In this document: positions 1 through 64,000 of the stretch, one piece after another
How positions within the stretch are numbered: position 1 is the stretch's first letter
Layout of the letters: each line of letters starts with the position of its first letter
Assembly (NCBI GenBank): GCA_018268395.1
Contig: JAFDWQ010000008.1
Span: forward strand, 1 to 64,000
Length of the DNA stretch: 64,000 nt
Direction of reading: 5' to 3'
Origin: Armatimonadota bacterium
Lineage (GTDB): Bacteria; Armatimonadota; Fimbriimonadia; Fimbriimonadales; Fimbriimonadaceae
Notes under the pieces: generated by a model
What the model saw: the letters and a program-made list of their open reading frames with translations, nothing else
What the model was told of the DNA's origin: nothing
The model's database searches: none
Program-made: the position numbers and the translations under genes

Positions 1-6
1 CTTATT

Positions 7-435
7 TCAAACTGACCCACTACCTGATAGTCCATCTGCAATCGATTGCAAGAGCTGCGATCCGGGTCGCCTGTCCGCATCTGCTACGAGGCTCAAGAGT
101 TCGCTGTCCTTAAACCCCGATTGCAGGAGCTTGCCGAGCCATGTCTCGACTCCCTTGTAGGATCGTGAGCGTGCACTGGCATACACCAAGTACATGTAGT
201 GATTTCGGTTCCACTCGCTTCTCTCTATACCGGTTTCTATGTATCTAAGGAGCTCTTTGTACCGCTCAAGTCCAAAGAGAGCTTCCATTCGAAGTCCACG
301 AAAGTGCATCGCGTTCTCGGCATACTTTGACTCGTAACGGCCGATGATACGGAGCACGGACCTGTATCTTCCATGTTGACATTGTGTTTTGAGCCGGTTC
401 CAATCAGCGAGCCACTGGGGCTGGTCTTCCTTCAT
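7..435 (-). CDS. TPR-like hypothetical protein
   Basis: This 142-residue protein has alpha-helical pairs spaced like tetratricopeptide repeats, for example around HFRGLRMEALFGLERY and later WLGKLLQSGF. It has no signal peptide, membrane segment or catalytic motif. Repeats of this kind usually mediate protein-protein contacts. The ATG at 435 is the first in the frame and no TANNNT element lies close upstream. Gene content to the left lies outside the window, so its operon cannot be judged. Function unknown; the helical-repeat assignment is only moderately sure. Confidence 0.6.
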   Translation of the reverse strand: MKEDQPQWLADWNRLKTQCQHGRYRSVLRIIGRYESKYAENAMHFRGLRMEALFGLERYKELLRYIETGIERSEWNRNHYMYLVYASARSRSYKGVETWLGKLLQSGFKDSELLSLVADADRRPGSQLLQSIADGLSGSGSV

Positions 436-789
436 GATGGGCGGGTGTGCCCCTTAGAGGCGGGTGCCCCGACCAGCGGTGACCTCGCGGTGGGTGGCCC
501 GGCCGAAAGGGGATGGCTCGCCTGCCCCGTCGCCTCTGGTCGGGGTGCCGTTTGCGACCCGGTTCCGAAGGGACTTGCCTTCGTCGCGCGGCCGGCGCTG
601 ACGTGTCTCACGGCCATGGACGTGGTTCTACCTGGCTTTCCGCAGCGGCCGTCATTTTCGGACGTATTCCTTGCGGAACCAGGACAAAGCCGCACGAACC
701 CTCGGCCTTGTCCTGACCACCCTAGCGAGTGGCCACACTTGGTCATACCAGCCGCCGGGAGTCCGGGGAGTCAGATCGGAACTGCTTTG
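436..789. repeat. Gene-free spacer with an inverted repeat and a family-B-like element
   Basis: No convincing gene is seen here. Two 10-bp arms, CCCCGACCAG at 467-476 and CTGGTCGGGG at 536-545, form an exact inverted repeat. The stretch 493-590 (GGGTGGCCCGG... to ...CCCGGTTCCGAAGGGA) resembles the repeat that flanks the phosphoesterase/NTPase gene at 27567-27660 and 30903-30994, mainly at both ends, with a poorer match in the middle. The open frames across it look like antisense or repeat-derived reading. Confidence 0.5.
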
Positions 790-1722
790 CTAGGCCCGAG
801 GGCGGTTGCGCATCAAATCACCGAGGCTGCGACGAAGCTCTCCGACGTCTTCTTTGCTGCCGCCCTTCTGGGCGACGGACAACATCATCTTGGTGAAGTA
901 CACGTTTGTCTCCCACTGCTCTATCGGCGATGGTTCCTCGGGATCAAGCAATGATCGCTCCTCTTGGAGGCGCGCCCTTGCGGTCTTGAGGTCGTCTTGG
1001 GCGAGTGCGATGGCCGCGAGTTGACGCAACAGTGGTTTGATCCTGCTGGCCTCGCCCGAAGCGCGGGCGTCTTCCAAGGCCAGGAGACAGTGCGGCTCCA
1101 ACGCGGCCTTGTCGGCGTCGGTCTCGGCGTTCATCATGGCGGGCATGAGGGCCCTGCCCGCTTCTTCCGCGTCGCCACTTCGACGGTAGAGCTCGAAAGC
1201 CTGGACGGCGTGGAGCATCTTGTCGCGCGACTCTCCGGGCGCGATCGAAAGGCTGAAATGGCAGCCCGCTTGACCACGAAAGTCGCCAAGTCCTTCGTAA
1301 AGCGACAGCGCTTCCCTCGAGAGCCGTTGCGACATGGCTTTGTCGGTGAGCCCCGAGCTGCGCGCCAGAGCGGCGGTCACGTCAGCTATGAGCTTCATGT
1401 CTCCCAGCCCTTCGGCGATCTCCCGCGCCTTAGCAAGACGCTCCTGGGTTAAAAGTGGATCCATCGGCGATACGGCGCGAATCAGAGCACGCACCTCACC
1501 TTTCTGGTCACCGATCCGTCGGAAGACATCGATGGCCTCGAGCGCGAGTTCCAACGAACGTTCGAAGGGGGCCGTACACGTATCCGATCGGACCCATTTG
1601 ACTAGGAATGACAGCGCGAGCAACGCATCGCCTTCCGCGGCGGCATCGCCCGCCTCCCGGGCTCTCTCGCGTGCGCCAAGCGCTGCTTGCAGCCCCTCTT
1701 CGGTCCGCGGATAGTCGGCCAC
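790..1722 (-). CDS. TPR repeat protein
   Basis: This 310-residue, all-helical protein shows about six tetratricopeptide-like units (for example ALEAIDVFRRIGDQKGEVRA and ALSLYEGLGDFRGQAGCH), the pattern of scaffold or regulatory TPR proteins. No signal peptide or enzymatic domain is visible. The start is a GTG at 1722. A TACACT element (1735-1730 on the minus strand) lies 7 nt upstream, which fits the leaderless pattern seen elsewhere in the window. Partner and role are unknown. It may be related to the helical-repeat gene at 7-435, but similarity beyond the fold was not established. Confidence 0.75.
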   Translation of the reverse strand: MADYPRTEEGLQAALGARERAREAGDAAAEGDALLALSFLVKWVRSDTCTAPFERSLELALEAIDVFRRIGDQKGEVRALIRAVSPMDPLLTQERLAKAREIAEGLGDMKLIADVTAALARSSGLTDKAMSQRLSREALSLYEGLGDFRGQAGCHFSLSIAPGESRDKMLHAVQAFELYRRSGDAEEAGRALMPAMMNAETDADKAALEPHCLLALEDARASGEASRIKPLLRQLAAIALAQDDLKTARARLQEERSLLDPEEPSPIEQWETNVYFTKMMLSVAQKGGSKEDVGELRRSLGDLMRNRPRA

Positions 1723-1772
1723 GGGCCCGAGTGTACGTCGGAGGGTGAAAGGACGATTGGGTGGTTCGGATG

Positions 1773-1875
1773 GGGAGGTCCCTCCGCTCCCTGTGGTCGG
1801 TCGGGATGACGTGGACAGCGGTCAGGGGTCCGATCAGCGGTCACGTCATCCCGAGCGAAGTCGAGGGACCTCCGG
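1773..1875 (-). repeat. Palindromic repeat family A, isolated B-A pair
   Basis: Two oppositely facing half-elements are present: GGGAGGTCCCTCC...GGGATGACGTG (1773-1813) and ACGTCATCCCGAGCG...GGGACCTCC (1843-1875), about 30 nt apart. The same two halves recur in the array at 32198-33420 and singly at 27468 and 31130. The pair lies just upstream of the lipid kinase. It is in frame with that gene, so the open frame artificially extends back through the repeat to 1745. Confidence 0.85.
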
Positions 1876-1945
1876 GAATCGAAGCGGGTTCGGGTGGTTC
1901 GGACGGCTCCGGCAGGTCGCCGGCCCGGCCAGGTACCTTGCAGGC

Positions 1946-2857
1946 GTGGCGGACGGGGCGCGGACGGTTTCGGCGATCTTGAACGTCCGTTCCCGGCGCG
2001 GGGCCGAGTGGGCCAAAACCGCCAAGGCCGCGCTGGAGCAGCACGGCGTCACCGTCCATGACTGGAACGTCTTCCGCAAGACCGACAAGATGGTCGCCCG
2101 CGCGCGCGAGCTCGTCGCGGCCCAGACCCCGATCGTGCTCGTCGGCGGCGGAGACGGCACGCTCGGGGCGGTCGCCAACGTCTTCGCCTCGACCAGCACC
2201 GTGATGGCGGTCCTTCCTGCGGGGACGGGCAACGCCTTCGCGAAAGACCTCGGGATCAAGGCGGACCTGGAAGAGGCGGCGAAGACGGTCGCGACAGGGC
2301 GCGAGGCCCACGTCGACATCGGACAGGTCAACGGCCGTCCGTTCGTCAACGTCGTCACGGTCGGGCTCACGACGCAGATCGCGGAGGGTCTCGACCCGCT
2401 CGCCAAGAAACTGCTCGGCAAGGGCGCGTACGCGTTGGCGGTGCTGCGGGCCTTGCGCGACGTGCGGCCGTTCCAGGTGACGGTCGATGCGGACGGCAAG
2501 CGCGTCCACATGACGACGATGCAGGTCGTCGTCGGGACGGGGCGGTTCCACGGCGGGCCGTTCGTGCTGTCGCCGGACGCCAGCCTCGTGAGCGGCGAGC
2601 TGACGGGCTACGCGGTGCGGGCGAGCAAGAAGTCGGAGCTGCTGCGTTACGCGCTCCTCGTGACGAAGGGGCTGCACGTGGCGTTGCCGGAGGTCGAGTC
2701 GTTCGACGCGGAGAAGATCCGGATCGAGACGACGCCGCCGATGTCGGTGACGGTCGACGGCGAGACGTGCCTGAAGACGCCGGTGGACTGCGCCGTCCTC
2801 CCTCGCGCGTTGCGCGTGCTCGTTCCCGAGGACCAAGAGCTTTCGCCTGTCGATTGA
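1946..2857 (+). CDS. Diacylglycerol/lipid kinase family protein (YegS/DgkA-like)
   Basis: This 303-residue cytoplasmic or membrane-associated lipid kinase probably phosphorylates diacylglycerol or a related lipid with ATP. The DAGK catalytic domain occupies roughly residues 1-130. It has the nucleotide-binding GGGDGTLGAVAN motif and the following PAGTGNAFAKDLG motif, both diagnostic of the family. The C-terminal half is the usual beta-sandwich with a DGE near the end. I chose GTG 1946 because the upstream frame is palindromic repeat and a TACCTT element sits 6 nt before this codon. It stands alone between unlike neighbours. Substrate unknown. Confidence 0.88.
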   Translation: MADGARTVSAILNVRSRRGAEWAKTAKAALEQHGVTVHDWNVFRKTDKMVARARELVAAQTPIVLVGGGDGTLGAVANVFASTSTVMAVLPAGTGNAFAKDLGIKADLEEAAKTVATGREAHVDIGQVNGRPFVNVVTVGLTTQIAEGLDPLAKKLLGKGAYALAVLRALRDVRPFQVTVDADGKRVHMTTMQVVVGTGRFHGGPFVLSPDASLVSGELTGYAVRASKKSELLRYALLVTKGLHVALPEVESFDAEKIRIETTPPMSVTVDGETCLKTPVDCAVLPRALRVLVPEDQELSPVD

Positions 2858-2864
2858 ACAGCCG

Positions 2865-4166
2865 TCAGCCTGCAGGCTTCCGCTGGACCCGCGGCTTCAT
2901 CGCGTCGATGAAGACCACGCCGTCGAACCCGTCCGGCCACACCGTTTCAAGGGTGAAGGGGTTCTGCCTGTCGATGACGGCGGGCAGGGGCTTGCGGAGG
3001 GCGTGCTTCGGGGGGAGGCCCTTGAGGTCCACGAACGAGAGCGCGTGCCCTTGGCGGTGCAAAGCGGCTTCAAGGGTGCCGTCCTTCGCGGTTTCGAACG
3101 TGATCTCGGGATTGCCGAGCCACGACCAGCTTCCCTGGTAGGCCAGGAACCCGATCACGTACGTCCGGTCTTTGCGGTCTCGAGCGAAGAGGCGTCCCAT
3201 CGAGTCCAGATCGCCCGGTCGCGGCGAGCGGCCGACGCCGGAACCGACGCCGGGAAGACCGCGGAAAACGTGGGCGTTGTGCGCCCAGACGACGACCTTC
3301 TTCCCTTTCAGGGGGTTGTCGAGCAACCAAGCTAAGTTGGCCGCGTTCTGGGCCTCTCTGAGGTTGTACGGTCCGGAGATCCCCGTTCCCTTTTCGGCCG
3401 CTTCGCTGTTCAGCCGGAGCATTTCGGCCGCCCGCTCCGTGCTCTTCAAGACCTGCGCCCGGAACGGCGCCCGATCGCCCCACGCCTTGTCCAATGTCTT
3501 CTTTTCTCGTTCGTAGGCGCGGAGGAACCTGGGGGCGGTCGCGTTGACGGCGGCGACGGCGTCGGCCATCGCCTTTTGGGGGTCGGCCGCTTGGCCCGCG
3601 CTTCGCGCCGCCTCGAAAGCGTCTTGGACCGCCTTTCGGTCTTCGGCGGTGAGAGCGGGCGAGCCGTCGAACCATCCGAGGATGTCGGGGAACATCGAGT
3701 AGCCGGCCGTGCCCGAGTTCTGGAGGTCGAAACCGGCCATTCGGAGCGGCCGTTCGGACTTGCGCGTCTGGCGGGCGTACTCGAAGACGGGGAACGACTG
3801 GACGGCCGTCGACCAGTGTCCGAAGACGCCCGACCGTGCGACGTCATCGAGCGGTTTCTTGCCACCGAGCTCGGCGTCCATTTCGGCGCAGTCGTAGAGT
3901 CCTGACTCCCAGATCAGAGCATCGAAACCCATCTCGTCGTGGAAGAACTTGACCAGTTCCGTTTTGACTTCGAACGAGGTGCCGTCGCCGTGGGTCAGTT
4001 CGCCGAGGAAGACCACGCGCGCCCCTCCGACCGCATTGCGGAGGATCGACTTGTCGCCGGGCGAAAGTCGCGTCGAGGACGCAAGCCCGTGGACGGCTTT
4101 GTCCAGATCCAGGTCTCTCCCCGGCGCGGCGAGCACGTACGAAACGGCTATGACCGTGGCCACCAT
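2865..4166 (-). CDS. Erythromycin esterase family protein
   Basis: This 433-residue member of the erythromycin esterase/succinoglycan synthesis family (PF05139 type) carries the signature segments: VVFLGELTHGDG near residue 50, LIWESGLYDC about 35 residues later, and VVWAHNAHVFRG in the second half with its conserved histidines. True family members hydrolyse macrolide lactones, but many are uncharacterised hydrolases, so resistance should not be assumed. The ATG at 4166 gives a hydrophobic N-terminus (MVATVIAVSYVLA) that could be a weak signal peptide. A GTG at 4205 in frame is the alternative. It is transcribed divergently from the thioredoxin gene. Confidence 0.85.
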   Translation of the reverse strand: MVATVIAVSYVLAAPGRDLDLDKAVHGLASSTRLSPGDKSILRNAVGGARVVFLGELTHGDGTSFEVKTELVKFFHDEMGFDALIWESGLYDCAEMDAELGGKKPLDDVARSGVFGHWSTAVQSFPVFEYARQTRKSERPLRMAGFDLQNSGTAGYSMFPDILGWFDGSPALTAEDRKAVQDAFEAARSAGQAADPQKAMADAVAAVNATAPRFLRAYEREKKTLDKAWGDRAPFRAQVLKSTERAAEMLRLNSEAAEKGTGISGPYNLREAQNAANLAWLLDNPLKGKKVVVWAHNAHVFRGLPGVGSGVGRSPRPGDLDSMGRLFARDRKDRTYVIGFLAYQGSWSWLGNPEITFETAKDGTLEAALHRQGHALSFVDLKGLPPKHALRKPLPAVIDRQNPFTLETVWPDGFDGVVFIDAMKPRVQRKPAG

Positions 4167-4228
4167 ATCTTCCGGTACATCTTCGAAACGGACGGGAATT
4201 CCCACTTCCTCGTGTACACTGGTTCACT

Positions 4229-5548
4229 GTGAAGAGGTTCGTGTTCTCCTTCATCGCGGCGGTCGCGGTCTTCAGCTTCGCGGGCGCCCAACAGGCCAGC
4301 GGCAAAGACGTCCTGAAACAGGTCAACGACTATCGCTCCGGGTTGATCAAGGAGGCGCGGGACGCGAAGAAGACCGTCGACTTCCAGGAGCTGACGGACA
4401 AGACGAAGGCCAAGATCGCGCAATTGACCGCGGGGATCGATTTCACGAAGGTCGAAGCATCGGAATGCCTCGATTGGGCGCGTGTCATGCAAATGGCGGG
4501 CGACAACAAGTCCGTTTGCGACTTGGCGAAGAGGTATTTGGAGACCGGCCCGAACGACACGGACCGTTTTCAGGCGATGTACCTCATGGCTTCCGCCTGC
4601 AACGCGCAAGGCGAGGCCGACATGTTGGCCGTGACATTGAACGATATCCCTGTCCCGACCTTCAACGAATCGAACCAGATCGGCATGATGACCACGAACG
4701 TGTTCGTCGACACGATTTATGACAAGAAGGGCTTAGCTCCGGCGCTGGCCACCTTGGACGCCGTCGAAAGGAAGCTGACGTTCGAAGACCCGAAGGCGTA
4801 TTCGCAGCGCATGCTGCCGATACGGAAGCGGAACCAGTCGGCCCCGAACGCCAAGCCGAAAACCGACGAGGAACTGACCGCCGAGTTGGAAGCCGCCTGC
4901 AAGAACAGCAACGAGTCGACCCGGTTCTCGTTCGCGAACAAACGCGCCGACCTGTACTCCACGGCCGGTAAGCGCGATGCGGCCATCGAAGTCCTCGAGA
5001 CGGCCATCGCGAAGATCGACAAAGCTTCGCCCAACTTCCGCCGGGCCAACGCGGCCTTGACGATGATCCGGTTGACAGGTGCGACCGCTCCTGCGATCGT
5101 CAGCGAGCGTTCGCACGGCGCTTACGAAGGGCTCGAAAGCCTGAAGGGCAAGGTCGTGATCGTGGACTTTTTCGCCCACTGGTGCGGCCCGTGCATCGCG
5201 GCCTTTCCTGAGATGGAGAAGATGTACGCCGAATTGAAGGACAAGGGCCTGGAGATCGTCGGCGTGACGACGTACTACGGCTACTACAAGGGCGAAGGCA
5301 TGCCGGACCGCAATCTCCCGAAGGACGTCGAGTTCGGAAAGATGAAGGACTTCATGACCGAGCACAAGATCCCGTGGTCCGTCGTTTATGGCGAACGCAC
5401 GAACTTGGACGCCTACGGCGTGACCGGGATTCCGACCGCGGTCTTGATCGGCCGGGACGGCAAGGTCCGTGAACTCCATGTCGGGTACAGCCCCGAGAGC
5501 TTCAAGAAATTCAGGCAAGAAGTCGAGAAAATCCTGAGCGAAAGGTAG
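4229..5548 (+). CDS. Exported thioredoxin/TlpA-like protein with helical N-terminal domain
   Basis: This 439-residue protein has a signal peptide (FVFSFIAAVAVFSFAGAQ), a helical middle of about 270 residues, and a C-terminal thioredoxin fold of the AhpC/TSA-TlpA type. The active site is HWCGPC, followed by a cis-proline region TGIPTAVLIGRDG. It probably reduces or isomerises disulfides in the periplasm. The helical part may bind a client, but nothing identifies it. The GTG start at 4229 has TACACT 8 nt upstream (4215-4220), suggesting a leaderless mRNA. A second TlpA-like protein lies at the right end of the window. Confidence 0.88.
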   Translation: MKRFVFSFIAAVAVFSFAGAQQASGKDVLKQVNDYRSGLIKEARDAKKTVDFQELTDKTKAKIAQLTAGIDFTKVEASECLDWARVMQMAGDNKSVCDLAKRYLETGPNDTDRFQAMYLMASACNAQGEADMLAVTLNDIPVPTFNESNQIGMMTTNVFVDTIYDKKGLAPALATLDAVERKLTFEDPKAYSQRMLPIRKRNQSAPNAKPKTDEELTAELEAACKNSNESTRFSFANKRADLYSTAGKRDAAIEVLETAIAKIDKASPNFRRANAALTMIRLTGATAPAIVSERSHGAYEGLESLKGKVVIVDFFAHWCGPCIAAFPEMEKMYAELKDKGLEIVGVTTYYGYYKGEGMPDRNLPKDVEFGKMKDFMTEHKIPWSVVYGERTNLDAYGVTGIPTAVLIGRDGKVRELHVGYSPESFKKFRQEVEKILSER

Positions 5549-5581
5549 ACTCGCCTTTTGCACTGAAAACTCTTGCTGTAC

Positions 5582-5616
5582 GCCCCGGCCCGCTGTGCCC
5601 GGGGCTCTTCTTTTTT
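5582..5616 (+). terminator. Rho-independent terminator of the thioredoxin gene
   Basis: The stem GCCCCGG (5582-5588) pairs with CCGGGGC (5599-5605) and is followed by TCTTCTTTTTT. It lies 34 nt after the stop codon of the thioredoxin gene and is oriented to end its transcript. Confidence 0.85.
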
Positions 5617-5987
5617 CAGGTCATCGTTTTTGGGACCGAGAGGTCACCGTTGCGGCATCCGGGGCAGTTCGTCCACCGTCCTTCAGCCCGAGCTTCCACC
5701 CTTTACGGCTCACCGTCCCCCTCGTTATCGGTGCGATCGCGGCCGACCGTACGGAGACCGGTCGGGCGAAGAGAAAGGCCCAACGTTTTGCCGGCACCGA
5801 ACGATCCCCGCCGGACGTTCCGTCTTGACGGTTGTCCCCGTCGATCGATGACGGGCCTACGGAACTGAGGTCGGGCGAACGCCCTGCCAAGACCGTAGGA
5901 GCGTGCGCCTGGAGTGTGACGCGAGGTCGCGGCGGGCCCTCTCCCTCGCCACATGCGTCCTCCGTTGCCTCCGGGCCCACGTCTCTC
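5617..5987. other. Intergenic stretch without recognisable gene
   Basis: About 370 bp lie between the thioredoxin terminator and the stop of the zincin gene. Open frames here lack start signals and look like random high-GC frames. No repeat shared with the rest of the window was noticed. Confidence 0.5.
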
Positions 5988-6974
5988 CTACTCGACACCC
6001 ATCGCGGCCAACACTTTGGCCGACCACTTCGGCAGACCGCTCTTCCCTTTCTCGACCGCTTCGTTGTAGGTCTTCAAGAGCAGCCGGGGATCGCGATAAC
6101 AACCGACCAGTCGGGTCCGTCCGAAGGCCTTCTCGATCGTGACGGCTTGGACGTAACCGACCGAGTACCACGCGCCCATGTCCCCATAAAACTCCCGCGC
6201 CTTCTTCGTCGCCTCGTCGCTTTGGACCGCTCCGCTCGCGACGTCGCAGAAGAAGTCCTCGAGTCGCCGCATGTCCTGGGCCTGCTCACGAAGGCCCTTT
6301 CGGAACGATTCGGCTTCTGGCCCGAACGTCGACATCGGGTCGGCGTCTGGCCCTCCGGCTGCGGCAAGGACGGCGAAGCCTTCCCCGAACGCTCCCATCC
6401 AGGTCCAGGCGGTCTTGACCGCAGCCGGCTTTTTGGCCACCCAATCGGAGAAGTCTTGGGACGGACAACTCGTGCCGTAGCCGATGTGATGGAGCTCATG
6501 GGCGATCGTGACTTCCGTGTTCTCTCTGGATTTCGAGGGGTCAAGGTAGAGCATGATCGCCGGATTTTTGGCCACGTCCCACACGAAGCTGTTGGACGAC
6601 GGCTTGATCAACGGAATGACGGACGCCTCGATCTTCGCGCCTTCGGGAAGATAGTCGAGGGCCCGCCGCTCGAGGCCCTCAAAGTCCATCGCCTTCAGCC
6701 TGTCCAAGGCTGCCTGATACTCTGCCGCTTGTGACTTCAAGGCAGGCGTGTCCAGATACTTGCGGAAGGCGAGGTCTTCGAACAGCCGGCCCATGCCGAG
6801 TTCCCGCTCTTTGAGTCGGCGGTATCCCTCCGTCGAAGCGATCCGTCGCCAATCCTCGTCGGTCGGGGACTCCTTTTTCCAGTAGTCCAAGACGGCCGAA
6901 ACTTCATCGTCCACCCACGTCACGTTTGCGGGGAGGCGTGTGCCGACGATGGCAAGAGCGAGGAGCGAAATCAT
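5988..6974 (-). CDS. Putative zinc-dependent peptidase, DUF5700-like
   Basis: This 328-residue protein has a short hydrophobic N-terminus (MISLLALAIVGTRL) and the zincin signature HELHHIGYG, in which HELHH supplies two zinc ligands and the catalytic glutamate. The layout resembles the putative peptidases of the DUF5700 group. The ATG at 6974 overlaps the TGA of the upstream GH172 gene (ATGA), so the two are probably co-translated. Reading the frame further upstream only enters the other gene in the wrong frame. It probably acts outside the cytoplasm. Substrate unknown. Confidence 0.75.
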   Translation of the reverse strand: MISLLALAIVGTRLPANVTWVDDEVSAVLDYWKKESPTDEDWRRIASTEGYRRLKERELGMGRLFEDLAFRKYLDTPALKSQAAEYQAALDRLKAMDFEGLERRALDYLPEGAKIEASVIPLIKPSSNSFVWDVAKNPAIMLYLDPSKSRENTEVTIAHELHHIGYGTSCPSQDFSDWVAKKPAAVKTAWTWMGAFGEGFAVLAAAGGPDADPMSTFGPEAESFRKGLREQAQDMRRLEDFFCDVASGAVQSDEATKKAREFYGDMGAWYSVGYVQAVTIEKAFGRTRLVGCYRDPRLLLKTYNEAVEKGKSGLPKWSAKVLAAMGVE

Positions 6975-8623
6975 GGGTCTTGATACGACGTTCGGAGGGT
7001 TCGCGCGCGTCCGACTTTCTCTCGGATCGCGTCCGAGCGGCGCTGCAGGTTCTGTACGGTCAGAATGGGAAGACTCGCGGCACGGGGCTGGGGCGGCCGG
7101 TTGTCGGAAGCTCCAGGACGACCGTACCAAAAAGCGACCGAAGAGTAACCCAGCAGGTTCCAGGGCTGCCGGATGTCGGTGCCGAACGACGACTCCATGT
7201 CGAACCTCAATCGGTCGTCGAACGGGACGGCGTCGAGCGCCCTGGACCGGGTGCAGACGTTCACTCCCATCGTGTGTCCGTCCAGGCCGCCGACTCTGAC
7301 GTTCGCCAGGAACGGTCGCGAGAACTCGTCCCGCCGATCGGGCAAAACGCCGCCCGCCCAACCGTAATAGTCTTCGGTCCCCGTGCCGAAGTGGCTCGGA
7401 AAGCCCCGCTTCCAGTCGTCGTCGACATAGAACTTTTCGTCCCCCTCACCCCACCACGTGTCGCGTTGAGGGTTCACGACCGTCCAGGAGTCTCCCACGT
7501 ACACGCCCTTGCCAAGAACGTCGACAAAGTTCCAGTCTTGGAATACGGATCCCACGGCGACGTCGTCAGGCCGCCAAGACGCGTGGAAGTGCATCGACCG
7601 GGAATCCCATCGCCACGACGCCGTCGTTGCGGCCAAAGAGGCCCGGACCTTCGTGTCTCCCAAGTTCAGCAACGTCAAGGTGGCGTCCTTCCGGTACGGC
7701 ATCGGCCATGTGCAGAAGAACGTGCCGTCGCCGACGGACCGGCGTTGCATCGTCGAGAACGGGTGAAGGCCGTCGGCATTGCTGAAGAAGTCTCCGACCG
7801 GACACCAGACCGAACGCTCTCCGTCGAACGTGGCGACGAGGACGACGTTGCGGAGCGACTGTGGCCGGCCCACGGACTCCGGGAGATCGATCCTGATGCC
7901 CGTGACAGCCCTGGGACCGCCGGGTAATCGGACAGAGTAGGAACCCTGGGCCTGTAAGTCGTGAAGGTCCTTGTCAGCCAGGACACGGGGAGGCGCCGTC
8001 CAGCGTCGGCCCACGGTCGCGGCAAGCGACAGGGCCTTGTCACCATCGGACTTCTGGAACGTCCGGACCGCCGTTCCGCGCTCGTAGGCGCGGTAGTCGA
8101 TGCGGTAGTAGAAGGGCTTGGCCGTCATCGTGACGCGGCACGACTTGGCGAACGGGACAGGAAGATAGGAGTCGCCCGCCCTGGCCGTGGGAAAGGCAAA
8201 GGGCTCCGGCACGCTCCCCTCGCCGCGAACGAACCGGATCAGCGGCTCGTCGATGACGGGCCGGTCCGAACCGTCGAGATAGACGCGGACGTTCGGGCCG
8301 GTCCTATCTTCAAGACTGTAATAGAAGTACGGCGTCCAAACAGCGGTCAGGCACCCGGGACCGTCGTGCTCCATGACCGTCCACTCGGTCCGGCCCGCTC
8401 TTTCGACCGTTCTCAGAAAGCCCGTACCGTCTCCGTCGGCAAACCACCCTGGCCGGTCGCGATGGACCGATTCCCGGTTCCTGCTCGAAGCCTGAAGCGC
8501 CCGGTACGCCGGCACGGGCAGACGCGCGTGGGCCGTGAGGTCGGTCGCCTCTTTGATCAGGCTCTCAAAGTCGACGACGGACCCGCTTCCCGCGGTCACG
8601 ACGGCAAGGGCCCATGGGGTCAT
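6971..8623 (-). CDS. GH172 (DUF2961) glycoside hydrolase
   Basis: This 550-residue protein is of the DUF2961 family, now CAZy GH172, whose members include exo-alpha-D-arabinofuranosidases and difructose-anhydride enzymes. Recognisable segments are WTPYFYYSLEDRTGPNVRVY in the first third and the highly conserved GTGTEDYYGWAGG near the C-terminus, whose acidic residues are part of the active site in the family. A short hydrophobic leader (MTPWALAVVTAGSGS) suggests export. The ATG at 8623 has CACAAT 6 nt upstream (8635-8630). The longer frame would run into the divergent kinase gene. It is followed by an overlapping zincin gene. The sugar substrate cannot be told. Confidence 0.87.
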   Translation of the reverse strand: MTPWALAVVTAGSGSVVDFESLIKEATDLTAHARLPVPAYRALQASSRNRESVHRDRPGWFADGDGTGFLRTVERAGRTEWTVMEHDGPGCLTAVWTPYFYYSLEDRTGPNVRVYLDGSDRPVIDEPLIRFVRGEGSVPEPFAFPTARAGDSYLPVPFAKSCRVTMTAKPFYYRIDYRAYERGTAVRTFQKSDGDKALSLAATVGRRWTAPPRVLADKDLHDLQAQGSYSVRLPGGPRAVTGIRIDLPESVGRPQSLRNVVLVATFDGERSVWCPVGDFFSNADGLHPFSTMQRRSVGDGTFFCTWPMPYRKDATLTLLNLGDTKVRASLAATTASWRWDSRSMHFHASWRPDDVAVGSVFQDWNFVDVLGKGVYVGDSWTVVNPQRDTWWGEGDEKFYVDDDWKRGFPSHFGTGTEDYYGWAGGVLPDRRDEFSRPFLANVRVGGLDGHTMGVNVCTRSRALDAVPFDDRLRFDMESSFGTDIRQPWNLLGYSSVAFWYGRPGASDNRPPQPRAASLPILTVQNLQRRSDAIREKVGRARTLRTSYQDP

Positions 8624-8685
8624 GTCCCGATTGTGACCGACGACCGCGGGCCGGCTAACGGCGACCCGAGGGGTAATCTGCCCAC

Positions 8686-9225
8686 ATGGATCCCGAAGCG
8701 TCGATCGTGATCGTTTCCGGTCCACCGGCCTCAGGAAAGACGAGCGTCTCCTTGGCGTTGGCCGCCTTGTTCCCCCGGAGCCTCCGCATCCCTGTCGACG
8801 ATCTCCGCGAGTGGGTCGTCAGCGGAATCTCGCAGCCGGTCCCCGAGTGGACCGAGGAGACGGAGCGGCAGTTCGCGCTCGCCGAGGACGCGGCCGCCGA
8901 CGTCGCCGTCCGTTATCTGGGCGGCGGCTTTACGGTCGTGCTCGATCATTGCCGTCGACCGGAGAACATCGACGCGTGGGCGGCCCGTTCCTTCGGAGGA
9001 CGGCACGTCCACAAGGTCGCCCTCCTTCCCCACCTGAGCACGTGCTTGAAGCGCAACCGGTCGCGTTCGGACAAGTCCTTCGACCCTGACGTTTTGGAGC
9101 CCGTGATCCGGACCGTGCGCGACGCATACGACCAAGCGGACCTGAGAGACTGGTTGGTCCATCCTAACTTGGGGACCGTCGAGTCGACCGCGCTCGAACT
9201 CTTCCAGGCGCTCTGCGACGCCTGA
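8686..9225 (+). CDS. Small P-loop kinase (AAA/zeta-toxin-like fold)
   Basis: This 179-residue protein begins with a Walker A motif in IVIVSGPPASGKTSVSLALA (GPPASGKT), followed by a conserved aspartate pair in RIPVDDLREW and a Walker-B-like VVLDHCRRP. The size and motif order fit the broad family of small-molecule and nucleotide kinases with an adenylate/shikimate-kinase-like fold. The substrate is not evident. The ATG at 8686 has TAATCT 6 nt upstream, consistent with a leaderless start. It is divergent from the GH172 gene. No antitoxin-like neighbour is present, so a toxin role is unlikely. Confidence 0.75.
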   Translation: MDPEASIVIVSGPPASGKTSVSLALAALFPRSLRIPVDDLREWVVSGISQPVPEWTEETERQFALAEDAAADVAVRYLGGGFTVVLDHCRRPENIDAWAARSFGGRHVHKVALLPHLSTCLKRNRSRSDKSFDPDVLEPVIRTVRDAYDQADLRDWLVHPNLGTVESTALELFQALCDA

Positions 9226-9330
9226 CGATCGGATCATTACGAACGGAAAAGGCCAGAACCCAAACAACTTCCAAACCTCGCCGGCCGATCATAGCATCAA
9301 GCAAAGCGGTCCCCACGCTCTGCCCAATGG

Positions 9331-10200
9331 ATGAAAGAGATGAAACGGACGACGTTAGCGATCGTGTGCGCTCTGGCGATCGGAACCATAGTGCAGGCGC
9401 AACAGGGATTCGGCCAGGCCGGACCTCCGCAGGGTCAACGCGGCGGGTTCCAGCAACGCGGCCCGAGAATGATGATGGGCGGCCCGAACATCTTGATGAT
9501 GCCGGACGTCCAGGCCGAACTTAAACTGACGGCCGATCAAAAGCAGAAGCTCGCCGACTTGTTCCCGGCCCGTCAGGGCGGCGGACAGTTCGGCGGTCCT
9601 CCGCAGGGCGGCCCAGGTGGCCCGCCGCAGGGCGGTGGCCAGTTCGGCGGTCCTCCGCAGGGCGGACCAGGTGGCCCGCCGCAGGGCGGCGGACAGTTCG
9701 GCGGCCCTCCGCAGGGCGGTCCGGGCGGACCGCCGCAGGGCGGCGGACAGTTCGGCGGTCCACCCCAGGGCGGACCGGGCGGACCCGACCCGATGGACGC
9801 CAAGGTCAAAGAGATCTTGAACGCCGACCAGTACGCGCGCTACAAAGAGCTTCAGCTCCAATGGCGCGGAGCAGGCGCCATCAGCCAGCCTGACGTGGCG
9901 GACAAGCTCGGCTTGACCGACGACCAGCGAGAGCAGGTCCGAGCGGCGATGGACGCTGCGCGGCCGCAACCGCCGCAGGGCGGGCAAGGCGGCCCTCCGG
10001 ACTTCGAGGCGATGCAGAAGCAGATGGCCGAGGCGAAAGCCAGGTCTGAGAAGCAGATCCTCGCCGTCCTGACGGTCGACCAACGGGCCAAGTGGCAGCA
10101 GATGCTCGGCAGACCGTTCAAGTTCGCCCAGCCGAACACGGGCGGACCCGGATTCGGCCAACGCGGACGCGGCGGCCGAGGCGGCGGCGGGCAAGACTGA
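9331..10200 (+). CDS. Secreted LTXXQ (Spy/CpxP-like) protein with Gly-Pro repeat
   Basis: This 289-residue exported protein has a signal peptide ending near VQAQ (residues 21-24), then LTXXQ-type segments LKLTADQKQKL (about 64-74), LGLTDDQREQV and VLTVDQRAKWQQ, as in periplasmic chaperones of the Spy/CpxP group. Residues 83-154 are four copies of an 18-residue unit, GGGQFGGPPQGGPGGPPQ, inserted after the first LTXXQ segment. It lies just upstream of an OmpR-type regulator and a histidine kinase, the order expected for an envelope-stress sensing module. A second ATG at 9340 is an equally possible start. Function is inferred from motif and context. Confidence 0.8.
   Translation: MKEMKRTTLAIVCALAIGTIVQAQQGFGQAGPPQGQRGGFQQRGPRMMMGGPNILMMPDVQAELKLTADQKQKLADLFPARQGGGQFGGPPQGGPGGPPQGGGQFGGPPQGGPGGPPQGGGQFGGPPQGGPGGPPQGGGQFGGPPQGGPGGPDPMDAKVKEILNADQYARYKELQLQWRGAGAISQPDVADKLGLTDDQREQVRAAMDAARPQPPQGGQGGPPDFEAMQKQMAEAKARSEKQILAVLTVDQRAKWQQMLGRPFKFAQPNTGGPGFGQRGRGGRGGGGQD
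9577..9792 (+). repeat. 54-bp in-frame tandem repeat, four copies
   Basis: Four consecutive 54-bp units encode the 18-residue Gly/Pro/Gln unit inside the LTXXQ protein. The last copy ends in PDP rather than PPQ. Copies differ mainly at third codon positions, so the array is kept by selection on the protein or is not very recent. Confidence 0.9.
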
Positions 10201-10227
10201 CGCCGACGACCCTCTCATAATGGAACC

Positions 10228-10902
10228 GTGAAGATCTTGGTCATCGAAGACGATCTGGTGATCGCTTCCCAGATCTCACGGTTCCTCGAAAAAGAGAAGT
10301 TCCAAGTGAACGTGGCGAGGAGCGGCCTCCAAGGCGAGGAGGCCGCCCTCGCTTCCGAGTTCTCGCTGATCGTCCTGGACATCATGCTCCCCGAGCGCGA
10401 CGGCTGGACGGTGTGTGAAAACCTGCGACGCGCCAAGGTCACGACGCCGATCCTCATGTTGACCGCACGGGATTCGGTCGAAGACCGGATCCGGGGACTG
10501 GAGGGCGGCGCCGACGACTATCTGCCGAAGCCTTTCGACATCCGGGAACTCAAAGCGCGGATCGACGCGTTGCTCCGTCGCGACAAGGTGCATCGGACCG
10601 GCACGGTCACGGTGGGAGACTTGACGATCGATACCCACGCCCACACGGTCTCAAGGGCCGGGCGCGAGATCAAACTCACGCCGCGGGAGTTTTCGCTCCT
10701 CGAGGCGCTCGCCCGCAACGAGGGTCGGACGCTCACGCGGGACGTCATCCTCGAGCGGGTCTGGGACGATGAGGAGAGCCTCCTGAACAGCGTCAACTTC
10801 CATGTCGCGTCCCTAAGGAAGAAAGTCGATGCGGACTTCCCGGTCAAGTTGATCCATACGGTCCATGGGATCGGATACGTCTTGAAGGCGGGCGGCGCTT
10901 GA
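10228..10902 (+). CDS. OmpR/PhoB-family response regulator
   Basis: This 224-residue two-component regulator has a receiver domain (about 1-115) with acidic pocket E7/D8/D9, phosphoacceptor D51 in IVLDIMLP, T79 and K101 (LPKPF). A winged-helix DNA-binding domain follows (about 128-222) with KLTPREFSLLEAL and the C-terminal HTVHGIGYVL. The GTG at 10228 has CATAAT 6 nt upstream, so the message may be leaderless and separate from the LTXXQ gene 27 nt before it. The kinase gene overlaps its stop by 4 nt. By context it probably controls the LTXXQ gene or other envelope genes. Confidence 0.93.
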   Translation: MKILVIEDDLVIASQISRFLEKEKFQVNVARSGLQGEEAALASEFSLIVLDIMLPERDGWTVCENLRRAKVTTPILMLTARDSVEDRIRGLEGGADDYLPKPFDIRELKARIDALLRRDKVHRTGTVTVGDLTIDTHAHTVSRAGREIKLTPREFSLLEALARNEGRTLTRDVILERVWDDEESLLNSVNFHVASLRKKVDADFPVKLIHTVHGIGYVLKAGGA

Positions 10903-12344
10903 AGTCCTTCCGTGGTCAGGTGACGGCCTGGATCGCGGCCGTCGTCGCGCTTTCTCTGACGGCGCTCGGCGGAACGATGACGGCCGTGAACCTCAGTCGG
11001 ATGCGCAGCGACCTCGACCGGGGGCTCAGGGACCGGGCAGAAGCGTTCAGCCGCGGCCCAAGGGGCCCGAGATTCGGCATCGGGGGTCCGGGCGGGCCAC
11101 CGATGTTGAGCGACGGGCAACCTGGCCCAGGCCCGGCGCTTCGGCAACAAGGCCCGTTCCCCGGGGACGACTCCGACCTGATCGCCGCCATCCGCCGCCC
11201 GAGAGTCCTCGAAAACCCTACGGAGGGACCACCGCCTCAGGGTGCCGACTTCTTCGACCCGCCGGCGATCGACGCGGCCCGACAAGGACGGGCGGGCTAT
11301 TCGGACCGCCTCTACCGCAAGACACCTGTCCGGGTCTTCACCATGCCGTTCCTGGGACAGGACGGAGTCCGGCGCATCGTCCAGACGGCTCAGGAAACGA
11401 CGTTCATCGAGGACGCTGCGACCGTGCAAGTCCGCACGATGGTGACCGTCATCCCTCTGGCGGTCGTGGCCGCCCTCGGCGTGGCGTACTTTCTTACGGG
11501 CCGGGTCGTCCGCCCGATCGCGGACATGGAGGCGACGGTGGGCGCCATCGCCGAGGGCGAACTTTCGGCCCGTTTACCGACCCAAGGCCTGGACGAGTTC
11601 GCACGGCTCGGCGGCCGGTTCAACACGATGGCCGAGCGGGTCGAATCGTCGGTCAATGGGTTACAGGCTTCGCTCGAACAGCAGAAGCGCTTTACCGCTG
11701 ACGCGTCGCACGAGCTTCGGACGCCCCTCACGCGGCTTCAACTCGCGACGAGCGCCGGTCTCGACGCCCCGCCAGAGGAAGCCCGCGATGCCCTTAAGGT
11801 GGCTGACGAAGCCGCTCGGGACATGTCCCGCCTCGTCCGACAGCTCCTTGAACTGGCCCAAGCCGATGCGGGAACGTTGGCTCGGCCGACGGGCACCGTT
11901 GACCTCCGCGTCATCGCAAGCGACGCGGTCGCGAAACTCCCTCCGGGCGGCCCTGAAGTCCTCGTGGACCTGGCCGAGAGGGCCGTCGGGGTCAACGGCG
12001 ACGCCGACCGGCTCGAGCGGGCGGTCCTCAACCTCTTGGAGAACGCCCGTCGGCATACGCCTTCGGACGGGACGGTGACGGTGACGGTCAAGGTCGCTTC
12101 GGACGGACGGGCGCTCCTCTCCGTAGTGGACACGGGCGAGGGTATCGCGCCGGAACACTTGCCCCGTCTGACCGACCGTTTCTACCGCGTGGACGCGGCG
12201 AGGGACCGTGACGCGGGCGGATCCGGTCTGGGACTTGCGATCGTCCACGAGATCGTGAAAGCGCACGACGGCTTGCTCGCCATCGAGAGCGGACCGGGGC
12301 GCGGCACCACCGTGACCCTGTCCTTGCCGTTGCCGGCCCCCTAG
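10899..12344 (+). CDS. Sensor histidine kinase (HAMP, HisKA, HATPase)
   Basis: This 481-residue membrane kinase pairs with the upstream regulator. A first membrane helix (about 8-30) is followed by an extracytoplasmic sensor of about 150 residues, rich in Gly and Pro between 52 and 90, then a second helix (about 182-200), HAMP (200-252), the HisKA phosphorylation motif with H271 (ASHELRTPL), and the catalytic domain with N382, DTGEG (411-415) and GSGLGLA (442-448). The start is TTG at 10899, overlapping the regulator stop as TTGA. The Gly/Pro-rich sensor echoes the low-complexity part of the LTXXQ protein. Its 3' end overlaps the convergent mntH by 4 nt. Confidence 0.93.
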   Translation: MKSFRGQVTAWIAAVVALSLTALGGTMTAVNLSRMRSDLDRGLRDRAEAFSRGPRGPRFGIGGPGGPPMLSDGQPGPGPALRQQGPFPGDDSDLIAAIRRPRVLENPTEGPPPQGADFFDPPAIDAARQGRAGYSDRLYRKTPVRVFTMPFLGQDGVRRIVQTAQETTFIEDAATVQVRTMVTVIPLAVVAALGVAYFLTGRVVRPIADMEATVGAIAEGELSARLPTQGLDEFARLGGRFNTMAERVESSVNGLQASLEQQKRFTADASHELRTPLTRLQLATSAGLDAPPEEARDALKVADEAARDMSRLVRQLLELAQADAGTLARPTGTVDLRVIASDAVAKLPPGGPEVLVDLAERAVGVNGDADRLERAVLNLLENARRHTPSDGTVTVTVKVASDGRALLSVVDTGEGIAPEHLPRLTDRFYRVDAARDRDAGGSGLGLAIVHEIVKAHDGLLAIESGPGRGTTVTLSLPLPAP

Positions 12345-13747
12345 ACCGCCGGCTCTTCCGGCCGACCTTTGTAGACGAACATCACGTACGCCGCGAAGAG
12401 CGCCATGACCGCCCCGATGACGCCGACCCAGACGGGGCCGATCGTTTCGACGAGCAAGTACACGTTGAGGCCGCCGATCGCCGTGCAGACGCCATAGCCC
12501 AGCCACTTCACCCAAGGCTTGTTGACGAATTCGCCCATTCGGCGCTTGTCGCTCGTCACCATGACCAACGGGAAGATCGCGAACGGAAGTTGCATCGAGA
12601 GTACGACTTGCGATAGGACCAAGAGTTGGACCGTGTCCTTTCCGCCACTGAGCTGTATGAGAACGATGGCGGGCACGATGGCAAGAAGGCGCGTGATCAT
12701 TCTCCGGAGCCAGGGCGCGATCCTGATCTTCAAGAAGCCCTCCATCACGATCTGGCCGGCGAGCGTGCCCGTGATCGTGGACGACTGGCCCGAGGCGAGC
12801 AAGGCGACGGCGAACACCGTGGCCGAAGCGCCTCCCAGCGCGGTCCTCAAGAGTTCGTGCCCTTGTTGCAGTTCTGTGACCCCGGTCCGCGAACCTGAAA
12901 AGACGGATGCCGCCAAGATCAAGATCGCCGCATTGACGAAGAACGCAAAACTGAGGGCCACGACGGTATCGATCGTGTTGAACTTGATCGCTTCGCGGAG
13001 GCCCTCCTTTCCTTCGCCGGTACGCCGCGTCTGGACGATGCTCGAGTGAAGGTAGAGGTTGTGCGGCATGACGGTCGCGCCCAGGATGCCGAGCGAGACG
13101 AGGAGCGCTTCCGTGTTCGGCATCGTCGGAACGAACGTCCCCTTCGCGACGAGTCCCCAGTCGGGCTTGGCCAACACGATCTCATAGGCGAAACAGGCGA
13201 AGACGGTCGCGACCAAGGTCAAGACGATCGCTTCGATCTTCCGGAAACCGAGCTTCATGAAGGCGAGGAGGAGAAGCACGTCGAAGCCGGTGATCAGGAC
13301 GCCCCAAGCGAGGGGGATCTGGAACAAGAGGTTCAAGGCCACCGCCGAACCGACGACTTCGGCGAGGTCGCACGCCACGATCGCGATCTCGCACAAGAGC
13401 CAGAGCGCCATCGCCGCAGGCTTCTTGTAGTAGTCGCGGCAGGCCATCGCGAGGTCCTTCCCCGTCACCAACCCCATCCGGGCGCACAGGATCTGGAGGA
13501 ACTGCGCCGCGATGTTCGAGACGAAGATCACCCACAAGAGCGCGTAACCGAACAGCGACCCGCCCTTCAGGTCGGTGCCCCAGTTCCCGGGGTCCATATA
13601 GCCGACGCTGACCAAGAACCCTGGCCCGGCGAACGCCAAGAACCTTCGGAGCCACGACCCGTTCTTCGGGACGGCGACGGACCGGAAGACCTCCGGCAAC
13701 GACCGGAACCCGTTCCCTTTGTTCGCAGTGGACTCGAAACCCAGCAT
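12341..13747 (-). CDS. mntH: Nramp-family Mn(II)/Fe(II) transporter MntH
   Basis: This 468-residue, proton-coupled divalent metal importer has about eleven membrane segments. The Nramp metal-site motifs are intact: MDPGNW in the first transmembrane helix (residues 51-56) and ATVMPHNLYLHSS in the sixth. Manganese is the likely substrate because an MntR/DtxR-type repressor is encoded divergently and two similar dyads lie in the 99-bp gap between them. A TACAAA element lies 11 nt upstream of the ATG at 13747, so the dyad at 13763-13774 would cover the promoter. The gene ends convergently with the histidine kinase. Confidence 0.92.
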   Translation of the reverse strand: MLGFESTANKGNGFRSLPEVFRSVAVPKNGSWLRRFLAFAGPGFLVSVGYMDPGNWGTDLKGGSLFGYALLWVIFVSNIAAQFLQILCARMGLVTGKDLAMACRDYYKKPAAMALWLLCEIAIVACDLAEVVGSAVALNLLFQIPLAWGVLITGFDVLLLLAFMKLGFRKIEAIVLTLVATVFACFAYEIVLAKPDWGLVAKGTFVPTMPNTEALLVSLGILGATVMPHNLYLHSSIVQTRRTGEGKEGLREAIKFNTIDTVVALSFAFFVNAAILILAASVFSGSRTGVTELQQGHELLRTALGGASATVFAVALLASGQSSTITGTLAGQIVMEGFLKIRIAPWLRRMITRLLAIVPAIVLIQLSGGKDTVQLLVLSQVVLSMQLPFAIFPLVMVTSDKRRMGEFVNKPWVKWLGYGVCTAIGGLNVYLLVETIGPVWVGVIGAVMALFAAYVMFVYKGRPEEPAV

Positions 13748-13762
13748 GTCGACCTTTGTTTG

Positions 13763-13774
13763 TAGCCTAGGCTA
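13763..13774. promoter_or_regulatory. Candidate MntR operator, mntH side
   Basis: This is a perfect 12-bp palindrome, TAGCCTAGGCTA, 16 bp upstream of the mntH start. It is embedded in TGTAGCCTAGGCTAAC, which matches a second site at 13811-13826. DtxR/MntR proteins bind dyads of this length and repress metal uptake genes when metal is bound. Binding is inferred. Confidence 0.65.
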
Positions 13775-13810
13775 ACTTCTGACCAGCATAGCACAACCCT
13801 GACGCGAAAG

Positions 13811-13826
13811 TGTAGCCATGGGTACA
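13811..13826. promoter_or_regulatory. Candidate MntR operator, mntR side
   Basis: TGTAGCCATGGGTACA is a near-perfect dyad with one mismatched pair. It overlaps a TACAAT -10-like element (13823-13828) 18 nt before the mntR start. It shares TGTAGCC-NN-GG-N-TA with the mntH-side site, suggesting autoregulation of mntR. Confidence 0.55.
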
Positions 13827-13846
13827 ATTCTCGGCGGAACAGGCGC

Positions 13847-14257
13847 ATGTCCGAAGCCCATCGATTCAACCGGACCCGGGACGCCCACCGCACGGAGCTC
13901 GCCGAGGACTATGTCGAAGCGATCCTCGAGTTGATCCAGGAGAAGGGCGAAGCCCGGCTGACCGACCTGTCCGAACGGTTCGGGGTCGCGCATCCGACGG
14001 TCTCCAAAACGTTGAAGAGGCTCGAAACGGCCGGCCTGGTCGCTTTGCGGCCGTACAAGAGCGCCAATCTGACGGACGCCGGAAGGACACTGGCCGAGGA
14101 GTGCAAAGCCAGGCACGCCAAGGTCGTGGCGTTCCTGCTCGCGCTCGGGGTCGACCGGGAGACGGCAGAGATCGACGCCGAAGGGATCGAGCACCACGTC
14201 AGTGACACGACCTTGACGGCGATGGTCGCCTTTACGGCGCGGACACCGAAACCGTGA
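13847..14257 (+). CDS. mntR: DtxR/MntR-family metal-dependent repressor
   Basis: This 136-residue regulator has an N-terminal winged helix-turn-helix (about 20-80; ARLTDLSERFGVAHPTVSKTLKRLETAGLV) and a dimerisation/metal-binding helix region with conserved H and E residues (EECKARHAKV, EIDAEGIEHHVSD). The length matches MntR-type proteins without a C-terminal SH3 domain. It lies divergently from mntH with paired operator-like dyads between them, so it most likely represses mntH in the presence of manganese. Confidence 0.9.
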   Translation: MSEAHRFNRTRDAHRTELAEDYVEAILELIQEKGEARLTDLSERFGVAHPTVSKTLKRLETAGLVALRPYKSANLTDAGRTLAEECKARHAKVVAFLLALGVDRETAEIDAEGIEHHVSDTTLTAMVAFTARTPKP

Positions 14258-14313
14258 ACGCAAGCGGCCCTTCCTTCTGATAGACTGGAACGGTCGGTTT
14301 CAGAGGATCGATC

Positions 14314-14781
14314 ATGCCTGCGTACAAATTCAAGGTCAACGGCAAAGACCAAGCCGTGGACGTCATGGCGGACACGCCGCTCCTGTGGGTGCTCCGCGAC
14401 ACGCTCGGACTGTGCGGGACGAAGTACGGTTGCGGCGTCGGCGATTGCGGCGCGTGCACGGTGCTCGTCGACGGCGAAGCGAAGAGGTCGTGCCAGATCA
14501 CGGCCGAGGAGGCCGCAGGAAAGCAGGTCTTGACGATCGAATCGCTGCCGGCCGACGGCACCCACGCCCTCCAGAAGGCTTGGATCGAGGAAGACGTGCC
14601 GCAATGCGGCTATTGTCAGTCGGGCCAGATCATGGCCGCCTACGCCCTCCTCAAGGAAACGCCGTCTCCCTCGGACCATCAGATCGACGAGGCCATGGAC
14701 CGGAACCTTTGCCGTTGCGGCACCTACCAGAGGATCAAGGCCGCGGTCAAGCGTGCCGCGAAATCGGGAGGCGTGGCGTGA
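14314..14781 (+). CDS. iorA: Two-[2Fe-2S] small subunit of a molybdenum hydroxylase (IorA-like)
   Basis: This 155-residue electron-transfer subunit belongs to the xanthine oxidase superfamily, isoquinoline 1-oxidoreductase type. The plant-type ferredoxin domain uses C40, C45, C48 and C60. The helical domain uses C98, C101, C133 and C135 (CGYC ... CRC). It passes electrons from the molybdopterin subunit encoded next. A Shine-Dalgarno-like GAGG lies about 9 nt before the ATG. The gene overlaps iorB by 4 nt (GTGA). No separate FAD subunit gene is present, as is usual for IorAB-type enzymes that donate to cytochromes or other acceptors. Confidence 0.93.
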
Positions 14782-16823
14782 GCGCCCTTTCCCGCCGGTC
14801 GTTCCTCAAGGTCGGCGTCGTCGCCGGAAGCGGACTCATCATCGGATGCGACTTCCCTGCTTTCGGCCTCGGGAACGGCAAGCTGAAAGGAGGGTCACTG
14901 ACCGCCTTCGTCCAGATCGGACCGGACGGGCAGGTCACGATCACGGCTCCTCGACCGGACACGGGGCAAGGGACGCGGACGTCGTTGCCGATGCTCGTCG
15001 CGGAAGAACTGGGGGTCGACTGGAAGACGATCAAGGTCGTCCAAGCGCCCGGAGACGGAACGAAATACGGACGTCAGGGCGTCGGCGGCAGCGCGAGCAT
15101 CAGGGGTTCCTACGAGCCGATGCGCCTCGCGGGCGCGACCGCGGCCCTCATGTTGCGGCAAGCGGCGGCCCAAAAGTGGGGCGTCGGGGTCGACACCGTC
15201 ACGATCGACAACGGGCGCATCGTGAGCGGCAGTCAAAGCGCAGGCTTCGGAGAGTTCGCCGAGGCCGCGGCCAAACTCCCTGTCCCGGAGCGGTCCTCGG
15301 TCACGCTGAAGGATCCCAAGGACTTCCGGATCGTCGGAAAGCCGACTCGGCGCATCGACAACCTCGCCGTCGTCACGGGCAAGGCCGTTTTCGGGATCGA
15401 CTCCAAGCCGAAGGGCTGCAAAGTCGCCATGCTCTCCAAACCGCGTGCCTACGGGTCCTCGCTCAAGTCGTTCGACGATAAGGAAGCGCGCGCGGTGCCC
15501 GGCGTCAAAGACGTGTTCGCCTTCGGAAACGGGGTGGCCGTGCTCGCGGACGACACTTGGTCGGCGATGAAGGGCCGCGAAGCTCTCAAGACGGAATGGA
15601 CCGAGAGCCCCCATGCTGCCCTCGACTCGGCCGAGATCACCAAGCGGTTCCAAGCCGCGGTCGGCGCGTTCCCGGACATGCCGTCCGGATCGAAGGCGAT
15701 CGAAGCGGTGTACGAGCTTCCCTACCTGTCCCATGCCCCGATGGAGCCGATGAACTGCACCGCCCACGTCCGCGACGACGGGTGCGAGATCTGGGCACCG
15801 ACGCAAGTCCCGGACTCCGCGCGCGAACAGGTGGCGAGGCAACTCAAGATCCCGGCCGAGCAAGTCGTCCTCCATGTTCCGCTCGTGGGCGGAGGTTTCG
15901 GACGACGTCTCTTGACCGATTACATCGGCGAGGCCGTCAACCTGTCCAAAAAGGCGGGCGGGCCTGTCCAAGTGCTCTGGTCGCGGGACGACGACATCCG
16001 CAACGACAGCTTCCGTCCGGTCAGTTACCACGCCATGAAAGGCGCGGTCGGCGCCGACGGTCTGCCCGCCGCGTACTATCATCAGTGCCTCTTGCCGGGC
16101 AGGAGCCGGGGGTCGGAGGCGGCCTGGGGCAACGCCCGCCTGGCCTATGCCTTGCCGAACGCGGGGATGCAGAACGGCAGCATCGAGTCGCCCGTGCCGA
16201 CCTTCGCCTGGCGCTCGGTCGAAAACACGTACCAGAACCTTGTCCAAGAGTGTTTCCTCGACGAACTGCTCGTCGCGGGCGGACAAGACCCCGTGGAGGG
16301 TCGGCTCAAACTCTTGCAGAACGAACGGCTGAAGACGGTCTTGAGCCGGGCGGCCGAACTCGCTGGATGGGGCAAGCCGTTGCCGAAGGGCCGTGGCCGT
16401 GGTGTCGCGTGCTTCGCGGGTTACGGCTCCTTCATCGCACAGATCGCGGAAGTCGAAATCCTGCCCGACAAGACGATCAAGGTGCGCCGCATGGAGTCGG
16501 TCGTCGACTGCGGCCTTGCCGTCAACCCGCTCGGCGTTCAGGCCCAGGTCCAAGGTGCGACGATGGACGGCATCGCGACGCTCCTCCGGTCGGCCGTCAC
16601 GATCAAAGACGGCGGGGTCGAACAGAGCGGATGGGGGGACATGGGCTGGGCGGTCCATTCCGACGCTCCCGAGCACAACGTCCTCGTGACGGGCGCCACC
16701 GGACAGCCGGGAGGCATCGGCGAGGTCGGCTTCCCTGCTTCAGGGCCGGCGGTCTTGAACGCGATCGCGGCGGCCACGGGCCAGAGGTTACGGAGACTGC
16801 CGATCGGCACGCAGACCGCTTGA
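14778..16823 (+). CDS. iorB: Molybdopterin-binding large subunit of a molybdenum hydroxylase (IorB-like)
   Basis: This 681-residue catalytic subunit begins with a twin-arginine signal (SRRSFLKVG, residues 5-13), so the folded holoenzyme is probably exported. Cofactor-binding segments include [13 protein letters not shown] in the middle and [16 protein letters not shown] near the C-terminus. The glutamate of GIGEVG is the expected catalytic base. It is somewhat shorter than typical IorB. The GTG at 14778 overlaps the iorA stop. The open frame continues upstream only as a shadow of iorA. The true substrate (N-heterocycle, aldehyde or other) is not determinable. Confidence 0.92.
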
Positions 16824-17800
16824 TGGACCGTCGGACGTTCGACGCGGTCGACCAATGGTCGTCCGGCGGACACAGGCTGGCGACGGCGACCGTCGTCGAA
16901 ACGTGGAAGTCGTCGCCCCGGAAAGCCGGAGCCGTCATGCTGGTCCGTGAAGACGGACACGTTTGGGGGTCGGTCAGCGGCGGCTGCGTCGAGACGTCCG
17001 TCGTTCAAGCGGCGCTGGGCTGTCTGGAAACGGGCCGACACGCCCTCCTGGAGTACGGACCGGCGAGCGCGGACGCCGTCTGGGACGTCGGCCTTTCGTG
17101 CGGAGGAGGAATCCGGGTCCTCGTGGCACCCTGTCCCGCACAGAGCTCCACACGGTCCGAGTGGGATGTGTGGGCCCAGGCCCGAGAATGGACGGCTTCC
17201 CGGACGCCTTACGTTTGGACGACCGACGTTTCTGGCCAGGAACCGGTTCATACCGTTCGGCTCCTTGACGGTTCGGAGTCCTCGTTGACCACACATTGGG
17301 ACGAAGCCGTGCAGGTCTTCGTCGACGTCCGTCGCCCGGCCGAGCGTCTCATCATCGTCGGCGGGGCCCACATCGCGGTCCCGTTGGTCTCCTTCGCCCG
17401 GACCCTCGGTTTTGAAACCGTCGTCGTCGAACCAAGGGCCACGTTCGCCGTGTCCTCGCGGTTCGACGTGCCGCCCGACGCGATCGAAACGGACTGGCCG
17501 GACGTCGCCGTCGGAAACCTTCGGCCGGACGCTTCGACCTACGCCGTCGCCGTCACCCACGACCCTAAGATCGACGATCCGGCCCTGATCGCCTTGCTCC
17601 GCTCTGAAGCCGCCTACATCGGCGTTCTCGGTGGCCGGACGACGCACGCGGAACGGTTGGAGCGGCTCCGCTCGGCAGGTTTCGGAGACGTCGATCTGGC
17701 CCGTCTCAAAGGGCCTGTCGGTCTGCAGATCGGTGCCGAAACACCGGAAGAGATCGCCCTGAGCATCATGGCCGAAATCGTCCAGGTGCGGCGTGGCTGA
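16823..17800 (+). CDS. xdhC: XdhC/CoxI-family molybdenum cofactor insertion protein
   Basis: This 325-residue protein has the N-terminal XdhC/CoxI domain with VSGGCVETSV and the C-terminal Rossmann-like XdhC domain with LIIVGGAHIAVPLVSFARTL and IGVLGGRTTHAERLERL. XdhC proteins bind sulfurated molybdenum cofactor and hand it to the apo-enzyme, so the likely client is IorB. The ATG shares one base with the iorB stop (TGATG) and its 3' end overlaps mocA by 8 nt, pointing to a single translationally coupled operon. Confidence 0.92.
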   Translation: MDRRTFDAVDQWSSGGHRLATATVVETWKSSPRKAGAVMLVREDGHVWGSVSGGCVETSVVQAALGCLETGRHALLEYGPASADAVWDVGLSCGGGIRVLVAPCPAQSSTRSEWDVWAQAREWTASRTPYVWTTDVSGQEPVHTVRLLDGSESSLTTHWDEAVQVFVDVRRPAERLIIVGGAHIAVPLVSFARTLGFETVVVEPRATFAVSSRFDVPPDAIETDWPDVAVGNLRPDASTYAVAVTHDPKIDDPALIALLRSEAAYIGVLGGRTTHAERLERLRSAGFGDVDLARLKGPVGLQIGAETPEEIALSIMAEIVQVRRG

Positions 17801-18374
17801 CGTGACGGCGGTCGTGCTGGCGGCCGGTCTGTCCAGCCGCCACGGGACGAACAAGCTCCTGTGCCTTCGGGACGGCGTTCCGCTCGTCAGGCTGACGGTC
17901 TCACGCGTCAGGAATGCGGTCGACGGCCGAGTCGTCGTGGTTCTCGGGCACGAGGCCGACCGCGTCCGGGACGCTTTAGGGCCGGAACCCGTCGTTGATG
18001 TGCTCAACAACGACTACGCGGTCGGAATGTCGACCTCGATCCGGGCAGGCGTCGAATCCGTCCGGCCGGAGAGTGCGGTGCTGATCGTTCTGGCCGACAT
18101 GCCGTGGATCGAGGAAAAGACCGTCTCGATGATCGTTGCCGCCTATCGCGGCGCCGGTGACACGTCCGCGATCGTCGTCCCGTGCGCCGAAGGTCGGACC
18201 GGGAACCCTGTCCTGTTCGGACCGGCCCACCGCGATGCGTTGCTCGCACTGCAAGGCGACCGAGGGGCGAAGGCCGTCATAGAAGCAAGTGCTTCCCACG
18301 TGATCCGGGTGGCCGTCGGTCCTCAGGAACTGGAAGACGTCGACGGGCCGGCAGGCGTCACCGCCGATCGTTGA
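17793..18374 (+). CDS. mocA: MocA-like molybdenum cofactor cytidylyltransferase
   Basis: This 193-residue NTP-transferase-fold enzyme of the MobA/MocA type converts Mo-molybdopterin to the cytosine dinucleotide form used by hydroxylases such as IorAB. The nucleotide-binding loop is VVLAAGLSSRHGTNKLL, with H where most members have M. The acidic metal site lies in VLIVLADMPW. The GTG at 17793 overlaps xdhC by 8 nt. It ends the operon iorA-iorB-xdhC-mocA and overlaps the convergent LTXXQ-like gene by 17 nt at its 3' end. Confidence 0.88.
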   Translation: MADVTAVVLAAGLSSRHGTNKLLCLRDGVPLVRLTVSRVRNAVDGRVVVVLGHEADRVRDALGPEPVVDVLNNDYAVGMSTSIRAGVESVRPESAVLIVLADMPWIEEKTVSMIVAAYRGAGDTSAIVVPCAEGRTGNPVLFGPAHRDALLALQGDRGAKAVIEASASHVIRVAVGPQELEDVDGPAGVTADR

Positions 18375-18963
18375 AGATGAAGGGGCGACCGCCTGCCTGA
18401 GCGAGCTTGTCGGCTTGTTCGGACGTCAGGACCACGTTCAAGTCGTCGATGAACTGCTTGTCCACGGCGTCAAGGACGTCCCTCACTCTTTTCGGGTCGA
18501 GCTTGGCCCGTTTGGACTGATCGAGCAAGGTCCGAAGGGCCATGTCCCGCTTCGTCTTCGCCCTCCGCACGTCGCCCTTTTGGGGATCCGTCAACTCGAG
18601 CGTCCATTGGACGTCGTCGCGCGAAAGAGCCCGAACGCCTTGTCTCTGCAAGAACAGCTCGCGCAACCGTACGGACTGGTCCGGACCGATCACGGACCAA
18701 GCCTTCTTTTCCCTCTCGGCGTCCTTCTTTTCTTGCTCGGCAGGATCGGTCAAAACGACCGGGTCCTGTTCAAAGGTGCCGCCGCGCTTCGGAGCCCGGA
18801 TCCGATCGATGGCCTCCCACTTTTCGACCTGCGACTTCGTCATTTTGAGTTCGGCTTGCACGTCGCTCCGATGAAGGAGGCCCGCTACGCTGTCGTCCGT
18901 CAAAGGGGGCGTCGTCAAGAACGGGACGAACAAGGCGAACAAAGGAAGGCTCGACACGACCAT
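18358..18963 (-). CDS. Secreted LTXXQ-like protein, paralogue of the 9.3-kb protein
   Basis: This 201-residue protein has a hydrophobic leader (MVVSSLPLFALFVPFLTTPP) followed by DVQAELKMTKSQVEKW and, near the C-terminus, VVLTSEQADKLAQ ending in AGGRPFIF. The protein at 9331-10200 has DVQAELKLTADQKQKL, VLTVDQRAKWQQ and LGRPFKF at equivalent places, so the two are paralogues. The 9.3-kb protein has gained the Gly/Pro repeat. Here there is no adjacent two-component system. It is probably a periplasmic stress-related or chaperone-like protein. Confidence 0.65.
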   Translation of the reverse strand: MVVSSLPLFALFVPFLTTPPLTDDSVAGLLHRSDVQAELKMTKSQVEKWEAIDRIRAPKRGGTFEQDPVVLTDPAEQEKKDAEREKKAWSVIGPDQSVRLRELFLQRQGVRALSRDDVQWTLELTDPQKGDVRRAKTKRDMALRTLLDQSKRAKLDPKRVRDVLDAVDKQFIDDLNVVLTSEQADKLAQAGGRPFIFNDRR

Positions 18964-19053
18964 GGGCTTAACCCCAGGGACGCCTCAGCCCTCGCAAGCG
19001 TTTCAGGCCCTAGCGACGGGCACCTCTTAGCGGTGGCTGCGGTTACAGACGCT

Positions 19054-19845
19054 ATGCGTGAAGCGCTGGCCGTCCGGGCCATCGGACGGCACCAGAAGGG
19101 GGAATTCCGTACGTTCTTCGTCAACCAGGTGCGATCGTCCGTCTTCCCGCTCTTCATCTTCGCGGCCGGTGCGGCGACGCTACCCTTGGGACCCGGCCGT
19201 TATGACGTCCTTCTCGTCCTGTGCCTCGGCATGCAGGTTGCCCTCGTCGCGAGCGGGCTCGAATCCTGGAAAGAACTCGCCGTGATCTCCGTATACCACG
19301 GGCTGGGCCTCGGACTTGAACTCTATAAAGTCCGTCACGGGTCGTGGCAGTATCCGGGAGACGCGGTGACGAAGTTCGCCGGTGTCCCGCTCTTCAGCGG
19401 GTTCATGTACGCAAGCGTCGCCAGCTATGTCATGCAGGCCTGGCGGCGATTCGGCCTCGTGCTCCTCGATTGGCCGAAGTGGCCATGGACGTTCGCGGCG
19501 TGCGCGGCCATCTACGCCAACTTCTTCCTCAACAGGATGTTCGCCGACACGCGGTGGTGGATCGTAGCGGGTGTCCTTGCGGTCTTCGCACGGACGAAAG
19601 TCGAGTTTACGACTGTCCCAGGGCGCCGACGGCAGATGCCGATGGTCGTGGCCTTCTTCGCGATCGGGTGCTTCGTGTGGCTCGCCGAACAAGTGTGCAC
19701 GTGGCTGCACATTTGGAGCTATCCGGACCAAGTCGACGGCTGGACGCCCGTGGGACTCGGCAAACTGTCGTCCTGGTGTCTGCTCGTCATTGTCGGCATC
19801 GTGCCCGTGGCGACCTTCAAGCTTCGAGGAACCGGAATCTCGTGA
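19054..19845 (+). CDS. DUF817 family membrane protein
   Basis: This 263-residue integral membrane protein has about eight hydrophobic segments and conserved DUF817 features such as LGLELYKVRHGSWQYPG, VPLFSGFMYASVASY and WTFAACAAIYANFFLN. The family includes Bacillus subtilis YoaT and has no established function. The ATG at 19054 is taken because it precedes the conserved region directly; a GTG at 19033 is also in frame. The longer frame from 18415 is antisense to the LTXXQ-like gene. No operon partner is evident. Confidence 0.85.
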   Translation: MREALAVRAIGRHQKGEFRTFFVNQVRSSVFPLFIFAAGAATLPLGPGRYDVLLVLCLGMQVALVASGLESWKELAVISVYHGLGLGLELYKVRHGSWQYPGDAVTKFAGVPLFSGFMYASVASYVMQAWRRFGLVLLDWPKWPWTFAACAAIYANFFLNRMFADTRWWIVAGVLAVFARTKVEFTTVPGRRRQMPMVVAFFAIGCFVWLAEQVCTWLHIWSYPDQVDGWTPVGLGKLSSWCLLVIVGIVPVATFKLRGTGIS

Positions 19846-19904
19846 TCCGAGGAGCGTGCAGACCGTGCGGTCTGAGCATCACGAGGCGGTAACCTGCGCC
19901 CTTC

Positions 19905-20645
19905 ATGACGACCGCAGTTCTCTTGAGCCTCGCCCTTTCTTCGTCGCCGGCCCTGGACGCCGTTCAGTCGAAGGGGGACCGGTACAACGGTGTTTGGACC
20001 GTCTCTCGCGGCGGTGGCGGCATGGGCCGTGTCTTCGTCGACGGCAGTAACCTCAAAGGCGTCCTCATGGACACAGGATGGCTCCAGATGACGGGCGAGC
20101 GGCGGATCGGCCAGCTCACGGGGACGTTGAAGAGCGGTCAAGCCACGGTGACGGTCGCGTGGAGCACCGGCCCCAAGGTCGAGTTCCGAGGCGACGGCAA
20201 AGTCCAGCGCAAAGGTCTGATCCTCGACCTCGACCAGTATTCGAGCGGCCGGATCGTCAAGGACACGCAGTTCACGATGCAGGCGCACCGCGTCGGCGAC
20301 CCCTTGAAGAGCCCCTTCGGCGAGATCGGTCGATTGAGCGTGCCCCAGATGGCGGGCGAATGGTCGGGCAGCTTCACCTACGGGCCGAACCGGGGCCTCT
20401 CGTACGTCACGCTCGATTGGGACGGCTCGTGCCACGTGATCATGGCGAACGAAAGCCCGAACGACGATACGTGGACCGCCGAGGGCACGCTGAACACGCG
20501 TGAAGGCGTCATCGATCTGACCGTCGATTCCGGGTTCAGCAAACAGGCGTACAAGGGCAAAGTGACGTCGATCGGTCCGGACCAGATCGTGGTGAGGTAC
20601 GACCGGAAGAACGGCGAGTTCGTCATGTCGTTACAGCGTTGGTGA
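19905..20645 (+). CDS. Hypothetical secreted beta-rich protein
   Basis: This 246-residue protein has a short signal peptide (TTAVLLSLALSSSPALDAVQ). The remainder is rich in beta-strand patterns with recurring GxxTGTLKSGQATVTV-like stretches and W-containing strands, suggesting a beta-sandwich or barrel. No catalytic motif is recognised. A TAACCT element lies 9 nt before the ATG (19890-19895). Neighbouring genes on the same strand are unrelated membrane and secreted proteins. Function unknown. Confidence 0.65.
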   Translation: MTTAVLLSLALSSSPALDAVQSKGDRYNGVWTVSRGGGGMGRVFVDGSNLKGVLMDTGWLQMTGERRIGQLTGTLKSGQATVTVAWSTGPKVEFRGDGKVQRKGLILDLDQYSSGRIVKDTQFTMQAHRVGDPLKSPFGEIGRLSVPQMAGEWSGSFTYGPNRGLSYVTLDWDGSCHVIMANESPNDDTWTAEGTLNTREGVIDLTVDSGFSKQAYKGKVTSIGPDQIVVRYDRKNGEFVMSLQRW

Positions 20646-20683
20646 TCCGAACGGGGTGCGACGTCCGTCCGTCCCCGTAAGAC

Positions 20684-21274
20684 ATGACGAAAGGGCGGAT
20701 CGAAGCCTTCTCCGACGCCGTGATCGCGATCGACATCACGATCTTGGTTCTGGAACTGCGCGCGCCGCACGAGGCGTCGCTGGCAGCCCTCCTTCCTCTC
20801 GCGCCGAAGTTCCTCGGCTTTGTCCTCAGCTTCGTCTACCTCGCGATCTACTGGAACAACCACCACCACATGTTCCAAAGCGTCCACCATGTCCGGGGCA
20901 ACGTGCTGTGGGCGAACAACCACCTGTTGTTCTGGCTGTCACTGGTCGCCTTCACGACGGCGTGGATGGGGGAGACGGGCTTCGCGCCCCTTCCGGTCGC
21001 CACCTATGGCTTCGTGCTCCTCATGGCGAGCGTCGCCTACTACGTCCTCACCAAGTCACTCGTCGCTGCGAACGGGAAGGACTCGCCTGTCGCCGTCGCG
21101 CTCGGACGTGACGTCAAGGGCAAGCTCTCGACGGCGGTCTACCTCGTTTCCCTTCCGCTCGCGTTCGCGCTCCCCTGGGCGAGCTGCGCCCTCTATGGGC
21201 TCGTCGCGGCCATCTGGCTTGTGCCGGACAAGCGCTTCGAGCGCGGACCGCACGGGTCTGAAGAGGCGCGCTGA
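20684..21274 (+). CDS. TMEM175-family potassium channel-like protein (DUF1211)
   Basis: This 196-residue membrane protein has about six hydrophobic segments. It begins with RIEAFSDAVIAIDITILVLEL, the RxxxFSD...AI..T.LVLE signature of bacterial TMEM175/DUF1211 proteins. Family members form leak potassium channels in which the conserved FSD helix lines the pore. The second segment YWNNHHHMFQSVHHV is also typical. The bacterial homologues are tetrameric. The ATG at 20684 starts directly at the first motif. Confidence 0.88.
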   Translation: MTKGRIEAFSDAVIAIDITILVLELRAPHEASLAALLPLAPKFLGFVLSFVYLAIYWNNHHHMFQSVHHVRGNVLWANNHLLFWLSLVAFTTAWMGETGFAPLPVATYGFVLLMASVAYYVLTKSLVAANGKDSPVAVALGRDVKGKLSTAVYLVSLPLAFALPWASCALYGLVAAIWLVPDKRFERGPHGSEEAR

Positions 21275-21339
21275 TCCGATTCGGACCGCGCGACGACGGG
21301 AAGGGACAGGAGAGACCCGTCGGCCGGTATAGTCCAAGG

Positions 21340-21825
21340 ATGCCCATTCTTCACGCTCTTGTCGCCTTAGCCGCGATCGCATCTCCGGCTCAAGAAGCCG
21401 CCGCGCACGACGAGAACGGGAAGGCCAAGCTTTGGATCTGTAAGGACACCGACGACGATTGGAAGCCTGTCGGTGCGACGGGCGACCCTGAAAAGCACGA
21501 AAAAGGAAAGCCGCCCGTGTACACGTGGAAGGCCGACGAGCCGTTCAACATCTTGGTCAAGAACCCGAAAGGCGTCAAGTTCGGCGGCTATCTCGGTTTC
21601 GTCGTCCACAAGCAGAACGCCGACCTTACCGACGGCGACTTCATCGACGAGCGCATGATCGAATCGGCCGACGATTCCACGATGTGGGCCTCGACCGAAG
21701 GCATGTTCAAAGTCCCCGCCGGCACGTACAACGTCTGGATCATCCGCTGGGACCAGCGCGACGTCAACTATCACTCCGGCAATTTTAAGAAATACCTCGC
21801 CAAAGTCACGTTGAAGGTGAACTGA
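21340..21825 (+). CDS. Hypothetical secreted protein
   Basis: This 161-residue protein has a cleavable leader (PILHALVALAAIASPAQEAAA) and a mature part with many charged and aromatic residues (AKLWICKDTDDDWKPVGAT, YNVWIIRWDQRDVNYHSG). It resembles a small beta-fold extracytoplasmic protein, but I do not recognise the family. TATAGT lies 6 nt before the ATG (21328-21333), one of the clearest leaderless-type promoters here. An 8-bp inverted repeat at 21851-21883 follows the stop. Confidence 0.65.
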   Translation: MPILHALVALAAIASPAQEAAAHDENGKAKLWICKDTDDDWKPVGATGDPEKHEKGKPPVYTWKADEPFNILVKNPKGVKFGGYLGFVVHKQNADLTDGDFIDERMIESADDSTMWASTEGMFKVPAGTYNVWIIRWDQRDVNYHSGNFKKYLAKVTLKVN

Positions 21826-21850
21826 CGGCTTGATCCCTGAGGCCAAGACC

Positions 21851-21883
21851 GTGCGCCCTTCGCGTCCATTGCGGTGGGCGCAC
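21851..21883 (+). repeat. 8-bp inverted repeat after the secreted protein gene
   Basis: GTGCGCCC (21851-21858) and GGGCGCAC (21876-21883) can form a hairpin. No T-run follows on either strand, so it is not a typical intrinsic terminator. Confidence 0.5.
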
Positions 21884-21901
21884 GATCGCCACATTGCATG
21901 G

Positions 21902-22069
21902 CCCTTCCTTGGCGCTCCCTTGAGTCCCTTGCGTCTTTGCGGGAAAACCCTTCCTTGGCGCTCCCTTGAGTCCTTGCGGCTTGGCGGGAAAACCCTTCCT
22001 TAGCGCTTCTTGATGTCCCTTGCGTCTTAGCGAGAAAACCCTCCCTTAAGTGCTTCTTGGCGGGAAATT
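21902..22069. repeat. Degenerate 46-bp tandem repeat, about 3.7 copies
   Basis: Units of 46, 45, 46 and 31 bp begin with CCCTTCCTTGGCGC or variants and end with TTTGCGGGAAAA or variants. The array fills most of the gap between two convergent genes. A related pair of direct repeats with the same CACCTTTGCGCCTTTGCGAGAA flavour lies at 62572-62672. Confidence 0.85.
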
Positions 22070-22081
22070 CCTTCCCCGCGA

Positions 22082-22780
22082 TTAGGGCCGCACGGTCGAG
22101 ACGACAGGCTTATACTTGCTCCCCGTGCTCGAGACCATCGATGCCATCGGTGTCATGACCTTCAATTCGGCCTGGATACCGCCGTTGCAACTCACGAAGT
22201 AGAGCTTGTCCGTCGACGGGCCGGTGACCTGGAAGATGGTCTGCTGGTAGACACGGACGGTGTCGCCAGAGTTGACCTGGAACGTGAACGGTTGTGGACT
22301 GACGGTCGTGTGGCTCAGGCCGATGTACTTGTCTTCATAGAAGACCCGCACCGCGCCGTTGATCGATAGGCCGGACATCGCCCGCATGACGCTGACGTCG
22401 CCAGGAGTGAAGAGCGACGCCGCTCCGACCAAATTCGCCTGCACGGTCACGGGCAGTCCGAGGGGGTGCCGGAACGTCACGTCTTCTTCCGTGCGCGCCT
22501 CGCAATAGGCGTTCGAGAACAGCCCCTCGACCATCACCGAGCCCCGGTGAAATCCGAACCGGACGTCGACATGCCCGACCGCGTAGTCCGTGTTGTTCTC
22601 GCCATGAACGTCGCCCGACCAGTTCTTGATCCCGTTGGTCTGTTCGATCTGTTGGTTGTCGGACGGCCCGAAGAAGATCTGCTCGTTCGCCCTTCCGAAG
22701 AGCTTGTAATATCCGGCGTGGGACGTGACGGCGGTCGCGACGACGATCAGGGCGCCGAGCGCCCGAAAGGTGGTGGTCAT
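22082..22780 (-). CDS. Hypothetical secreted protein
   Basis: This 232-residue protein has a signal peptide (TFRALGALIVVATAVTSHAG), and the mature part looks all-beta. Segments such as GSVMVEGLFSNAYCEA, FTFQVNSGDTVRVYQQTIF and LYFVSCNGGIQAEL suggest a jelly-roll or immunoglobulin-like fold. No family is recognised. The ATG at 22780 is preceded on its strand by a Shine-Dalgarno-like GGGAAGAA, so this gene appears to be leadered. It faces the 46-bp tandem repeat at its 3' end. Confidence 0.6.
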   Translation of the reverse strand: MTTTFRALGALIVVATAVTSHAGYYKLFGRANEQIFFGPSDNQQIEQTNGIKNWSGDVHGENNTDYAVGHVDVRFGFHRGSVMVEGLFSNAYCEARTEEDVTFRHPLGLPVTVQANLVGAASLFTPGDVSVMRAMSGLSINGAVRVFYEDKYIGLSHTTVSPQPFTFQVNSGDTVRVYQQTIFQVTGPSTDKLYFVSCNGGIQAELKVMTPMASMVSSTGSKYKPVVSTVRP

Positions 22781-22959
22781 ATCGTTCTTCCCTCATGGCG
22801 GCGCTCCGTTGCGCCGACCGGAAGCAACGTACCGGTGGATCTCCGCGCTTCACGGGAGGTTGTCCGGACTGTCATCGAACGTTCATCTGCACCTACCGAC
22901 CCGCTCCAGGCGTCTTCCGGCGACGGTCCCGTATCGGCCGGACCGGAGAGAAGGCCGCA

Positions 22960-23157
22960 CTATTGCGGCACGCCGACGATCCAGCGATAGATCACGTAGA
23001 TCCATCCCAGAAGCCCGTGCCACACCGCCCAGCTGATCGAGTGGTTGATCGCCCAAGAGATCTGGACCGCGACAGCGACGCCCACCGAGGTGAACAGCGA
23101 GATCCCCGTGTGCGAGGCCTGCCCGAAACGACGTTCCTTTCGTTCTCCTTCCTTCAT
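22960..23157 (-). CDS. 65-residue membrane protein, copy 1
   Basis: This small protein has a charged N-terminus (KEGERKERRFGQ) followed by two hydrophobic segments (TSVGVAVAVQISWAI and WAVWHGLLGWIYVIYRWIV) separated by NHS. It is nearly identical to the protein at 25624-25821, differing at residues 15 (S/L), 42 (S/G) and 65 (Q/N), whereas the DNA differs mainly at third codon positions. That pattern indicates a real, selected protein. The ATG at 23157 is the equivalent of a GTG in copy 2. The frame upstream to 23310 is not conserved. Function unknown. Confidence 0.75.
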   Translation of the reverse strand: MKEGERKERRFGQASHTGISLFTSVGVAVAVQISWAINHSISWAVWHGLLGWIYVIYRWIVGVPQ

Positions 23158-23344
23158 GGACAGGAATACGCTCTCAGTGGACCTGAGGTTGAGGCGGAGG
23201 ACGCCGGTTCGGGACCGACCGCTACGGAAGCGTGATCTTCGCGTCGCCCCGGGTCGAGCGGACCGAGGCCGGTTCACCGCTATCGACGAAGGCGGCACCA
23301 ATGGCCGCAAAGCCGTTCGACGCGAGAGGTTCCCGGAAAGGCCG

Positions 23345-23665
23345 TTAGCGTTCGGGCCGGCCGAGTTCGTTCGCCCTGTTCTGAAAGTGGAAACCGACCA
23401 GCCAGAATCCGGTCAAGAAGAAGACGACAGAGGCTACGTTCGCAGCCCATCTCCTTTCGCGCTTGAGCCCGACTCCTGCGACGATGAGGACGACACTCAG
23501 AGCGAACGTGACCACTGCCGCGATCGGAATCCGTGCGATCACAGTCCCGAGGCAGAAGACCATGAAGAACGCGCCATAACCGGTGCACAAAAGAAAGTCC
23601 GTGACCGAGTCGGGCCAAAGCTGCCTCTGGAGCGTCTGTATGACGGGGCTCGTCTTCTTTCCCAT
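23345..23665 (-). CDS. Hypothetical membrane protein
   Basis: This 106-residue protein has about three hydrophobic segments (FLLCTGYGAFFMVFCLGTVI, IPIAAVVTFALSVVLIVAGV and VASVVFFLTGFWLVGF) joined by short basic loops such as KRERRW. It has no recognised motif. It lies between the first 65-residue membrane protein and a gene-poor stretch. It could be co-transcribed with copy 1, 187 bp downstream, though nothing proves it. Confidence 0.55.
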   Translation of the reverse strand: MGKKTSPVIQTLQRQLWPDSVTDFLLCTGYGAFFMVFCLGTVIARIPIAAVVTFALSVVLIVAGVGLKRERRWAANVASVVFFLTGFWLVGFHFQNRANELGRPER

Positions 23666-24040
23666 GTGTTAGAGCTCGGACCTCACTTCATCTTACTAAA
23701 ACATCACGACAGTAGTTTCGAAGTCAAGTCGGACCGTCGGCAGATTTCGTAATGCCAGAATCTCCCTTGAGTCCAGATCTGGGATTCGACGCCACTGCGG
23801 CACACCCGTTCGCTGCCTTCACAGTCCATGTCCCACAGACATCCCGTGTTCGCGGACCACAACTGCGGAAGCTAAGGTGCCTCGACTTGAAGCTCCACTC
23901 TCAAGTACTGGGCGGATGGAGTCCGGGCCACGCACGGAGTGTGATGGCTGCGCAGATGGAACCGATGTGATCGGCGGGCCTGTCAGGTCTGCCTGCATCG
24001 CACGAAGAGGTCGTACGCGGTGACTATTCCGTGTTACCAT
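23666..24040. other. Intergenic stretch without recognisable gene
   Basis: This is about 375 bp between a membrane protein gene and the large secreted repeat protein. Short frames here show no start signals or recognisable protein features, and no repeat shared with other parts of the window was noticed. Confidence 0.45.
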
Positions 24041-24067
24041 GGTCTCCGACCCCAGCTACCGGAGACC
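24041..24067 (+). promoter_or_regulatory. Hairpin overlapping the ribosome-binding site of the 24.1-kb gene
   Basis: GGTCTCCG (24041-24048) is exactly complementary to CGGAGACC (24060-24067). The GGAG inside the second arm is the only Shine-Dalgarno-like sequence, 8 nt before the ATG at 24072. A folded leader would hide it. No T-run follows, so this is not a terminator. Confidence 0.55.
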
Positions 24068-24071
24068 CTTA

Positions 24072-25583
24072 ATGCCTCGACCGACGACCGCCGTTCCGCT
24101 GACTCTGGCCTCAATGGCCCTGATCGCCACCGCATGTCTGATCGTAGCCGCCCGCCCTGTGCGCGCCCAGATCGCCGTCGTGCCACCCTTTGTCCAAGTC
24201 CAGCAGACGACGCCAGGCACTCCGCAAAGCGGCCACTCCAACGTCACCGGAACAGCGATCGCCGGACAGTTCAAAGGAGGAGGGGCGGGCCTGACGAACG
24301 TCAACGCCGACCTGCTCGACGGTCTGAACTCCACGGCGTTCCTCCAAGCCGTGCCCAACCCCTTGAACGTGTCCGGCGTTTCGAGCAGTCAGGCCGTCAT
24401 CAAGGGCGCGAACGGGTCGACCGCGCTGGGCTCGAGCGGGGTCTCCGGTGAAGCGAGCGCAGCGACCGGGTCCGTTTACGGAGTCTATGGGACGAGTCCG
24501 AGCACGTCCGGTCGGGGCGTCTTCGGCTGGGCGTCCGCGGCGACCGGGACGACGTACGGCGGACGTTTCGAAAGCGAGAGTTCGTCCGGTCGCGGGATCT
24601 ACGCCCTGGCCGGTTCGTCGACGGGAACGACGTATGGCGGCCGTTTTCAAAGTTCGAGCACCTCGGGCTTCGGCGCCGAAGGGACCGCCACAGCCTCGAC
24701 GGGGTCGACCGTCGGCGTCAAAGGCACGGCCGCTAGCACGACCGGCATCGGAGTCCAGGGAGAAGCCACCGCCGTGACCGGGGCGACGATCGGGGTCTCC
24801 GGCATCGTGGACAGTCCGAGCGGTGCAGCGGTCTTTGGTTCGTCGCTCGCCACGTCCGGAGTCAGTTTTGGAGTCAGAGGCGTGGCCGACAGTTCGTCGG
24901 CCCGTGCCCTTTCCGGGTGGGCCACCTCAACGACCGGGAACTCTTTTGGCGCGATCGCTCAAAGCGACAGCTCGACCGGAAAAGGATTGTACGGCTCGGG
25001 CTTCAGCACCACCGGCGTGAACTATGGCGTCTACGGAAAGTCTTGGAGCCCGAACGGCATCTCGATCTATGCCGAAGGGGACTTCGGCGCGTCCGGAACG
25101 AAGGCCTTCCGTATCGACCATCCCGCCGACCCGGCCCATAGGTACCTGTTCCATTACTCCACCGAAAGCCCGATGCCGCAGAACTTCTATGTCGGCAATG
25201 TCGTGACCGGCGCGGACGGCTACGCCTGGGTCGAACTCCCCTCCTACTTCGCCGACATCAACGCCAACTTCAAGTACCAGTTGACGGTCGTCGACGACGC
25301 GGACGCCGACGGCTTCGTCCTCGCCAAAGTCAGCAAAGAGATCCGAGGCAACCGGTTCCAAATCCGCACCAGCGCGCCTCGGACGAAGGTCTCCTGGCGC
25401 GTCGACGCAGACCGCAACGACCCTTACGTCCGCCACCGAAGACCGAAGACCGAGGTGCAGAAAGTCGGACCGGAAAACGGCACGTACCAGCATCCCGAAC
25501 TTTATGGGCAGCCTGCCGAAAAGGGGGTTTCATACGATGTGGCGCTGCGTTCCGAGGGCGTGCGCAAGACGGGCCGCCCTTAG
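24072..25583 (+). CDS. Large secreted Gly/Ser/Thr repeat protein with conserved C-terminal domain
   Basis: This 503-residue protein has a long signal peptide ending near PVRAQ. Residues 60-330 hold repeats of about 22 residues built on TGxTYGGRFxSxSxSGRGIYG, likely a beta-helix or beta-solenoid. A C-terminal domain starts at GTKAFRIDHPADP and runs through HYSTESP, VELPSYFADIN and TKVSWRVDADRNDPY. This C-terminal domain is familiar from surface proteins of several soil phyla. It is probably exported to the cell surface. The ATG at 24072 is chosen for its Shine-Dalgarno sequence rather than the in-frame codon at 24039. It lies between the two copies of the 65-residue membrane protein. Confidence 0.75.
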   Translation: MPRPTTAVPLTLASMALIATACLIVAARPVRAQIAVVPPFVQVQQTTPGTPQSGHSNVTGTAIAGQFKGGGAGLTNVNADLLDGLNSTAFLQAVPNPLNVSGVSSSQAVIKGANGSTALGSSGVSGEASAATGSVYGVYGTSPSTSGRGVFGWASAATGTTYGGRFESESSSGRGIYALAGSSTGTTYGGRFQSSSTSGFGAEGTATASTGSTVGVKGTAASTTGIGVQGEATAVTGATIGVSGIVDSPSGAAVFGSSLATSGVSFGVRGVADSSSARALSGWATSTTGNSFGAIAQSDSSTGKGLYGSGFSTTGVNYGVYGKSWSPNGISIYAEGDFGASGTKAFRIDHPADPAHRYLFHYSTESPMPQNFYVGNVVTGADGYAWVELPSYFADINANFKYQLTVVDDADADGFVLAKVSKEIRGNRFQIRTSAPRTKVSWRVDADRNDPYVRHRRPKTEVQKVGPENGTYQHPELYGQPAEKGVSYDVALRSEGVRKTGRP

Positions 25584-25623
25584 TAGGGGCGCCCGTCAGG
25601 ATCCCGGACGGAACGACGGCGGC

Positions 25624-25821
25624 TTAGTTCGGCACGCCGACGATCCAGCGATAGATCACGTAGATCCATCCGAGAAGCCCGTGCCACACCGCCCAGCCGA
25701 TCGAGTGGTTGATCGCCCACGAAATCTGCACCGCCACCGCGACACCGACCGACGTGAACAGCGAGATCCCCGTGTGCAAGGCCTGCCCGAACCTCCGCTC
25801 CTTGCGTTCTCCTTCCTTCAC
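25624..25821 (-). CDS. 65-residue membrane protein, copy 2
   Basis: This is a near-identical copy of the protein at 22960-23157, with three substitutions and many synonymous differences. Two predicted membrane segments follow a basic N-terminus. The conserved reading begins at GTG 25821, equivalent to the ATG of copy 1; a TTG at 25827 is also in frame. Both copies face the same way, 2.66 kb apart, and each sits near a secreted protein gene. Function unknown. Confidence 0.75.
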   Translation of the reverse strand: MKEGERKERRFGQALHTGISLFTSVGVAVAVQISWAINHSIGWAVWHGLLGWIYVIYRWIVGVPN

Positions 25822-25895
25822 GGACAAAGTTACGCGTCAAAGGGCAGAAGGGTTGTAGAACTAGACGGACCTGTCGTCTTGCGCGGTGTTGCGCC

Positions 25896-26444
25896 CTAGC
25901 CCGACCCCACGTTCGGCGGCGTGTAACGCATCCTCGTCACACGGAAACGACACGGACCTTCGGTCAACGATTCGAACGCGATGCCGCCGCACGGCTCCGT
26001 GACCGGCACCGTGACGTGTTCGTAGAATCCGCCGTTGTACGTCCGATCGGTCGTATCCAGGAACTCACCCGAAGTGCGCACCGGCCCCGATCGCACCGTT
26101 CCGAATTCGACCACGATCCAATAGTCGAACCGGCTTCCGACGGGCAGGTCGAACGACTGCATGAATCCGCTTCCGAACGATTCGTTCCTCCAAGCGTCGG
26201 TGTCCACGTCGATGCGGTTCTCCCCGGGGAAAACGATCGAGTCGTGCACGCACGTCGTGATCGTGCCGTTGTTCGAGAGGAACTGGACGAAGTGCGCGGC
26301 TGCCGCTTCCACCGAGTCGCCGCGCTGACCGGTCAACATCACACAAGGCTGCGTGATCTGCTTCAGGTTCAGGTTCTTCGGCTTGACGATGGCAGGGTTG
26401 ACGGGCGCCAACAGTGTCGATGCGAGAATGGGGACGAGCACCAT
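25896..26444 (-). CDS. Hypothetical secreted protein
   Basis: This 182-residue protein has a hydrophobic leader (MVLVPILASTLLAPVNPA) and a mature part with several cysteines (QPCVMLTG, TTCVHDS, EPCGG, GPCRFR) and beta-like segments such as FDYWIVVEFGTVRSGP. The cysteines could form disulfides outside the cytoplasm. I do not recognise the family. The ATG at 26444 is preferred to the TTG at 26465 because it begins the signal peptide. It is followed at its 3' side by membrane protein copy 2, on the same strand. Confidence 0.6.
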   Translation of the reverse strand: MVLVPILASTLLAPVNPAIVKPKNLNLKQITQPCVMLTGQRGDSVEAAAAHFVQFLSNNGTITTCVHDSIVFPGENRIDVDTDAWRNESFGSGFMQSFDLPVGSRFDYWIVVEFGTVRSGPVRTSGEFLDTTDRTYNGGFYEHVTVPVTEPCGGIAFESLTEGPCRFRVTRMRYTPPNVGSG

Positions 26445-26544
26445 GTCCGTTTGTGACGGTGCCAAACCGTCGCCTGTTTGGCCCCGACGCTAACTTCGAC
26501 GAACTTATCGTAACGCCAATCTTCCTTGTCGGATAGCACTCCCC

Positions 26545-26577
26545 CAAAAAAGGACAGGCCCCGCCGAAGCGGGGCCA
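26545..26577 (-). terminator. Rho-independent terminator of the 26.6-kb gene
   Basis: On the minus strand GGCCCCGC (26576-26569) pairs with GCGGGGCC (26564-26557) across a four-base loop and is followed by TGTCC and six T residues. It lies about 30 nt after the stop of the gene at 26609-27247. Confidence 0.85.
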
Positions 26578-26608
26578 CCATGCCGACTGTCCAGAAAACA
26601 ACCGTCGT

Positions 26609-27247
26609 CTACGCCACCTTCAGCTCGCCGCTGCCCGGCATACCGCCGGAGAACACCGTCGAGACGTTCGAGAACAGCGACTTCTTCGCACCGCGCTGGG
26701 CGTAGACGCGGTAGCTGACCTGCTCGCCCGCGGTCGTGCCCTCATGGTCGTACCTCGTCTTCATCGTGCTGTCGAGGATCTCCCACTCCCCGCCCGGCAG
26801 TTGCCACTCGATCATGTAGACCGTGTTCGGGAAATTGCCGTTCTTGCCCCAGACGAGGCTGTTCACCTGGTCGCAGCCGTTCGCCACGAGGTTCACGGGC
26901 TGATAGACCGGGCGCTCGGTCGGGTCGTCGGCGTGGACGTTGAGCCCGAGCTGCTGGATGAGCGAATCGGGGACGCTCGGGTTCGCCTGCCACTGGTTCG
27001 CGAAGGTGCGGACCGTCAACAGGCTGCTCGCGCGCTGGTCGTTCTTCCCCATCGTCGCCACCTTCGCGTCGTTCGCCTTGGCGATCTTGTTCGCGAGCGA
27101 GGCGGCATAGGCGGTGTTCGCCGTGTTCAATTGGGCGATCTGAGGCGGAGTGAGTCCGAGGACCCCGGAATTCGCCGCTGCCACCGTGGCCAGGTTGGCC
27201 AGCCAATCGGCCAGTTGTGAGTCGCTGAGTTTGTTGTAGTCTGCCAT
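26609..27247 (-). CDS. Hypothetical protein with a fibronectin-type-III-like C-terminus
   Basis: This 212-residue protein lacks a signal peptide. Residues 1-110 are helical (DYNKLSDSQLADWLANLATV). The last 80 residues follow a beta-sandwich pattern (NTVYMIEWQLPGGEWEIL ... VSYRVYAQRGAKKSLFSNVSTVF) typical of fibronectin type III-like modules. The ATG at 27247 has AAGGAA about 9 nt upstream; the earlier frame reads a Pro/Lys-rich unlikely extension. It ends at a strong terminator, so it is a monocistronic unit. Role unknown. Confidence 0.65.
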   Translation of the reverse strand: MADYNKLSDSQLADWLANLATVAAANSGVLGLTPPQIAQLNTANTAYAASLANKIAKANDAKVATMGKNDQRASSLLTVRTFANQWQANPSVPDSLIQQLGLNVHADDPTERPVYQPVNLVANGCDQVNSLVWGKNGNFPNTVYMIEWQLPGGEWEILDSTMKTRYDHEGTTAGEQVSYRVYAQRGAKKSLFSNVSTVFSGGMPGSGELKVA

Positions 27248-27467
27248 TGTGCTGTTCCTTCGTTTCCGTGGGGCCTTCTTTGCCGGGGGGACGGGTATCG
27301 GACCTGGCCCTGGCATCTTTTCCGGCTCCGCGCCTTGCGCCTGTTAGGGAGTCTTGGTAGGGCGCGAAGGATTCCTTAGGGCACAGGAGGGTGCAGTTTG
27401 CAAAAGTCTTCGATTTTGATGCTGCGGCGGACTTGGTGGCGTCAGGCCCGCTCGGCCCTTTGGGGTT

Positions 27468-27509
27468 ACGTCGTCCCGACCGACCGCAGGGAGCGGAGGG
27501 ACCTCTCCC
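27468..27509 (+). repeat. Palindromic repeat family A, single half-element
   Basis: This is one ACGTCGTCCCGA...GGGACCTCTCCC half-element of the family forming the array at 32198-33420. It lies in the 420-bp gap between the fibronectin-like gene and the phosphoesterase/NTPase gene. That gap shows no gene. Confidence 0.85.
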
Positions 27510-27566
27510 CTTCTCTTGCTGCATGGCCGGCTTGCCGCAAGTCGTGACGGGAGCCGTCGGACCGGG

Positions 27567-27660
27567 CCGGCTCCTTCGGAACCGGGGTGCAACCGGCACG
27601 ACCATCCGGTTCACCCCGGCCACCCAGGAGGAGGTCAGCCTTGATCAGGCCACTTGCCGG
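27567..27660 (-). repeat. Family-B repeat, left flank of the phosphoesterase/NTPase gene
   Basis: Read on the minus strand, this 94-bp copy aligns along almost its full length with 30903-30994 on the plus strand. Both contain CCTCCTCCTGGGTGGCCGGG and later CACCCCGGTTCCGAAGGA. It ends 9 bp from the stop codon of the gene it flanks, so the two copies form inverted flanks. Confidence 0.85.
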
Positions 27661-27668
27661 ATATTAAT

Positions 27669-30600
27669 TCACTTTTCGCCAGCAAGCCTCGGCTTGAACG
27701 GAGACCCAAAAAGGGCAGGCATGTTCGGGTCTACCTTAACCGCAGCACACAGGGATTGACGGCGATTGTGGGTTGAATCAAATGTCCTCAGATTCGTTAC
27801 CACAACGTTTGTCAGAACATTTCTAGCAATAGGGTTACCATCCAGGTTCTCATAGAATGCGGCTACTGCGGTGTCCTCAATTCTCTTCAGGTCAAGGAGC
27901 AGGCTTGTTCTGATCATCCTTGATGAGACGCTTGTGGCATCGGCCCTCACGCCATAAAGTGTATCAGCGAGGTGGGGAGATGCCAGTGCAAGTGTGGTGC
28001 GTCTGACTATGCCGAAACTACAAACACCCAACAACGTCGATGCGAGTTGGTTCTCCTTAGTCGGGTCAATGTTCACCTTCAGATGCTTTCGCGCCAAGCT
28101 GATAAGTTCACCCTGTCCCTGCTCGACCAGTCCGATGAAGGCTGTCAGGGCCCTCAGCGCTAGGCCGTAGCACTCCTCGGCCAGTCCCTCCCGAATTTCG
28201 AGCTTGATTTTTGTCGAGTAATTGCGTAGAGCCTGTCCGATGATGTTGATCGTATTGAACGCCTCTGACATGCTCTTAATGGTCAGCAAAAGTTGCTCAT
28301 CCAGATCGTCGTCGCTTTCAGCCGAGGTCGAGTGGTGGTGGTCATCCACATCGATCCCTTCATAGATCTCTAGTTCGGATTTCTGCTTGTGCTTGTCAAC
28401 CTGGGCAAAGTCGAACGACGTACTCATGTCGCATTCATCCAGCTTCCCCAGGACTGTATGAGCCTTGGTGATGACCTGCTTCATCAGCCAGGGGCTCCTG
28501 GTCAAGTAGATCGTGAACAGGATCACGTCAGCGCTTTCTTGCTCGTGCAGGGTCTCTACCATTGCCATCAGAATGGCCCGGCCATCCTCTTGCGTGTCCT
28601 CATCACCAAGCATGTCCTTAAGTCGCGTGGCCATGAAGTAATACCGCTGGTATCGCTCACGGAACTTGTAGCCTGAGTCGTCCTGGACGATCATCCTTGC
28701 ACGGTTTAAGACCGCCAGCAACTGTGATCTCTCCAACGGAATCTTCTCTTTGTGGAACAGGGCGATGACTTGGTTGATCTGTTCGTCCGTGACGTAGAAA
28801 GTCCGCTCTAAGTACATCGTGAACGAGAGTTCGGTCAGGAAGTCCATGAGAGCATTGAGCTGTATTTCCTGTGCATCTTTCCCGGCATTCGCCACCCCGT
28901 CAGACAGGTCATTCCGAACCATGCGATCATAGAAGAACCCGAACGCACCGTATTCGGCCGTTGAAGTCTGCTGTGAGATCAAATCACGAACAATGGCCTT
29001 CACGTCACCAGGGAGTGGGGTGACTGTCATCTGACCCAAGATCCCGTCCAAGTTACGTTCAAGCTGGACCAACGCCTCGTTGACTTGAACATCATCTGTG
29101 TAAGCTACCTGGACGTTATGTACCTTTCTGGCGATCTCTTTCTGTTGGGCTCCGTCCAGTGGGAGCATTCTGTAGATTCTGAAGTTGAGGATCGTGTGGT
29201 CCTTGAACGCGGCCCATACGTGACGAAGAACAGACAACTCGTCACCGAAAAGGATGGTCATACCCGATAGAGACTCGATGCTGTTTAAAAGAGTCTTTAG
29301 CTGCTCAGACTTGAGCTTGACTTCCTGGAACTCATCAATCAAGATTGCCCTCTTCTCAATCGGCACTTGGAGGAACTTGGTATCGGCCCCTTCTCCGTAT
29401 TGCTCGACTGCGCGTTTGGCCAGGGCAGCATGTACGCTATCAATTTCTGGTGATCCGAGATCGTGCGGACACAGCACCAGTGGCACCTTGCCCATCGACC
29501 TCAAGTCCGCAAACAGCTTGCGGAGCAAAGTCGTCTTTCCGGACTTACTCTCCCCGACAACCAGCATTCGAGGTTCCGTCGCGAGCTTCGAAATTGCATC
29601 TGAGGCCGGGATAATTCGATCAATTTTCGTCTCATCCTTCGTGACTGTGGTTACTGGCCTCGATTCAACCTGCGGTCCCTTAGCGTTAGCGGCCGTCCTA
29701 TTCCTCACGGGAGTCACGGGGCCAGTTGGCCCCTTACCTTGCTGCTGAGCCCGATGGGTCTCAAAAGTAACATCCCGGAGCTTCGGGTAAACGAAGACAT
29801 CGGCCAAACGGATGGTACCATTAACTCCACCTGTCGACATTCCAGGGTCATCCAGGAAGTCAAGAAACTTGTCTGTGACCATGAAGCCGTCTGTGACACC
29901 GACATCACGGCGCATGTTGAACCAGTCTTGAGCTGCTCCTGGCACGTAACGATTGTCGTGCCAGAGGAAAGTGCTGGTTCGGCGCTGACCAGTATCAAAG
30001 TCAAGTGCAATTGTTGAGAATCCTTGGCTGCCTGGACCCTTGGGCGGGATCAGGGCGTCGGCTTCGAAAAAGATCGTCTCACCGGAAGCCTTGGAGTGCC
30101 TGACGTACTCTTGGCCATCGTGCTCGTGTCCGGAGAGAACCAAATCTGAAAACCCCTGCAAATGCTTCTGAATGCCCCTGCCGTTCTCAATCTTCAACCA
30201 ATTCCAAGGATGGTGCATTAGGCAGATCCGAAACGATCCATCAGTTACGCTCAAATCCTCGGGCCAGTAGCTGCTCAAGAGACCTTGATCATGTTCATCC
30301 AAGCAGGCAAAGGATGTATTCAGACACACGATCTCAAGATTTGCGTTGTCAATTTTGAATGTCCGCACCCAGCTTAGTTTCTCAGTGACAGAGTCACTTG
30401 ATCGTCCAGTTCGCGCCTTCTCGAACTCAAAGAACTTTGCCTGCGCTTCTAAGGCAATCGCAACCTCGACCGAGCCGGGCCCAAGTAAGTTCCTGGGATG
30501 TCGGAGGTTGGTCAGAGCGGTCGTGAGCCCAAATAGATCCTTCGCGTCCTCGGGCCGCGTTATGTCGTGGTTCCCTGGAACGTAAATCTCACCCAAATAC

Positions 30601-30842
30601 TCGATATTGGGTTGAAACGTCTTGAGAGAATCCTGAAGATCTGCGAAGAACATTTCCACCCAGGAGTAACCTTCGGGATCCCCCTTGTCCGTAAGATCTC
30701 CGGTGACCAAACAAAGGACGGCTCCGACTCCGGGAATATCACCCAAAGCAGCCTTGGCAATCTCTGGTGCACGTTGGATTGCGGCGTTCGTACCAGCGCC
30801 ATCAAAGTGAAGGTCGCTGAGGTGAAGTAGCAAGATTCTCAA
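27669..30842 (-). CDS. Metallophosphoesterase/STAND-type P-loop NTPase fusion, candidate defence protein
   Basis: This 1057-residue protein has all calcineurin-like phosphoesterase motifs in residues 1-300: DLH (10-12), GDLTD (48-52), GNHD (90-93), HH (210-211) and GHEHD (238-242). A linker leads to a P-loop NTPase with Walker A GESKSGKT (430-437) and Walker B ILIDEF (500-505), then about 500 residues of helical C-terminus with an acidic His-rich patch (DVDDHHHSTSAESDDD). This effector-NTPase-sensor order is that of STAND immune ATPases. I infer that the phosphoesterase attacks nucleic acid or nucleotides on triggering. The start is TTG 30842 with GGGGGA about 8 nt upstream. The base composition is visibly lower in GC than its neighbours, and inverted family-B repeats flank it. 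Confidence 0.82.
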   Translation of the reverse strand: MRILLLHLSDLHFDGAGTNAAIQRAPEIAKAALGDIPGVGAVLCLVTGDLTDKGDPEGYSWVEMFFADLQDSLKTFQPNIEYLGEIYVPGNHDITRPEDAKDLFGLTTALTNLRHPRNLLGPGSVEVAIALEAQAKFFEFEKARTGRSSDSVTEKLSWVRTFKIDNANLEIVCLNTSFACLDEHDQGLLSSYWPEDLSVTDGSFRICLMHHPWNWLKIENGRGIQKHLQGFSDLVLSGHEHDGQEYVRHSKASGETIFFEADALIPPKGPGSQGFSTIALDFDTGQRRTSTFLWHDNRYVPGAAQDWFNMRRDVGVTDGFMVTDKFLDFLDDPGMSTGGVNGTIRLADVFVYPKLRDVTFETHRAQQQGKGPTGPVTPVRNRTAANAKGPQVESRPVTTVTKDETKIDRIIPASDAISKLATEPRMLVVGESKSGKTTLLRKLFADLRSMGKVPLVLCPHDLGSPEIDSVHAALAKRAVEQYGEGADTKFLQVPIEKRAILIDEFQEVKLKSEQLKTLLNSIESLSGMTILFGDELSVLRHVWAAFKDHTILNFRIYRMLPLDGAQQKEIARKVHNVQVAYTDDVQVNEALVQLERNLDGILGQMTVTPLPGDVKAIVRDLISQQTSTAEYGAFGFFYDRMVRNDLSDGVANAGKDAQEIQLNALMDFLTELSFTMYLERTFYVTDEQINQVIALFHKEKIPLERSQLLAVLNRARMIVQDDSGYKFRERYQRYYFMATRLKDMLGDEDTQEDGRAILMAMVETLHEQESADVILFTIYLTRSPWLMKQVITKAHTVLGKLDECDMSTSFDFAQVDKHKQKSELEIYEGIDVDDHHHSTSAESDDDLDEQLLLTIKSMSEAFNTINIIGQALRNYSTKIKLEIREGLAEECYGLALRALTAFIGLVEQGQGELISLARKHLKVNIDPTKENQLASTLLGVCSFGIVRRTTLALASPHLADTLYGVRADATSVSSRMIRTSLLLDLKRIEDTAVAAFYENLDGNPIARNVLTNVVVTNLRTFDSTHNRRQSLCAAVKVDPNMPALFGSPFKPRLAGEK

Positions 30843-30902
30843 TGTAGCGTCCCCCAAGAGATGAACGTGGTTTTGCAGCCCGTGTACTCCAGCCACAAGC
30901 TT

Positions 30903-30994
30903 GCGGCGGGTGGCCCGACCATGGGTAACCTCCTCCTGGGTGGCCGGGGTGATCCGGACGACCGTGCCGGTTCACCCCGGTTCCGAAGGAACGT
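30903..30994 (+). repeat. Family-B repeat, right flank of the phosphoesterase/NTPase gene
   Basis: This is the plus-strand copy of the element at 27567-27660, lying 61 bp upstream of the gene start. The gap 30843-31370 contains this copy, a family-A half-element at 31130-31159 and another partial copy at 31225-31285, and no recognisable gene. Confidence 0.85.
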
Positions 30995-31129
30995 GTGCTC
31001 TCCACTCCCGAGACGGTGGATGAAGATTCGTCGCCTCACGTCCTCATTCTACGGCACAAACGTGTTTGCGAAGCGTGTTTCCGTGGCACGAAGACAAGTC
31101 TTCGCGTCACGCGGTGCACGTCTGCATCC

Positions 31130-31159
31130 GGAGGTCCCTCGACGTCGCTCGGGATGACG
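31130..31159 (+). repeat. Palindromic repeat family A, single half-element
   Basis: GGAGGTCCCTCGAC...CGGGATGACG is one half of the palindromic pair that makes up the array at 32198-33420, here standing alone. Confidence 0.85.
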
Positions 31160-31224
31160 AATCTGAACGTTCCAGCACCGCTCGGGACGGTGGACTCCAA
31201 GCGATCTGATTCGGGCCTTCCCTG

Positions 31225-31342
31225 TGTCCTGGCAACCGGACCATCCGGAAGGAGGTCACCCCTTGGTCGGGCCACCCGACCCGGCCTGCAACGGGTCCGG
31301 AAACGGACGGTTTCATCGTGAGCGACGTTGCCAGACCGGGCC
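31225..31342 (-). repeat. Partial family-B copy joined to a two-arm hairpin repeat
   Basis: The segment 31225-31285 on the minus strand resembles the start of family B (GGGTGGCCCGACCAAGGGGT...). It runs into a hairpin whose arms CCCGGCCTGCAACG (31271-31284) and CGTTGCCAGACCGGG also occur in the repeats of the RHS locus at 45070-45142 and 47300-47371. It ends 28 bp before the DUF6584 gene. Confidence 0.65.
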
Positions 31343-31370
31343 AACCGTCCCGCACGTCACATAATCCGTC

Positions 31371-31886
31371 GTGCCCAAAGCTGAGACGTGGGAGCGGATC
31401 GAACGCGACATCGCCGAGGGGAAGCTCGGGCCTGCGCGCGACAGGCTCCACGGTCTCCTCACGGCCTTTCCTTTCGACCTCGACGTCCGCCGGCGGCTCG
31501 GCGACGTGTACTGGAAACTCGGCTATCCGCGTGAGGCGGGGCGGTTTTGGTTCTTGTCCGAGGAGTTGGACGACGGCCAATGGGAGGCGGTCGCCCTGTT
31601 CGTCGCCGACTGCGGCGAGGACCCCCAGAGGATCCTCCACCGGCTCAAGTTAAAGGGGCCGCCGGCGGACTTCGGCGACGGATACGCGCGAAGGCGCATC
31701 GAAGAGCAGATCGAGGAGTGCCGGCGCCGCGGCCTGACGGTGCCGGCGTTCGGCGACCCAGGCCGGAACCGGTCCGACTTGTCTCAAACAGCCTGCGTCG
31801 TGACCTTCTGTGGTTGCTCGATCGTCGTTCTGGCTTTCGCGGCCTTCGGCGTGTACTTCGTTTTCAATCACCTGCTCAGGGACTGA
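31371..31886 (+). CDS. DUF6584 family membrane-anchored protein
   Basis: This 171-residue protein opens with the DUF6584 pattern: ERIERDIAEGKLGPARDRLHGLLTAFPFDLDVRRRLGDVYWKLG followed by REAGRFWFLSEE, a TPR-like helical arrangement. A single membrane segment lies near the C-terminus (VVTFCGCSIVVLAFAAFGVYFVF), leaving the helical domain in the cytoplasm or outside. Biological role unknown. The start is GTG 31371 with CATAAT 5 nt upstream (31360-31365). That element sits just beyond a repeat copy, so the repeat may supply or border the promoter. Confidence 0.78.
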   Translation: MPKAETWERIERDIAEGKLGPARDRLHGLLTAFPFDLDVRRRLGDVYWKLGYPREAGRFWFLSEELDDGQWEAVALFVADCGEDPQRILHRLKLKGPPADFGDGYARRRIEEQIEECRRRGLTVPAFGDPGRNRSDLSQTACVVTFCGCSIVVLAFAAFGVYFVFNHLLRD

Positions 31887-31971
31887 GGCGGACCCTGCCG
31901 AGGGCGTTTTCGAGCCCCGAAACCTGGTCTCAGGTTCAAACGCGCCCCGCGGGAAGGTTTTTCTTTGAAGC

Positions 31972-32160
31972 AATGGAGCTTCGCTTCAAAGCGAGAGAGC
32001 TTCGCTTCAAAGCAATGGAGCTTCGCTTCAAAGCAATGGAGCTTCGCTTCAAAGCAATGGAGCTTCGCTTCATAGCAATGGAGCGTCGCTTCAAAGCAAT
32101 GGAGCTTCGCTTCAAAGCGGGAGAGCTTCGCTTCAAAGCGGGAGAGCTTCGCTTCAAAGC
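31972..32160 (+). repeat. 21-bp tandem repeat, nine copies
   Basis: Nine consecutive 21-bp units consist of a variable three bases plus GGAGCTTCGCTTCAAAGC or a one-base variant. The period is a multiple of three, so one plus-strand frame reads a heptad MELRFKA over and over, and the minus strand reads CFEAKLH or RFEAKLS. No upstream start or gene supports translation. Each unit contains GCTTCGCTTCAAAGC, whose ends are complementary (GCTT/AAGC). Confidence 0.92.
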
Positions 32161-32197
32161 AAGGACTCTGCGCGGAAGAGCGCATGTCTTTCGGCCA

Positions 32198-33420
32198 CGT
32201 CATCCCGACCGACCGAAGGGAGCGGAGGGACCTCCCTTTGTGCGCTGCCAACGGAAGACGGAGATCCCTCGGCTTCGCTCGGGGTGACATGATCGGTGTC
32301 CGGGCTCCCTCACTGAAGAACGCGTCGTCCTGACCGTCCGCAGTGCTTGGAGGGACCCCCCGTTCCCAATCGTTTGCAGGGATCGGAGGTCCCTCGACTT
32401 CGCTCGGGATGACGTGATCTGAAGGTACTGGGCAACGTACAGGACGCCGTGATCAGGTTCTGCCGCAGCCTCAGAGGCACGTCATCCCGACCGACCGCAG
32501 GGAGCGGAGGGACCTCCCTTTTGCTGCACCGACTTTCGGAGGTCCCTCGACTTCGCTCGGGATGACATGATCAGTGTTTGGGCTCCCTCACTTAAGGTCG
32601 CGTCATCCCGACCGACCGAAGGGAGCGGAGGGACCTCCCTTTGTGCGCTGCCAACGGGATCCGGAGGTCCCTCGACTTCGCTCGGGATGACGTGATCAGA
32701 GTTTGAGCCCCCTCACTTAGGGTCGCGTCATCCCGACCGACTTCAGGGAGCGGAGGGGCCTCCGGAAGGTAGCCTGATCGATCGGTAGAAAGCCGCGGTC
32801 TTACGTTTACATCCTTGCGAGCTCATCGGGGACGCTGTACACGGGCGTGACCACCGATATCGTCGGCCGCGTCTGGCAGCACAAGACCGGCGAGTTCGAA
32901 GGCTTCAGCAAGAAGTATCGCTGCAACAAGCTCGTGTGGTCCGAGGAGTTCACCGACGTGACCGAAGCCATCGCAAGAGAAAAGCAGATCAAGAATTGGA
33001 GGCGCGAAAAGAAGGTCAGGCTCGTGGAGTCGTCGAACCCTGACTGGAGAGATTTAGCGGCGGATTGGTACGGCGGTTCTTTCGACTCAGCGTCCGGCTA
33101 GCTACCCGGAGGTCCCTCGACTTCGCTCGGGATGACGCGATCTGGTTTTGTCGCTTCACCCTTGTAGATACGTCATCCCGACCGACCGCAGGGAGCGGAG
33201 GGACCTCTCATTCCCTTTAGTTTGCAGAACCCCGGAGGTCCCTCGACTTCGCTCGGGATGACGAATCTGAGAGTCCTCGGCTTCGCTCGGGATGACGTGA
33301 CCAGGGTTCGCCCCACACCCCATGCGCCACGTCATCCCGACCGACCGAAGGGAACGGAGGGACCCCCTTTACCTCCTCCCGCCTTTCGGAGGTCCCTCGA
33401 CTTCGCTCGGGATGACGTGC
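32198..33420. repeat. Ordered array of palindromic family-A half-elements
   Basis: Half-element A (CGTCATCCCGA...GGGACCTCC type) starts near 32198, 32322 (degenerate), 32480, 32601, 32726, 33171 and 33331. Half-element B (GGAGGTCCCTCGACTTCGC...) starts near 32258, 32385, 32538, 32663, 33109, 33233 and 33388, with a partial near 33274. Apart from that partial the order strictly alternates A, B, A, B. B-to-A gaps are usually about 33 nt and share TGATCAG...CTCCCTCACTT. A-to-B gaps are 17-24 nt, except one of about 345 nt that contains the GIY-YIG frame. No other gene is present. Confidence 0.9.
32778..33101 (+). CDS. GIY-YIG nuclease-domain protein without a canonical start
   Basis: The open frame after a TGA at 32775-32777 encodes about 107 residues with the whole GIY-YIG domain: YVYILASSSGTLYTGVT, then VGRVWQHK, KLVWSEEF, AIAREKQIKNWRREKKVRLVE and the terminal NPDWRDLAADW. 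The GIY (here YVY) and YIG (LYTG) motifs lie before the first ATG/GTG/TTG, a GTG at 32847 that would remove the active-site strand. A functional product would need an unusual codon such as ATC 32781, which has GGAAGG 11 nt upstream. Otherwise the gene is 5'-truncated. It sits inside the palindrome array between an A and a B half-element. Confidence 0.7.
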   Translation, partial: SIGRKPRSYVYILASSSGTLYTGVTTDIVGRVWQHKTGEFEGFSKKYRCNKLVWSEEFTDVTEAIAREKQIKNWRREKKVRLVESSNPDWRDLAADWYGGSFDSASG

Positions 33421-33444
33421 CCTTCCCCCGGACCGAGCCCTCGG
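33102..33444. other. Right end of the palindrome array, no gene
   Basis: After the GIY-YIG stop the interval up to the pntB stop consists of half-elements B (33109, 33233, 33388), A (33171, 33331) and a partial B (33274) with short spacers. Open frames here are translated repeats only. Confidence 0.8.
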
Positions 33445-34836
33445 TCAGATCTGCTCGACCGCCGACGACAGCGACGCGATCGTGTTCTTCGCGTTGCCGA
33501 AGACCATGATCGTGTTCGGCAAGAGGAAGAGCTCGTTGTCGATGCCGGCGAAACCGGGGTTCATCGAGCGTTTGCTGACGATGACGGTCCGGCACTTGTC
33601 GACGTCGAGGATCGGCATGCCGTAGATCGGCGAGTTCTTGTCGTAGCGCGCGGCGGGGTTGACGACGTCGTTCGCGCCGATGACGAGGGCGACGTCGGTC
33701 TCCGGCATCATCGGGTTGATCTCGTCGAGGTCGAAGAGCTTCTCGTAGGGCACGTCGGCCTCGGCGAGGAGGACGTTCATGTGGCCCGGCATGCGTCCGG
33801 CGACGGGGTGGACGGCGTATTTGACGTCGATCCCTTTCTCTTCGAGCTTGTTGGCGAGCTCCTTCACGACGTGTTGCGCCTGGGCGACGGCCATGCCGTA
33901 TCCCGGGACGATGATGACGCTGTTCGCGCTGGCGAAGATGATCGCGGCGTCTTCGACCGAGTAGCTGCGCACGGTGCCTTGCGGCCCGGCGGTCGCTGCG
34001 ATCGCCCCGGTCGGCCCGCCTCCGAAGGCGCCGAAGATGACGTTCTCCAGCGAGCGGTTCATGGCCTTGCACATCTGGAGCGTGAGGATGAGGCCGCTCG
34101 CGCCGACGAGACCGCCGCCGATGAGGAGCGCGGTATTGCCAAGGACGAAGCCCGCGAGGCCCGCGGCGCACCCGGTGAAGCTGTTGAGAAGGCTGATCAC
34201 GACGGGCATGTCCGCGCCGCCGATCGGGAGGACGAGGGTCACGCCGAGTACGAGCGCCAGCATCAGCAGAACGTAGAAGAGCGGCATGGAGTGCGTCCAT
34301 GCGATGAGCGAGACGATGAGCCCGGCCGCCCCGAGGAGGAACAGGAAGTTGAGGACTTTCTGTCCCGGATAGGTGATCGGGCGGCCCGTCATGAGCTCTT
34401 GGAGCTTCGCGTAGGCGACGAGGCTTCCCGAGAAGCTGATCGACCCGATGACGAGGCTGAGGACGCTGGTCGAGATCTTGACGGCGTCGGTGACGCCTTC
34501 GGCGGAGAAGTTCCGGTATTCGAGCAGGGCGACGAGCGCGACGGCGCCGCCTCCGAGCCCGTTGAAGAGGGCGACCATCTGGGGCATGGCCGTCATCTGC
34601 ACCTTGCGGGCGGACCACGTGCCGAGCACGCCACCGACCACGAAGGCGAGGGCCATCCATTCGAGGTTCTTGATGCCGGGCATGAAGAAGGTCGCGAGGA
34701 GCGCGACGCCCATGCCCGCCGCGGCGAGCAGGTTGCCGTTGCGCGCGGTCTTCGGGCCGTTCATCAGCTTCAGTGCGAGCATGAAGGTGACGGCGGTCGC
34801 GAGATAGGCGACGTTGATCAGGTCGTTACTTGGCAC
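33445..34836 (-). CDS. pntB: NAD(P) transhydrogenase subunit beta
   Basis: This 463-residue proton-translocating transhydrogenase beta subunit has about nine membrane helices in the first 270 residues. The NADP(H)-binding domain III follows, with GYGMAVAQAQHVVKEL, HPVAGRMPGHMNVLLAEA and VALVIGANDVVNPAA, all characteristic. With PntAA and PntAB it couples hydride transfer between NADH and NADP+ to proton flow across the cytoplasmic membrane. The start overlaps pntAB by 11 nt, so it is the last gene of a three-gene operon. The palindrome array begins just beyond its 3' end. Confidence 0.96.
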   Translation of the reverse strand: MPSNDLINVAYLATAVTFMLALKLMNGPKTARNGNLLAAAGMGVALLATFFMPGIKNLEWMALAFVVGGVLGTWSARKVQMTAMPQMVALFNGLGGGAVALVALLEYRNFSAEGVTDAVKISTSVLSLVIGSISFSGSLVAYAKLQELMTGRPITYPGQKVLNFLFLLGAAGLIVSLIAWTHSMPLFYVLLMLALVLGVTLVLPIGGADMPVVISLLNSFTGCAAGLAGFVLGNTALLIGGGLVGASGLILTLQMCKAMNRSLENVIFGAFGGGPTGAIAATAGPQGTVRSYSVEDAAIIFASANSVIIVPGYGMAVAQAQHVVKELANKLEEKGIDVKYAVHPVAGRMPGHMNVLLAEADVPYEKLFDLDEINPMMPETDVALVIGANDVVNPAARYDKNSPIYGMPILDVDKCRTVIVSKRSMNPGFAGIDNELFLLPNTIMVFGNAKNTIASLSSAVEQI

Positions 34837-35128
34837 TTTCGCCCTCCTTCTTGGGCTTGCGCTTGAACATTTCGAGCATGCGGTCCGTGACGACGAAGCC
34901 GCCGACCACGTTGAGCACGCCGAAGACCGTCGCGACGAACCCGAGGACGATCCCGAGCGGATCGTGGGCCGTGCCGAGCACGATCACCGCGCCGACGAGG
35001 ATGACGCCGTGGATGGCGTTGGTGGCGGACATGAGCGGCGTATGGAGGGTCTGGGGGACTTTGGCGATGACCTCCAGACCGACGAAGACCGCGAGGACGA
35101 AGATGGTGACGACGGCGAGAAGGCTCAA
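34826..35128 (-). CDS. pntAB: NAD(P) transhydrogenase subunit alpha, membrane part
   Basis: This 100-residue protein has three hydrophobic segments (LLAVVTIFVLAVFVGLEVI, GVILVGAVIVLGTA and IVLGFVATVFGVLNVVGGFVVT) and the conserved PLMSATNAIHG loop of the membrane part of the alpha subunit. In three-subunit transhydrogenases this part is a separate polypeptide, as here. It overlaps pntAA by 4 nt and pntB by 11 nt. Confidence 0.95.
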   Translation of the reverse strand: MSLLAVVTIFVLAVFVGLEVIAKVPQTLHTPLMSATNAIHGVILVGAVIVLGTAHDPLGIVLGFVATVFGVLNVVGGFVVTDRMLEMFKRKPKKEGESAK

Positions 35129-36282
35129 GCCCCGCCTCCTCGTTCGAGCGAGAGGCGCGTGACCTCGTGGACGACCTTGCCCTCGTGGGTCACCATGGTG
35201 CCTTTGACGATCTCGTCCTCCATGTCCAGGGCGAGCGCGCCGTCTTTGATCAGGAGCGAAAGGAACGTGGTCATGTTCTTGGAGTACATCCGGCTCGCGT
35301 CGTGGGCCATGCTCGTGATGAGGTCGGTGCGGCCCACGATGGTGACGCCTTCGTGGACGACGACCTTGCCGATCACGGTGGACTCGCAGTTGCCTCCGTT
35401 CGGCGCGGCGAGGTCGATCACGACGGAACCCGGCCGCATCTTCTTGAGCATGTCGTTCGTGATGAGCACGGGGGCGGGTTTGCCGGGGATGAGCGCGGTC
35501 GTGATGACCGCGTCGACGTTGGGCAGGCGCGAGGCGATGAGGTCGAGTTCCTTGGCATGGGTGTCGCTCGAGACCTCTTTGGCGTAGCCGCCGGCGTCTT
35601 CGGCCTCTTCGGTGAGTAGGTTCATCCCGACGAACTTGCCGCCGAGGCTTTCGATCTGCTCTTTGACGGCGGGCCGGACGTCGAACGCCTCGACGATGGC
35701 GCCGAGGCGTTTGCTCGTGGCGATCGCTTGAAGGCCTGCGACGCCCGCGCCGATGACGAAGACCCGTGAGGGCGGGAGAGTCCCCGCCGCGGTCATCAGC
35801 ATCGGGAAGAACTTCGGAAGGTAGTCGGCGGCGAGGAGCGCGGCCTTGTAGCCCGCGACCGTGCTCATCGAACTCAGGACGTCCATGCTCTGGGCGCGCG
35901 AGATGCGCGGCATGAGGTCCATCGCGAAGGTGGTCAGTCCCGCCGTCCGCAGCTTGTCGACCGACGTCGGGTTGGACGTCGGGAAGAGGAAGCTGGCGTA
36001 CGCCGCCCCCATCCGGATCCGGTCGATCTCGGCGTTGGGAGCGTTGTCGGTCGGGCCGGTGACTTTCAGGACGAAGTCGGTCTCCGCCAAGACGGGGCCG
36101 ACGTCTTCGGCGATCTTGGCTCCGGCGGTTTCATAGTCTTGGTCGCTATAAAGGGCGGCATCACCCGCCCCTTTCTCGACCGTCACTTCGACTCCTTTGC
36201 CGACGAGTTCTTTCACCCCGTCGGGAGTCAGCGCGACCCTCTTTTCCCCTTGCGCGGTTTCTTTTGGTACAGCGATCCGCAT
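35125..36282 (-). CDS. pntAA: NAD(P) transhydrogenase subunit alpha, NAD(H)-binding part
   Basis: This 385-residue soluble domain I of the transhydrogenase resembles alanine dehydrogenase. Key segments are MRIAVPKETAQGEKRVALTP at the N-terminus, the NAD-binding RVFVIGAGVAGLQAIATSKRLG, RPAVKEQIESLGGKFV, and VITTALIPGKPAPVLI. The ATG at 36282 is chosen for its match to the family start. TATAAG lies 9 nt upstream (36297-36292), so the operon promoter is probably here. It is followed by pntAB and pntB. Confidence 0.95.
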   Translation of the reverse strand: MRIAVPKETAQGEKRVALTPDGVKELVGKGVEVTVEKGAGDAALYSDQDYETAGAKIAEDVGPVLAETDFVLKVTGPTDNAPNAEIDRIRMGAAYASFLFPTSNPTSVDKLRTAGLTTFAMDLMPRISRAQSMDVLSSMSTVAGYKAALLAADYLPKFFPMLMTAAGTLPPSRVFVIGAGVAGLQAIATSKRLGAIVEAFDVRPAVKEQIESLGGKFVGMNLLTEEAEDAGGYAKEVSSDTHAKELDLIASRLPNVDAVITTALIPGKPAPVLITNDMLKKMRPGSVVIDLAAPNGGNCESTVIGKVVVHEGVTIVGRTDLITSMAHDASRMYSKNMTTFLSLLIKDGALALDMEDEIVKGTMVTHEGKVVHEVTRLSLERGGGA

Positions 36283-36357
36283 CGATCCTGCCTTATATCG
36301 GACTTTACCCACGCCCTTCGAAGGGATCGGCGCGGGTCGTCGAAAAGGACGACGGCT

Positions 36358-36687
36358 TCAGACCCGGGGTTTCTTCGGCTTCGGTTCCGGCAAGGCGGCG
36401 GCGGTCGCTTCGAAGAACGCCCGCATCCAACCTTTGTCCGCCCACTTTGCGCGGGGGACGTGGTGGTGCCCCTTCGCGCCGGGGTATGGCGGAAGGAGCT
36501 CGCACTCCGCTTCGAACGGGCCGGACGCCGACGACGGGCGCATGAAGAACATGTCGTCGGCGACGAGCGCCGTCACCTTGGCACCGGAGTACACGGCGTA
36601 TTCGCCGAACATCTTCTTCGCGCTCACGTCCGGCACGCCTTCGAGGGCGCCCAGGACGTCGTCGACCGTCTCTTGCCGGCTCGCCAT
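36358..36687 (-). CDS. TfoX/Sxy N-terminal domain protein
   Basis: This 109-residue protein has the TfoX N-domain pattern: VDDVLGALEGVPDVSAKKMFGEYAVYSGAKVTALVADDMFFMRPSS, with the conserved KKMFGEY core. Full-length TfoX regulates competence genes in gamma-proteobacteria, but stand-alone N-domains are widespread and of unknown role. The ATG at 36687 starts just 11 nt after the stop of the S41 peptidase gene, so the two may be co-transcribed. The longer frame is a shadow of that gene. Confidence 0.85.
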   Translation of the reverse strand: MASRQETVDDVLGALEGVPDVSAKKMFGEYAVYSGAKVTALVADDMFFMRPSSASGPFEAECELLPPYPGAKGHHHVPRAKWADKGWMRAFFEATAAALPEPKPKKPRV

Positions 36688-36697
36688 ACCGGGGATT

Positions 36698-38983
36698 CTA
36701 TCCCCCCGCCGACACCGTTTCGATCGCCTTCTCCAGCACTTCGTCGCGCTTGGCCCGGATCCCGTTGACCGTCCGCGACACCGGGACCGTCGGAGCGATC
36801 CCCACGCCATGGTGGACCGAACCGTCGTGCTTGAGGACTTTCATGCCCGTGAAGACCACCGTGTAGCCGCCGGGCAACCGGAACGGGTCGATGTTCCCGT
36901 TCGTCCCCGCGGTCGTTCCTCCCACGATGTCGCCGAGCTTGTACGCCTCGACGATGCCCATCACGCTCTCGGCGTAGCTGATCGCGCGCCCGTCGGTGAG
37001 GAACGCCGTCTTGGCTTTGAACCGCGGCTCGATCGGACCTTCTTCCGGCCACCTCGACTTGACGAAGTCGACCCCTTCCTGGTCCGGCTTCATAAAGACC
37101 GGAACGTTCCACAACGCGGACGTGACGGGCTTGTCGGACAGCCGTTTCAGGACGTCCATCGCCACCTGGTTCGGATAGCCGCGCATGTCGAAGATCAGAC
37201 CTTTCGCCTTGGCAAGGTCAGGGATCTTCTTGAAATAGGCTTCCGGATCGGCCCGCGGGCCGTCGAGATCGACGTACCAGATCCCCGGCCGGATCTCTTC
37301 GATCGCTGCCGGGCGCGGTTCTTTGATCCGGTTGTCGCTCGAGCGCGGCAAGGAGACGGTGAACGCGGCACCCGATCCGTGGACGGCCTCGATCGACACC
37401 GTCGATCCGTCGGGGCCCGCGAGAAGTTCGCCGAGGGCCCGATACCGCCGCCACTGAGGCGTCGCGCCCGAGATCGTGGGCTCCAGTTTTTTCCAGGCTT
37501 CGGAAACGGAGCGACCGTCGATCTTTTGGATCTCGTCCCCCGGCTTCAGCCCGAGCGCTTCGGCGCCCGCGACCGTGACGATCAACTTCTCGTCGACCCA
37601 AGTGACCGCGATCGGGGGCTGCGCGGCGCGGTCGTCCGAAGTGTGGGCGACATAACCGTGCCCGTCCTTGGCCGAAGCGACCATTGTGCGAAGGGTGTCC
37701 AAGAACGCCCTCGCGCCTGCGTCCGTCGCAGCGGCCGTCAGGGTCCGCCGCAAGACGCCCGGCCAATCCACTTTGACGACGTCGAAATACGGATAGAAGT
37801 GTTGGAAGACGTTCCATCCGAGCGCGGCCGCGGCCAGGCGGGTCGTCCGGTCGTCGCCGGAAAACTCCGGCTTGGAGGCTCCTGGTTCCGGCACTTGAGA
37901 AACCGGGAGTGCCGTTTCGCCTTTGGCGAAGAGCGCGAGGGGCACCGAGCAGGAGACGCCACCCCCTAAATCCGCCTCGAAAGGCTGACCTGGGTCGGTC
38001 GTCCCTTCAGGAACCTTCCCGCCCGGGGCGTCGACGAACTTCCGCCGGCTCCGATAGATGTTCTGCTCCTTGGGGACCGTGCCTCCGCCGAAACCGACGT
38101 TCTCCCAGACGACCACTTTGTCGGCGTCCGAAGTCGGCTTCAGACCTGCGGACAGGGGCGGTTTCGATCCCGACGGGAAGACGCGGACGGTCGGCGCGAG
38201 CGGGCGGATCCAGGCTTCGAGCTTCTGGGCCAGTTCGGTCGCGTCTTTGGCCCCCTCGACGGCCGTCACGCCTTGGTAGGCGACGACCTCCCAGTCGGCC
38301 CTTTCGACCGCGTCGCTCGGATGGAAGTGGCGCACGGTTCCGAGCAGCTTCGTGAAGGCGACGAGGTTCTCCAGACCACGGTCGGTCAAGGCCTTGGGCG
38401 GAGCCGCGGCGGTGGTCGCTCCGGAAGCTTCACCAAGGCTCGCGGCATCGAGGAACGCGGAGCCGCTGCCCACCATCAGCATGCCGAAATTGACCGATTC
38501 CGCGTCTGCGGCGACGTCGCCGACGATCTCATAGAAGGCCCAAGTCGACGTCCGCACGGGCCGGTCCCCCATGTTGTTGAAGAACCCCTGTTCCCCGTTC
38601 TTCCGGTCGACCCGCATCCACAGTTGGCACTGACCGAAGTCGCCCGCCTTCTCGAAGCGCACGGCAGCCCTGAACTTGACGCGCTTTCCGCGGAACGGCT
38701 GCGCGTCAACCGACTGCATCATGTTCCCGAAGCCGGCGGCTCCGGAACCGGTCTTCGAAAGCACGGCGCACTGCTTCCCTTCCTTGGCCCCCTCTGACGA
38801 GACGACGACCGTATAACCCGCGTCGGTGCTCGGTTGCGGGACGAACCATCCAGGAGGTTGCGCGCCAGGCGATCCCGATTCGAAACCAGGATTGACCACA
38901 CGGTTTTGAGCCAGGGCGCAGACCGCCACAGTCGCGACGAGCAACAAAGTCACGGGCCTCATCATCAACGGTCTGACGCACAT
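36698..38983 (-). CDS. Exported S41-family serine peptidase with PDZ domain
   Basis: This 761-residue protein has a signal peptide (MMRPVTLLLVATVAVCALAQ) and a galactose-binding-like N-terminal domain (RVVNPGFESGSPGAQPPGW onward). A linker leads to a PDZ-type segment (AEALGLKPGDEIQKIDGRSV) and the C-terminal S41 tail-protease domain with GLIFDMRGYP and FLTDGRAISYAESVMGIVE, whose serine is the likely nucleophile. It probably cleaves proteins or peptides outside the cytoplasm. The ATG at 38983 has TAGCCT 9 nt upstream; ATGs at 38965 and 38962 are alternatives. It is divergent from a lipoprotein gene. Confidence 0.88.
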   Translation of the reverse strand: MCVRPLMMRPVTLLLVATVAVCALAQNRVVNPGFESGSPGAQPPGWFVPQPSTDAGYTVVVSSEGAKEGKQCAVLSKTGSGAAGFGNMMQSVDAQPFRGKRVKFRAAVRFEKAGDFGQCQLWMRVDRKNGEQGFFNNMGDRPVRTSTWAFYEIVGDVAADAESVNFGMLMVGSGSAFLDAASLGEASGATTAAAPPKALTDRGLENLVAFTKLLGTVRHFHPSDAVERADWEVVAYQGVTAVEGAKDATELAQKLEAWIRPLAPTVRVFPSGSKPPLSAGLKPTSDADKVVVWENVGFGGGTVPKEQNIYRSRRKFVDAPGGKVPEGTTDPGQPFEADLGGGVSCSVPLALFAKGETALPVSQVPEPGASKPEFSGDDRTTRLAAAALGWNVFQHFYPYFDVVKVDWPGVLRRTLTAAATDAGARAFLDTLRTMVASAKDGHGYVAHTSDDRAAQPPIAVTWVDEKLIVTVAGAEALGLKPGDEIQKIDGRSVSEAWKKLEPTISGATPQWRRYRALGELLAGPDGSTVSIEAVHGSGAAFTVSLPRSSDNRIKEPRPAAIEEIRPGIWYVDLDGPRADPEAYFKKIPDLAKAKGLIFDMRGYPNQVAMDVLKRLSDKPVTSALWNVPVFMKPDQEGVDFVKSRWPEEGPIEPRFKAKTAFLTDGRAISYAESVMGIVEAYKLGDIVGGTTAGTNGNIDPFRLPGGYTVVFTGMKVLKHDGSVHHGVGIAPTVPVSRTVNGIRAKRDEVLEKAIETVSAGG

Positions 38984-39056
38984 GGTCGCAAAAGGCTACC
39001 TGTCGCGCGTCGATCGCGAAGCCTGTCCGTCGCCTGTTGAAAGGTCATACTGAGAC

Positions 39057-39533
39057 ATGCGACGCACGCTTGGCGCCTGCCTCATCCTTGCCTTGGCCTC
39101 CCTCTCTCTGACCGGGTGCGGCGGTTCGAGCTCGCTCGGTCGAAACTCCGACATCGTCGTCCATCTGAAGCGGACCGACGGCACGCAGAACATGACGCAG
39201 TACGAGCTGTACTTGACGAAGTCCAACGACACGACCCTCGACACGCTCGACCTTGAGGACTTCGTGTCGAGCCAGAACGCGCCGTCCTGGAGCGACAATT
39301 ACGCGTCGAACCGCAGCACGACGGAACTCAACATCAGCTACACGACGCGGAGCGACCAAACCCCGTACTACGTGTGGGTCAAGGTCCCGAACACCGGTGC
39401 CGCGTTCGAGACACTGAACTTGCAGATCGACGTGGACGGGGTCGACGGACCGGCCGTCGCATACGACTTGACCATCAACACGACCCAGCGTCTCGTCGGC
39501 GTGCGCGTCGACCGGAACGAAGCGACGTACTGA
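39057..39533 (+). CDS. Small lipoprotein, paralogue 1 of a tandem pair
   Basis: This 158-residue protein has a lipoprotein signal peptide (lipobox SLTGC), then GGSSSLGRNSDIVVHLKRTDGTQNMTQYELYLT and a C-terminus LVGVRVDRNEATY. It is clearly paralogous to the next gene (LVGVRIERNEAFY). Shared features PSWxDxYxSNR, TPYYVWxKVPN and LQIDxDxxxGP suggest a small beta-domain. It is anchored to a membrane, and the function is unknown. CATACT lies 5 nt before the ATG (39046-39051). An intrinsic terminator follows. Confidence 0.75.
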   Translation: MRRTLGACLILALASLSLTGCGGSSSLGRNSDIVVHLKRTDGTQNMTQYELYLTKSNDTTLDTLDLEDFVSSQNAPSWSDNYASNRSTTELNISYTTRSDQTPYYVWVKVPNTGAAFETLNLQIDVDGVDGPAVAYDLTINTTQRLVGVRVDRNEATY

Positions 39534-39561
39534 GAGCTTCTTTACGAAATCCAAAACAGAT

Positions 39562-39600
39562 GCCGCAGGTTCGGTAAGCACCTGCGGCCTTCGGTATTTT
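39562..39600 (+). terminator. Rho-independent terminator between the paired lipoproteins
   Basis: GCCGCAGGT (39562-39570) pairs with ACCTGCGGC (39580-39588), followed by CTTCGGTATTTTC. It separates transcription of the two paralogues. Confidence 0.75.
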
Positions 39601-39678
39601 CTTCAGGTCTGCAACTTCCAGGGCCTAATCGTGCAAGACGGTGACTTGCCCGAACGCTAGACCGGCGTTAGAGACGGC

Positions 39679-40149
39679 ATGAGACACATGCTATCTCTGG
39701 CCGTCTTTGCGGCCCTCATTCTTGGAGCCGGGTGCGGCGGAAGTAGCCAACTCGGGAACAGCTCGGACATGGTCGTCCGACTGGTTCGGACCGATACTTC
39801 TCAGGACCTCATGCAGTACGAGGTCTACATCACCCGGAACGCGGACGCGACCCTTGACGTGAACAACCCCGAGGACTTCGCGTCGACTCAGAACACGCCG
39901 AGCTGGGTCGACCAATACCAGTCGAACAGGATGTCGCGCCAATTGACGCTCGGATTCAGGACCGTCAACCAGTTCACGCCGTACTACGTGTGGATCAAGG
40001 TCCCCAACGGTGCCAACGCGACGGAAAACCTCCAACTGCAGATCGACATGGACGCGAACAACGGGCCGCTCAAGATGATCACGGTCAACAACGACTCGAC
40101 CGAACGTCTGGTCGGCGTCCGGATCGAACGGAACGAAGCGTTCTATTGA
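39679..40149 (+). CDS. Small lipoprotein, paralogue 2 of a tandem pair
   Basis: This 156-residue lipoprotein (lipobox GAGC, mature GGSSQLGNSSDMVVRLVRTD) resembles the upstream gene over nearly its whole length, including QDLMQYEVYITRN, PSWVDQYQSNR, FTPYYVWIKVPN and LVGVRIERNEAFY. The pair probably arose by local duplication. No enzymatic motif is visible, and a structural or binding role at the outer membrane is possible. A terminator precedes it, so it has its own promoter. Confidence 0.75.
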   Translation: MRHMLSLAVFAALILGAGCGGSSQLGNSSDMVVRLVRTDTSQDLMQYEVYITRNADATLDVNNPEDFASTQNTPSWVDQYQSNRMSRQLTLGFRTVNQFTPYYVWIKVPNGANATENLQLQIDMDANNGPLKMITVNNDSTERLVGVRIERNEAFY

Positions 40150-40198
40150 TCGGACCGAAATCCACTGTTTTCGCTTTGTCCTTTTTGCGCTGGCCGCG

Positions 40199-40804
40199 TC
40201 AGTCCCCCGCGACGAACGCGGTCAGCCGCCACGACCCTTTCACCTTCGTGAAGCACGCCCGGGCGTCCGCACCGGACCGGACTTCGCCCGTTCTGGCGAA
40301 GCCCTTCTTGCCTCGGTGTTCGATCCTTCGCCATTCGGTCGAAACGCGACTGTCTTCCGGAACGAGCCGCACGATGTCGTAACTGAGCACCGCGAGGGTC
40401 TTGGACGCCGGCGACATGGACTCTTTCAGCTCCACGCGGGCGCCCGCCGCGACCGCGTTCTCGAACGCGTCCAGTTCGTCCGGCCAGAACGCGTACGTGT
40501 ACGGCGCCCAAAAGGATCCTTCGCGGAACCCGCCCCCGAGTCCGACGATCAGGAGCAACTCCTTGAGGAAGGCGGCTTTCGCAGAGGGCGATCGTTTCCA
40601 CGATGAGAGCAGCGCCGCCTTTCCGTTCTCTTCGCCGAACGAGATCCGGACGTCCGGGTCGATCCTCGAGACCACCCACGTGTCGTTCCCTTTCTTCAAA
40701 GCCGCCGTCAGCGACTTGCGGAAGGTCACGAACGAGGCGTCGTGGGCGGCCTCGTCGCGAGGCATGAGCTTGTCGAAACCAAGGATCACGAGCTCGGAGA
40801 TCAT
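40199..40804 (-). CDS. Hypothetical protein with SH3-like C-terminus
   Basis: This 201-residue protein's first part (FRKSLTAALKKGNDTWVVSR to IRISFGEENGKAALLSSW) and WAPYTYAFWPDELDAFENAV match an N-terminal module often found before bacterial SH3 domains. The end (VSTEWRRIEHRGKKGFARTG ... FTKVKGSWRLTAFVAGD) looks like the SH3 part. No clear signal peptide is visible from this start; homologues are usually exported. TAGACT lies 6 nt before the ATG (40816-40811). Role unknown, possibly cell-wall binding. Confidence 0.68.
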   Translation of the reverse strand: MISELVILGFDKLMPRDEAAHDASFVTFRKSLTAALKKGNDTWVVSRIDPDVRISFGEENGKAALLSSWKRSPSAKAAFLKELLLIVGLGGGFREGSFWAPYTYAFWPDELDAFENAVAAGARVELKESMSPASKTLAVLSYDIVRLVPEDSRVSTEWRRIEHRGKKGFARTGEVRSGADARACFTKVKGSWRLTAFVAGD

Positions 40805-40879
40805 CGGTCCAGTCTACTGTCAAGCCGTGAACGTTTCCCCCCGGTGCCGTGACATACTTCGCCCAGTACAGGATCGGAA

Positions 40880-41797
40880 TTGCATACCTTCGAATCACTT
40901 GCGCCAGGCCGAAAGGGCAAGGGCAGTGGCTTGTTACGGCTGCTCCTTCCGGTCGCGTGTGCCGCCCTCTTGAGCCAAGGCTGCCGAGAAGAGCCGAAAC
41001 CAGCGGCGGTCAGGTCTGAGGACTACGCGACGGCGCGGGCGTCGTTCAAGACCAGGCTGGCCTTCCGGGCTCCGTCCCCCCAGTTGCAGGACATGCCCGT
41101 AGCGCCATCGGGTGTCCGCGTCGTGGAATACAAATCGGGAGGGCTCAAACTTCGGGCTTGGTCGAGCAAATCCACGGAGCGGAACCGTCCTGCCGTACTG
41201 TTCCTCCACGGTGGCTTCGCCTTTGGAGTCGAAGACTGGGACATGGCTGACCCTTTCCGGAAAGCAGGCTATGTCGTCATGGCCCCGATCCTACGGGGTG
41301 AGAACGGTCAGCCTGGAGACTTCACCCTGCTCTATGACGAGGTGGACGACGTGCTTGCGGCCCTCGAGGCCCTGAGATCGGATCCGTCGGTCGATAAAGA
41401 CCGGATCTTTGTCGCCGGTCACAGCGCGGGCGGGACACTGACATTGCTCACGGCCCTCTGCACGAAGGATGTCCGCGCCGCGGCGTCGTTCTCGGGCGCA
41501 CCGGACCACTTTCAGTTCAGCAACAGCCCGGGCGTGGCCGACATCGTCCCGTACGACCGGGCCGGCCGCGCGGAATTGGAGATGAGATCGCCCAACGTCT
41601 TCGTCAAGAGCCTCAAATGTCCCACGCGACTGTACTTCGGAAGCGAAGAACGCCTCTTCGGCGTCATGTCCCGTGCGATGGCCGACGCAGGTCGTTCCGC
41701 AGGCAAGGACATCGAAGCCATCGAGACTTCCGGAGACCACTTCACCTCGGTCAACGGATCGATTCAAAAGGCGATCGCCTTCTTCGACGGCAGTTAG
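40880..41797 (+). CDS. Prolyl-oligopeptidase-like alpha/beta hydrolase lipoprotein
   Basis: This 305-residue protein has a probable lipobox (LLSQGC) after a hydrophobic stretch. The alpha/beta hydrolase fold has the oxyanion region VLFLHGGFAF, nucleophile elbow VAGHSAGGTL, and the later acid and histidine in the C-terminal part (SGDHFTS). The layout matches S9/dienelactone-hydrolase-like esterases or peptidases, acting outside the cytoplasm on an unknown ester or peptide. The start TTG 40880 is weak; it is supported by the signal sequence and GGATCGGA just upstream. Confidence 0.8.
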   Translation: MHTFESLAPGRKGKGSGLLRLLLPVACAALLSQGCREEPKPAAVRSEDYATARASFKTRLAFRAPSPQLQDMPVAPSGVRVVEYKSGGLKLRAWSSKSTERNRPAVLFLHGGFAFGVEDWDMADPFRKAGYVVMAPILRGENGQPGDFTLLYDEVDDVLAALEALRSDPSVDKDRIFVAGHSAGGTLTLLTALCTKDVRAAASFSGAPDHFQFSNSPGVADIVPYDRAGRAELEMRSPNVFVKSLKCPTRLYFGSEERLFGVMSRAMADAGRSAGKDIEAIETSGDHFTSVNGSIQKAIAFFDGS

Positions 41798-41878
41798 GAC
41801 ACGATCGTCGGCCGAGAATGAGCGCGGCTTGCGCCGTAGACCTGAAAGTGTCATAGAATAGGAGTTCCGGGTCCGACC

Positions 41879-43798
41879 ATGCCGATCCTCGTTGCCCTTC
41901 TCGCCAGCATCACCGTTCCGGCTCCTCAGGCCGTCGCCGCGGTCGTCAGCGATCCCGCTTCCTACGTGGCCGGGATCGTTCGCAAAGTTCCGGTCGAGAG
42001 ACCTGCACCGGACGAGACCCGCGTCCAGGACGACATCCCCCAGATGCCGGGATGGCCGGTCACGACCGGGCGGCACGCCAACTTCGTGCCGACCCGCGGC
42101 GCGGTCATGGCCGACCTCGACGGCGACAAGAAGCTCGAGATCCTTGTGCCCAGCACCCTCGGCGCGCTCCACGCCTGGAAGCTCGACGGAACGCCCGTCC
42201 CCGGTTTCCCGGTCAACACCACGGGCTTCCCGCAATATCCGCCGAGCGTGGCCGACCTTGATGGCGACGGCCAGATCGAGATCGTCCAGACCACGCGCGG
42301 CTTCACCAGCGGCGGTCGGCTCTACGTGTTCAACGCCCAAGGCCAGGTCCTCGCGGGCTGGCCCAAGTCGCTGAACAACAACAACGTCGAATACTCGGCC
42401 GCGCTCGCCGACCTCGACAACGACGGCAAGCTCGAGATCATCGTCAGCGAACGCATGAGCAGCGCGGGCCGCGTCCATGTGTTCGAGAAGGACGGCACCG
42501 AGTGGGGCGGGAACTGGCCCGTCACGATCGACCACGTCCCGGCCCAGAGCTGCGCCGTCGCGGACGTCGACGGCGACGGCGACAAAGAGGTCTTCACCGC
42601 TTCCTACAACTCACTCTATCTCATCCGCCGCAACGGCACCGTCATGAGCGGCTGGCCGAAGCAGATCCCCGGCGCGAACTTCAGCTACCAGTGCGCCGCC
42701 CTCGCCGACCTCGACCACGACGGCAAGCTTGACATCGTCGTCGGAGCGCACAAGGACGCGCCCGGCACCTACGCCTTCAAGTACGACGGGACGATGCTCC
42801 CCGGCTGGCCCAAGCTCATGCAGACCTGGAGCTACGGGTGCCCGACCGTGACCGACCTCGAGAACGACGGGACGCTCGACGTCCTCGACGGTCAGGCCGG
42901 ATACGTCTCCGGTAGTTCGAACCTCTTCTGGACATGGACGGCGACCGGTCAGACCCGCGCCGGATTCCCCTATGTGAGTACCCACGGCGGCGGCGCAGAA
43001 GGGCCGTACACGGTGGCCGACGTCGACGGCGACGGAGTGCAGGAGATCTTTGCCGACCACAACATGATGGTCTCGAACCAAGGCTATCTCTACGGCATGA
43101 CCGCGACCGGACAAGACCTGCCCGGCTTCCCTCTCCGAACGACGGGCTTCACCTACATGAACGGTGCGACGATCGGCGACGTCGACGGGGACGGCGACTA
43201 CGAACTCGCCGTCGTGGCGTCCGATACCGTCGTCACGATCTATCTCTACACGCTGCCCTGGCAGTACAAGACATCCGGGCTGGAGTGGCCGACCTACCAC
43301 GCCCGCAACGTCCGTGACGGCCTCTTCGCGCCCGTCGCGAAACTGGTTCCGGACGCGTTCCGCATCACACGGGGCATCCTCGTCAGCGGCGACCTCGCGA
43401 GCCTGGCCACGGCCGACGGCAACTCTCTCAATGTCCGTAAGGGCGTCGCGACGGGGCAGAACGATTTTCCGGTCACGATCGAGTTCGACTCGACCTCCCC
43501 GTCCGTGTTGCCGTCCACTCTCGAGTCGGACGTGACGTTCCACGTCAGCAACATCGGCCTCAAGTACGTCGTCGACCTCTACGACTTCTCCGCGGGAGCT
43601 TGGGACACGGTCGATGCCAAGACGGGCACGGCGCCCCAGTCGGACACGACCGTGACGGTCAAGGCCACGAACCCCGCGCGGTACGTGGAAGCGGGCACCA
43701 AGCGCGTCCGCGCCCGCCTTCGGGTCAAGGTCGCGACCGTGGCGGTGACGTCGTCGTTCACGGTCAGCACGGACGCCGTGGGGTGGAGACTGCAGTAA
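41879..43798 (+). CDS. Secreted FG-GAP/VCBS repeat protein
   Basis: This 639-residue protein has a signal peptide and eight or so FG-GAP-type repeats, each with a calcium-binding loop: ADLDGDKKLEIL, ADLDGDGQIEIV, ADLDNDGKLEII, ADVDGDGDKEVF, ADLDHDGKLDIV, TDLENDGTLDVL, ADVDGDGVQEIF and GDVDGDGDYELA. These form a beta-propeller as in integrin-like bacterial surface proteins. The last 150 residues are a separate beta-domain. It probably binds carbohydrate or protein ligands outside the cell. AGGAG lies about 14 nt before the ATG. Confidence 0.88.
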   Translation: MPILVALLASITVPAPQAVAAVVSDPASYVAGIVRKVPVERPAPDETRVQDDIPQMPGWPVTTGRHANFVPTRGAVMADLDGDKKLEILVPSTLGALHAWKLDGTPVPGFPVNTTGFPQYPPSVADLDGDGQIEIVQTTRGFTSGGRLYVFNAQGQVLAGWPKSLNNNNVEYSAALADLDNDGKLEIIVSERMSSAGRVHVFEKDGTEWGGNWPVTIDHVPAQSCAVADVDGDGDKEVFTASYNSLYLIRRNGTVMSGWPKQIPGANFSYQCAALADLDHDGKLDIVVGAHKDAPGTYAFKYDGTMLPGWPKLMQTWSYGCPTVTDLENDGTLDVLDGQAGYVSGSSNLFWTWTATGQTRAGFPYVSTHGGGAEGPYTVADVDGDGVQEIFADHNMMVSNQGYLYGMTATGQDLPGFPLRTTGFTYMNGATIGDVDGDGDYELAVVASDTVVTIYLYTLPWQYKTSGLEWPTYHARNVRDGLFAPVAKLVPDAFRITRGILVSGDLASLATADGNSLNVRKGVATGQNDFPVTIEFDSTSPSVLPSTLESDVTFHVSNIGLKYVVDLYDFSAGAWDTVDAKTGTAPQSDTTVTVKATNPARYVEAGTKRVRARLRVKVATVAVTSSFTVSTDAVGWRLQ

Positions 43799-43915
43799 CC
43801 CGAAACGTGAGGCTGTCGATCCTCATTCGGCACGCTCGAAGTTGAACATAACTGTGGTTCGATCCGAACATCGTGTGAAGGTGCCAAGTCAGAAACCATG
43901 AGGAGGCGACGTGGG

Positions 43916-44935
43916 ATGAATTCGATAAGGGGCTCGGTGGTCGTGATCGCGCTGATGTTCGCTTCATCGGCGTTCGCAGTCCGATACGAATGCGTCGACC
44001 TGGGAGCCGTGTTACAGGGGAACGCACGGGCTATGGCCCTGAACGACACCGGCATGGTCGTGGGCTCGACCGGGATCAACGACCGTGCGCCTGCGTACTG
44101 GACTGCCGCAACTGGGATGCAGCGGCTCGGCCCCGGCTCGGCCTCGTTAAGGCGGGGGCTCGCAACCGGGGTCAACGACTCCGGACTGGTCGTCGGGTAT
44201 GTCGACTGGTACATGGGCGGCTCGGTCAAGAACCAGCAGCCGTTCTCCTGGAAACTGGGAAAGGGCTACAAGATCCTCGAGACGGCGGGGTCTTCATGGT
44301 CGTTCCCGCAGGCCGTGAACTCGTCGGGTACAGCGTGCGGATACATCGCCACTCCTGAGACGGCGTGCACTTGGGACGCCGAGGGCCGGATCACGCTCTT
44401 GGGGAGGCTCGACCCTGACTTCGGATCGGGCGCGACCGACATCAACGACCAAGGCGAGGTGTGCGGTACGGCCAGCACGCCCCCGATGCCCGGCTATCCT
44501 CGGGCCTTCAGGTGGACGCCTTCAGAGGGGATGAAGAACCTTGGTGTCTTGCCGGGTTATCACAACAGCTTCGCCTCGGCGATCGACAATAAGGGGACGG
44601 TCATCGGCTATTGCTGGTCTGCGTTCTTGGGTTATCGAGGCTTCAGGTGTGAGTCCGGCAAAGCCATGGAGGACATCGGAGGGTTGGGGATGCTTCCGGA
44701 AGGCCTCAACGAGCGCGGGCAGATCGTAGGGGTGTTCGCCCCGGGTTCGAACGGTGTCCGAGCCATGCTCATTGAACCTGGGATAGGTCCGATCGACCTG
44801 AACACCGTGACGTCGGGGATCCCGACAGGATGGATCCTCGACACGGCTTATGACATCAATGAAAGGGGTGATATCGCTGGTATGGCGGCCGTTGGCAGGA
44901 ACGTGAGGGCCTTCTTATTGAGGCGCGTGGACTAG
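43916..44935 (+). CDS. HAF-repeat secreted protein
   Basis: This 339-residue protein has a signal peptide (SVVVIALMFASSAFAV) and repeated HAF-type units: GNARAMALNDTGMVVGS, GLATGVNDSGLVVGY, SGATDINDQGEVCGT, SFASAIDNKGTVIGY and DTAYDINERGDIAGM, each followed by an aromatic/AFRW segment. The repeats probably build a beta-propeller. The ATG at 43916 is preferred to 43898 because AGGAGG (43901-43906) is correctly spaced 9 nt before it. Family function unknown; likely extracellular. It is followed by the first copy of the RHS-locus repeat. Confidence 0.85.
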   Translation: MNSIRGSVVVIALMFASSAFAVRYECVDLGAVLQGNARAMALNDTGMVVGSTGINDRAPAYWTAATGMQRLGPGSASLRRGLATGVNDSGLVVGYVDWYMGGSVKNQQPFSWKLGKGYKILETAGSSWSFPQAVNSSGTACGYIATPETACTWDAEGRITLLGRLDPDFGSGATDINDQGEVCGTASTPPMPGYPRAFRWTPSEGMKNLGVLPGYHNSFASAIDNKGTVIGYCWSAFLGYRGFRCESGKAMEDIGGLGMLPEGLNERGQIVGVFAPGSNGVRAMLIEPGIGPIDLNTVTSGIPTGWILDTAYDINERGDIAGMAAVGRNVRAFLLRRVD

Positions 44936-44948
44936 TTGGCGGTGGCTT

Positions 44949-45142
44949 TGGCTGCCTCCAGACTTCCGGACACCACCTCACACCGCGCGCCGCCGGACCT
45001 CGTCTGGAGGCTTCGTCCGCACCGACTCACAGCGCGCGGTTTCACGGGCCAACGTGACGCGGCGTCCTTGCCCCGGTCTGCAACGACCTCCGGTGCGGCG
45101 GGATGAAGCGTGGACGCCGTTGCCAGACCGGGCCACCCGTCC
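44949..45142 (+). repeat. 193-bp two-hairpin repeat, copy 1
   Basis: Hairpin 1 has arms GCCTCCAGAC and GTCTGGAGGC around a conserved loop. Hairpin 2 has arms CCCGGTCTGCAACG and CGTTGCCAGACCGGG. The element ends GGGCCACCCGTCC and is followed immediately by RHS coding sequence. Copies 2 (47179-47371) and 3 (47991-48066, first hairpin only) are highly similar. Confidence 0.88.
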
Positions 45143-45397
45143 AGTGTTAACTCGTCAGGTACGACGACCTACACGTACGACGACAACGGCAACCTGGTGG
45201 CGGTCAAGGAGGCGCTCGTTCCGACCGTCACGACCATGTCGTATGATAAGGAGAACAGGATGACGCTGTACCGCTCCGGCAGCACAAGGACGACGATGGC
45301 CTACGACGGCGACGGCCTCAAGCGCTCGGTGCAGACTTCGGGGACCCTGACGACGCTCGTCTGGGACGGGCTCACGATCCTGCAGGAACGGACATAG
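45110..45397 (+). pseudogene. RHS repeat fragment, frameshifted
   Basis: The open frame contains YD-type repeats (TTTYTYDDNGNLVAVKEA, MSYDKENRMTLYRSGSTR and MAYDGDGLKRSVQTSG) and ends LVWDGLTILQERT at a TAG. The next frame resumes exactly where the RHS core should continue, so a single-base indel near 45396 separates the two. The first eleven residues come from the upstream repeat, and no long RHS barrel precedes it, so this is a truncated RHS remnant. Confidence 0.75.
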
Positions 45398-45401
45398 TCT
45401 G

Positions 45402-46313
45402 ATGGCGGTCAAGACGTACCAGCACGCGCACGGGAGGCTCGTCTCGGAGAAGACGACGGGCGGATCCCGCAAGGACTACCTGACCGATGCTCTGGGTTCG
45501 GTGACGTACGTGACCGACACCTCGGGCAACACGCTGGAAACGATCCGGAACGCCGCCTACGGAAAGAGGGTGAGCGGTGCCGCGCCGACCGTGACCAGGA
45601 CATGGGTGGGAACCTGGGGCTACGCCCAGACGGGCCTCCTTTGGGCCGATGTCTCCCTGCCGTACCGGCACTATAGCTCGCAGACCACCAGGTGGACGAC
45701 GAGGGATGTCTTATGGCCAAGGCAATTCGCATTCAGCTATTGTCTGGGGCGGCCAACAGGTCTCACTGATCGCTTCGGACTCAATGTCGGGCCACCTGGT
45801 CCTGTGTGTCCTCCCCCGAGCCCACCGTCAAACTGTGTCGAGTGTAGCAAGCCATGGAACGCGTACATTTACGCACTATGCAATTGCCCGCCCTGGGGGC
45901 TGTTCCATGACTTCGTGTGCGCAAAGTTGGCGCGAGACTATTACTTTACTTGTGGCAAACAAGGCAAGTACGGCATGCCAGGCATGTCTCCTTTCAGGGC
46001 GCATCCACGTAACGGACGACCCGGCGAAGTATACCCTGATCCACCGCCCCGACCATCGCTTTCAGGTGGAAGGATCAATCCAAGCATCGGTAAGGGCCAC
46101 GGGGGGCCACCCCCGAAACCAATTGAGGTTTCTCGTTGTGTAACACCTTCGCGCAATTTGATTGAGTGTATGGAATGCTGCAACATGAAGTTTATTGGTG
46201 AATCTCTTGAACTTTGCCACCATTTTTGCGAGTCTTATTGGGAGTACGTCGACGAAGTCATTAGAGAGGCTGAGATGGAACTCATTAAGGAAGCCGTTAG
46301 GGAGCTTGAATAG
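45402..46313 (+). CDS. RHS-repeat core with Cys-rich C-terminal tail (possible toxin domain)
   Basis: This 303-residue protein's residues 1-128 are the conserved RHS core (VKTYQHAHGRLVSEK, DYLTDALGSVTYVTD, YSSQTTRWTTRDVLWP, GRPTGLTDRFGLN). After the usual boundary the remaining 175 residues are a variable tail with 13 cysteines in pairs (VECSK, CNCPP, MECCN). No known toxin fold is recognised. In RHS proteins this tail is the toxin. It shares its last base with the start of the next gene (TAGTG), the layout of a toxin-immunity pair. The tail DNA is lower in GC than its surroundings. It is separated from the upstream RHS part by a frameshift. Confidence 0.75.
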   Translation: MAVKTYQHAHGRLVSEKTTGGSRKDYLTDALGSVTYVTDTSGNTLETIRNAAYGKRVSGAAPTVTRTWVGTWGYAQTGLLWADVSLPYRHYSSQTTRWTTRDVLWPRQFAFSYCLGRPTGLTDRFGLNVGPPGPVCPPPSPPSNCVECSKPWNAYIYALCNCPPWGLFHDFVCAKLARDYYFTCGKQGKYGMPGMSPFRAHPRNGRPGEVYPDPPPRPSLSGGRINPSIGKGHGGPPPKPIEVSRCVTPSRNLIECMECCNMKFIGESLELCHHFCESYWEYVDEVIREAEMELIKEAVRELE

Positions 46314-47095
46314 TGCTCTCTCAGAATCACACTATCAAGCTGCTCTTCATGCTGAGTCTTTGTATGCTCCCGCTCGTTGCATGCGAAAGTCGCACGGCTA
46401 CACTCGCAAAAACGTTGGATCGCGCAGAATTGCCCGGCTCGGCCAATGAAGCGGTGACGACGCTGCGCTCATTATCTGACGCACAAAAGAGTGATATTCC
46501 CTTCTTAATTAAGTACGCTAAGGATTCAAGTAAGCAGTTTCAAGGGCGTATCGTTGCGATAAGGACGGTTGTAGTACTGTCGAAAGGGGATGCAATTTCC
46601 CTCTTACAAGAACTCAGCACTGATCCGGATCAAAGGATGAGAGTGGCCAGTATCTTGCTTCTGGAGGGATTAAGCCGAGAGGTTACAGATAGAGTCAGCG
46701 AATCCCTACTGGGGGACTCCGTCCGGGGAGTCCGCGTTGTTGCAGCAAGCCACCTTGAGGTTCCGGTTAGGGGCGAAACGAGGAAGAAAGTCCTCCTTTC
46801 GCTGGCTGTTGAGTCTGAACGAGGAGTCGTGCTGTTCCTGTGGACATCTCTCTTGGATCCAGCCCGTGATAACATGGGTTTCACCAGTGACGACGATTTG
46901 ACCCTTGCGGAAGGGATCAGCAATTTCCACGAGTTCAGGCCACAAGAGTTCAGCAGTAATCTTACTAACGCATTTAGGCAAACGCAAACTAAGACGCCAT
47001 TGAAGGCCCCGAAGCTGTCAGCGGTCTTAAGGAGAAGCTCCGGTGCAGAAATGGGTTTGAAGGGAAACCTTGAGATCCTCCGGTTCTTACGGTGA
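46313..47095 (+). CDS. HEAT-like lipoprotein, candidate immunity protein
   Basis: This 260-residue protein has a lipoprotein signal (MLSLCMLPLVAC, Cys24) followed by helical HEAT-like repeats (SDIPFLIKYAKDSSKQFQGR, DQRMRVASILLLEGLSREV, DSVRGVRVVAASHLE). The GTG at 46313 overlaps the stop of the RHS tail by one base, so translation is coupled. HEAT-like proteins downstream of RHS or polymorphic toxins often act as immunity proteins. Membrane anchoring would place this one outside the cytoplasm, which should match where its toxin acts. Low GC, as for the tail. Confidence 0.65.
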   Translation: MLSQNHTIKLLFMLSLCMLPLVACESRTATLAKTLDRAELPGSANEAVTTLRSLSDAQKSDIPFLIKYAKDSSKQFQGRIVAIRTVVVLSKGDAISLLQELSTDPDQRMRVASILLLEGLSREVTDRVSESLLGDSVRGVRVVAASHLEVPVRGETRKKVLLSLAVESERGVVLFLWTSLLDPARDNMGFTSDDDLTLAEGISNFHEFRPQEFSSNLTNAFRQTQTKTPLKAPKLSAVLRRSSGAEMGLKGNLEILRFLR

Positions 47096-47178
47096 AGCTC
47101 TTGCTGGGACAGGTTGGCCGAGTGGCGAGTTCTCGGCATGAGGATGGGCCAGGCATGGCAACACGCTGGATTGACTTT

Positions 47179-47371
47179 TGGCTGCCTCCAGACTCCGGAC
47201 ACCACCTCACACCGCGCGCCGCCGGACCTAGTCTGGAGGCTTCGTCCGCACCGGCGCACAACGCGCGGTTTCACGGGCAGGTCTGATGCGGCGTCCTTGA
47301 CCCGGTCTGCAACGGTCTCCGGTCCGGCGGGATGAAGCGTGGACGCCGTTGCCAGACCGGGCCACCCGTCC
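47179..47371 (+). repeat. 193-bp two-hairpin repeat, copy 2
   Basis: This second full copy of the element at 44949-45142 lies between the HEAT-like lipoprotein and the small membrane protein at 47423. Arms GCCTCCAGACT and AGTCTGGAGGC here form an 11-bp stem. An extra GGACCGGGCCACCCGG follows at the 3' side. The interval 47096-47422 holds nothing else. Confidence 0.88.
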
Positions 47372-47422
47372 GGACCGGGCCACCCGGCCGAAAGTGTCGG
47401 TTTGGTGGAAACGTGTGATGAA

Positions 47423-47629
47423 GTGAGTATCGGAGAACTACAGCAATGGTGTAGAGCTGTACAGCTCCCGTTTGTAATAGTATTCGCAGGTATCTGCGTT
47501 GCATTAGCCTTGAGTAGAAAGAAGTCGGGTTTGTACCGTAAGCGTCTGTCCATGCTCGCTCTTGGTATGTTTGGGCTCCTCTTGTGCGCATCAGTAATAC
47601 CAGTTGTACTTAGCCAGAGGCAGCCCTAG
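47423..47629 (+). CDS. Small membrane protein next to an RHS-locus repeat
   Basis: This 68-residue protein has two hydrophobic segments (LPFVIVFAGICVALAL and MLALGMFGLLLCASVIPVVL) joined by a basic loop (SRKKSGLYRKRL). The GTG at 47423 is preferred. The longer frame back to 47339 is translated repeat sequence and gives the same MDAVARPGHPS start as the RHS fragment. Its position after repeat copy 2 suggests an orphan immunity protein or cassette remnant. No homology is recognised. Confidence 0.5.
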   Translation: MSIGELQQWCRAVQLPFVIVFAGICVALALSRKKSGLYRKRLSMLALGMFGLLLCASVIPVVLSQRQP

Positions 47630-47990
47630 TGTGGCTTTGTCTTGTGAAATAGTAAGGTGATCGGGTTGGCTGCCTTCCCGGCGGCATTCTGCCGCGGAAA
47701 CAACTTCGTGTTGAGTATGGCAACAATTGCGGCTCGGACCGATCCCAGGCCCACATGCAAGAGAGACGGGCTGTCCTCTTGACACGCCGTGGGACACTGC
47801 CCTGGCTTAGTTAGTGAACAGATACTGGGCTAAACATCCCTTACCGGCAAAGGTTTGAACTCAGTCTGAGAGCGCCCCACTCCAGATTCCTGCAATGCGC
47901 TCGACGGCTTCGGGCAGTACGACCCTCCGGACGTTTCTGTCCACGGAAGGATTCCAGCCATTGCTGACAAACTCCTGCCACGCACCGGTC

Positions 47991-48066
47991 TTGGCTGCCT
48001 CCAGACTCCGGACACCACCTCACACCGCGCGCCGCCGGGCCTAGTCTGGAGGCTTCGTCCGCACCG
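47991..48066 (+). repeat. Two-hairpin repeat, copy 3 (first hairpin only)
   Basis: This segment matches the first 76 bp of copies 1 and 2, including arms GCCTCCAGACT and AGTCTGGAGGC and the ending GCTTCGTCCGCACCG. Similarity stops after that, so the copy is truncated. Confidence 0.88.
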
Positions 48067-48280
48067 AATCGAAGTCCAAGCACGTCGTCGTGACGAGATA
48101 TGTCGGCCTCTGGGCCATCCCGGTTCTGGTCGTGCCGATTCCTGGCCAACCGGGAGGAGGGAGTCATCTGACGGGTGGCTCGGTCTGGCAACGCGCCATG
48201 ACGAGCCTTCCGAGCGCGCTTGTCCCGTTGCAGACCGGGTCAAGGACGTCACCACGGGTCGCGTCCCAGGTCGTCCGGCT

Positions 48281-48352
48281 TGTGGCCTGACCAAGGGTGA
48301 CCTCTTCCCGGGAGGCATGGGTGAAACCGGATGTCCGTGCCCGTTTGCACCC
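48281..48352 (+). repeat. Family-B repeat, partial distant copy
   Basis: GTGGCCTGACCAAGGGTGAC and the following sequence match the inner part of the repeats flanking the phosphoesterase/NTPase gene, continuing through GTGAAACCGGAT to TTTGCACCCC. It lies about 17 kb from them. Confidence 0.7.
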
Positions 48353-48480
48353 CTATCCGTGACACGGACCCTCAAAGCCTGGGTCGTCAGGGGAGCCCTC
48401 ACACTGCCATCGCATACCATTCGACTCCGAAAATGCAGGTTTCTTGCCCCGTTCCAGATTCCCTTGCACGCCACCCTCTG

Positions 48481-48573
48481 TGCTCGACACGTGCTCGACA
48501 CGTGCTCGGAACGTGCTCGGAACGGCCGTGTCGAGCACGTGTCGAGCACATCCGGAGCACACGTCGAGCACAG
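48481..48573. repeat. Cluster of GTGCTCGACAC direct and inverted repeats
   Basis: Four copies of GTGCTCGACAC or GTGCTCGGAAC run rightwards and are followed by inverted copies (GTGTCGAGCAC and variants), so the whole stretch can fold into one long hairpin around AACGGCCGTG. Confidence 0.85.
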
Positions 48574-48631
48574 ACAGAAGCTGGAGACGGCGTCGTCACT
48601 CTTGTCGCAGGCGACGTCGATTTGGACACTG

Positions 48632-48732
48632 GCCGGGAGCGTCAGTCCCGGCAGGGTGCGGACTCAAGTCCGCTGGACCGAATGCGGACTGAAGTCCGCG
48701 CTCCATAAACCGAACGCGGACCGACGTCCGCG
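48632..48732. repeat. Four consecutive short hairpins upstream of mqnC
   Basis: Stems are GCCGGGA/TCCCGGC (48632-48652), GCGGACT-CA-AGTCCGC type (48658-48673), GCGGACTGAAGTCCGC (48684-48699) and CGCGGAC/GTCCGCG (48715-48732). The last three are variants of one REP-like hairpin. They end 46 bp before the mqnC -10 element. Confidence 0.85.
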
Positions 48733-48792
48733 CTCTGTCCGGACCGACCCGAACCCACCCCCTCCAAGCCCGAAAGCGTACAATTCTAGGCG

Positions 48793-49887
48793 ATGCCCGT
48801 CCTTGAACGACCCGACGCCAAGACGATCGACGCGATCGCGGACAAGGTGTTCGCCGACGCCCGCATCACGGCCGACGACGCGAAGGCGCTGTTCGCCCAT
48901 CCCGACCTCAACGACCTCGCCGCGATGGCCAACTTCCGGCGCGAGCGGCGCACCGACCCGAAGGTCGTCACCTATGTCGTCGGGCGAATCCTCAACTACA
49001 CCAACGTCTGCTGGATGCGGTGCAAGTTCTGCGCCTTCTACCGCGTGCCCGGCGACGACGAAGGCTACACGCACAGCGAGGACGAGATCCTCGAGAAGGT
49101 GCGCGACACGGTCGAAAAGGGCGGCACCGAGATCCTGTTCCAAGGCGGCCTGAACCCCAAGCTCAAGGTCGACTGGTTCGAGAACATCTTCCGCAAGATC
49201 AAGGAGGCGTTCCCCACGGTCAACCTCCACGCCCTCAGCCCGGCCGAGATCAATTACGTCGCCCACATCAGCAAGCTCAGCGTCACCGAGACGCTCGAAC
49301 GGCTGCGCGCGGCGGGGCACGAGAGCATCCCGGGTGCAGGCGGGGAGATCCTCGTCGACCGCGTCCGTGAGATCATCGCGCCCTACAAGGACAAGACCGA
49401 CGAGTGGCTCGAGTGCATGCGGTCGGCGGCCGCGCTCGGCATGCGGTCCAGCGCGTCGATGATGTTCGGCCACGTGGAGACGACCGACGACCGCGTGGAG
49501 CACTTGCAGCGCATCCGCGACCTGCAGGACGAGTGCAGCCCGTTCCGCGCGTTCGTGACCTGGAACTTCCAGCCCGAAGAGACCAACTTGCCCGTGAAGC
49601 GCAAGGCCTCGGCGTTCGACTACCTGCGCACGCTCGCCGTCTCGCGCATTTACCTCGACAACTTCGACCACGTGCAGCTCTCGATCCTCACCCAGGGGCC
49701 GAAGATCGCGCAGGTCGCGCTCGGCTATGGGGCGGACGACTTTGGCTCGACGATGATCGAGGAGAACGTCGTCAGCGCACGCGGCAACAAGTTCATCCTG
49801 AACGCGGCGGAGTTCGAGAGGCTGATCGAAGACGCGGGCTATACGCCGCGTGTCCGGAACACGCGGTACGAACTTCTGCCCGCTTGA
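48793..49887 (+). CDS. mqnC: Dehypoxanthine futalosine cyclase (menaquinone biosynthesis)
   Basis: This 364-residue radical SAM enzyme converts dehypoxanthine futalosine to cyclic DHFL in the futalosine pathway to menaquinone. The iron-sulfur cluster motif CWMRCKFC uses C73, C77 and C80. Downstream features include EILFQGGLNP, LHALSPAEI, IPGAGGEIL and TWNFQPEETNL, all strongly conserved in MqnC. TACAAT lies 8 nt before the ATG (48779-48784), another leaderless-type start. No other men/mqn gene is in the window. Confidence 0.93.
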   Translation: MPVLERPDAKTIDAIADKVFADARITADDAKALFAHPDLNDLAAMANFRRERRTDPKVVTYVVGRILNYTNVCWMRCKFCAFYRVPGDDEGYTHSEDEILEKVRDTVEKGGTEILFQGGLNPKLKVDWFENIFRKIKEAFPTVNLHALSPAEINYVAHISKLSVTETLERLRAAGHESIPGAGGEILVDRVREIIAPYKDKTDEWLECMRSAAALGMRSSASMMFGHVETTDDRVEHLQRIRDLQDECSPFRAFVTWNFQPEETNLPVKRKASAFDYLRTLAVSRIYLDNFDHVQLSILTQGPKIAQVALGYGADDFGSTMIEENVVSARGNKFILNAAEFERLIEDAGYTPRVRNTRYELLPA

Positions 49888-49945
49888 TTCCGGGTTTGCG
49901 GTCGTTCGCCCGACGTTACGGGCGCCGGTGGTACGATCCGTCGGG

Positions 49946-50374
49946 ATGGAGACCGTCGAGGTGCCGTTCGAGATCGTCGCCCGAGAGCCGATGCCGGGCG
50001 TGCTCGCCTCGCTTCAGAAGGGCAAAGGATCGTCGGCCCGACCCGTCGAAGTCCGACGGACGACCGAGGCCGACCTGGTGCTCCCTTTCAGCTTGAAACT
50101 CGGCCCGGGAAAGGACGGCACACCCCGATGGTCGGGCCCGTTCCTTCAAAAGGATTCGCGCGGCGAATTCGTGTACGTCCGGTGGGGACGCTCCGCGGGC
50201 GATCCGGCGACGGAGATCAACCGCCGCGCCAAACTCTATCTCCACGACGTCACTGCTGAGATCGCACGGGCCGCGGCGACATCGGGCAAGCCTGTCCGCC
50301 TCGTCATCGCTGGCAAGGCCAAAGACGGCTGGCCCGCGTGCCCGACGGTTCCGGTCGTCGTCATGCCCGGTTGA
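49946..50374 (+). CDS. DUF5990 family protein
   Basis: This 142-residue cytoplasmic protein fits the DUF5990 pattern: VEVPFEIVAREPMPGVLASLQKGKG near the start, RWSGPFLQKDSRGEFVYVRWG in the middle, NRRAKLYLHDVT, and GKAKDGWPACPTVPVV near the end. The family has no assigned function; it is a small beta-rich domain. The ATG at 49946 has TACGAT 8 nt upstream (49932-49937), which excludes the longer frame starting inside mqnC. Confidence 0.82.
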   Translation: METVEVPFEIVAREPMPGVLASLQKGKGSSARPVEVRRTTEADLVLPFSLKLGPGKDGTPRWSGPFLQKDSRGEFVYVRWGRSAGDPATEINRRAKLYLHDVTAEIARAAATSGKPVRLVIAGKAKDGWPACPTVPVVVMPG

Positions 50375-50504
50375 CGCCCGTGACACCTCTTGGTACCCGC
50401 CACTTTCGAATCGAGGGGAGGCCGTCATTCAAGCCAAGTCCCCTGCTCCTTGAAAGGCTCAACGCTGACGCTCGAACGGAATCTCTGCGTGGGAGAGGGT
50501 CTCC

Positions 50505-51176
50505 TTAGACATAAAAGGTCGCGTGCGTCGCGCTGATCTTCCAACCTTCCGCCGTGCGCTGGAGGAAGAACGTAACGAGCGAGCTGTGCATGCTCCAAGG
50601 GATGCCCAACCCGACGATGGCATACCGGCCGTTCGAAGAGTAGCTTGGTGGCGAAGCGTAACCGTAGACCGTCCACTTCTCCAGAGAGGGATCCGCGTTC
50701 TTGTCGTCGCGGCGGAAGAGGAACCGGTTCGACTTGTCGGTCACCTTGATCCGCTTGTCCCAAGAGCGACCGGCGAGCGGAGCGATCCCTTGTGGCACGT
50801 ATCTCGGCCCGGAGTCCGTGTCGGCGTCTTTGATAGCGTCGAGAGACTTCTTGCTGCGCTCGAGCCGCGCAAGTTCGCGACGAAGCCGTTCGACGTCCGC
50901 TTTCGTCTCGTGTGCCGTCGTAGCCAGACCCTCGCGAATGCCCTTCAGATCGGCGTCCACGGACTCGCGCAGATGATCGAGGGCCGAGGTGAACGACACG
51001 CGCTCTGTTTCCCGGAACTTGGTGCCGAGGACCACGTAGTCCTTGGGTTTCCAGTCTGACGCGTACCACGGCTCGTGTTTGAGGAACGAAAGCATCGCGG
51101 TCTGGACGACGTCGCGGTCGTCATCGCTTGCGGGGGCCGCCGTGAGGAGGGCCAGACCAAGCGTCCAAGTCGACAT
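50505..51176 (-). CDS. Hypothetical secreted protein with coiled-coil segment
   Basis: This 223-residue protein has a short leader (STWTLGLALLTAAPAS). A helical region follows with coiled-coil character (ALDHLRESVDADLKGIREGL and TKADVERLRRELARLERSKKSLD), then a C-terminal beta part (WTVYGYASPPSYSSNGRYAIVG, SSLVTFFLQRTAEGWKIS) that resembles NTF2/SnoaL-like folds. TAGAAT lies 5 nt before the ATG (51187-51182). It lies on the same strand as the downstream-facing symporter gene. Role unknown. Confidence 0.65.
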   Translation of the reverse strand: MSTWTLGLALLTAAPASDDDRDVVQTAMLSFLKHEPWYASDWKPKDYVVLGTKFRETERVSFTSALDHLRESVDADLKGIREGLATTAHETKADVERLRRELARLERSKKSLDAIKDADTDSGPRYVPQGIAPLAGRSWDKRIKVTDKSNRFLFRRDDKNADPSLEKWTVYGYASPPSYSSNGRYAIVGLGIPWSMHSSLVTFFLQRTAEGWKISATHATFYV

Positions 51177-51222
51177 GACCTATTCTAGACGCGCTTCAGA
51201 CGGCGACCGTTTGGCCCGCGCG

Positions 51223-52539
51223 TCATTCCACTGACTCGGGGATCGCGACCGGACGCTTCTGCCAAGAAGAGACGCAAGTCGCGATCGTCATGTCACCGAT
51301 GACGTTCAGCGTCGTGCGGCTCATGTCCAGGATCCGGTCGACCCCGAGCACGATCCCGATGGATTCGGCCGGGATGGCGAATCGTCGGATGACCCCCGTG
51401 ATCATGGGCCAGGACCCGCCCGGCACGCCCGCCGTACCGATCCCGGCCACGATGGAGAGCCCCATGACGGTCAGTTGCTGGCCAAAGTCCAGTGAGATCC
51501 CGTAAAACTGGGCCAAGAAGAGGATGGTGACGCCCTCGAACAGCGCCGTGCCGTTCTGGTTCGCGGTGGCGCCGACCGTAAGGACGAACGACGAGACGTC
51601 GCGCGGCAGCCCGACCTCCTCCTCCGCGACGCGCAGCGCTTCTGGCAGCGTGGCGTTCGAGGAACTGGTCGCGAAAGCGGTCAGCATGACCGATTTCGTC
51701 TGTCGGAAGAATTCCAGAGGATCGCGCCTGGCCACGAACCTGAGGACCACCGGATAGGTTCCGAACATGTGCAAGGCGAGGCACCCGAGGACCACGGCCG
51801 CGTAGACCCCGACGGCGGCCAAAGCATGAAGACCGAGGACGCTCGCGGTCTTGAAGACCAACGCGAACACGCCGAAAGGTGCCAACGACATCGCCATCTC
51901 GACGATCCGTTGACACACGGCGAAAAGCCCTTCGAAGAACGACCGTACGGGCATCGCCTTCTCTTCGGGGACGCCTGCCAGGGCCAAACCGAACACAAGG
52001 GCGAAGAACATGAAGGGGATCAGCCCGCCGGAGAGGGCGCGCGTCGCTTCGAGCAACGGGTTCTTCGGCACGATGCCGAACACGGGCGGATCGACCTCCG
52101 CCGCCTTCTCGGCCGCTCCCTTCTTCCCCGCTTCCTCTTTGTTGACGCCCGCCCAGAGTTCCTCCCGTTTCTCCCTTGGGATCACGTCGCCGGGACGGAC
52201 GAGGTTGACACCGGCGAGGCCGATGCCGACGGCCACGCTGCTGAGGAGGACCGTGAGCGCCAGGGCCTGTAAGCCGATCCGACCGACTTTGGCCACTTCG
52301 CCGATTTCAGCGACGCCTAGGACGAGAGCGCTGAGAAGCAACGGCACGACGATCATGAAGATCATCGCGAGGAAGGCCGACCCGATGTGGGTCATCACGT
52401 TATCGTTCACCCAGACCAGGCCGTCGTTCTTAGCACCGCCCGGAAGGAGCGCTTGGGCGGCAAGGCCCGTGACGGCTCCTGCCGTCAACCCGACCGCGAC
52501 CTTCGTGTGCAGGGGGGTGCGCTTTCGGTCTTTGGCCAT
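51223..52539 (-). CDS. Dicarboxylate/amino acid:cation symporter (DAACS family)
   Basis: This 438-residue membrane transporter of the GltP/DctA group imports glutamate, aspartate or C4-dicarboxylates with sodium or protons. Family motifs are present: the serine-rich re-entrant loop FATSSSNATLP, GATANQNGTALFEG, and GIGTAGVPGGS. About eight membrane helices are visible. An extra charged insertion (REKREELWAGVNKEEAGKKG) lies between the third and fourth helices. TACAAC lies 8 nt before the ATG at 52539. The exact substrate cannot be read from sequence. Confidence 0.92.
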   Translation of the reverse strand: MAKDRKRTPLHTKVAVGLTAGAVTGLAAQALLPGGAKNDGLVWVNDNVMTHIGSAFLAMIFMIVVPLLLSALVLGVAEIGEVAKVGRIGLQALALTVLLSSVAVGIGLAGVNLVRPGDVIPREKREELWAGVNKEEAGKKGAAEKAAEVDPPVFGIVPKNPLLEATRALSGGLIPFMFFALVFGLALAGVPEEKAMPVRSFFEGLFAVCQRIVEMAMSLAPFGVFALVFKTASVLGLHALAAVGVYAAVVLGCLALHMFGTYPVVLRFVARRDPLEFFRQTKSVMLTAFATSSSNATLPEALRVAEEEVGLPRDVSSFVLTVGATANQNGTALFEGVTILFLAQFYGISLDFGQQLTVMGLSIVAGIGTAGVPGGSWPMITGVIRRFAIPAESIGIVLGVDRILDMSRTTLNVIGDMTIATCVSSWQKRPVAIPESVE

Positions 52540-52583
52540 GACTCCGGGTTGTACCTAAACCCGGGCCCGGCCTGGACTTTCCG

Positions 52584-52754
52584 TCAGGGGATCGAAACGG
52601 GGTCGCTGGCTGGAAAGGTCTCTTCGAGCGCCTCGTCCAACAGCCGGTCTCGGTGCCGCCGCCGGCCCTGTTCGTCCCACTTTCGGCGGCCCAGAGAGAC
52701 TAAGGCGCCGATCCCGAACGCGAGCCCGATCCAAACGAGTGTCTTCATCCTCAT
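52584..52754 (-). CDS. 56-residue protein with conserved ETFPASDP tail
   Basis: This small gene encodes MRMKTLVWIGLAFGIGALV, one membrane helix, then a basic stretch (GRRKWDEQGRRRHRDR) and the C-terminus LLDEALEETFPASDPVSIP. The LDEALEETFPASDP tail recurs at the ends of many short bacterial proteins and is highly conserved, which supports this as a real gene despite its length. The ATG at 52754 is chosen; a second ATG follows two codons later. It lies between the symporter and zincin genes on the same strand. Function unknown. Confidence 0.75.
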   Translation of the reverse strand: MRMKTLVWIGLAFGIGALVSLGRRKWDEQGRRRHRDRLLDEALEETFPASDPVSIP

Positions 52755-52818
52755 GGCCGTCTTTATCCAGACGCCGGTCAGAACCTTGATCGCCAGGTTT
52801 CGGAGGACTATCGCCCGG

Positions 52819-53787
52819 TCACGGACTTTCTGACGTCGGGTCGTCGCTCTGCGACCATTCGTAGGCCCGAGCGAAGAGGTCGTTCAGTCCGAAGCCGTAC
52901 ACCTGCTTGAGCGCTTCGTCTTCAGGCCTCTGCGAGACGGCTTGCATCCACAAAGACTGGAGCAGCCCGTTGTCGGTGAACGCGTCCATCAAGGAACCCA
53001 GCTTTCGGCGCCCGCCTTGTCCGTCCAGATAGCCGCCAAGGACGGCGGCCTGGGTGTAGGCCTCTCGGACCGCCACCGACCCGTCCGGCGTTTCACGGTC
53101 CTTACGGAAGGCCGCCTCCAGTTCGACCGGGCCTCTCCACTGTGCAAGGCGCCGGGCCCGGCGACGTGGCCCGTCCTGGGCGACCATCGCGACCGCCTCG
53201 TGCAGCCACAACGGACATTGACCGAGCGATCGGTTCAAGGCCATGGCGTGCGCGAACTCGTGCCGGACCGCACCCCGGAGTTCGTCCGGTCTGCGCAAGA
53301 GCGACGACGGGAGGCAGACCTTGTCGAACGGGTACTTGTCGACGAAGTACCCTTCCCTGCCCGGAACATAAGGGACGTCGCCGTCGGGGTGAAGGAACGT
53401 GAACAGGACCGAGTGGCCAAGGGAGTGACCGAACTCGTCCGTGACGCGGCCGCACTCCTCCCGGACGACGGATTCGATCCAAGGGAGTTCGTCGTCCGCG
53501 CCCTCTTGGGGCACGTACTCCAGGAGCAGCCAGTCTCCGCGGTCCAAAAGCAAGCCTTCCTCCCGCGTCGCGTGCTCGGCCTCGATCGTCCGGAAGACTC
53601 CGAGATAGGCGCCGTTCAGCCCCATTCCGGACTCCTGGGCCAGGTCCATCGCGACGAGCAGGTTGTCCCAATAATAGGCCTCCATGACCTCGCGCCATGG
53701 CAGGCTCGGATGAACGATGCCGAAGCGGCCGGGGCTGAAGACCGCGCCCGCCCAGACGCGCGGCACTCGGGGAAAGCCTGACGACAC
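52819..53787 (-). CDS. Putative zincin-type metallopeptidase
   Basis: This 322-residue protein contains RHEFAHAMALNRSLGQCPLWLHEAVAM, a gluzincin signature in which HEFAH gives two zinc ligands and the downstream E of LHEAVA the third, as in peptidase-MA-like proteins. A hydrophobic export signal is not obvious. The GTG at 53787 has CATAAT 7 nt upstream (53800-53795). It shares no recognisable similarity with the zincin at 5988 beyond the HExxH motif. Substrate unknown. Confidence 0.75.
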   Translation of the reverse strand: MSSGFPRVPRVWAGAVFSPGRFGIVHPSLPWREVMEAYYWDNLLVAMDLAQESGMGLNGAYLGVFRTIEAEHATREEGLLLDRGDWLLLEYVPQEGADDELPWIESVVREECGRVTDEFGHSLGHSVLFTFLHPDGDVPYVPGREGYFVDKYPFDKVCLPSSLLRRPDELRGAVRHEFAHAMALNRSLGQCPLWLHEAVAMVAQDGPRRRARRLAQWRGPVELEAAFRKDRETPDGSVAVREAYTQAAVLGGYLDGQGGRRKLGSLMDAFTDNGLLQSLWMQAVSQRPEDEALKQVYGFGLNDLFARAYEWSQSDDPTSESP

Positions 53788-53863
53788 GAGCCCGATTATG
53801 GGCGCCCTACGGGACTTCGCACGATAATCGGCGGGAAAACACCGCGCACGGCGGAATCTTTCC

Positions 53864-53869
53864 TATAAT
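53864..53869 (+). promoter_or_regulatory. Consensus -10 element of an unassigned transcript
   Basis: An exact TATAAT stands at the left of a 600-bp interval with no clear gene and a strong terminator at its right end. No good -35 match lies 17 bp upstream. Confidence 0.5.
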
Positions 53870-53893
53870 GGAGACCTCTAGGTGCAACATCTT

Positions 53894-54052
53894 ATGAAGA
53901 GGCACGCTTACACGCTCCAAGAGCGTCTCATAGTGACCGTGATCGTCGTCCCCTTTGACCCGGACGTCCCCTTAGGACGCCTTCCGGGCGGGCGAACGAG
54001 ACGACGGGCTCAGGCATCGTGCCTCAGTCCGGCCCTCGCTCCGCCTTTCTAG
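53894..54052 (+). CDS. Doubtful 52-residue open frame in the ncRNA-like interval
   Basis: ATG 53894 opens a frame (RHAYTLQERLIVTVIVVPFD then PDVPLGRLPGGRTRRRA) ending at TAG 54052. AGGTG lies about 10 nt upstream and the TATAAT at 53864 just before it. The sequence has no recognised motif and its second half is basic and Pro/Ala-rich, so it may equally be non-coding leader sequence. Confidence 0.25.
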   Translation: MKRHAYTLQERLIVTVIVVPFDPDVPLGRLPGGRTRRRAQASCLSPALAPPF

Positions 54053-54404
54053 GACGGTCTCCCGTCAGCGGATAACGGCTGGACTGCCGTCGCACCGCGA
54101 CGCCTAGGCGTCGTCGTCGGCGCGCATCCGTCCCTTCCTCGCATGTGCCTTTTCACATGTGCTGACCGATCGTGTCTCTTATCCTTTAAGAAATCTACAT
54201 TCCGAGTGACTATTGTCACGCGGCCCATTCGGCAACATTCGTCTTTTTTGAACCTGGAATACGGGATTGGATGACTTTTTTGCACCTCAAGACGCCTTAT
54301 CGAAAACGAGAAATGGTACAGTAGTGTCGTGTTCTGAGCGAGAGAAGAAAATCCTGTCCTGATCCGCTTAAGCACATCCAACGAATGCAACTGATCGATC
54401 CTTC

Positions 54405-54436
54405 GGTTCCGGCCGGCTGGCCGGAACCCTTTTTTA
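54405..54436 (+). terminator. Strong rho-independent terminator
   Basis: A perfect 10-bp stem, GGTTCCGGCC/GGCCGGAACC, with a four-base loop is followed by CTTTTTTA. It is oriented to end a plus-strand transcript coming from the gene-poor interval. The SARP-type gene converges on it from the right. Confidence 0.88.
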
Positions 54437-57400
54437 TGCGATCGACGCTTCGTCGAGGCCGAAGAGCGGCCTTAGGACGTCCGTGAGGTCCGTCGCATGG
54501 CGCGGGACCTGGAAGACGGGCACTGTCAGCTCGGCTTGAACGGAAGAGACCCTTTCGACGTCTTCCTCGTACGGCCGCACAGGCACCCGCGAGTGGAAGT
54601 GCTCGAAGACGCCGACCGCGAGAGCGGCCTTCGTCCCGTTTCCAAAAGACGCCATTCCGCTAGCGAGCACGGACAGGGTCGAGCGCGCGAGGTTGTACTC
54701 TCCCATCGACATCGCGGACTCAAGGGCGCGCGACGCCAGGCAGACGGCTTCGGCCGTCTGACCGGACTGGAGCAAGGACATCGCCAGCTCGTTCTGGACG
54801 AAGGCTTTGGCCCGGTCGTCATGGCCCAGTTCGAGGACTTCGAGCGCCCTTCGCGAGGCGGCCAGGGACGTCCGAAGATCGCCTTGAAGCCGGGCGAGGC
54901 GGGCCAGTGAGTTCGCTGCGAGCCCGATGAAACGGACGTCCCCTTGATCTTCGGATTCGCGTGCGGCCTTTCGGTACTGGCGCAAGGCTCCAGGCCGACC
55001 TGTGGCTTCGAGCAAGAGAGCGAGGTTGTACCGGGCCTGGTGCAGGATCGTCGGCTTTCCACCACGCCGTTCGAGGACGATCGCCTTCCGGTAGAGGACG
55101 ACGGCGTCGTCGAACCGCTCGAGCGCCCTGTTCGCCAGGGCGAGCCGCGTCAGGGCCGAAGCCGTCTCAGACGACGACGCTTTCCGCTTTTCCAGGATGG
55201 CGGTCTGTCGCGACGCCGAGCGGTACATCAGCTCGAAATCGAACTCGAAGAACGCGAGGATCGCAAGGGCTCCGTTGGCCGTAGCCGCCTCCTCCGTCTC
55301 GAGGCCGGCTACCGCTTGGACGGCAGACCTGACGGCCCGGAACCAGGCGGCGGGGTGGGCCCGGAAGTTGAACACCTGAGCGAGGCCGCCGACGATCCGG
55401 CAAGCCGCTTCGACGTCCGCACCTCCGCCGAGGCCCGATTGGACCGCGGCCAAAGAGTTCGGCAGGTCGTCGAACGCCTGGTCTGCGAGCGAGGTCCGGT
55501 CGCCGTCCTTCCATTCCGCCCCGATCCGTAGCGCCTTGCTCTCGTAGTACCTTCGGTGCCCGGCACGGAGCCCTTCCAGCCGGCCCGAGTCCTTGAGCTT
55601 CGATTCGAGGAACGTCTGGACGGGTTCGAGCAGTTCGAACCGCGGTCCTCTGCCGGTCGAGCGCCGCTCGAGCCAACCACCGTCCAGCAAGTCGGGAAAG
55701 TCCGCCCTGAGGTCTTCGTCGCCTAAGACTTGGACGGCGGCCTCCATGTCGAACCCTTTGGCGAAGACCGAGAGGTCGGTCAACCGTTCGGCCGTTCGCG
55801 GTTCCAGTTGGTCGAGGCTCCATTCGAACGCCTCCTGGAGTCCGCCGTTCCGGTTCGGCGATCCGCCCAGACGACTTCGCCTCAACAGCTTCAGGTCGGT
55901 GAGGGACGACGCCAGGCCTTCGGGTCCATAGACCCCGACGAGACCCGCTGCTAGTTGGACCGCCAAAGGCAGTCCGGCCATCGCCCGGCAGATCTCCGTG
56001 ACGGCCCGCGCGGTCTCTTCGTCGACTCGAAACTCCCGGTTGGCCCTTGAGGCCCTGTCGACGAACAGACGGAAACTCTCCACCTCCTCGGCCTCGTGCC
56101 AAGGGGCGCCGGCTTTGGGGACCGACATCGGCTTCAAAGCCAGCACCCGCTCGGCTTCGAGACCGAGCCGGACCTGAAGCGCACTGACGACCCTGAGGTC
56201 GGAAAAGTCCGAAAGCAGCCGCTCCAGGAACGGGTCCAAGGTCAACGGAGCCGTGCCCTCGCAATCGATGGCGATCAGAGCAGGCCCCTTGCCGAGTTCG
56301 GCCCTCACCAGCTTCTCCGGCGAAGATCCGGGGGGCCGGTCGGGTGCGATCGCTTCGAGCAGGACCGCCCAGTAGCCTTCCGATGTGACGACCGCGGGCA
56401 GTTCGGCGTACCAGACGCGGTCCGCATAGGCGTCGCGAAGGGTCTCGCAAGCCTCGGCGCACAGTCGCGACTTGCCCATGCCGTTCAATCCCGTCACGGA
56501 GACGAGGCGGCTGGACCGGTCGGCCAAGGGATGGAGCCATCGACCGAGATCGGCCAATTGGGCTTCGCGACCGACGAACCTCGAGGCGGCGAACCGCGGA
56601 ACGAGGGCCCTGCGGGTCTCTGCCGCACAGGCTTCCGTCAACGCTCTTGCGCCGGCAGATCCGGCCAGGGCCTCCGGTAAGTTTTCGAGCGTCTCGTCCG
56701 TGGCTTTGGAGGGCCCGAGCCCGAATTCAGCGTCGAGGACGCGCGACAGGACGTCGTACTGCCGGAACGCCTCCCCGGGCTCGCCCTTAAAGCCATACGT
56801 CCGCATGACGGCCCGGTGGAGCTCTTCCCGGCTTTTGAACGCCCGGAGCATCGTCCGCCCGATCGCCAATGCATCGTCCGGTTTTCCGATCGAGTTGAGG
56901 AGTTCGATCAGTTCGACCGCGGCGGTGACGATTTCGTCTTCGACGCCGCGGCGACGGACGGTCGCCCACGGGTCCTCGATGCCGGGAAGGTATTCGCCCT
57001 GGACTTCGCGTAAAGCCGTTTCCAGGTTGATGATCTTGGTCTTGGTCGAAGTCGAGGCCCGAGCGGCCTTGATCCCCTTTCGGAAGGTCTCGACGTCCGT
57101 CTCGACCACGCCTTCCACAAGCCGTAGCGTGTGGTGGTCGCCGCTCACGACGTCACCGACGTGACCCAGGTCACGGAACGTCCGCCGGACTTCGTGGACA
57201 CAGACCCGGAGGCTGTTCCGGGCGTCTTCGAGGTTCCTCTCGGGCCAGATCTGGTCGATGACCTCGAGCTTTGGAAGTTCTCGGCCTTCGTGCTCCACGA
57301 GCAGAGCCAGCAGTCTTCCCAGATTCGACGAGCCGAACGTCCTGCCGGCACCGTTCTCGCCTTCCAGCCGGACTTGGCCGAAGAGGGAGAGCCGCCAGGG

Positions 57401-57442
57401 ACAAGCCTTACGTTCGAGCGAGAGCGATCCGAATACTGCCAA
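54434..57442 (-). CDS. SARP/AfsR-like regulator: winged helix, BTAD, STAND NTPase, TPR
   Basis: This 1002-residue transcription factor has an OmpR-like DNA-binding domain (about 15-110; EVIDQIWPERNLEDARNSLR), a bacterial transcriptional activation domain (about 112-255), a P-loop NTPase with Walker A GLNGMGKS (318-325) and the NB-ARC-like AGLPLAVQLAAGLVG, and a C-terminal TPR region (about 640-980). Such proteins switch on a target operon when the NTPase-TPR part senses a signal. The TTG start at 57442 is supported by GGAAG 7 nt before it. The divergent secreted protein gene, with dyads between them, is the nearest candidate target. Confidence 0.88.
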   Translation of the reverse strand: MAVFGSLSLERKACPWRLSLFGQVRLEGENGAGRTFGSSNLGRLLALLVEHEGRELPKLEVIDQIWPERNLEDARNSLRVCVHEVRRTFRDLGHVGDVVSGDHHTLRLVEGVVETDVETFRKGIKAARASTSTKTKIINLETALREVQGEYLPGIEDPWATVRRRGVEDEIVTAAVELIELLNSIGKPDDALAIGRTMLRAFKSREELHRAVMRTYGFKGEPGEAFRQYDVLSRVLDAEFGLGPSKATDETLENLPEALAGSAGARALTEACAAETRRALVPRFAASRFVGREAQLADLGRWLHPLADRSSRLVSVTGLNGMGKSRLCAEACETLRDAYADRVWYAELPAVVTSEGYWAVLLEAIAPDRPPGSSPEKLVRAELGKGPALIAIDCEGTAPLTLDPFLERLLSDFSDLRVVSALQVRLGLEAERVLALKPMSVPKAGAPWHEAEEVESFRLFVDRASRANREFRVDEETARAVTEICRAMAGLPLAVQLAAGLVGVYGPEGLASSLTDLKLLRRSRLGGSPNRNGGLQEAFEWSLDQLEPRTAERLTDLSVFAKGFDMEAAVQVLGDEDLRADFPDLLDGGWLERRSTGRGPRFELLEPVQTFLESKLKDSGRLEGLRAGHRRYYESKALRIGAEWKDGDRTSLADQAFDDLPNSLAAVQSGLGGGADVEAACRIVGGLAQVFNFRAHPAAWFRAVRSAVQAVAGLETEEAATANGALAILAFFEFDFELMYRSASRQTAILEKRKASSSETASALTRLALANRALERFDDAVVLYRKAIVLERRGGKPTILHQARYNLALLLEATGRPGALRQYRKAARESEDQGDVRFIGLAANSLARLARLQGDLRTSLAASRRALEVLELGHDDRAKAFVQNELAMSLLQSGQTAEAVCLASRALESAMSMGEYNLARSTLSVLASGMASFGNGTKAALAVGVFEHFHSRVPVRPYEEDVERVSSVQAELTVPVFQVPRHATDLTDVLRPLFGLDEASIA

Positions 57443-57483
57443 TCCACGACTTCCGGAGTTTAGTTGTGGTGCACATTATAACG

Positions 57484-57505
57484 TACCGGATTAATGTTTC
57501 CGGTA
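57484..57505. promoter_or_regulatory. Inverted repeat between the SARP gene and the small secreted gene
   Basis: TACCGGA (57484-57490) and TCCGGTA (57499-57505) form a perfect 7-bp dyad. The half-site ACCGGAT recurs as a direct repeat at 57526-57532, 41 bp later. SARP proteins usually bind direct repeats near target promoters, so this is a plausible operator. Binding is inferred. Confidence 0.5.
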
Positions 57506-57589
57506 ATGGAAGCCTAATGGGAGGCACCGGATCATTCGTTCGCCGGCGAGAGTTTGTTTCTGCGCGCCGGCTTGGGAGAACGAGTGATC

Positions 57590-57952
57590 ATGAAACAGTT
57601 CCATAAGATCGGCTTTTCCACTTTGCTAGCGGCCAGCCTCGTGCTTACGGCATGGGCGCGCCCCGCCGCAGCCCCGACCTTCCAAGACGGCTCAGAAGCT
57701 CCGCAGGCCGCATCGCAGTCCTTCTCCCTCCAATGGGCCGCGATCGAGTCGTTCATGAACGCCCACGTCGTCGTCGACAATCCGTCGACCCGGAACGACC
57801 TGGAGAACGAAGCTCAGCTCGGCATCAAGTCTTGGTCGGTCGCCGGACCCGAATTGGGATGGCCGACGAGCTTCGGGGCCGGGACGCTCAAGTTCGACTC
57901 GGTCGCAGCGGCCCTGCTTTGCTCGGTGATGATCTTGGCGATCGTCCCGTAA
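57590..57952 (+). CDS. Small exported protein divergent from the SARP regulator
   Basis: This 120-residue protein has a signal peptide (FSTLLAASLVLTAWARPAAA). The mature part (SQSFSLQWAAIESFMNAHVV, ELGWPTSFGAGTLKFDS) ends with a hydrophobic tail AAALLCSVMILAIVP, suggesting membrane anchoring at the C-terminus. No family is recognised. The ATG at 57590 is supported by GGGAGAA 9 nt upstream. Its position opposite the SARP gene makes it a candidate target or signal protein. Confidence 0.6.
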   Translation: MKQFHKIGFSTLLAASLVLTAWARPAAAPTFQDGSEAPQAASQSFSLQWAAIESFMNAHVVVDNPSTRNDLENEAQLGIKSWSVAGPELGWPTSFGAGTLKFDSVAAALLCSVMILAIVP

Positions 57953-57965
57953 GGGCCGCCGAACC

Positions 57966-58790
57966 CTAGACCCCAAGACCGACGACGGCCGAACGGACCG
58001 CGGCGACCTGGGCCAGGATCTCGTCGATCCGGTCCAGGGGCCACTGGGTCGCGGCGTCGGACAGTGCGCGTGCCGGATCGGGGTGGACTTCCAAGAACAA
58101 GGCGTCCACTCCGACCGCCACCGCCGCCCTTGTCATCGCCGGGATCGACTCGCGTGCACCGCCCGTCGACGTTCCCGCCGCCCCTGGACGTTGCGCCGAG
58201 TGGGTCGCGTCGAAACAGACGGGCCGGCCGAACGACCTCATCGTCTCGAGCCCCGGCATGTCGACGATCAGGTTGTTGTAACCGAACGTCGTGCCCCGTT
58301 CGGTCAGCATCGTGCCCCGAGCGCCGAACCCGTCCAGCTTTTCAACGATGTTCTTCGTGTCCCAAGGCGCCAAGAACTGCCCTTTCTTCACGTTCACCGG
58401 CTTTCCGGTCTCGGCAGCCGCCTGCAAGAGGTCGGACTGCCGGCACAAGAACGCTGGGATCTGGACCAGATCGATCACTTCGGCTGCGACGGCTGCCTCT
58501 TGTGGCAGGTGCACGTCGCTCGTCACGGGCAGACCGGTCCGTTCCTTCACGGCACGGAGCGTCTTCAAGCCCGCTTCCATCCCCTCGCCCCGCGACGATC
58601 CCGCCGAAGTCCGGTTGGCCTTGTCGTAGGAAGCCTTGAACACGTATCCGAACCCGTAGGCCGCGCAGGCTTCTTGCATCCGTTCCGCGACGACGAGGCA
58701 GAGGTCGAGCGACTCGGCCAAGCAGGGACCGGCGATCACGGAGAGGCGGCCGCTGCCGAACGGAACGTCGCCGACCTGAAAACCCTTCAC
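57966..58790 (-). CDS. kdsA: 3-deoxy-8-phosphooctulonate synthase
   Basis: This 274-residue enzyme condenses phosphoenolpyruvate with arabinose 5-phosphate to KDO 8-phosphate for lipopolysaccharide, in the cytoplasm. Conserved segments are IAGPCLAES, FKASYDKANRTS, VTSDVH, QIPAFLCRQSDLL, VNVKKGQFLAPWDTKN, TERGTTFGYNNLIVDM and FDATHSAQRPG. Cys23 in AGPCLAES marks the metal-dependent class; metal-independent KdsA has Asn there. TAAACT lies 6 nt before the GTG at 58790. It is the last gene of a close same-strand run, but this -10 suggests it can also be transcribed alone. Confidence 0.95.
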   Translation of the reverse strand: MKGFQVGDVPFGSGRLSVIAGPCLAESLDLCLVVAERMQEACAAYGFGYVFKASYDKANRTSAGSSRGEGMEAGLKTLRAVKERTGLPVTSDVHLPQEAAVAAEVIDLVQIPAFLCRQSDLLQAAAETGKPVNVKKGQFLAPWDTKNIVEKLDGFGARGTMLTERGTTFGYNNLIVDMPGLETMRSFGRPVCFDATHSAQRPGAAGTSTGGARESIPAMTRAAVAVGVDALFLEVHPDPARALSDAATQWPLDRIDEILAQVAAVRSAVVGLGV

Positions 58791-58822
58791 CCGGCCAGTT
58801 TACTGTGGGGTCGGTCCGCGGC

Positions 58823-60394
58823 CTATTCGTTCTGCCCGCGCACGAACGAGATGTGGGCCACTGTCCATCCGAGCCGCGTTTTTAAGTCGAACGTACCGCC
58901 CAGGGAACGCGCCAGGCCGGAGATGATCTGCAATCCGAGTCGCCCGTGGCTTTGAAAGCCCTCGGGCAACGGGTCTCCGTCGTTGCTGACCCAGATTTCG
59001 ACGCGGCGCTCGGTCGATTCGATCGTCACGTGGATTTCACCGACGTCCGTCTGGTCGAACCCGTGGGTGACGGCGTTCTGGATGAGCTCGTTGAGGATCA
59101 ACGCCACTTGGGTCGCCTGGTTCGTGTTCAGCCAGACGTCGTGTCCGCGGACCGAGAACGCGACCGATTTTCCCGGCAGGATGAACGATTGCTGTTGGTG
59201 TTGGACGAGCGTTTCGGCCAACGTCCGTAAGTCGACGTGGTCGAGGTCTTCCCTGCTGAGGAGGTCGTGGACGGCCGCGATGGCTTCGATCCGGCCCAAG
59301 GTTTCGTTCATCGCCTCCTCCATCGACTTGTAGTGGCTTTGCCGGGTCTGGAGGCGGAGGAGCGAGGCCACCTGCTGCAGGTTGTTCTTGACCCTGTGGT
59401 GCATCTCTTGGAGCAAGGTTTCGCGCACTTGAGACTTTGCGTGTTCGATCGCGACGGCCGCTTGCTTCGCGAGGGTCTCAAGGGTCTCGACCTCGTCGGG
59501 CCGGAACTGACGCACTTCGCCCGTGTAGCAGCTCATCACTCCGACGGCACGGTTATAGAGCTTCAACGGGACGCAGACCATGCTGCGCAGTCCCTGCTCG
59601 ACGGCGGAGTCGTGACCGATGAAGTCCTCCTCGCTGAGCACGTCCTCGACGATGATCGGGCGTTGGCGCTGGATGACCTTACCGGCGATCGATTCGCCCA
59701 GTTTGATCACGGGCCGGCGCTGATAGGCGCGCGTCGTGGAATAGGCCGCTCGCAGCACCAGCGTCTCGCCCTTGTCGTCCAACAGCCGAAGGCTTACGAC
59801 CCGGTAATGGAACCGGCGTGCCGTGATGTTGACCAAGTGCTGGAGGATCTCTTCGAGATACGGCGTGCCGCTCAGGGTGTCCGTCACTTCGGCCAGAAGG
59901 CCAAGTCGGTTCAAGTGCGATCCGGCTTCGAAGGCACTGCGGAACACCCGGACCGCAAAACCGATGTCCCGGCCGGCCTGCTCCGTCTTGGCACGCCGGT
60001 CTTCGAGACCGTCTTGCTCTTGGAACCACTCGCACACGAGGGCGCCGATCCGCTCTTCGCCACAGACGACGGGCACGGCCAAGGCGGCGGCGGCGTCCGG
60101 TGCATCGACGTCGGGCCACCGTGCGAAGAGGGGGTGTCCAGGCAGACCGGATTCGACGACGACCGATTCGCCCGTTTCGACCACGTGTCCGCCCAGACCG
60201 ACGCCCCTTCCGATCCGCATGCGGTCGACCAGCTCCGGCTGAGACGTGCTCGCTCTGAGTACGAGGGCGCCGCCGTCGACGGTGAAGAGGACGTCGACAC
60301 CGTCCGCGCCTGTCGCAAGCCGGACCGTCTCGGCCGCGGCCATGAGCGCGCTCGCCTCCTCGGGAGCTTCGAGGAACGCGTCGATGACGGCCAT
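58823..60394 (-). CDS. Cytoplasmic GAF-domain histidine kinase (HisKA_2 type)
   Basis: This 523-residue soluble sensor kinase has two GAF-like domains (about 10-155 and 165-320), then the HisKA_2 dimerisation motif EMHHRVKNNLQQVASLLRLQ, whose histidine (332 or 333) is the phosphorylation site, and a HATPase domain (LNELIQNAVTHGF). It has no membrane segment. It resembles PdtaS-type kinases that respond to cytoplasmic signals. No regulator gene is adjacent. The ATG at 60394 begins 7 nt after the stop of the M16 peptidase, so it is in that operon. The longer frame is a shadow of that gene. Confidence 0.88.
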   Translation of the reverse strand: MAVIDAFLEAPEEASALMAAAETVRLATGADGVDVLFTVDGGALVLRASTSQPELVDRMRIGRGVGLGGHVVETGESVVVESGLPGHPLFARWPDVDAPDAAAALAVPVVCGEERIGALVCEWFQEQDGLEDRRAKTEQAGRDIGFAVRVFRSAFEAGSHLNRLGLLAEVTDTLSGTPYLEEILQHLVNITARRFHYRVVSLRLLDDKGETLVLRAAYSTTRAYQRRPVIKLGESIAGKVIQRQRPIIVEDVLSEEDFIGHDSAVEQGLRSMVCVPLKLYNRAVGVMSCYTGEVRQFRPDEVETLETLAKQAAVAIEHAKSQVRETLLQEMHHRVKNNLQQVASLLRLQTRQSHYKSMEEAMNETLGRIEAIAAVHDLLSREDLDHVDLRTLAETLVQHQQQSFILPGKSVAFSVRGHDVWLNTNQATQVALILNELIQNAVTHGFDQTDVGEIHVTIESTERRVEIWVSNDGDPLPEGFQSHGRLGLQIISGLARSLGGTFDLKTRLGWTVAHISFVRGQNE

Positions 60395-60401
60395 CGCGGC
60401 T

Positions 60402-61625
60402 TCAGAACGCGCCGATCGCGGTCGTCCGGACCTTCTCGACCGGCAAGACCCGTCGGGCCAGTTCCGTGACGTCGGCCAGCGTGACGGCATCGATCTTGGC
60501 CAAGGTCTCCTCGACCGGGATCTCTCGTCCGTGGTTCAGCTCGTTCTTGGCCATGCGCATCATGCGGGCGCTCATTCCCTCGAGTGCGAGGACCATCGTG
60601 CCGCTGATGTTGCGCTTGACCCGGGCCAGCTCCTCTTCGGTGACCTGACCGTCCATGACCTTGTCGAACTCGGCCCGAACGACCTCTTGGACCTCGTTCC
60701 AAGTCTGCTGTCCCGTGCCGCCATAGACCGTGAACGCACCGCCGGCGGTGTACGACAGGTGGTAGCTACCGACGGCATACGCCAAGCCTCGGCGCTCCCG
60801 CACCTCTTGGAACAGTCTGCTGCTCATGCCGCCACCGAGAATCCCGTCGAGGACGGCCATCGGATAGAGGTCCTCGTCATAGACCGAGGTTCCTTCTGTA
60901 CCGATGCAGAAATGCACCTGTTCGACGTCCTTCGAGACAAGGTTCGTCCCCGGCTTCGGGCCCGGGCGTTCCATCGGTTCCGGATCGGTACCGGACGGAA
61001 CGCCCCCTAAACGCTGCTCGACAGCGCGGTAGACCTCGTCCGGATCGATGTTCCCGGCGGCCGCCAACAGCAATTGGCCCGAGCGGTAGCGCCGCCCCAT
61101 GTAGCCGACGAGATGGTCCCGCTGGAAAGAACTCACCGACTCGCGCGTCCCGATCACCGGTTTCCCGAGCCTGTGTCCGTCCCACAGCCCTTCGATATGG
61201 AGGTCGTGGACGTGGTCGCCCGGCTCGTCCTCGCCCCGCTTGATCTCTTCGAGCACGACTCCTTGCTCACGCTTCAGTTCGACGGGCTCGATCGACGAGT
61301 TCAGCACCATGTCGCACAACACGTCGATGGCGACTTCGGCGTCACGGGCCAGGACGCGGCAGTAGTAGCAGGTCTGCTCTTTATCGGTAAAGGCGTTCAG
61401 CATGCCGCCGCGCCCCTCGATCTCCTCGGCGATCTTCTTCGCCCCACGGTTGGGCGTGCCCTTGAAGAGCATGTGCTCGATGAGGTGGGTGATCCCGGCT
61501 TCGGCATCCTGTTCGTTGACGCTTCCGGTCCGGCACCACAGTCCGATGCTGACCGAACCGACGTGTCCGACCGGTTCGGCGAGGACCCGTACGCCGCTCC
61601 CTGTGACCTTCTTCGTGATACCCAT
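60402..61625 (-). CDS. M16 family zinc peptidase
   Basis: This 407-residue pitrilysin-family peptidase is of the processing-peptidase type. The inverted zinc motif HLIEH (residues 47-51) lies in GITHLIEHMLFKGTPNRGAKKI, with the distal glutamate expected in the QGVVLEEIKRGEDEP helix. The C-terminal half is the usual inactive repeat (GGGMSSRLFQEVRERRGLAY). TAGAAT lies 8 nt before the ATG at 61625. It sits in an operon with the FAH-family protein, the kinase and kdsA. Confidence 0.92.
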   Translation of the reverse strand: MGITKKVTGSGVRVLAEPVGHVGSVSIGLWCRTGSVNEQDAEAGITHLIEHMLFKGTPNRGAKKIAEEIEGRGGMLNAFTDKEQTCYYCRVLARDAEVAIDVLCDMVLNSSIEPVELKREQGVVLEEIKRGEDEPGDHVHDLHIEGLWDGHRLGKPVIGTRESVSSFQRDHLVGYMGRRYRSGQLLLAAAGNIDPDEVYRAVEQRLGGVPSGTDPEPMERPGPKPGTNLVSKDVEQVHFCIGTEGTSVYDEDLYPMAVLDGILGGGMSSRLFQEVRERRGLAYAVGSYHLSYTAGGAFTVYGGTGQQTWNEVQEVVRAEFDKVMDGQVTEEELARVKRNISGTMVLALEGMSARMMRMAKNELNHGREIPVEETLAKIDAVTLADVTELARRVLPVEKVRTTAIGAF

Positions 61626-61636
61626 GTGTCCGGATT

Positions 61637-62422
61637 CTAGATGATGCGGCCGACCAACGTGCCGAGGGGCTCAAGACTGACCGAAAGCTTGTCCGCGGGC
61701 AGCAAGCCCCGTCCGAGGTCGGTCAGTTCGAGCGGCGGCTTGTCCATGGCAGGCCACGCCAACACTTCTCCCGCCGCGACGGGCGATTTTGCAGCGGCGA
61801 ACGTCACCAATGTTCCGAACGGCCACTCCGGAGCGTAGTCGGCCGCGTAGACCGTCTCGTCGTTGACTTTGACCTTCACCCCCCAACGGAAGTGGGTCGG
61901 TTCGTCGCTCGCGCGGGCCTCGTTCAACTCGTCGGGAGTCACGAGGAGCGGGCCGAACAGCACGGACGTCTCGTAGGCGGGTGACGGGTCGACTCCAGCC
62001 GACAGCAGGGCCTCGCGTTCCTGAACGTCGAAGAACCGGAGAAGCACGGCGTACCCCAGGACGGACCGGACCACTTCGACCGGGTCGTCTTCGCGCGTCG
62101 CCCCTTCCACGAGGCCGACGGCGTGGACGTCGAAGTCCAGCGGGCCTTCGATGCCGGTCGCGTCGATCTCGGTGTTCGGCCCTTGGAGCCGGGCCGGGTT
62201 GATGTACGCGTACGTCAACGACGGGCTGCCGTCCATCGCCCGGAACGAATGGAACACACGGATCGCGACAGGTTGCCCGATCGGAGCCAGCAGCCTGAGC
62301 GCACCTGGGTCGTGGATGCCGATCGCTTGCTCGCCGTCGGTCTCGTAGAAGCGTCCGTCGTGGAAGACGCCGGACCGCACGACACCGGGGTCTTCGCGCA
62401 GTTCGAAGCGGCAAAGTTTCAT
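61637..62422 (-). CDS. Divergent fumarylacetoacetate hydrolase family protein
   Basis: This 261-residue protein has the FAH-like layout: a small N-terminal domain (residues 1-70), then PARLQGPNTEID, LDFDVHAVGLVEG, VLGYAVLLRFFDVQERE, GPLLVTPDEL and a C-terminal WPAMDKPPLELTDLGRG. Canonical members bind the metal with E-x-E and a distant D. Here the first pair reads DFDVH, so the metal site is altered and activity is uncertain. TAGCCT lies 6 nt before the ATG. It is the first gene of the operon with the M16 peptidase, 11 nt downstream. Confidence 0.75.
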   Translation of the reverse strand: MKLCRFELREDPGVVRSGVFHDGRFYETDGEQAIGIHDPGALRLLAPIGQPVAIRVFHSFRAMDGSPSLTYAYINPARLQGPNTEIDATGIEGPLDFDVHAVGLVEGATREDDPVEVVRSVLGYAVLLRFFDVQEREALLSAGVDPSPAYETSVLFGPLLVTPDELNEARASDEPTHFRWGVKVKVNDETVYAADYAPEWPFGTLVTFAAAKSPVAAGEVLAWPAMDKPPLELTDLGRGLLPADKLSVSLEPLGTLVGRII

Positions 62423-62571
62423 GGGGTCAGGCTACCTGGCTCTTCCGGAGCCGTCGGGCATGTGGCGGATCGGGGTGGCGAACGGCTACGAATTCGTTTC
62501 TCGCAAAGCCGCGATGACAGCCAAGAGGCGCAAGGTCGATGTCTGAACTGATGATGCCGGCCCTGGACTCT

Positions 62572-62672
62572 CGACCCGGCAACAAGCCGTTACGCACCTT
62601 TGCACCTCTGCGCCTTCGCGAGAACCCGACCCGGCGACAAACCGTCGCGCACCTTTGCGCCTTTGCGAGAAA
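62572..62672. repeat. Two direct repeats of about 50 bp
   Basis: Units starting CGACCCGGCAACAAGCCGT (62572) and CGACCCGGCGACAAACCGT (62627) each continue to CGCACCTTTGC and a GCGAGAA ending. They lie 3' of the GxxExxY gene and are similar in flavour to the array at 21902-22069. The gap 62423-62684 contains nothing else. Confidence 0.8.
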
Positions 62673-62684
62673 TGGCCGCTTCGT

Positions 62685-63074
62685 CTACTCGTCAGGCAGC
62701 CCGTTGACCACTCTCCGGATCCCGTCCCGGATCAAAGGCACGTTAAAGTTGATCAGGAGCCCGAGCCGTTTCCCGGACAGTCGCAAATACGTCAGCACTT
62801 GTTTGAAGTGCACGTCGGCCAAGTGCTCGACCGACTTGATCTCAACGATGACGCGCTCGTCCACGAGGAGGTCCACCCGGAATCCGTCCTCCAGCTTGAC
62901 TCCGTCCCAAACCACCGGAACGGGCTTTTGACGCCTGACGGCAAGGCCAAGGCGGGCCAGTTCATGCTCCATGACCGACTCGTAGACGCTTTCGAACAGC
63001 CCCGGCCCCAACCGGGAATGGATCCGGAAGGCGGTCTCGACGACGTGACGGGCGACGGCGTTCTCCCTCTGCAC
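62685..63074 (-). CDS. GxxExxY family protein
   Basis: This 129-residue protein has the family signature GPGLFESVYESVMEHEL (G-x-x-E-x-x-Y), then VDLLVDERVIVEIKSVEHL, a PD-(D/E)xK-like core, and QVLTYLRLSGKRLGLLINFNV. The fold suggests a nuclease-like domain, but the function of the family is not established and it often occurs as isolated genes near repeats. The GTG at 63074 has TACGGT 8 nt upstream (63088-63083). Confidence 0.88.
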   Translation of the reverse strand: MQRENAVARHVVETAFRIHSRLGPGLFESVYESVMEHELARLGLAVRRQKPVPVVWDGVKLEDGFRVDLLVDERVIVEIKSVEHLADVHFKQVLTYLRLSGKRLGLLINFNVPLIRDGIRRVVNGLPDE

Positions 63075-63133
63075 GAAGGAAGACCGTACCGACGCCCGCC
63101 GGCCGACGACAAGTCAGGAAAAACCCTGAGCCG

Positions 63134-64000
63134 TCAGTCGACCTTCACGCCCAGTTTCTCGAGCGCCTTCTCGACCCGCTTGTCGCCCTCTTCGTAGCCC
63201 ACGATCGAATCGGCGACGTTGCCGTCCTTATCGATGATGTACGTCGTCGGGATGCCGCTCACGTTGAACTTCGAACCTGCGATCCCGTCCGCGCCGCGGC
63301 CCGCCGGGTCGAACGCGAACTGGAACGAGTACTTCGCCTTGTTCTTCGGCACCCATTCCTCATAGGCGCCCTTCTCGTCCCACACGCAGACGCCGAGCAC
63401 GACGACGCCCTGATCCTTGACGGCCTGATAGACCTTCTCGACGTGCGGCATGGACTGCATGCACGGCCCGCACCACGTCGCCCAGAAATCGAGCACGACG
63501 ATCTTGCCCTTGTAGTCGGAAAGCTTCAGGTTCCCGCCCTCCCACTTCTGCGCGGTGAAGTCCGGTGCCGGCGAGCCCGCTTTCAGCAACGGCTTGGTCT
63601 CCGGCCGCTTCGGCGTCAGGTCGAGCGCCTCTTTGGTCGTCCGTTCTAGCGTCACCTTCGACCCGTCGGCCGACATCTTGACCTCGTAGGTCGCGTCACC
63701 GTGCTTGAACGGGGCGCGGACGTCGAGCGTCTCCGGCTTGTCGTCGTCGTTCCAATCGATCCGCAGCCACACCGGGCGCGACTTCGACGCCTCGTCCGCC
63801 GAGGCCACCGTTTTGTTGAAGATCCCGTCCGCGTCGTTCTCGACGAGCAGGGCCCTGTGCGCCTTTCCGTCGACCGTCACCGTCCCGACGCGCGCCGACT
63901 GCCGGTACATCAGCAGCGGGTTCGGCTCGGCCCGGTCGAACCGGTAGAAGCCCAACGAGTAGTCCGCCGAGGACGTTTCTTTGGTCTCCGAACCATAAGA
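63134..64000 (-). CDS. TlpA-like thioredoxin, 5' end beyond the window
   Basis: The frame is open to the right edge, so the start is not in the window. The visible 288 residues include an N-terminal beta-rich region and a C-terminal redoxin domain: PAPDFTAQKWEGGNLKLSDY, then IVVLDFWATWCGPCMQSMPH with the CGPC active site, and FNVSGIPTTYIIDKDG with the cis-proline. It is probably exported and reduces disulfides outside the cytoplasm. A TTG at 63955 is not a convincing start because coding continues upstream. Confidence 0.88.
   Translation of the reverse strand, partial: SYGSETKETSSADYSLGFYRFDRAEPNPLLMYRQSARVGTVTVDGKAHRALLVENDADGIFNKTVASADEASKSRPVWLRIDWNDDDKPETLDVRAPFKHGDATYEVKMSADGSKVTLERTTKEALDLTPKRPETKPLLKAGSPAPDFTAQKWEGGNLKLSDYKGKIVVLDFWATWCGPCMQSMPHVEKVYQAVKDQGVVVLGVCVWDEKGAYEEWVPKNKAKYSFQFAFDPAGRGADGIAGSKFNVSGIPTTYIIDKDGNVADSIVGYEEGDKRVEKALEKLGVKVD

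What the first reader, a model, noticed from the sequence alone, without database searches (positions are those of the whole stretch)
22960..25821. Duplicated 65-residue membrane protein with strong purifying selection
The two copies, 2.66 kb apart in the same orientation, differ at three residues after the start codon while carrying many synonymous base differences. Selection has therefore acted on the protein over a long period, or gene conversion is homogenising it. The sequence KERRFGQ then WHGLLGWIYVIYRW matches no family I recognise.
Basis: seen in the sequence. Interest (0 to 1): 0.55.

Follow-up and report, generated by a model that had tools for sequence, protein, structure and literature searches.

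The report
Widespread uncharacterised small membrane protein
Two near-identical 65-residue predicted membrane proteins in this bacterium belong to a strongly conserved family of roughly 50-residue hairpins, also found in other bacterial phyla and in virus sequences, whose job is unknown.

Summary
Two 65-codon minus-strand genes (22960-23157, ATG; 25624-25821, GTG) differ at 3 residues after the start but at 13 synonymous codons (dN/dS about 0.1). Similarity ends close to the gene ends. Synonymous differences crowd into codons 2-34 (12 of 32, against 1 of 24 later), suggesting an old pair partly homogenised by gene conversion; the tests of this are mixed.

The protein is not genome-specific. 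Relatives occur in 13 of 291 Armatimonadota genomes (host's own included), in large replicons of five genera of Bacillota and Pseudomonadota, and in 89 IMG/VR contigs. One contig appears to read TGA as glycine, exactly at two conserved glycines. Pfam, NCBIfam, PHROGs, PADLOC and PDB sequences gave no credible match for the members scanned. G26, S34 and W52 are in 79 of 79 aligned rows. AlphaFold2 gives a helical hairpin, low to moderate confidence. No neighbour gene family recurs in more than 6 of 67 viral loci.

Most likely a free-standing two-helix membrane protein working by specific helix packing with itself or a membrane partner, carried by phages as an accessory gene. Coding and selection are shown; the mechanism is inferred.

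The parts
22960..23157 (-). copy A, 65 aa, ATG start
   Evidence: profile match E = 3.1e-19
25624..25821 (-). copy B, 65 aa, GTG start (an in-frame TTG lies two codons upstream)
   Evidence: profile match E = 1.8e-19
23050..23100 (-). copy A predicted helix 1 (residues 20-36), with G26, A30, S34
   Evidence: AlphaFold2 model, low confidence; conservation
22975..23034 (-). copy A predicted helix 2 (residues 42-61), with W43, H47, W52, Y54, Y57
   Evidence: AlphaFold2 model, low confidence; conservation

Best explanation
The two ORFs are real paralogous genes for a small membrane protein of two helices joined by a short turn. SHOWN by sequence: protein-level selection in the pair, and a family with near-invariant residues in Armatimonadota, Bacillota, Pseudomonadota and viral contigs. 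PREDICTED: helices at residues 20-36 and 42-61. INFERRED: small residues spaced four apart in helix 1 (G26, A30, S34) allow tight helix packing, and W43, H47, W52, Y54 and Y57 of helix 2 make a specific contact. The protein then works as a stoichiometric membrane adaptor or self-assembling subunit, binding itself or a conserved membrane partner, and is not a non-specific membrane disrupter. As a free-standing gene without fixed neighbours it can be carried by phages and bacteria as a one-gene accessory. In this genome the second copy is a duplicate, or a second arrival from the same source, later partly homogenised with the first.
For: dN/dS about 0.1 between the copies. The N-terminal tail, codons 2-14, lies outside the family core yet has 4 synonymous and no amino-acid differences. 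Relatives: 13 of 291 phylum genomes, seven plasmid records of five genera, 89 viral contigs by hand count of the listings. A terminase domain is in 13 of 45 of those viral records, 10 over the cut-off, so tailed phages carry it. In one contig the gene is open only if TGA is read, and two TGA codons fall at G26 and G48; the longest open frame there rises from 140 to 475 codons when TGA is read and stays at 140 when TAG is read. Alignment of 79 rows: G26, S34, W52 in 79; A30, Y54, Y57 in 78; S40, W43, V55 in 77; H47 in 74 (one contig is in twice). Helices in both models. That small residues four apart favour helix packing is recalled knowledge.
Against: Model confidence is low (mean pLDDT 65 and 70, pTM 0.30 and 0.43), and the second model breaks helix 2 in two. 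Conservation is not significantly confined to one face of either helix (p = 0.13 and 0.19). No partner, expression or peptide evidence. I see no Shine-Dalgarno-like stretch just before either start, and no sigma-70-like site on the minus strand of 22780-26500. Charges hardly fix the topology (mean N tail +0.48, turn +0.29, C tail +0.63). One orthologue, in G017, has an in-frame TGA, so the gene can be lost. It is absent from the three other genomes of the genus.
Confidence: 0.45

Rival explanations
1. A holin-like or pore-forming protein of phage origin: two-helix hairpins assemble into holes; the bacterial copies are domesticated or prophage remnants.
For: Size, predicted hairpin, presence in viral contigs with terminase.
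Against: No holin model matches except one member to one PHROG at E = 0.93. The listed neighbour families of 130 adjacent proteins include no endolysin or holin, only three tail-lysozyme entries, but the lists are cut at 25 of 61 and 25 of 131 families. Amidase_2 is in 2 of 45 records, about 75 kb and 141 kb from the gene, the second below cut-off; no other endolysin family was searched for by itself. Residue conservation is stronger than I expect of holins (recalled).
Confidence: 0.15
2. A phage exclusion or immunity protein in the membrane: it sits on a conserved entry or envelope factor and blocks a second phage; bacteria keep it as a defence.
For: Viral and patchy bacterial distribution, stand-alone gene. 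A candidate defence gene lies 1.9 kb beyond copy B, but other genes lie between.
Against: No match to a PADLOC model; Imm_superinfect is not among Pfam matches at E <= 1. No match in 50,697 cultured phage records with three queries.
Confidence: 0.2
3. A small hydrophobic toxin, of the type I toxin-antitoxin sort.
For: Small, hydrophobic, present as a nearby pair.
Against: Strong residue identity across phyla, and only 1 strong match in each of 10 records searched; no PADLOC match. No antisense RNA was looked for beyond Rfam, which found none in the window.
Confidence: 0.07
4. Not a gene: chance open frames.
For: Short, no obvious ribosome-binding site, no annotation.
Against: dN/dS, homologues, and TGA-for-glycine at conserved sites.
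Confidence: 0.02

Closest known systems
Unnamed 'hypothetical protein' entries WP_166796068.1, WP_010553058.1, WP_007378675.1, WP_010779132.1
   Same: Same family by sequence, 47 to 58 residues, same core.
   Different: No function or family model; they lack the charged N-terminal tail of the window copies.
Two-helix (class II) holins such as phage 21 S (recalled)
   Same: Small, two helices, phage-borne.
   Different: No credible family match and no endolysin found nearby.
Superinfection immunity membrane proteins, Pfam Imm_superinfect and T4 Imm (recalled)
   Same: Small membrane proteins known from phages.
   Different: Not among the Pfam matches at E <= 1 for 28 members.
Anonymous small-protein families in GMSC (PMC11364881), sORFdb (PMC11796252; passages of both seen) and the surveys of Fremin 2022 and Sberro 2019 (seen only as cited in PMC11364881)
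   Same: Same kind of object: conserved small proteins, mostly without known function.
   Different: Their sequence files could not be read here, so whether this family is already among their clusters is unknown.

Membership tests
Holins (Pfam, PHROGs) | match to a holin family model | tested here: not met
   28 members scanned: no Pfam holin; one member to PHROG 1129 (holin) at E = 0.93
Holins (Pfam, PHROGs) | gene beside an endolysin in phage genomes | tested here: inconclusive
   None in the capped family lists of 130 neighbours; Amidase_2 in 2 of 45 records and far away; other endolysin families not searched singly
Holins (Pfam, PHROGs) | one to three transmembrane helices | tested here: inconclusive
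   helical hairpin predicted at low to moderate confidence
Superinfection immunity (Imm_superinfect) | match to the Pfam model | tested here: not met
   not among Pfam matches at E <= 1
Superinfection immunity (Imm_superinfect) | blocks entry of a second phage | not testable with these tools
   needs a plating assay
Family defined here: G-x3-A-x3-S, then S-x2-W-x3-H-x4-W-x-Y-V-I-Y | profile match over the core | tested here: met
   E = 1.8e-19 (B) and 3.1e-19 (A) with A4; both copies are rows of A4, so this is by construction; relatives found by single-sequence searches are independent
Family defined here: G-x3-A-x3-S, then S-x2-W-x3-H-x4-W-x-Y-V-I-Y | the ten most conserved residues | tested here: met
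   G26, A30, S34, S40, W43, H47, W52, Y54, V55, Y57 present in both copies

The most novel reading that the evidence does not exclude
A family of stand-alone, roughly 50-residue hairpins with a fixed set of small, polar and aromatic residues inside the membrane, spread over several phyla and their phages (one of them with TGA read as glycine), acts on one universal membrane target, so that phages and bacteria independently keep a one-gene modulator of it.
Probability: 0.25. Interest if true: 0.8.

Novelty: new member of a known kind. Interest (0 to 1): 0.45.

Why it matters
Small membrane proteins are under-annotated. This one has residue conservation that survives across phyla, viral genomes and apparently a change of genetic code, yet no model in the four curated libraries scanned. 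A profile such as A4 would annotate it, and the invariant residues give direct mutants to test. The pair in this genome is a natural case of two copies partly kept alike.

Tried and rejected
Family libraries: Pfam, NCBIfam, PHROGs and PADLOC gave nothing credible for the window copies, nor the first three for 28 members (the best stray hits, each in one or two members, were Pfam E = 0.023 and PHROG E = 0.011). PDB by sequence: best E = 0.22 and 0.91. Papers: eight-letter motif words in 0 papers, four accession numbers in 0 papers, 'Fimbriimonadales' with 'small protein' in 0 papers. Cultured phages: 0 of 50,697 records with three queries, a result against a common phage gene, though the collection leans to few hosts (recalled).

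Mobile cassette: in G020 and G044 the gene lies just upstream of a tRNA, with a phage-type integrase beyond it. I considered an integron cassette or integrative element; the gene lies on the far side of the tRNA and no shared flank was seen among the orthologues, so I dropped the idea. Conserved neighbours: in 67 viral loci (80 less 13 near-duplicates) the most recurrent neighbour cluster is in 6 loci. Structure search was not run because the models are of low confidence.

Rows left out: A4 holds 79 rows; I left out 26 of 80 loci (near-duplicates, contigs seen already, truncated or divergent ones, and L118 with in-frame TGA), the G017 orthologue (in-frame TGA), and the two order-level hits G077 and G081. 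One contig is in A4 twice (L042, L112). Viral start codons were chosen by a simple rule.

Full report
OBSERVATION. The window carries two 65-codon genes on the minus strand, copy A at 22960-23157 and copy B at 25624-25821. They differ at S15L, S42G and Q65N, at the start codon (ATG, GTG) and the stop codon (TAG, TAA), and at 13 synonymous codons. Counting sites gives dS 0.35 and dN 0.035, Fisher p = 7e-6. The DNA alignment reaches only 5 bases before the start and 22 past the stop. The N-terminal tail (codons 2-14), which is not part of the family core, has 4 synonymous and no amino-acid differences, which supports translation from the first codon.

SELECTION OR CONVERSION. Of 56 codons that keep a degenerate residue, 12 of 32 differ in codons 2-34 and 1 of 24 later (Fisher p = 0.004, breakpoint chosen after looking). 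A max-chi2 test that allows for the choice gives p = 0.04; the same test on all bases gives 0.27 and the longest identical run 0.37. Against five orthologues from other genomes of the family, A and B show no such drop: last 27 codons 6.3 to 10.5 synonymous differences against 1 between A and B. I read this as a pair old enough for its first half to look like genes of different genera, with the second half homogenised. It is suggestive, not proven.

HOST AND DISTRIBUTION. The genome has 3.72 Mb in 15 contigs and two copies, no more. With profile A1, 7 of 85 genomes of the family match, none of the three other genomes of the genus. With A4, 13 of 291 genomes of the phylum match at E <= 0.001. 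Apart from the window genome none of these 13 lists more than one match. Outside the phylum: plasmid or chromid records of Subdoligranulum, Methylocella (2), Pseudoalteromonas (2), Jeotgalibacillus and Enterococcus gilvus. Viral contigs: 14, 80 and 80 loci kept, together 89 contigs by hand count. Of 45 of these records 13 have a Terminase_6N match, 10 above cut-off. No cultured phage record matched.

A CHANGED CODE. In viral contig locus L118 the gene is broken by TGA under the standard code. Read as glycine (NCBI table 25) the frame gives the family core, and the two TGA codons inside it fall at the positions of G26 and G48. In that 8,586-base locus the longest open frames rise from 140 to 475 codons when TGA is read, not when TAG is read; three control loci barely change. 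This points to a virus of a TGA-recoding host and is independent evidence that the protein is what is conserved. The host group is inferred from the code, recalled.

THE PROTEIN. In the 79-row alignment A4 the tail varies and the core is fixed: G26, S34, W52 in all rows; A30, Y54, Y57 in 78; S40, W43, V55 in 77; H47 in 74; I56 and G48 in 70. AlphaFold2 gives helices 20-36 and 42-61 for copy A (pLDDT 65, pTM 0.30) and 12-25, 28-36, 38-49 for a viral member (pLDDT 70, pTM 0.43). G26, A30 and S34 are four apart. Conservation is not significantly one-sided on either helix (p = 0.13, 0.19).

NEIGHBOURS. Copy A lies between two unrelated minus-strand genes, copy B between a secreted repetitive protein (24039-25583, +) and another minus-strand gene. 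Orthologues in other genera have other neighbours. In 67 viral loci the nearest genes are mostly on the same strand (51 upstream, 55 downstream), and the commonest neighbour cluster is in 6 loci. Among 130 nearest neighbours Pfam and PHROGs show scattered phage functions: terminase small subunit, DNA methylases, ligases, baseplate hubs (lists capped). The gene is therefore free-standing, and context gives no function.

MECHANISM. Fixed small and aromatic residues inside predicted membrane helices, at this level across phyla, argue for specific packing with itself or a conserved partner more than for membrane disruption. Holin, exclusion and toxin readings are kept as rivals. This step is inference.

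NOVELTY. Curated libraries lack it, individual members are in RefSeq as hypothetical proteins, and large small-protein catalogues (PMC11364881, PMC11796252; passages seen) may hold it unnamed. It is a new family of a known kind.

Noticed in passing
L118 5899-6150 (viral contig IMGVR_UViG_3300033143_002801): TGA appears to be read as glycine; open frames lengthen only when TGA is read.
   Followed up: partly
window 27669-30896: 1075-aa metallophosphoesterase plus STAND-type NTPase, PADLOC candidate defence PDC-S60 at E = 5e-40, in a GC dip (0.527) and bracketed by a 69-nt inverted repeat at 27591-27659 and 30904-30972.
   Followed up: partly
window 27572-27659: One copy of a dispersed repeat of about 90 bases with many copies over the genome and some in the genus.
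   Followed up: no
window 31927-33420: 21-nt tandem repeats and dispersed 41- to 58-nt repeats.
   Followed up: no
window 25068-25513: The 3' part of the secreted repetitive gene 24039-25583 has similar DNA at many places in the genome and in two other genomes of the genus.
   Followed up: no
L008 1581-1583 region (G017): The orthologue in G017 has an in-frame TGA at the codon of W35: pseudogene or sequencing error.
   Followed up: no
L154 2856-5168 (G226): The small gene follows a run with a DUF2752 protein (L154 3887-4297) and, by motif only, a second one at 2856-3239.
   Followed up: no

What the first reader, a model, noticed from the sequence alone, without database searches (positions are those of the whole stretch)
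27567..27660. Inverted 90-bp flanks resembling ends of a mobile cassette (repeat family B)
Aligning 27567-27660 (minus) with 30903-30994 (plus) gives near-continuous identity, including CCTCCTCCTGGGTGGCCGGG and CACCCCGGTTCCGAAGGA. Partial copies occur near 493-590, 31225-31285 (minus) and 48281-48352. No transposase is present between the two flanks. The family therefore either moves as a non-autonomous unit or marks sites where accessory genes enter.
Basis: seen in the sequence. Interest (0 to 1): 0.6.

Follow-up and report, generated by a model that had tools for sequence, protein, structure and literature searches.

The report
Hairpin REPIN repeats flanking defence gene
The two inverted 90-bp flanks are arms of two separate miniature hairpin elements (REPINs) of a kind that a small transposase is thought to copy; in this Fimbriimonadaceae bacterium they crowd into about 20 gene-variable spots, one of which holds a probably acquired anti-phage-type gene.

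Summary
The repeat is real: 27572-27659 (-) and 30904-30990 (+) are 86% identical over 88 nt. It is one family of GTGG-tagged palindromes (REPs) whose complete unit is a ~270-300 bp inverted doublet: 30-nt terminal module, covarying hairpin, spacer, hairpin, module. The window holds two complete units (457-757; 30904-31281, with a CGTC repeat nested inside), one lone arm (27570-27659) and one partial arm (48277-48354). Units with the same ends carry a Y1/HUH transposase (RAYT) on another contig, and one such end lies beside RAYT genes in congeners. So the 'inverted flanks' are neighbouring arms of two different REPIN-type elements, not the ends of one cassette: they are not each other's closest copies, there is no target-site duplication, and the cassette is single-copy. 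Copies are not random: 21 clusters instead of ~42 expected, none in 400 kb of off-cluster sequence, and genes inside clusters are atypical in GC and mostly missing from congeners. The enclosed gene (1075 aa, metallophosphatase + STAND-like NTPase, PADLOC PDC-S60, GC 52%) is probably an acquired defence gene. New variant of a known kind.

The parts
27570..27659 (-). lone arm: GTGG-tagged hairpin (about 27572-27627) plus terminal module A (about 27630-27659); A points to the gene, tail outward
30904..31281 (+). complete inverted doublet (378 bp); left arm 30904-30994, right arm 31212-31281 on minus
31121..31161 (.). CGTC-type palindromic repeat nested in the spacer of the 30904-31281 unit
   Evidence: (family D4)
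27669..30896 (-). single gene between the flanks: 1075 aa as the longest ORF (a start near 30845 is more likely), N-terminal calcineurin-like metallophosphatase, central STAND-like AAA NTPase; PADLOC PDC-S60
457..757 (+). complete inverted doublet (about 300 bp) with two different hairpins (heterodimer)
48277..48354 (+). single truncated arm
27452..27509 (.). CGTC-type palindromic repeat beside the left arm, near where its missing partner arm would lie
   Evidence: family D2

Best explanation
The flanks are arms of REPIN-type miniature elements: inverted doublets of GTGG-tagged REP palindromes with a shared 30-nt terminal module. They are presumably copied, as single strands, by Y1/HUH transposases (RAYT/TnpA-REP) encoded elsewhere in the genome, one of them in a unit with matching ends. 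The acquired defence-type gene lies between one complete unit (30904-31281) and one half-decayed unit (27570-27659) in an intergenic repeat cluster. Because intact doublets carry their GTGG ends outside, any gene between two of them sees inverted flanks. Shown: doublet structure, hairpin covariation, GTGG tag, matching ends around RAYT genes, clustering, atypical genes inside. Inferred: RAYT-driven copying, and that the clusters are tolerant sites where repeats and foreign genes both accumulate.
For: Complete ~271-299-bp units with terminal inverted modules CGGCGGGTGGC...GCCACCCGCCG at several loci. Hairpin covariation: 38 cells changed on both sides, shuffles mean 11.9 (0 of 500 reach it), slid versions 4-8. 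Different stem sequences under the same GTGG foot, which is the published RAYT-associated tag GT[AG]G (PMC6006769). RAYT gene L048 3839-4465 flanked by inverted hairpins of the same type; RAYT L041 5353-5886 with module A at both ends (scores 36 and 40, background maximum 28 in 300 stretches) and A on one side of RAYT genes in two congeners; HUH and Tyr motifs kept in four of these. Short-spaced doublets without a gene are convergent 9 times, GTGG ends outside, the HH type published as predominant. Flanks are not closest relatives, no TSD. Clustering: 21 clusters vs 41.8 expected, minimum 34 in 5000 simulations. GC below 58% in 4 of 16 interior genes vs 3 of 286 controls (Fisher p = 1.7e-4).
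Against: No transposition seen, and no RAYT activity can be tested here. Copy number (about 50) is low for REPs. Published REPs are mostly spread over the genome, these are clustered. The RAYT-flanking hairpin in L048 has a shorter loop than family B copies, so which RAYT serves family B is not settled. The left arm's partner is missing. Control stretches were chosen away from known copies, and the whole-genome scan scored 40 of 75 candidate spots.
Confidence: 0.85

Rival explanations
1. The two flanks are the ends of one non-autonomous transposon or composite element that moves the defence gene as cargo, mobilised in trans by a RAYT.
For: The gene is tightly flanked (8 and 10 bp from the longest ORF), has foreign GC (52% vs 63%) and is absent from congeners. 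Several other stretches with genes are also bounded by divergent copies.
Against: Flanks are closer to other copies than to each other and show no TSD; single copy; the right flank is itself a complete two-armed unit; other sandwiched genes have tandem copies. REPtrons are reported not to transpose as a unit (PMC6006769).
Confidence: 0.08
2. The units are MITEs of a classical DDE transposon with 30-bp terminal inverted repeats, and the RAYT association is incidental.
For: Module A is a 30-nt terminal inverted repeat on ~285-bp units.
Against: No consistent TSD around complete units (by eye); internal hairpins are conserved by covariation; the matching ends found so far flank Y1 transposases, not DDE ones.
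Confidence: 0.06
3. Integron-like cassette array with attC-type recombination sites.
For: Structured repeats alternate with single accessory genes.
Against: attC sites lie in one orientation along an array; here orientations are mixed (10 convergent, 14 tandem, 8 divergent). The units are symmetric doublets and are found around Y1 transposases.
Confidence: 0.01

Closest known systems
REPINs / BIMEs and RAYT (TnpA-REP) REPtrons, as in Pseudomonas fluorescens SBW25 and E. coli (PMC3116915, PMC6006769)
   Same: Intergenic palindromes with a GT[AG]G foot, inverted doublets with tags outside, inverted hairpins around Y1/HUH transposase genes, several stem types in one genome
   Different: About 50 copies instead of hundreds, confined to about 20 clusters; longer unit (~285 bp) with an extra 30-nt terminal module shared by different hairpins; phylum Armatimonadota
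Thermomicrobium roseum GTAG-23 REPs (PMC3733652)
   Same: REP family clustered in blocks at few loci instead of spread over the genome
   Different: No sequence relation tested; gene content of those blocks not reported in the passages read
TIR-flanked RAYT genes / TIRYT (PMC3733652, PMC6006769)
   Same: A Y1 transposase inside terminal inverted repeats, with extra non-coding copies of the ends
   Different: Here the ends combine a terminal module with a GTGG-tagged hairpin; the published TIRs are described as unrelated to GTAG repeats
PADLOC PDC-S60 (gene between the flanks)
   Same: Matches two models over both halves (5e-40 and 2e-26)
   Different: Candidate family only; no paper found in the library; nearest plasmid relatives are about 20% identical, some annotated with a TIR domain instead of a phosphatase

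Membership tests
REP/REPIN (RAYT-associated) | imperfect palindrome of about 20-65 nt | tested here: met
   hairpin, 92% of cells paired, strong covariation
REP/REPIN (RAYT-associated) | GT[AG]G tetranucleotide at the 5' foot of the hairpin | tested here: met
   GTGG directly before the stem in nearly all copies and in all stem types
REP/REPIN (RAYT-associated) | organised as inverted doublets, tags outside (HH) | tested here: met
   9 convergent short pairs without a gene; complete units
REP/REPIN (RAYT-associated) | same palindrome flanks a Y1/HUH tyrosine transposase gene in inverted orientation | tested here: met
   L048 (hairpin of this type, shorter loop), L041 (module A both sides); one-sided A in L091 and L081 of congeners
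REP/REPIN (RAYT-associated) | many intergenic copies | tested here: met
   at least 46 places, nearly all between genes
REP/REPIN (RAYT-associated) | spread over the whole genome (usual, not universal) | tested here: not met
   21 clusters vs 41.8 expected; 0 in 400 kb off-cluster sample; a published exception exists, so this is not treated as a defining feature
REP/REPIN (RAYT-associated) | hairpin is bound and cut by the cognate RAYT | not testable with these tools
   needs biochemistry
cassette transposon with 90-bp TIRs | two ends of one element closely alike | tested here: not met
   87% to each other, 90% to copies on other contigs
cassette transposon with 90-bp TIRs | target-site duplication | tested here: not met
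   no exact match longer than 4 nt at the outer borders
cassette transposon with 90-bp TIRs | same cassette elsewhere or exact empty site | tested here: inconclusive
   gene absent in 3 congeners, but synteny around the site is lost, so no empty site can be read
integron attC array | sites all in one orientation relative to cassettes | tested here: not met
   mixed orientations
PDC-S60 defence candidate | profile match over both the phosphatase and the NTPase part | tested here: met
   Pfam Metallophos over cut-off, AAA and nSTAND_NTPase4 below cut-off

The most novel reading that the evidence does not exclude
REPIN clusters in this genus are working gene-capture sites: RAYT-cut doublets on both sides let a gene between them be excised or inserted as a REPIN-gene-REPIN unit, so defence and other accessory genes are exchanged through them.
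Probability: 0.1. Interest if true: 0.75.

Novelty: new variant of a known kind. Interest (0 to 1): 0.42.

Why it matters
REPINs are usually treated as scattered, gene-neutral passengers kept by RAYTs. Here several REP families share about 20 loci that also hold compositionally foreign genes, including a defence-type gene. That gives a concrete system for asking whether REP clusters only tolerate gene gain or help it. The two-module unit, with one terminal module combined with different covarying hairpins and with RAYT genes beside the same module in three species, also helps to define what a RAYT may recognise.

Tried and rejected
Rfam scan of the region: nothing relevant. Exact-pattern scan of named genomes for the core: no hit. 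Empty-site reading at the window: only the PNT operon is kept in congeners and the 14-33 kb stretch is not syntenic. Synteny breaks were considered as a property of the clusters and dropped, because breaks also occur outside them. Defence-gene enrichment in clusters: 10 further genes gave only a PDC-M72A-type ankyrin protein and a protease-like match, too few to claim. The tblastx part was noise and is not used. A paper search for PDC-S60 found nothing. The L090 RAYT reading frame was chosen wrongly and is not used.

Full report
OBSERVATION. The minus-strand stretch 27572-27659 and the plus-strand stretch 30904-30990 align at 86% over 88 nt, score 114 against at most 25 in 200 shuffles. Other copies in the window lie at 457-757, 31212-31281 (-) and 48277-48354. 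The genome (3.7 Mb, 15 contigs) holds at least 46 places with a match; only 40 of 75 candidate spots were scored, so this is a lower bound. Few weaker copies occur in two congeners and none in the other 38 genomes of the genus, family and order that were searched. By its ribosomal protein S2 the organism is a member of the Fimbriimonadaceae, phylum Armatimonadota.

ANATOMY. A copy has two parts: a terminal module A (CGGCGGGTGGCcTGACCAAGGGTGACCTC) and a hairpin headed by GGGTGG. The hairpin occurs with unrelated stems (CCGGGGTG/CACCCCGG, CCGGGCTG/CAGCCCGG, CCAGGACAAGG/CCTTGTCCTGG and others), many followed by TTCCGAAGGAAC. On 20 hairpins, 92% of cells pair, and 38 cells show changes on both sides against 11.9 in shuffles (0 of 500 reach it) and 4-8 when the partner is slid. 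Complete units are 271-299 bp: A, hairpin, spacer, hairpin, A in inverted orientation. At 30904-31281 the unit is 378 bp because a CGTC-type palindrome is nested in it. The left flank 27570-27659 is one arm whose partner cannot be recognised.

WHAT IT BELONGS TO. The genome has four Y1_Tnp (IS200-like) genes. The one in L048 lies between inverted hairpins of this type; the one in L041 lies between inverted A modules, which makes a 705-bp unit with the ends of the small ones. RAYT genes in two congeners have an A module on one side (L081, L091). HUH and Y motifs are kept in L041, L048, L081 and L091. Published REPs carry GT[AG]G at the hairpin foot, form inverted doublets and flank Y1 transposases (PMC6006769, PMC3116915, PMC3733652). 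All three tests are met here, so the family is filed as REP/REPIN.

WHY THE FLANKS ARE INVERTED. Short pairs without a gene between them include 9 convergent ones, the published HH arrangement. A gene between two such doublets sees divergent arms, as the 1075-aa gene does; others lie between tandem copies. The two flanks are nearer to copies on other contigs (90%) than to each other (87%), and no target-site duplication is visible. A moving cassette is therefore not needed and not supported.

ASSOCIATION WITH GENE GAIN. The 46 BLAST places form 21 clusters against 41.8 expected, minimum 34 in 5000 simulations. In 400 kb chosen away from known copies there was no further copy, and two other palindrome families (D10, D11) that were not used to choose the regions were absent there too, with 26 and 30 hits in the cluster regions. 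Genes with repeats on both sides have GC below 58% in 4 of 16 cases, control genes in 3 of 286. In two clusters compared with congeners, 1 of 5 inside genes and about 13 of 15 outside genes had a DNA match (counted by hand from the match coordinates, Fisher p = 0.014). This is an association. Whether the repeats help gene entry or only share tolerant sites is open, and I think the second more likely.

THE GENE. 27669-30896 (-) encodes a calcineurin-like metallophosphatase joined to a STAND-like NTPase, matches PADLOC PDC-S60 over both halves, has GC 52%, and has relatives in only 2 other genomes of 85 in the family. Plasmid relatives are distant, and some carry a TIR domain instead. A role in phage defence is likely from family knowledge but untested.

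VERDICT. Observation right; cassette idea not supported; site-marking idea supported as an association. New variant of a known kind.

Noticed in passing
window 32181-33419, GIY-YIG ORF 32847-33101; L084 3720-5000 (G001): A small single-domain GIY-YIG ORF sits inside a dense array of CGTC-type palindromes (CGTCATCCCGACCGA...GGAGGGACC) here and, at a non-syntenic place, in a congener. CGTC repeats are described as lacking a dedicated transposase (PMC3733652), so this nuclease is a candidate partner.
   Followed up: partly
L204, L207, L211, L215 (other Fimbriimonadaceae): Small GIY-YIG ORFs lie next to tRNA-like sequences (direct reading) with duplicated tRNA 3' parts, in L207 and L211 as tandem pairs; this looks like a homing element that targets tRNA genes. 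The tRNA 3' end in L211 shares CATCCCGACC with the CGTC repeat.
   Followed up: partly
L051 850-2250; window 44949-48066: Another palindrome family (GCCTCCAGACT...AGTCTGGAGGC) flanks a second RAYT gene in inverted orientation and has copies in the window.
   Followed up: partly
L090 4000-4720 (G002), L081 4540-5200 (G001): Palindrome family D11 (CCCGGTCTG..CAGACCGGG with GTGG foot) flanks RAYT genes in two congeners.
   Followed up: partly
window 31927-32194: Tandem 21-bp repeat GAGCTTCGCTTCAAAGCAATG, about 10 copies, between the DUF6584 gene and the CGTC array.
   Followed up: no
L043, L045, L046, L051, L052 near repeat arms: A lineage-specific family of ~210-aa secreted-looking proteins (e.g. 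L043 5983-6624) recurs beside the repeats in five clusters; the one member tested has no Pfam match.
   Followed up: no
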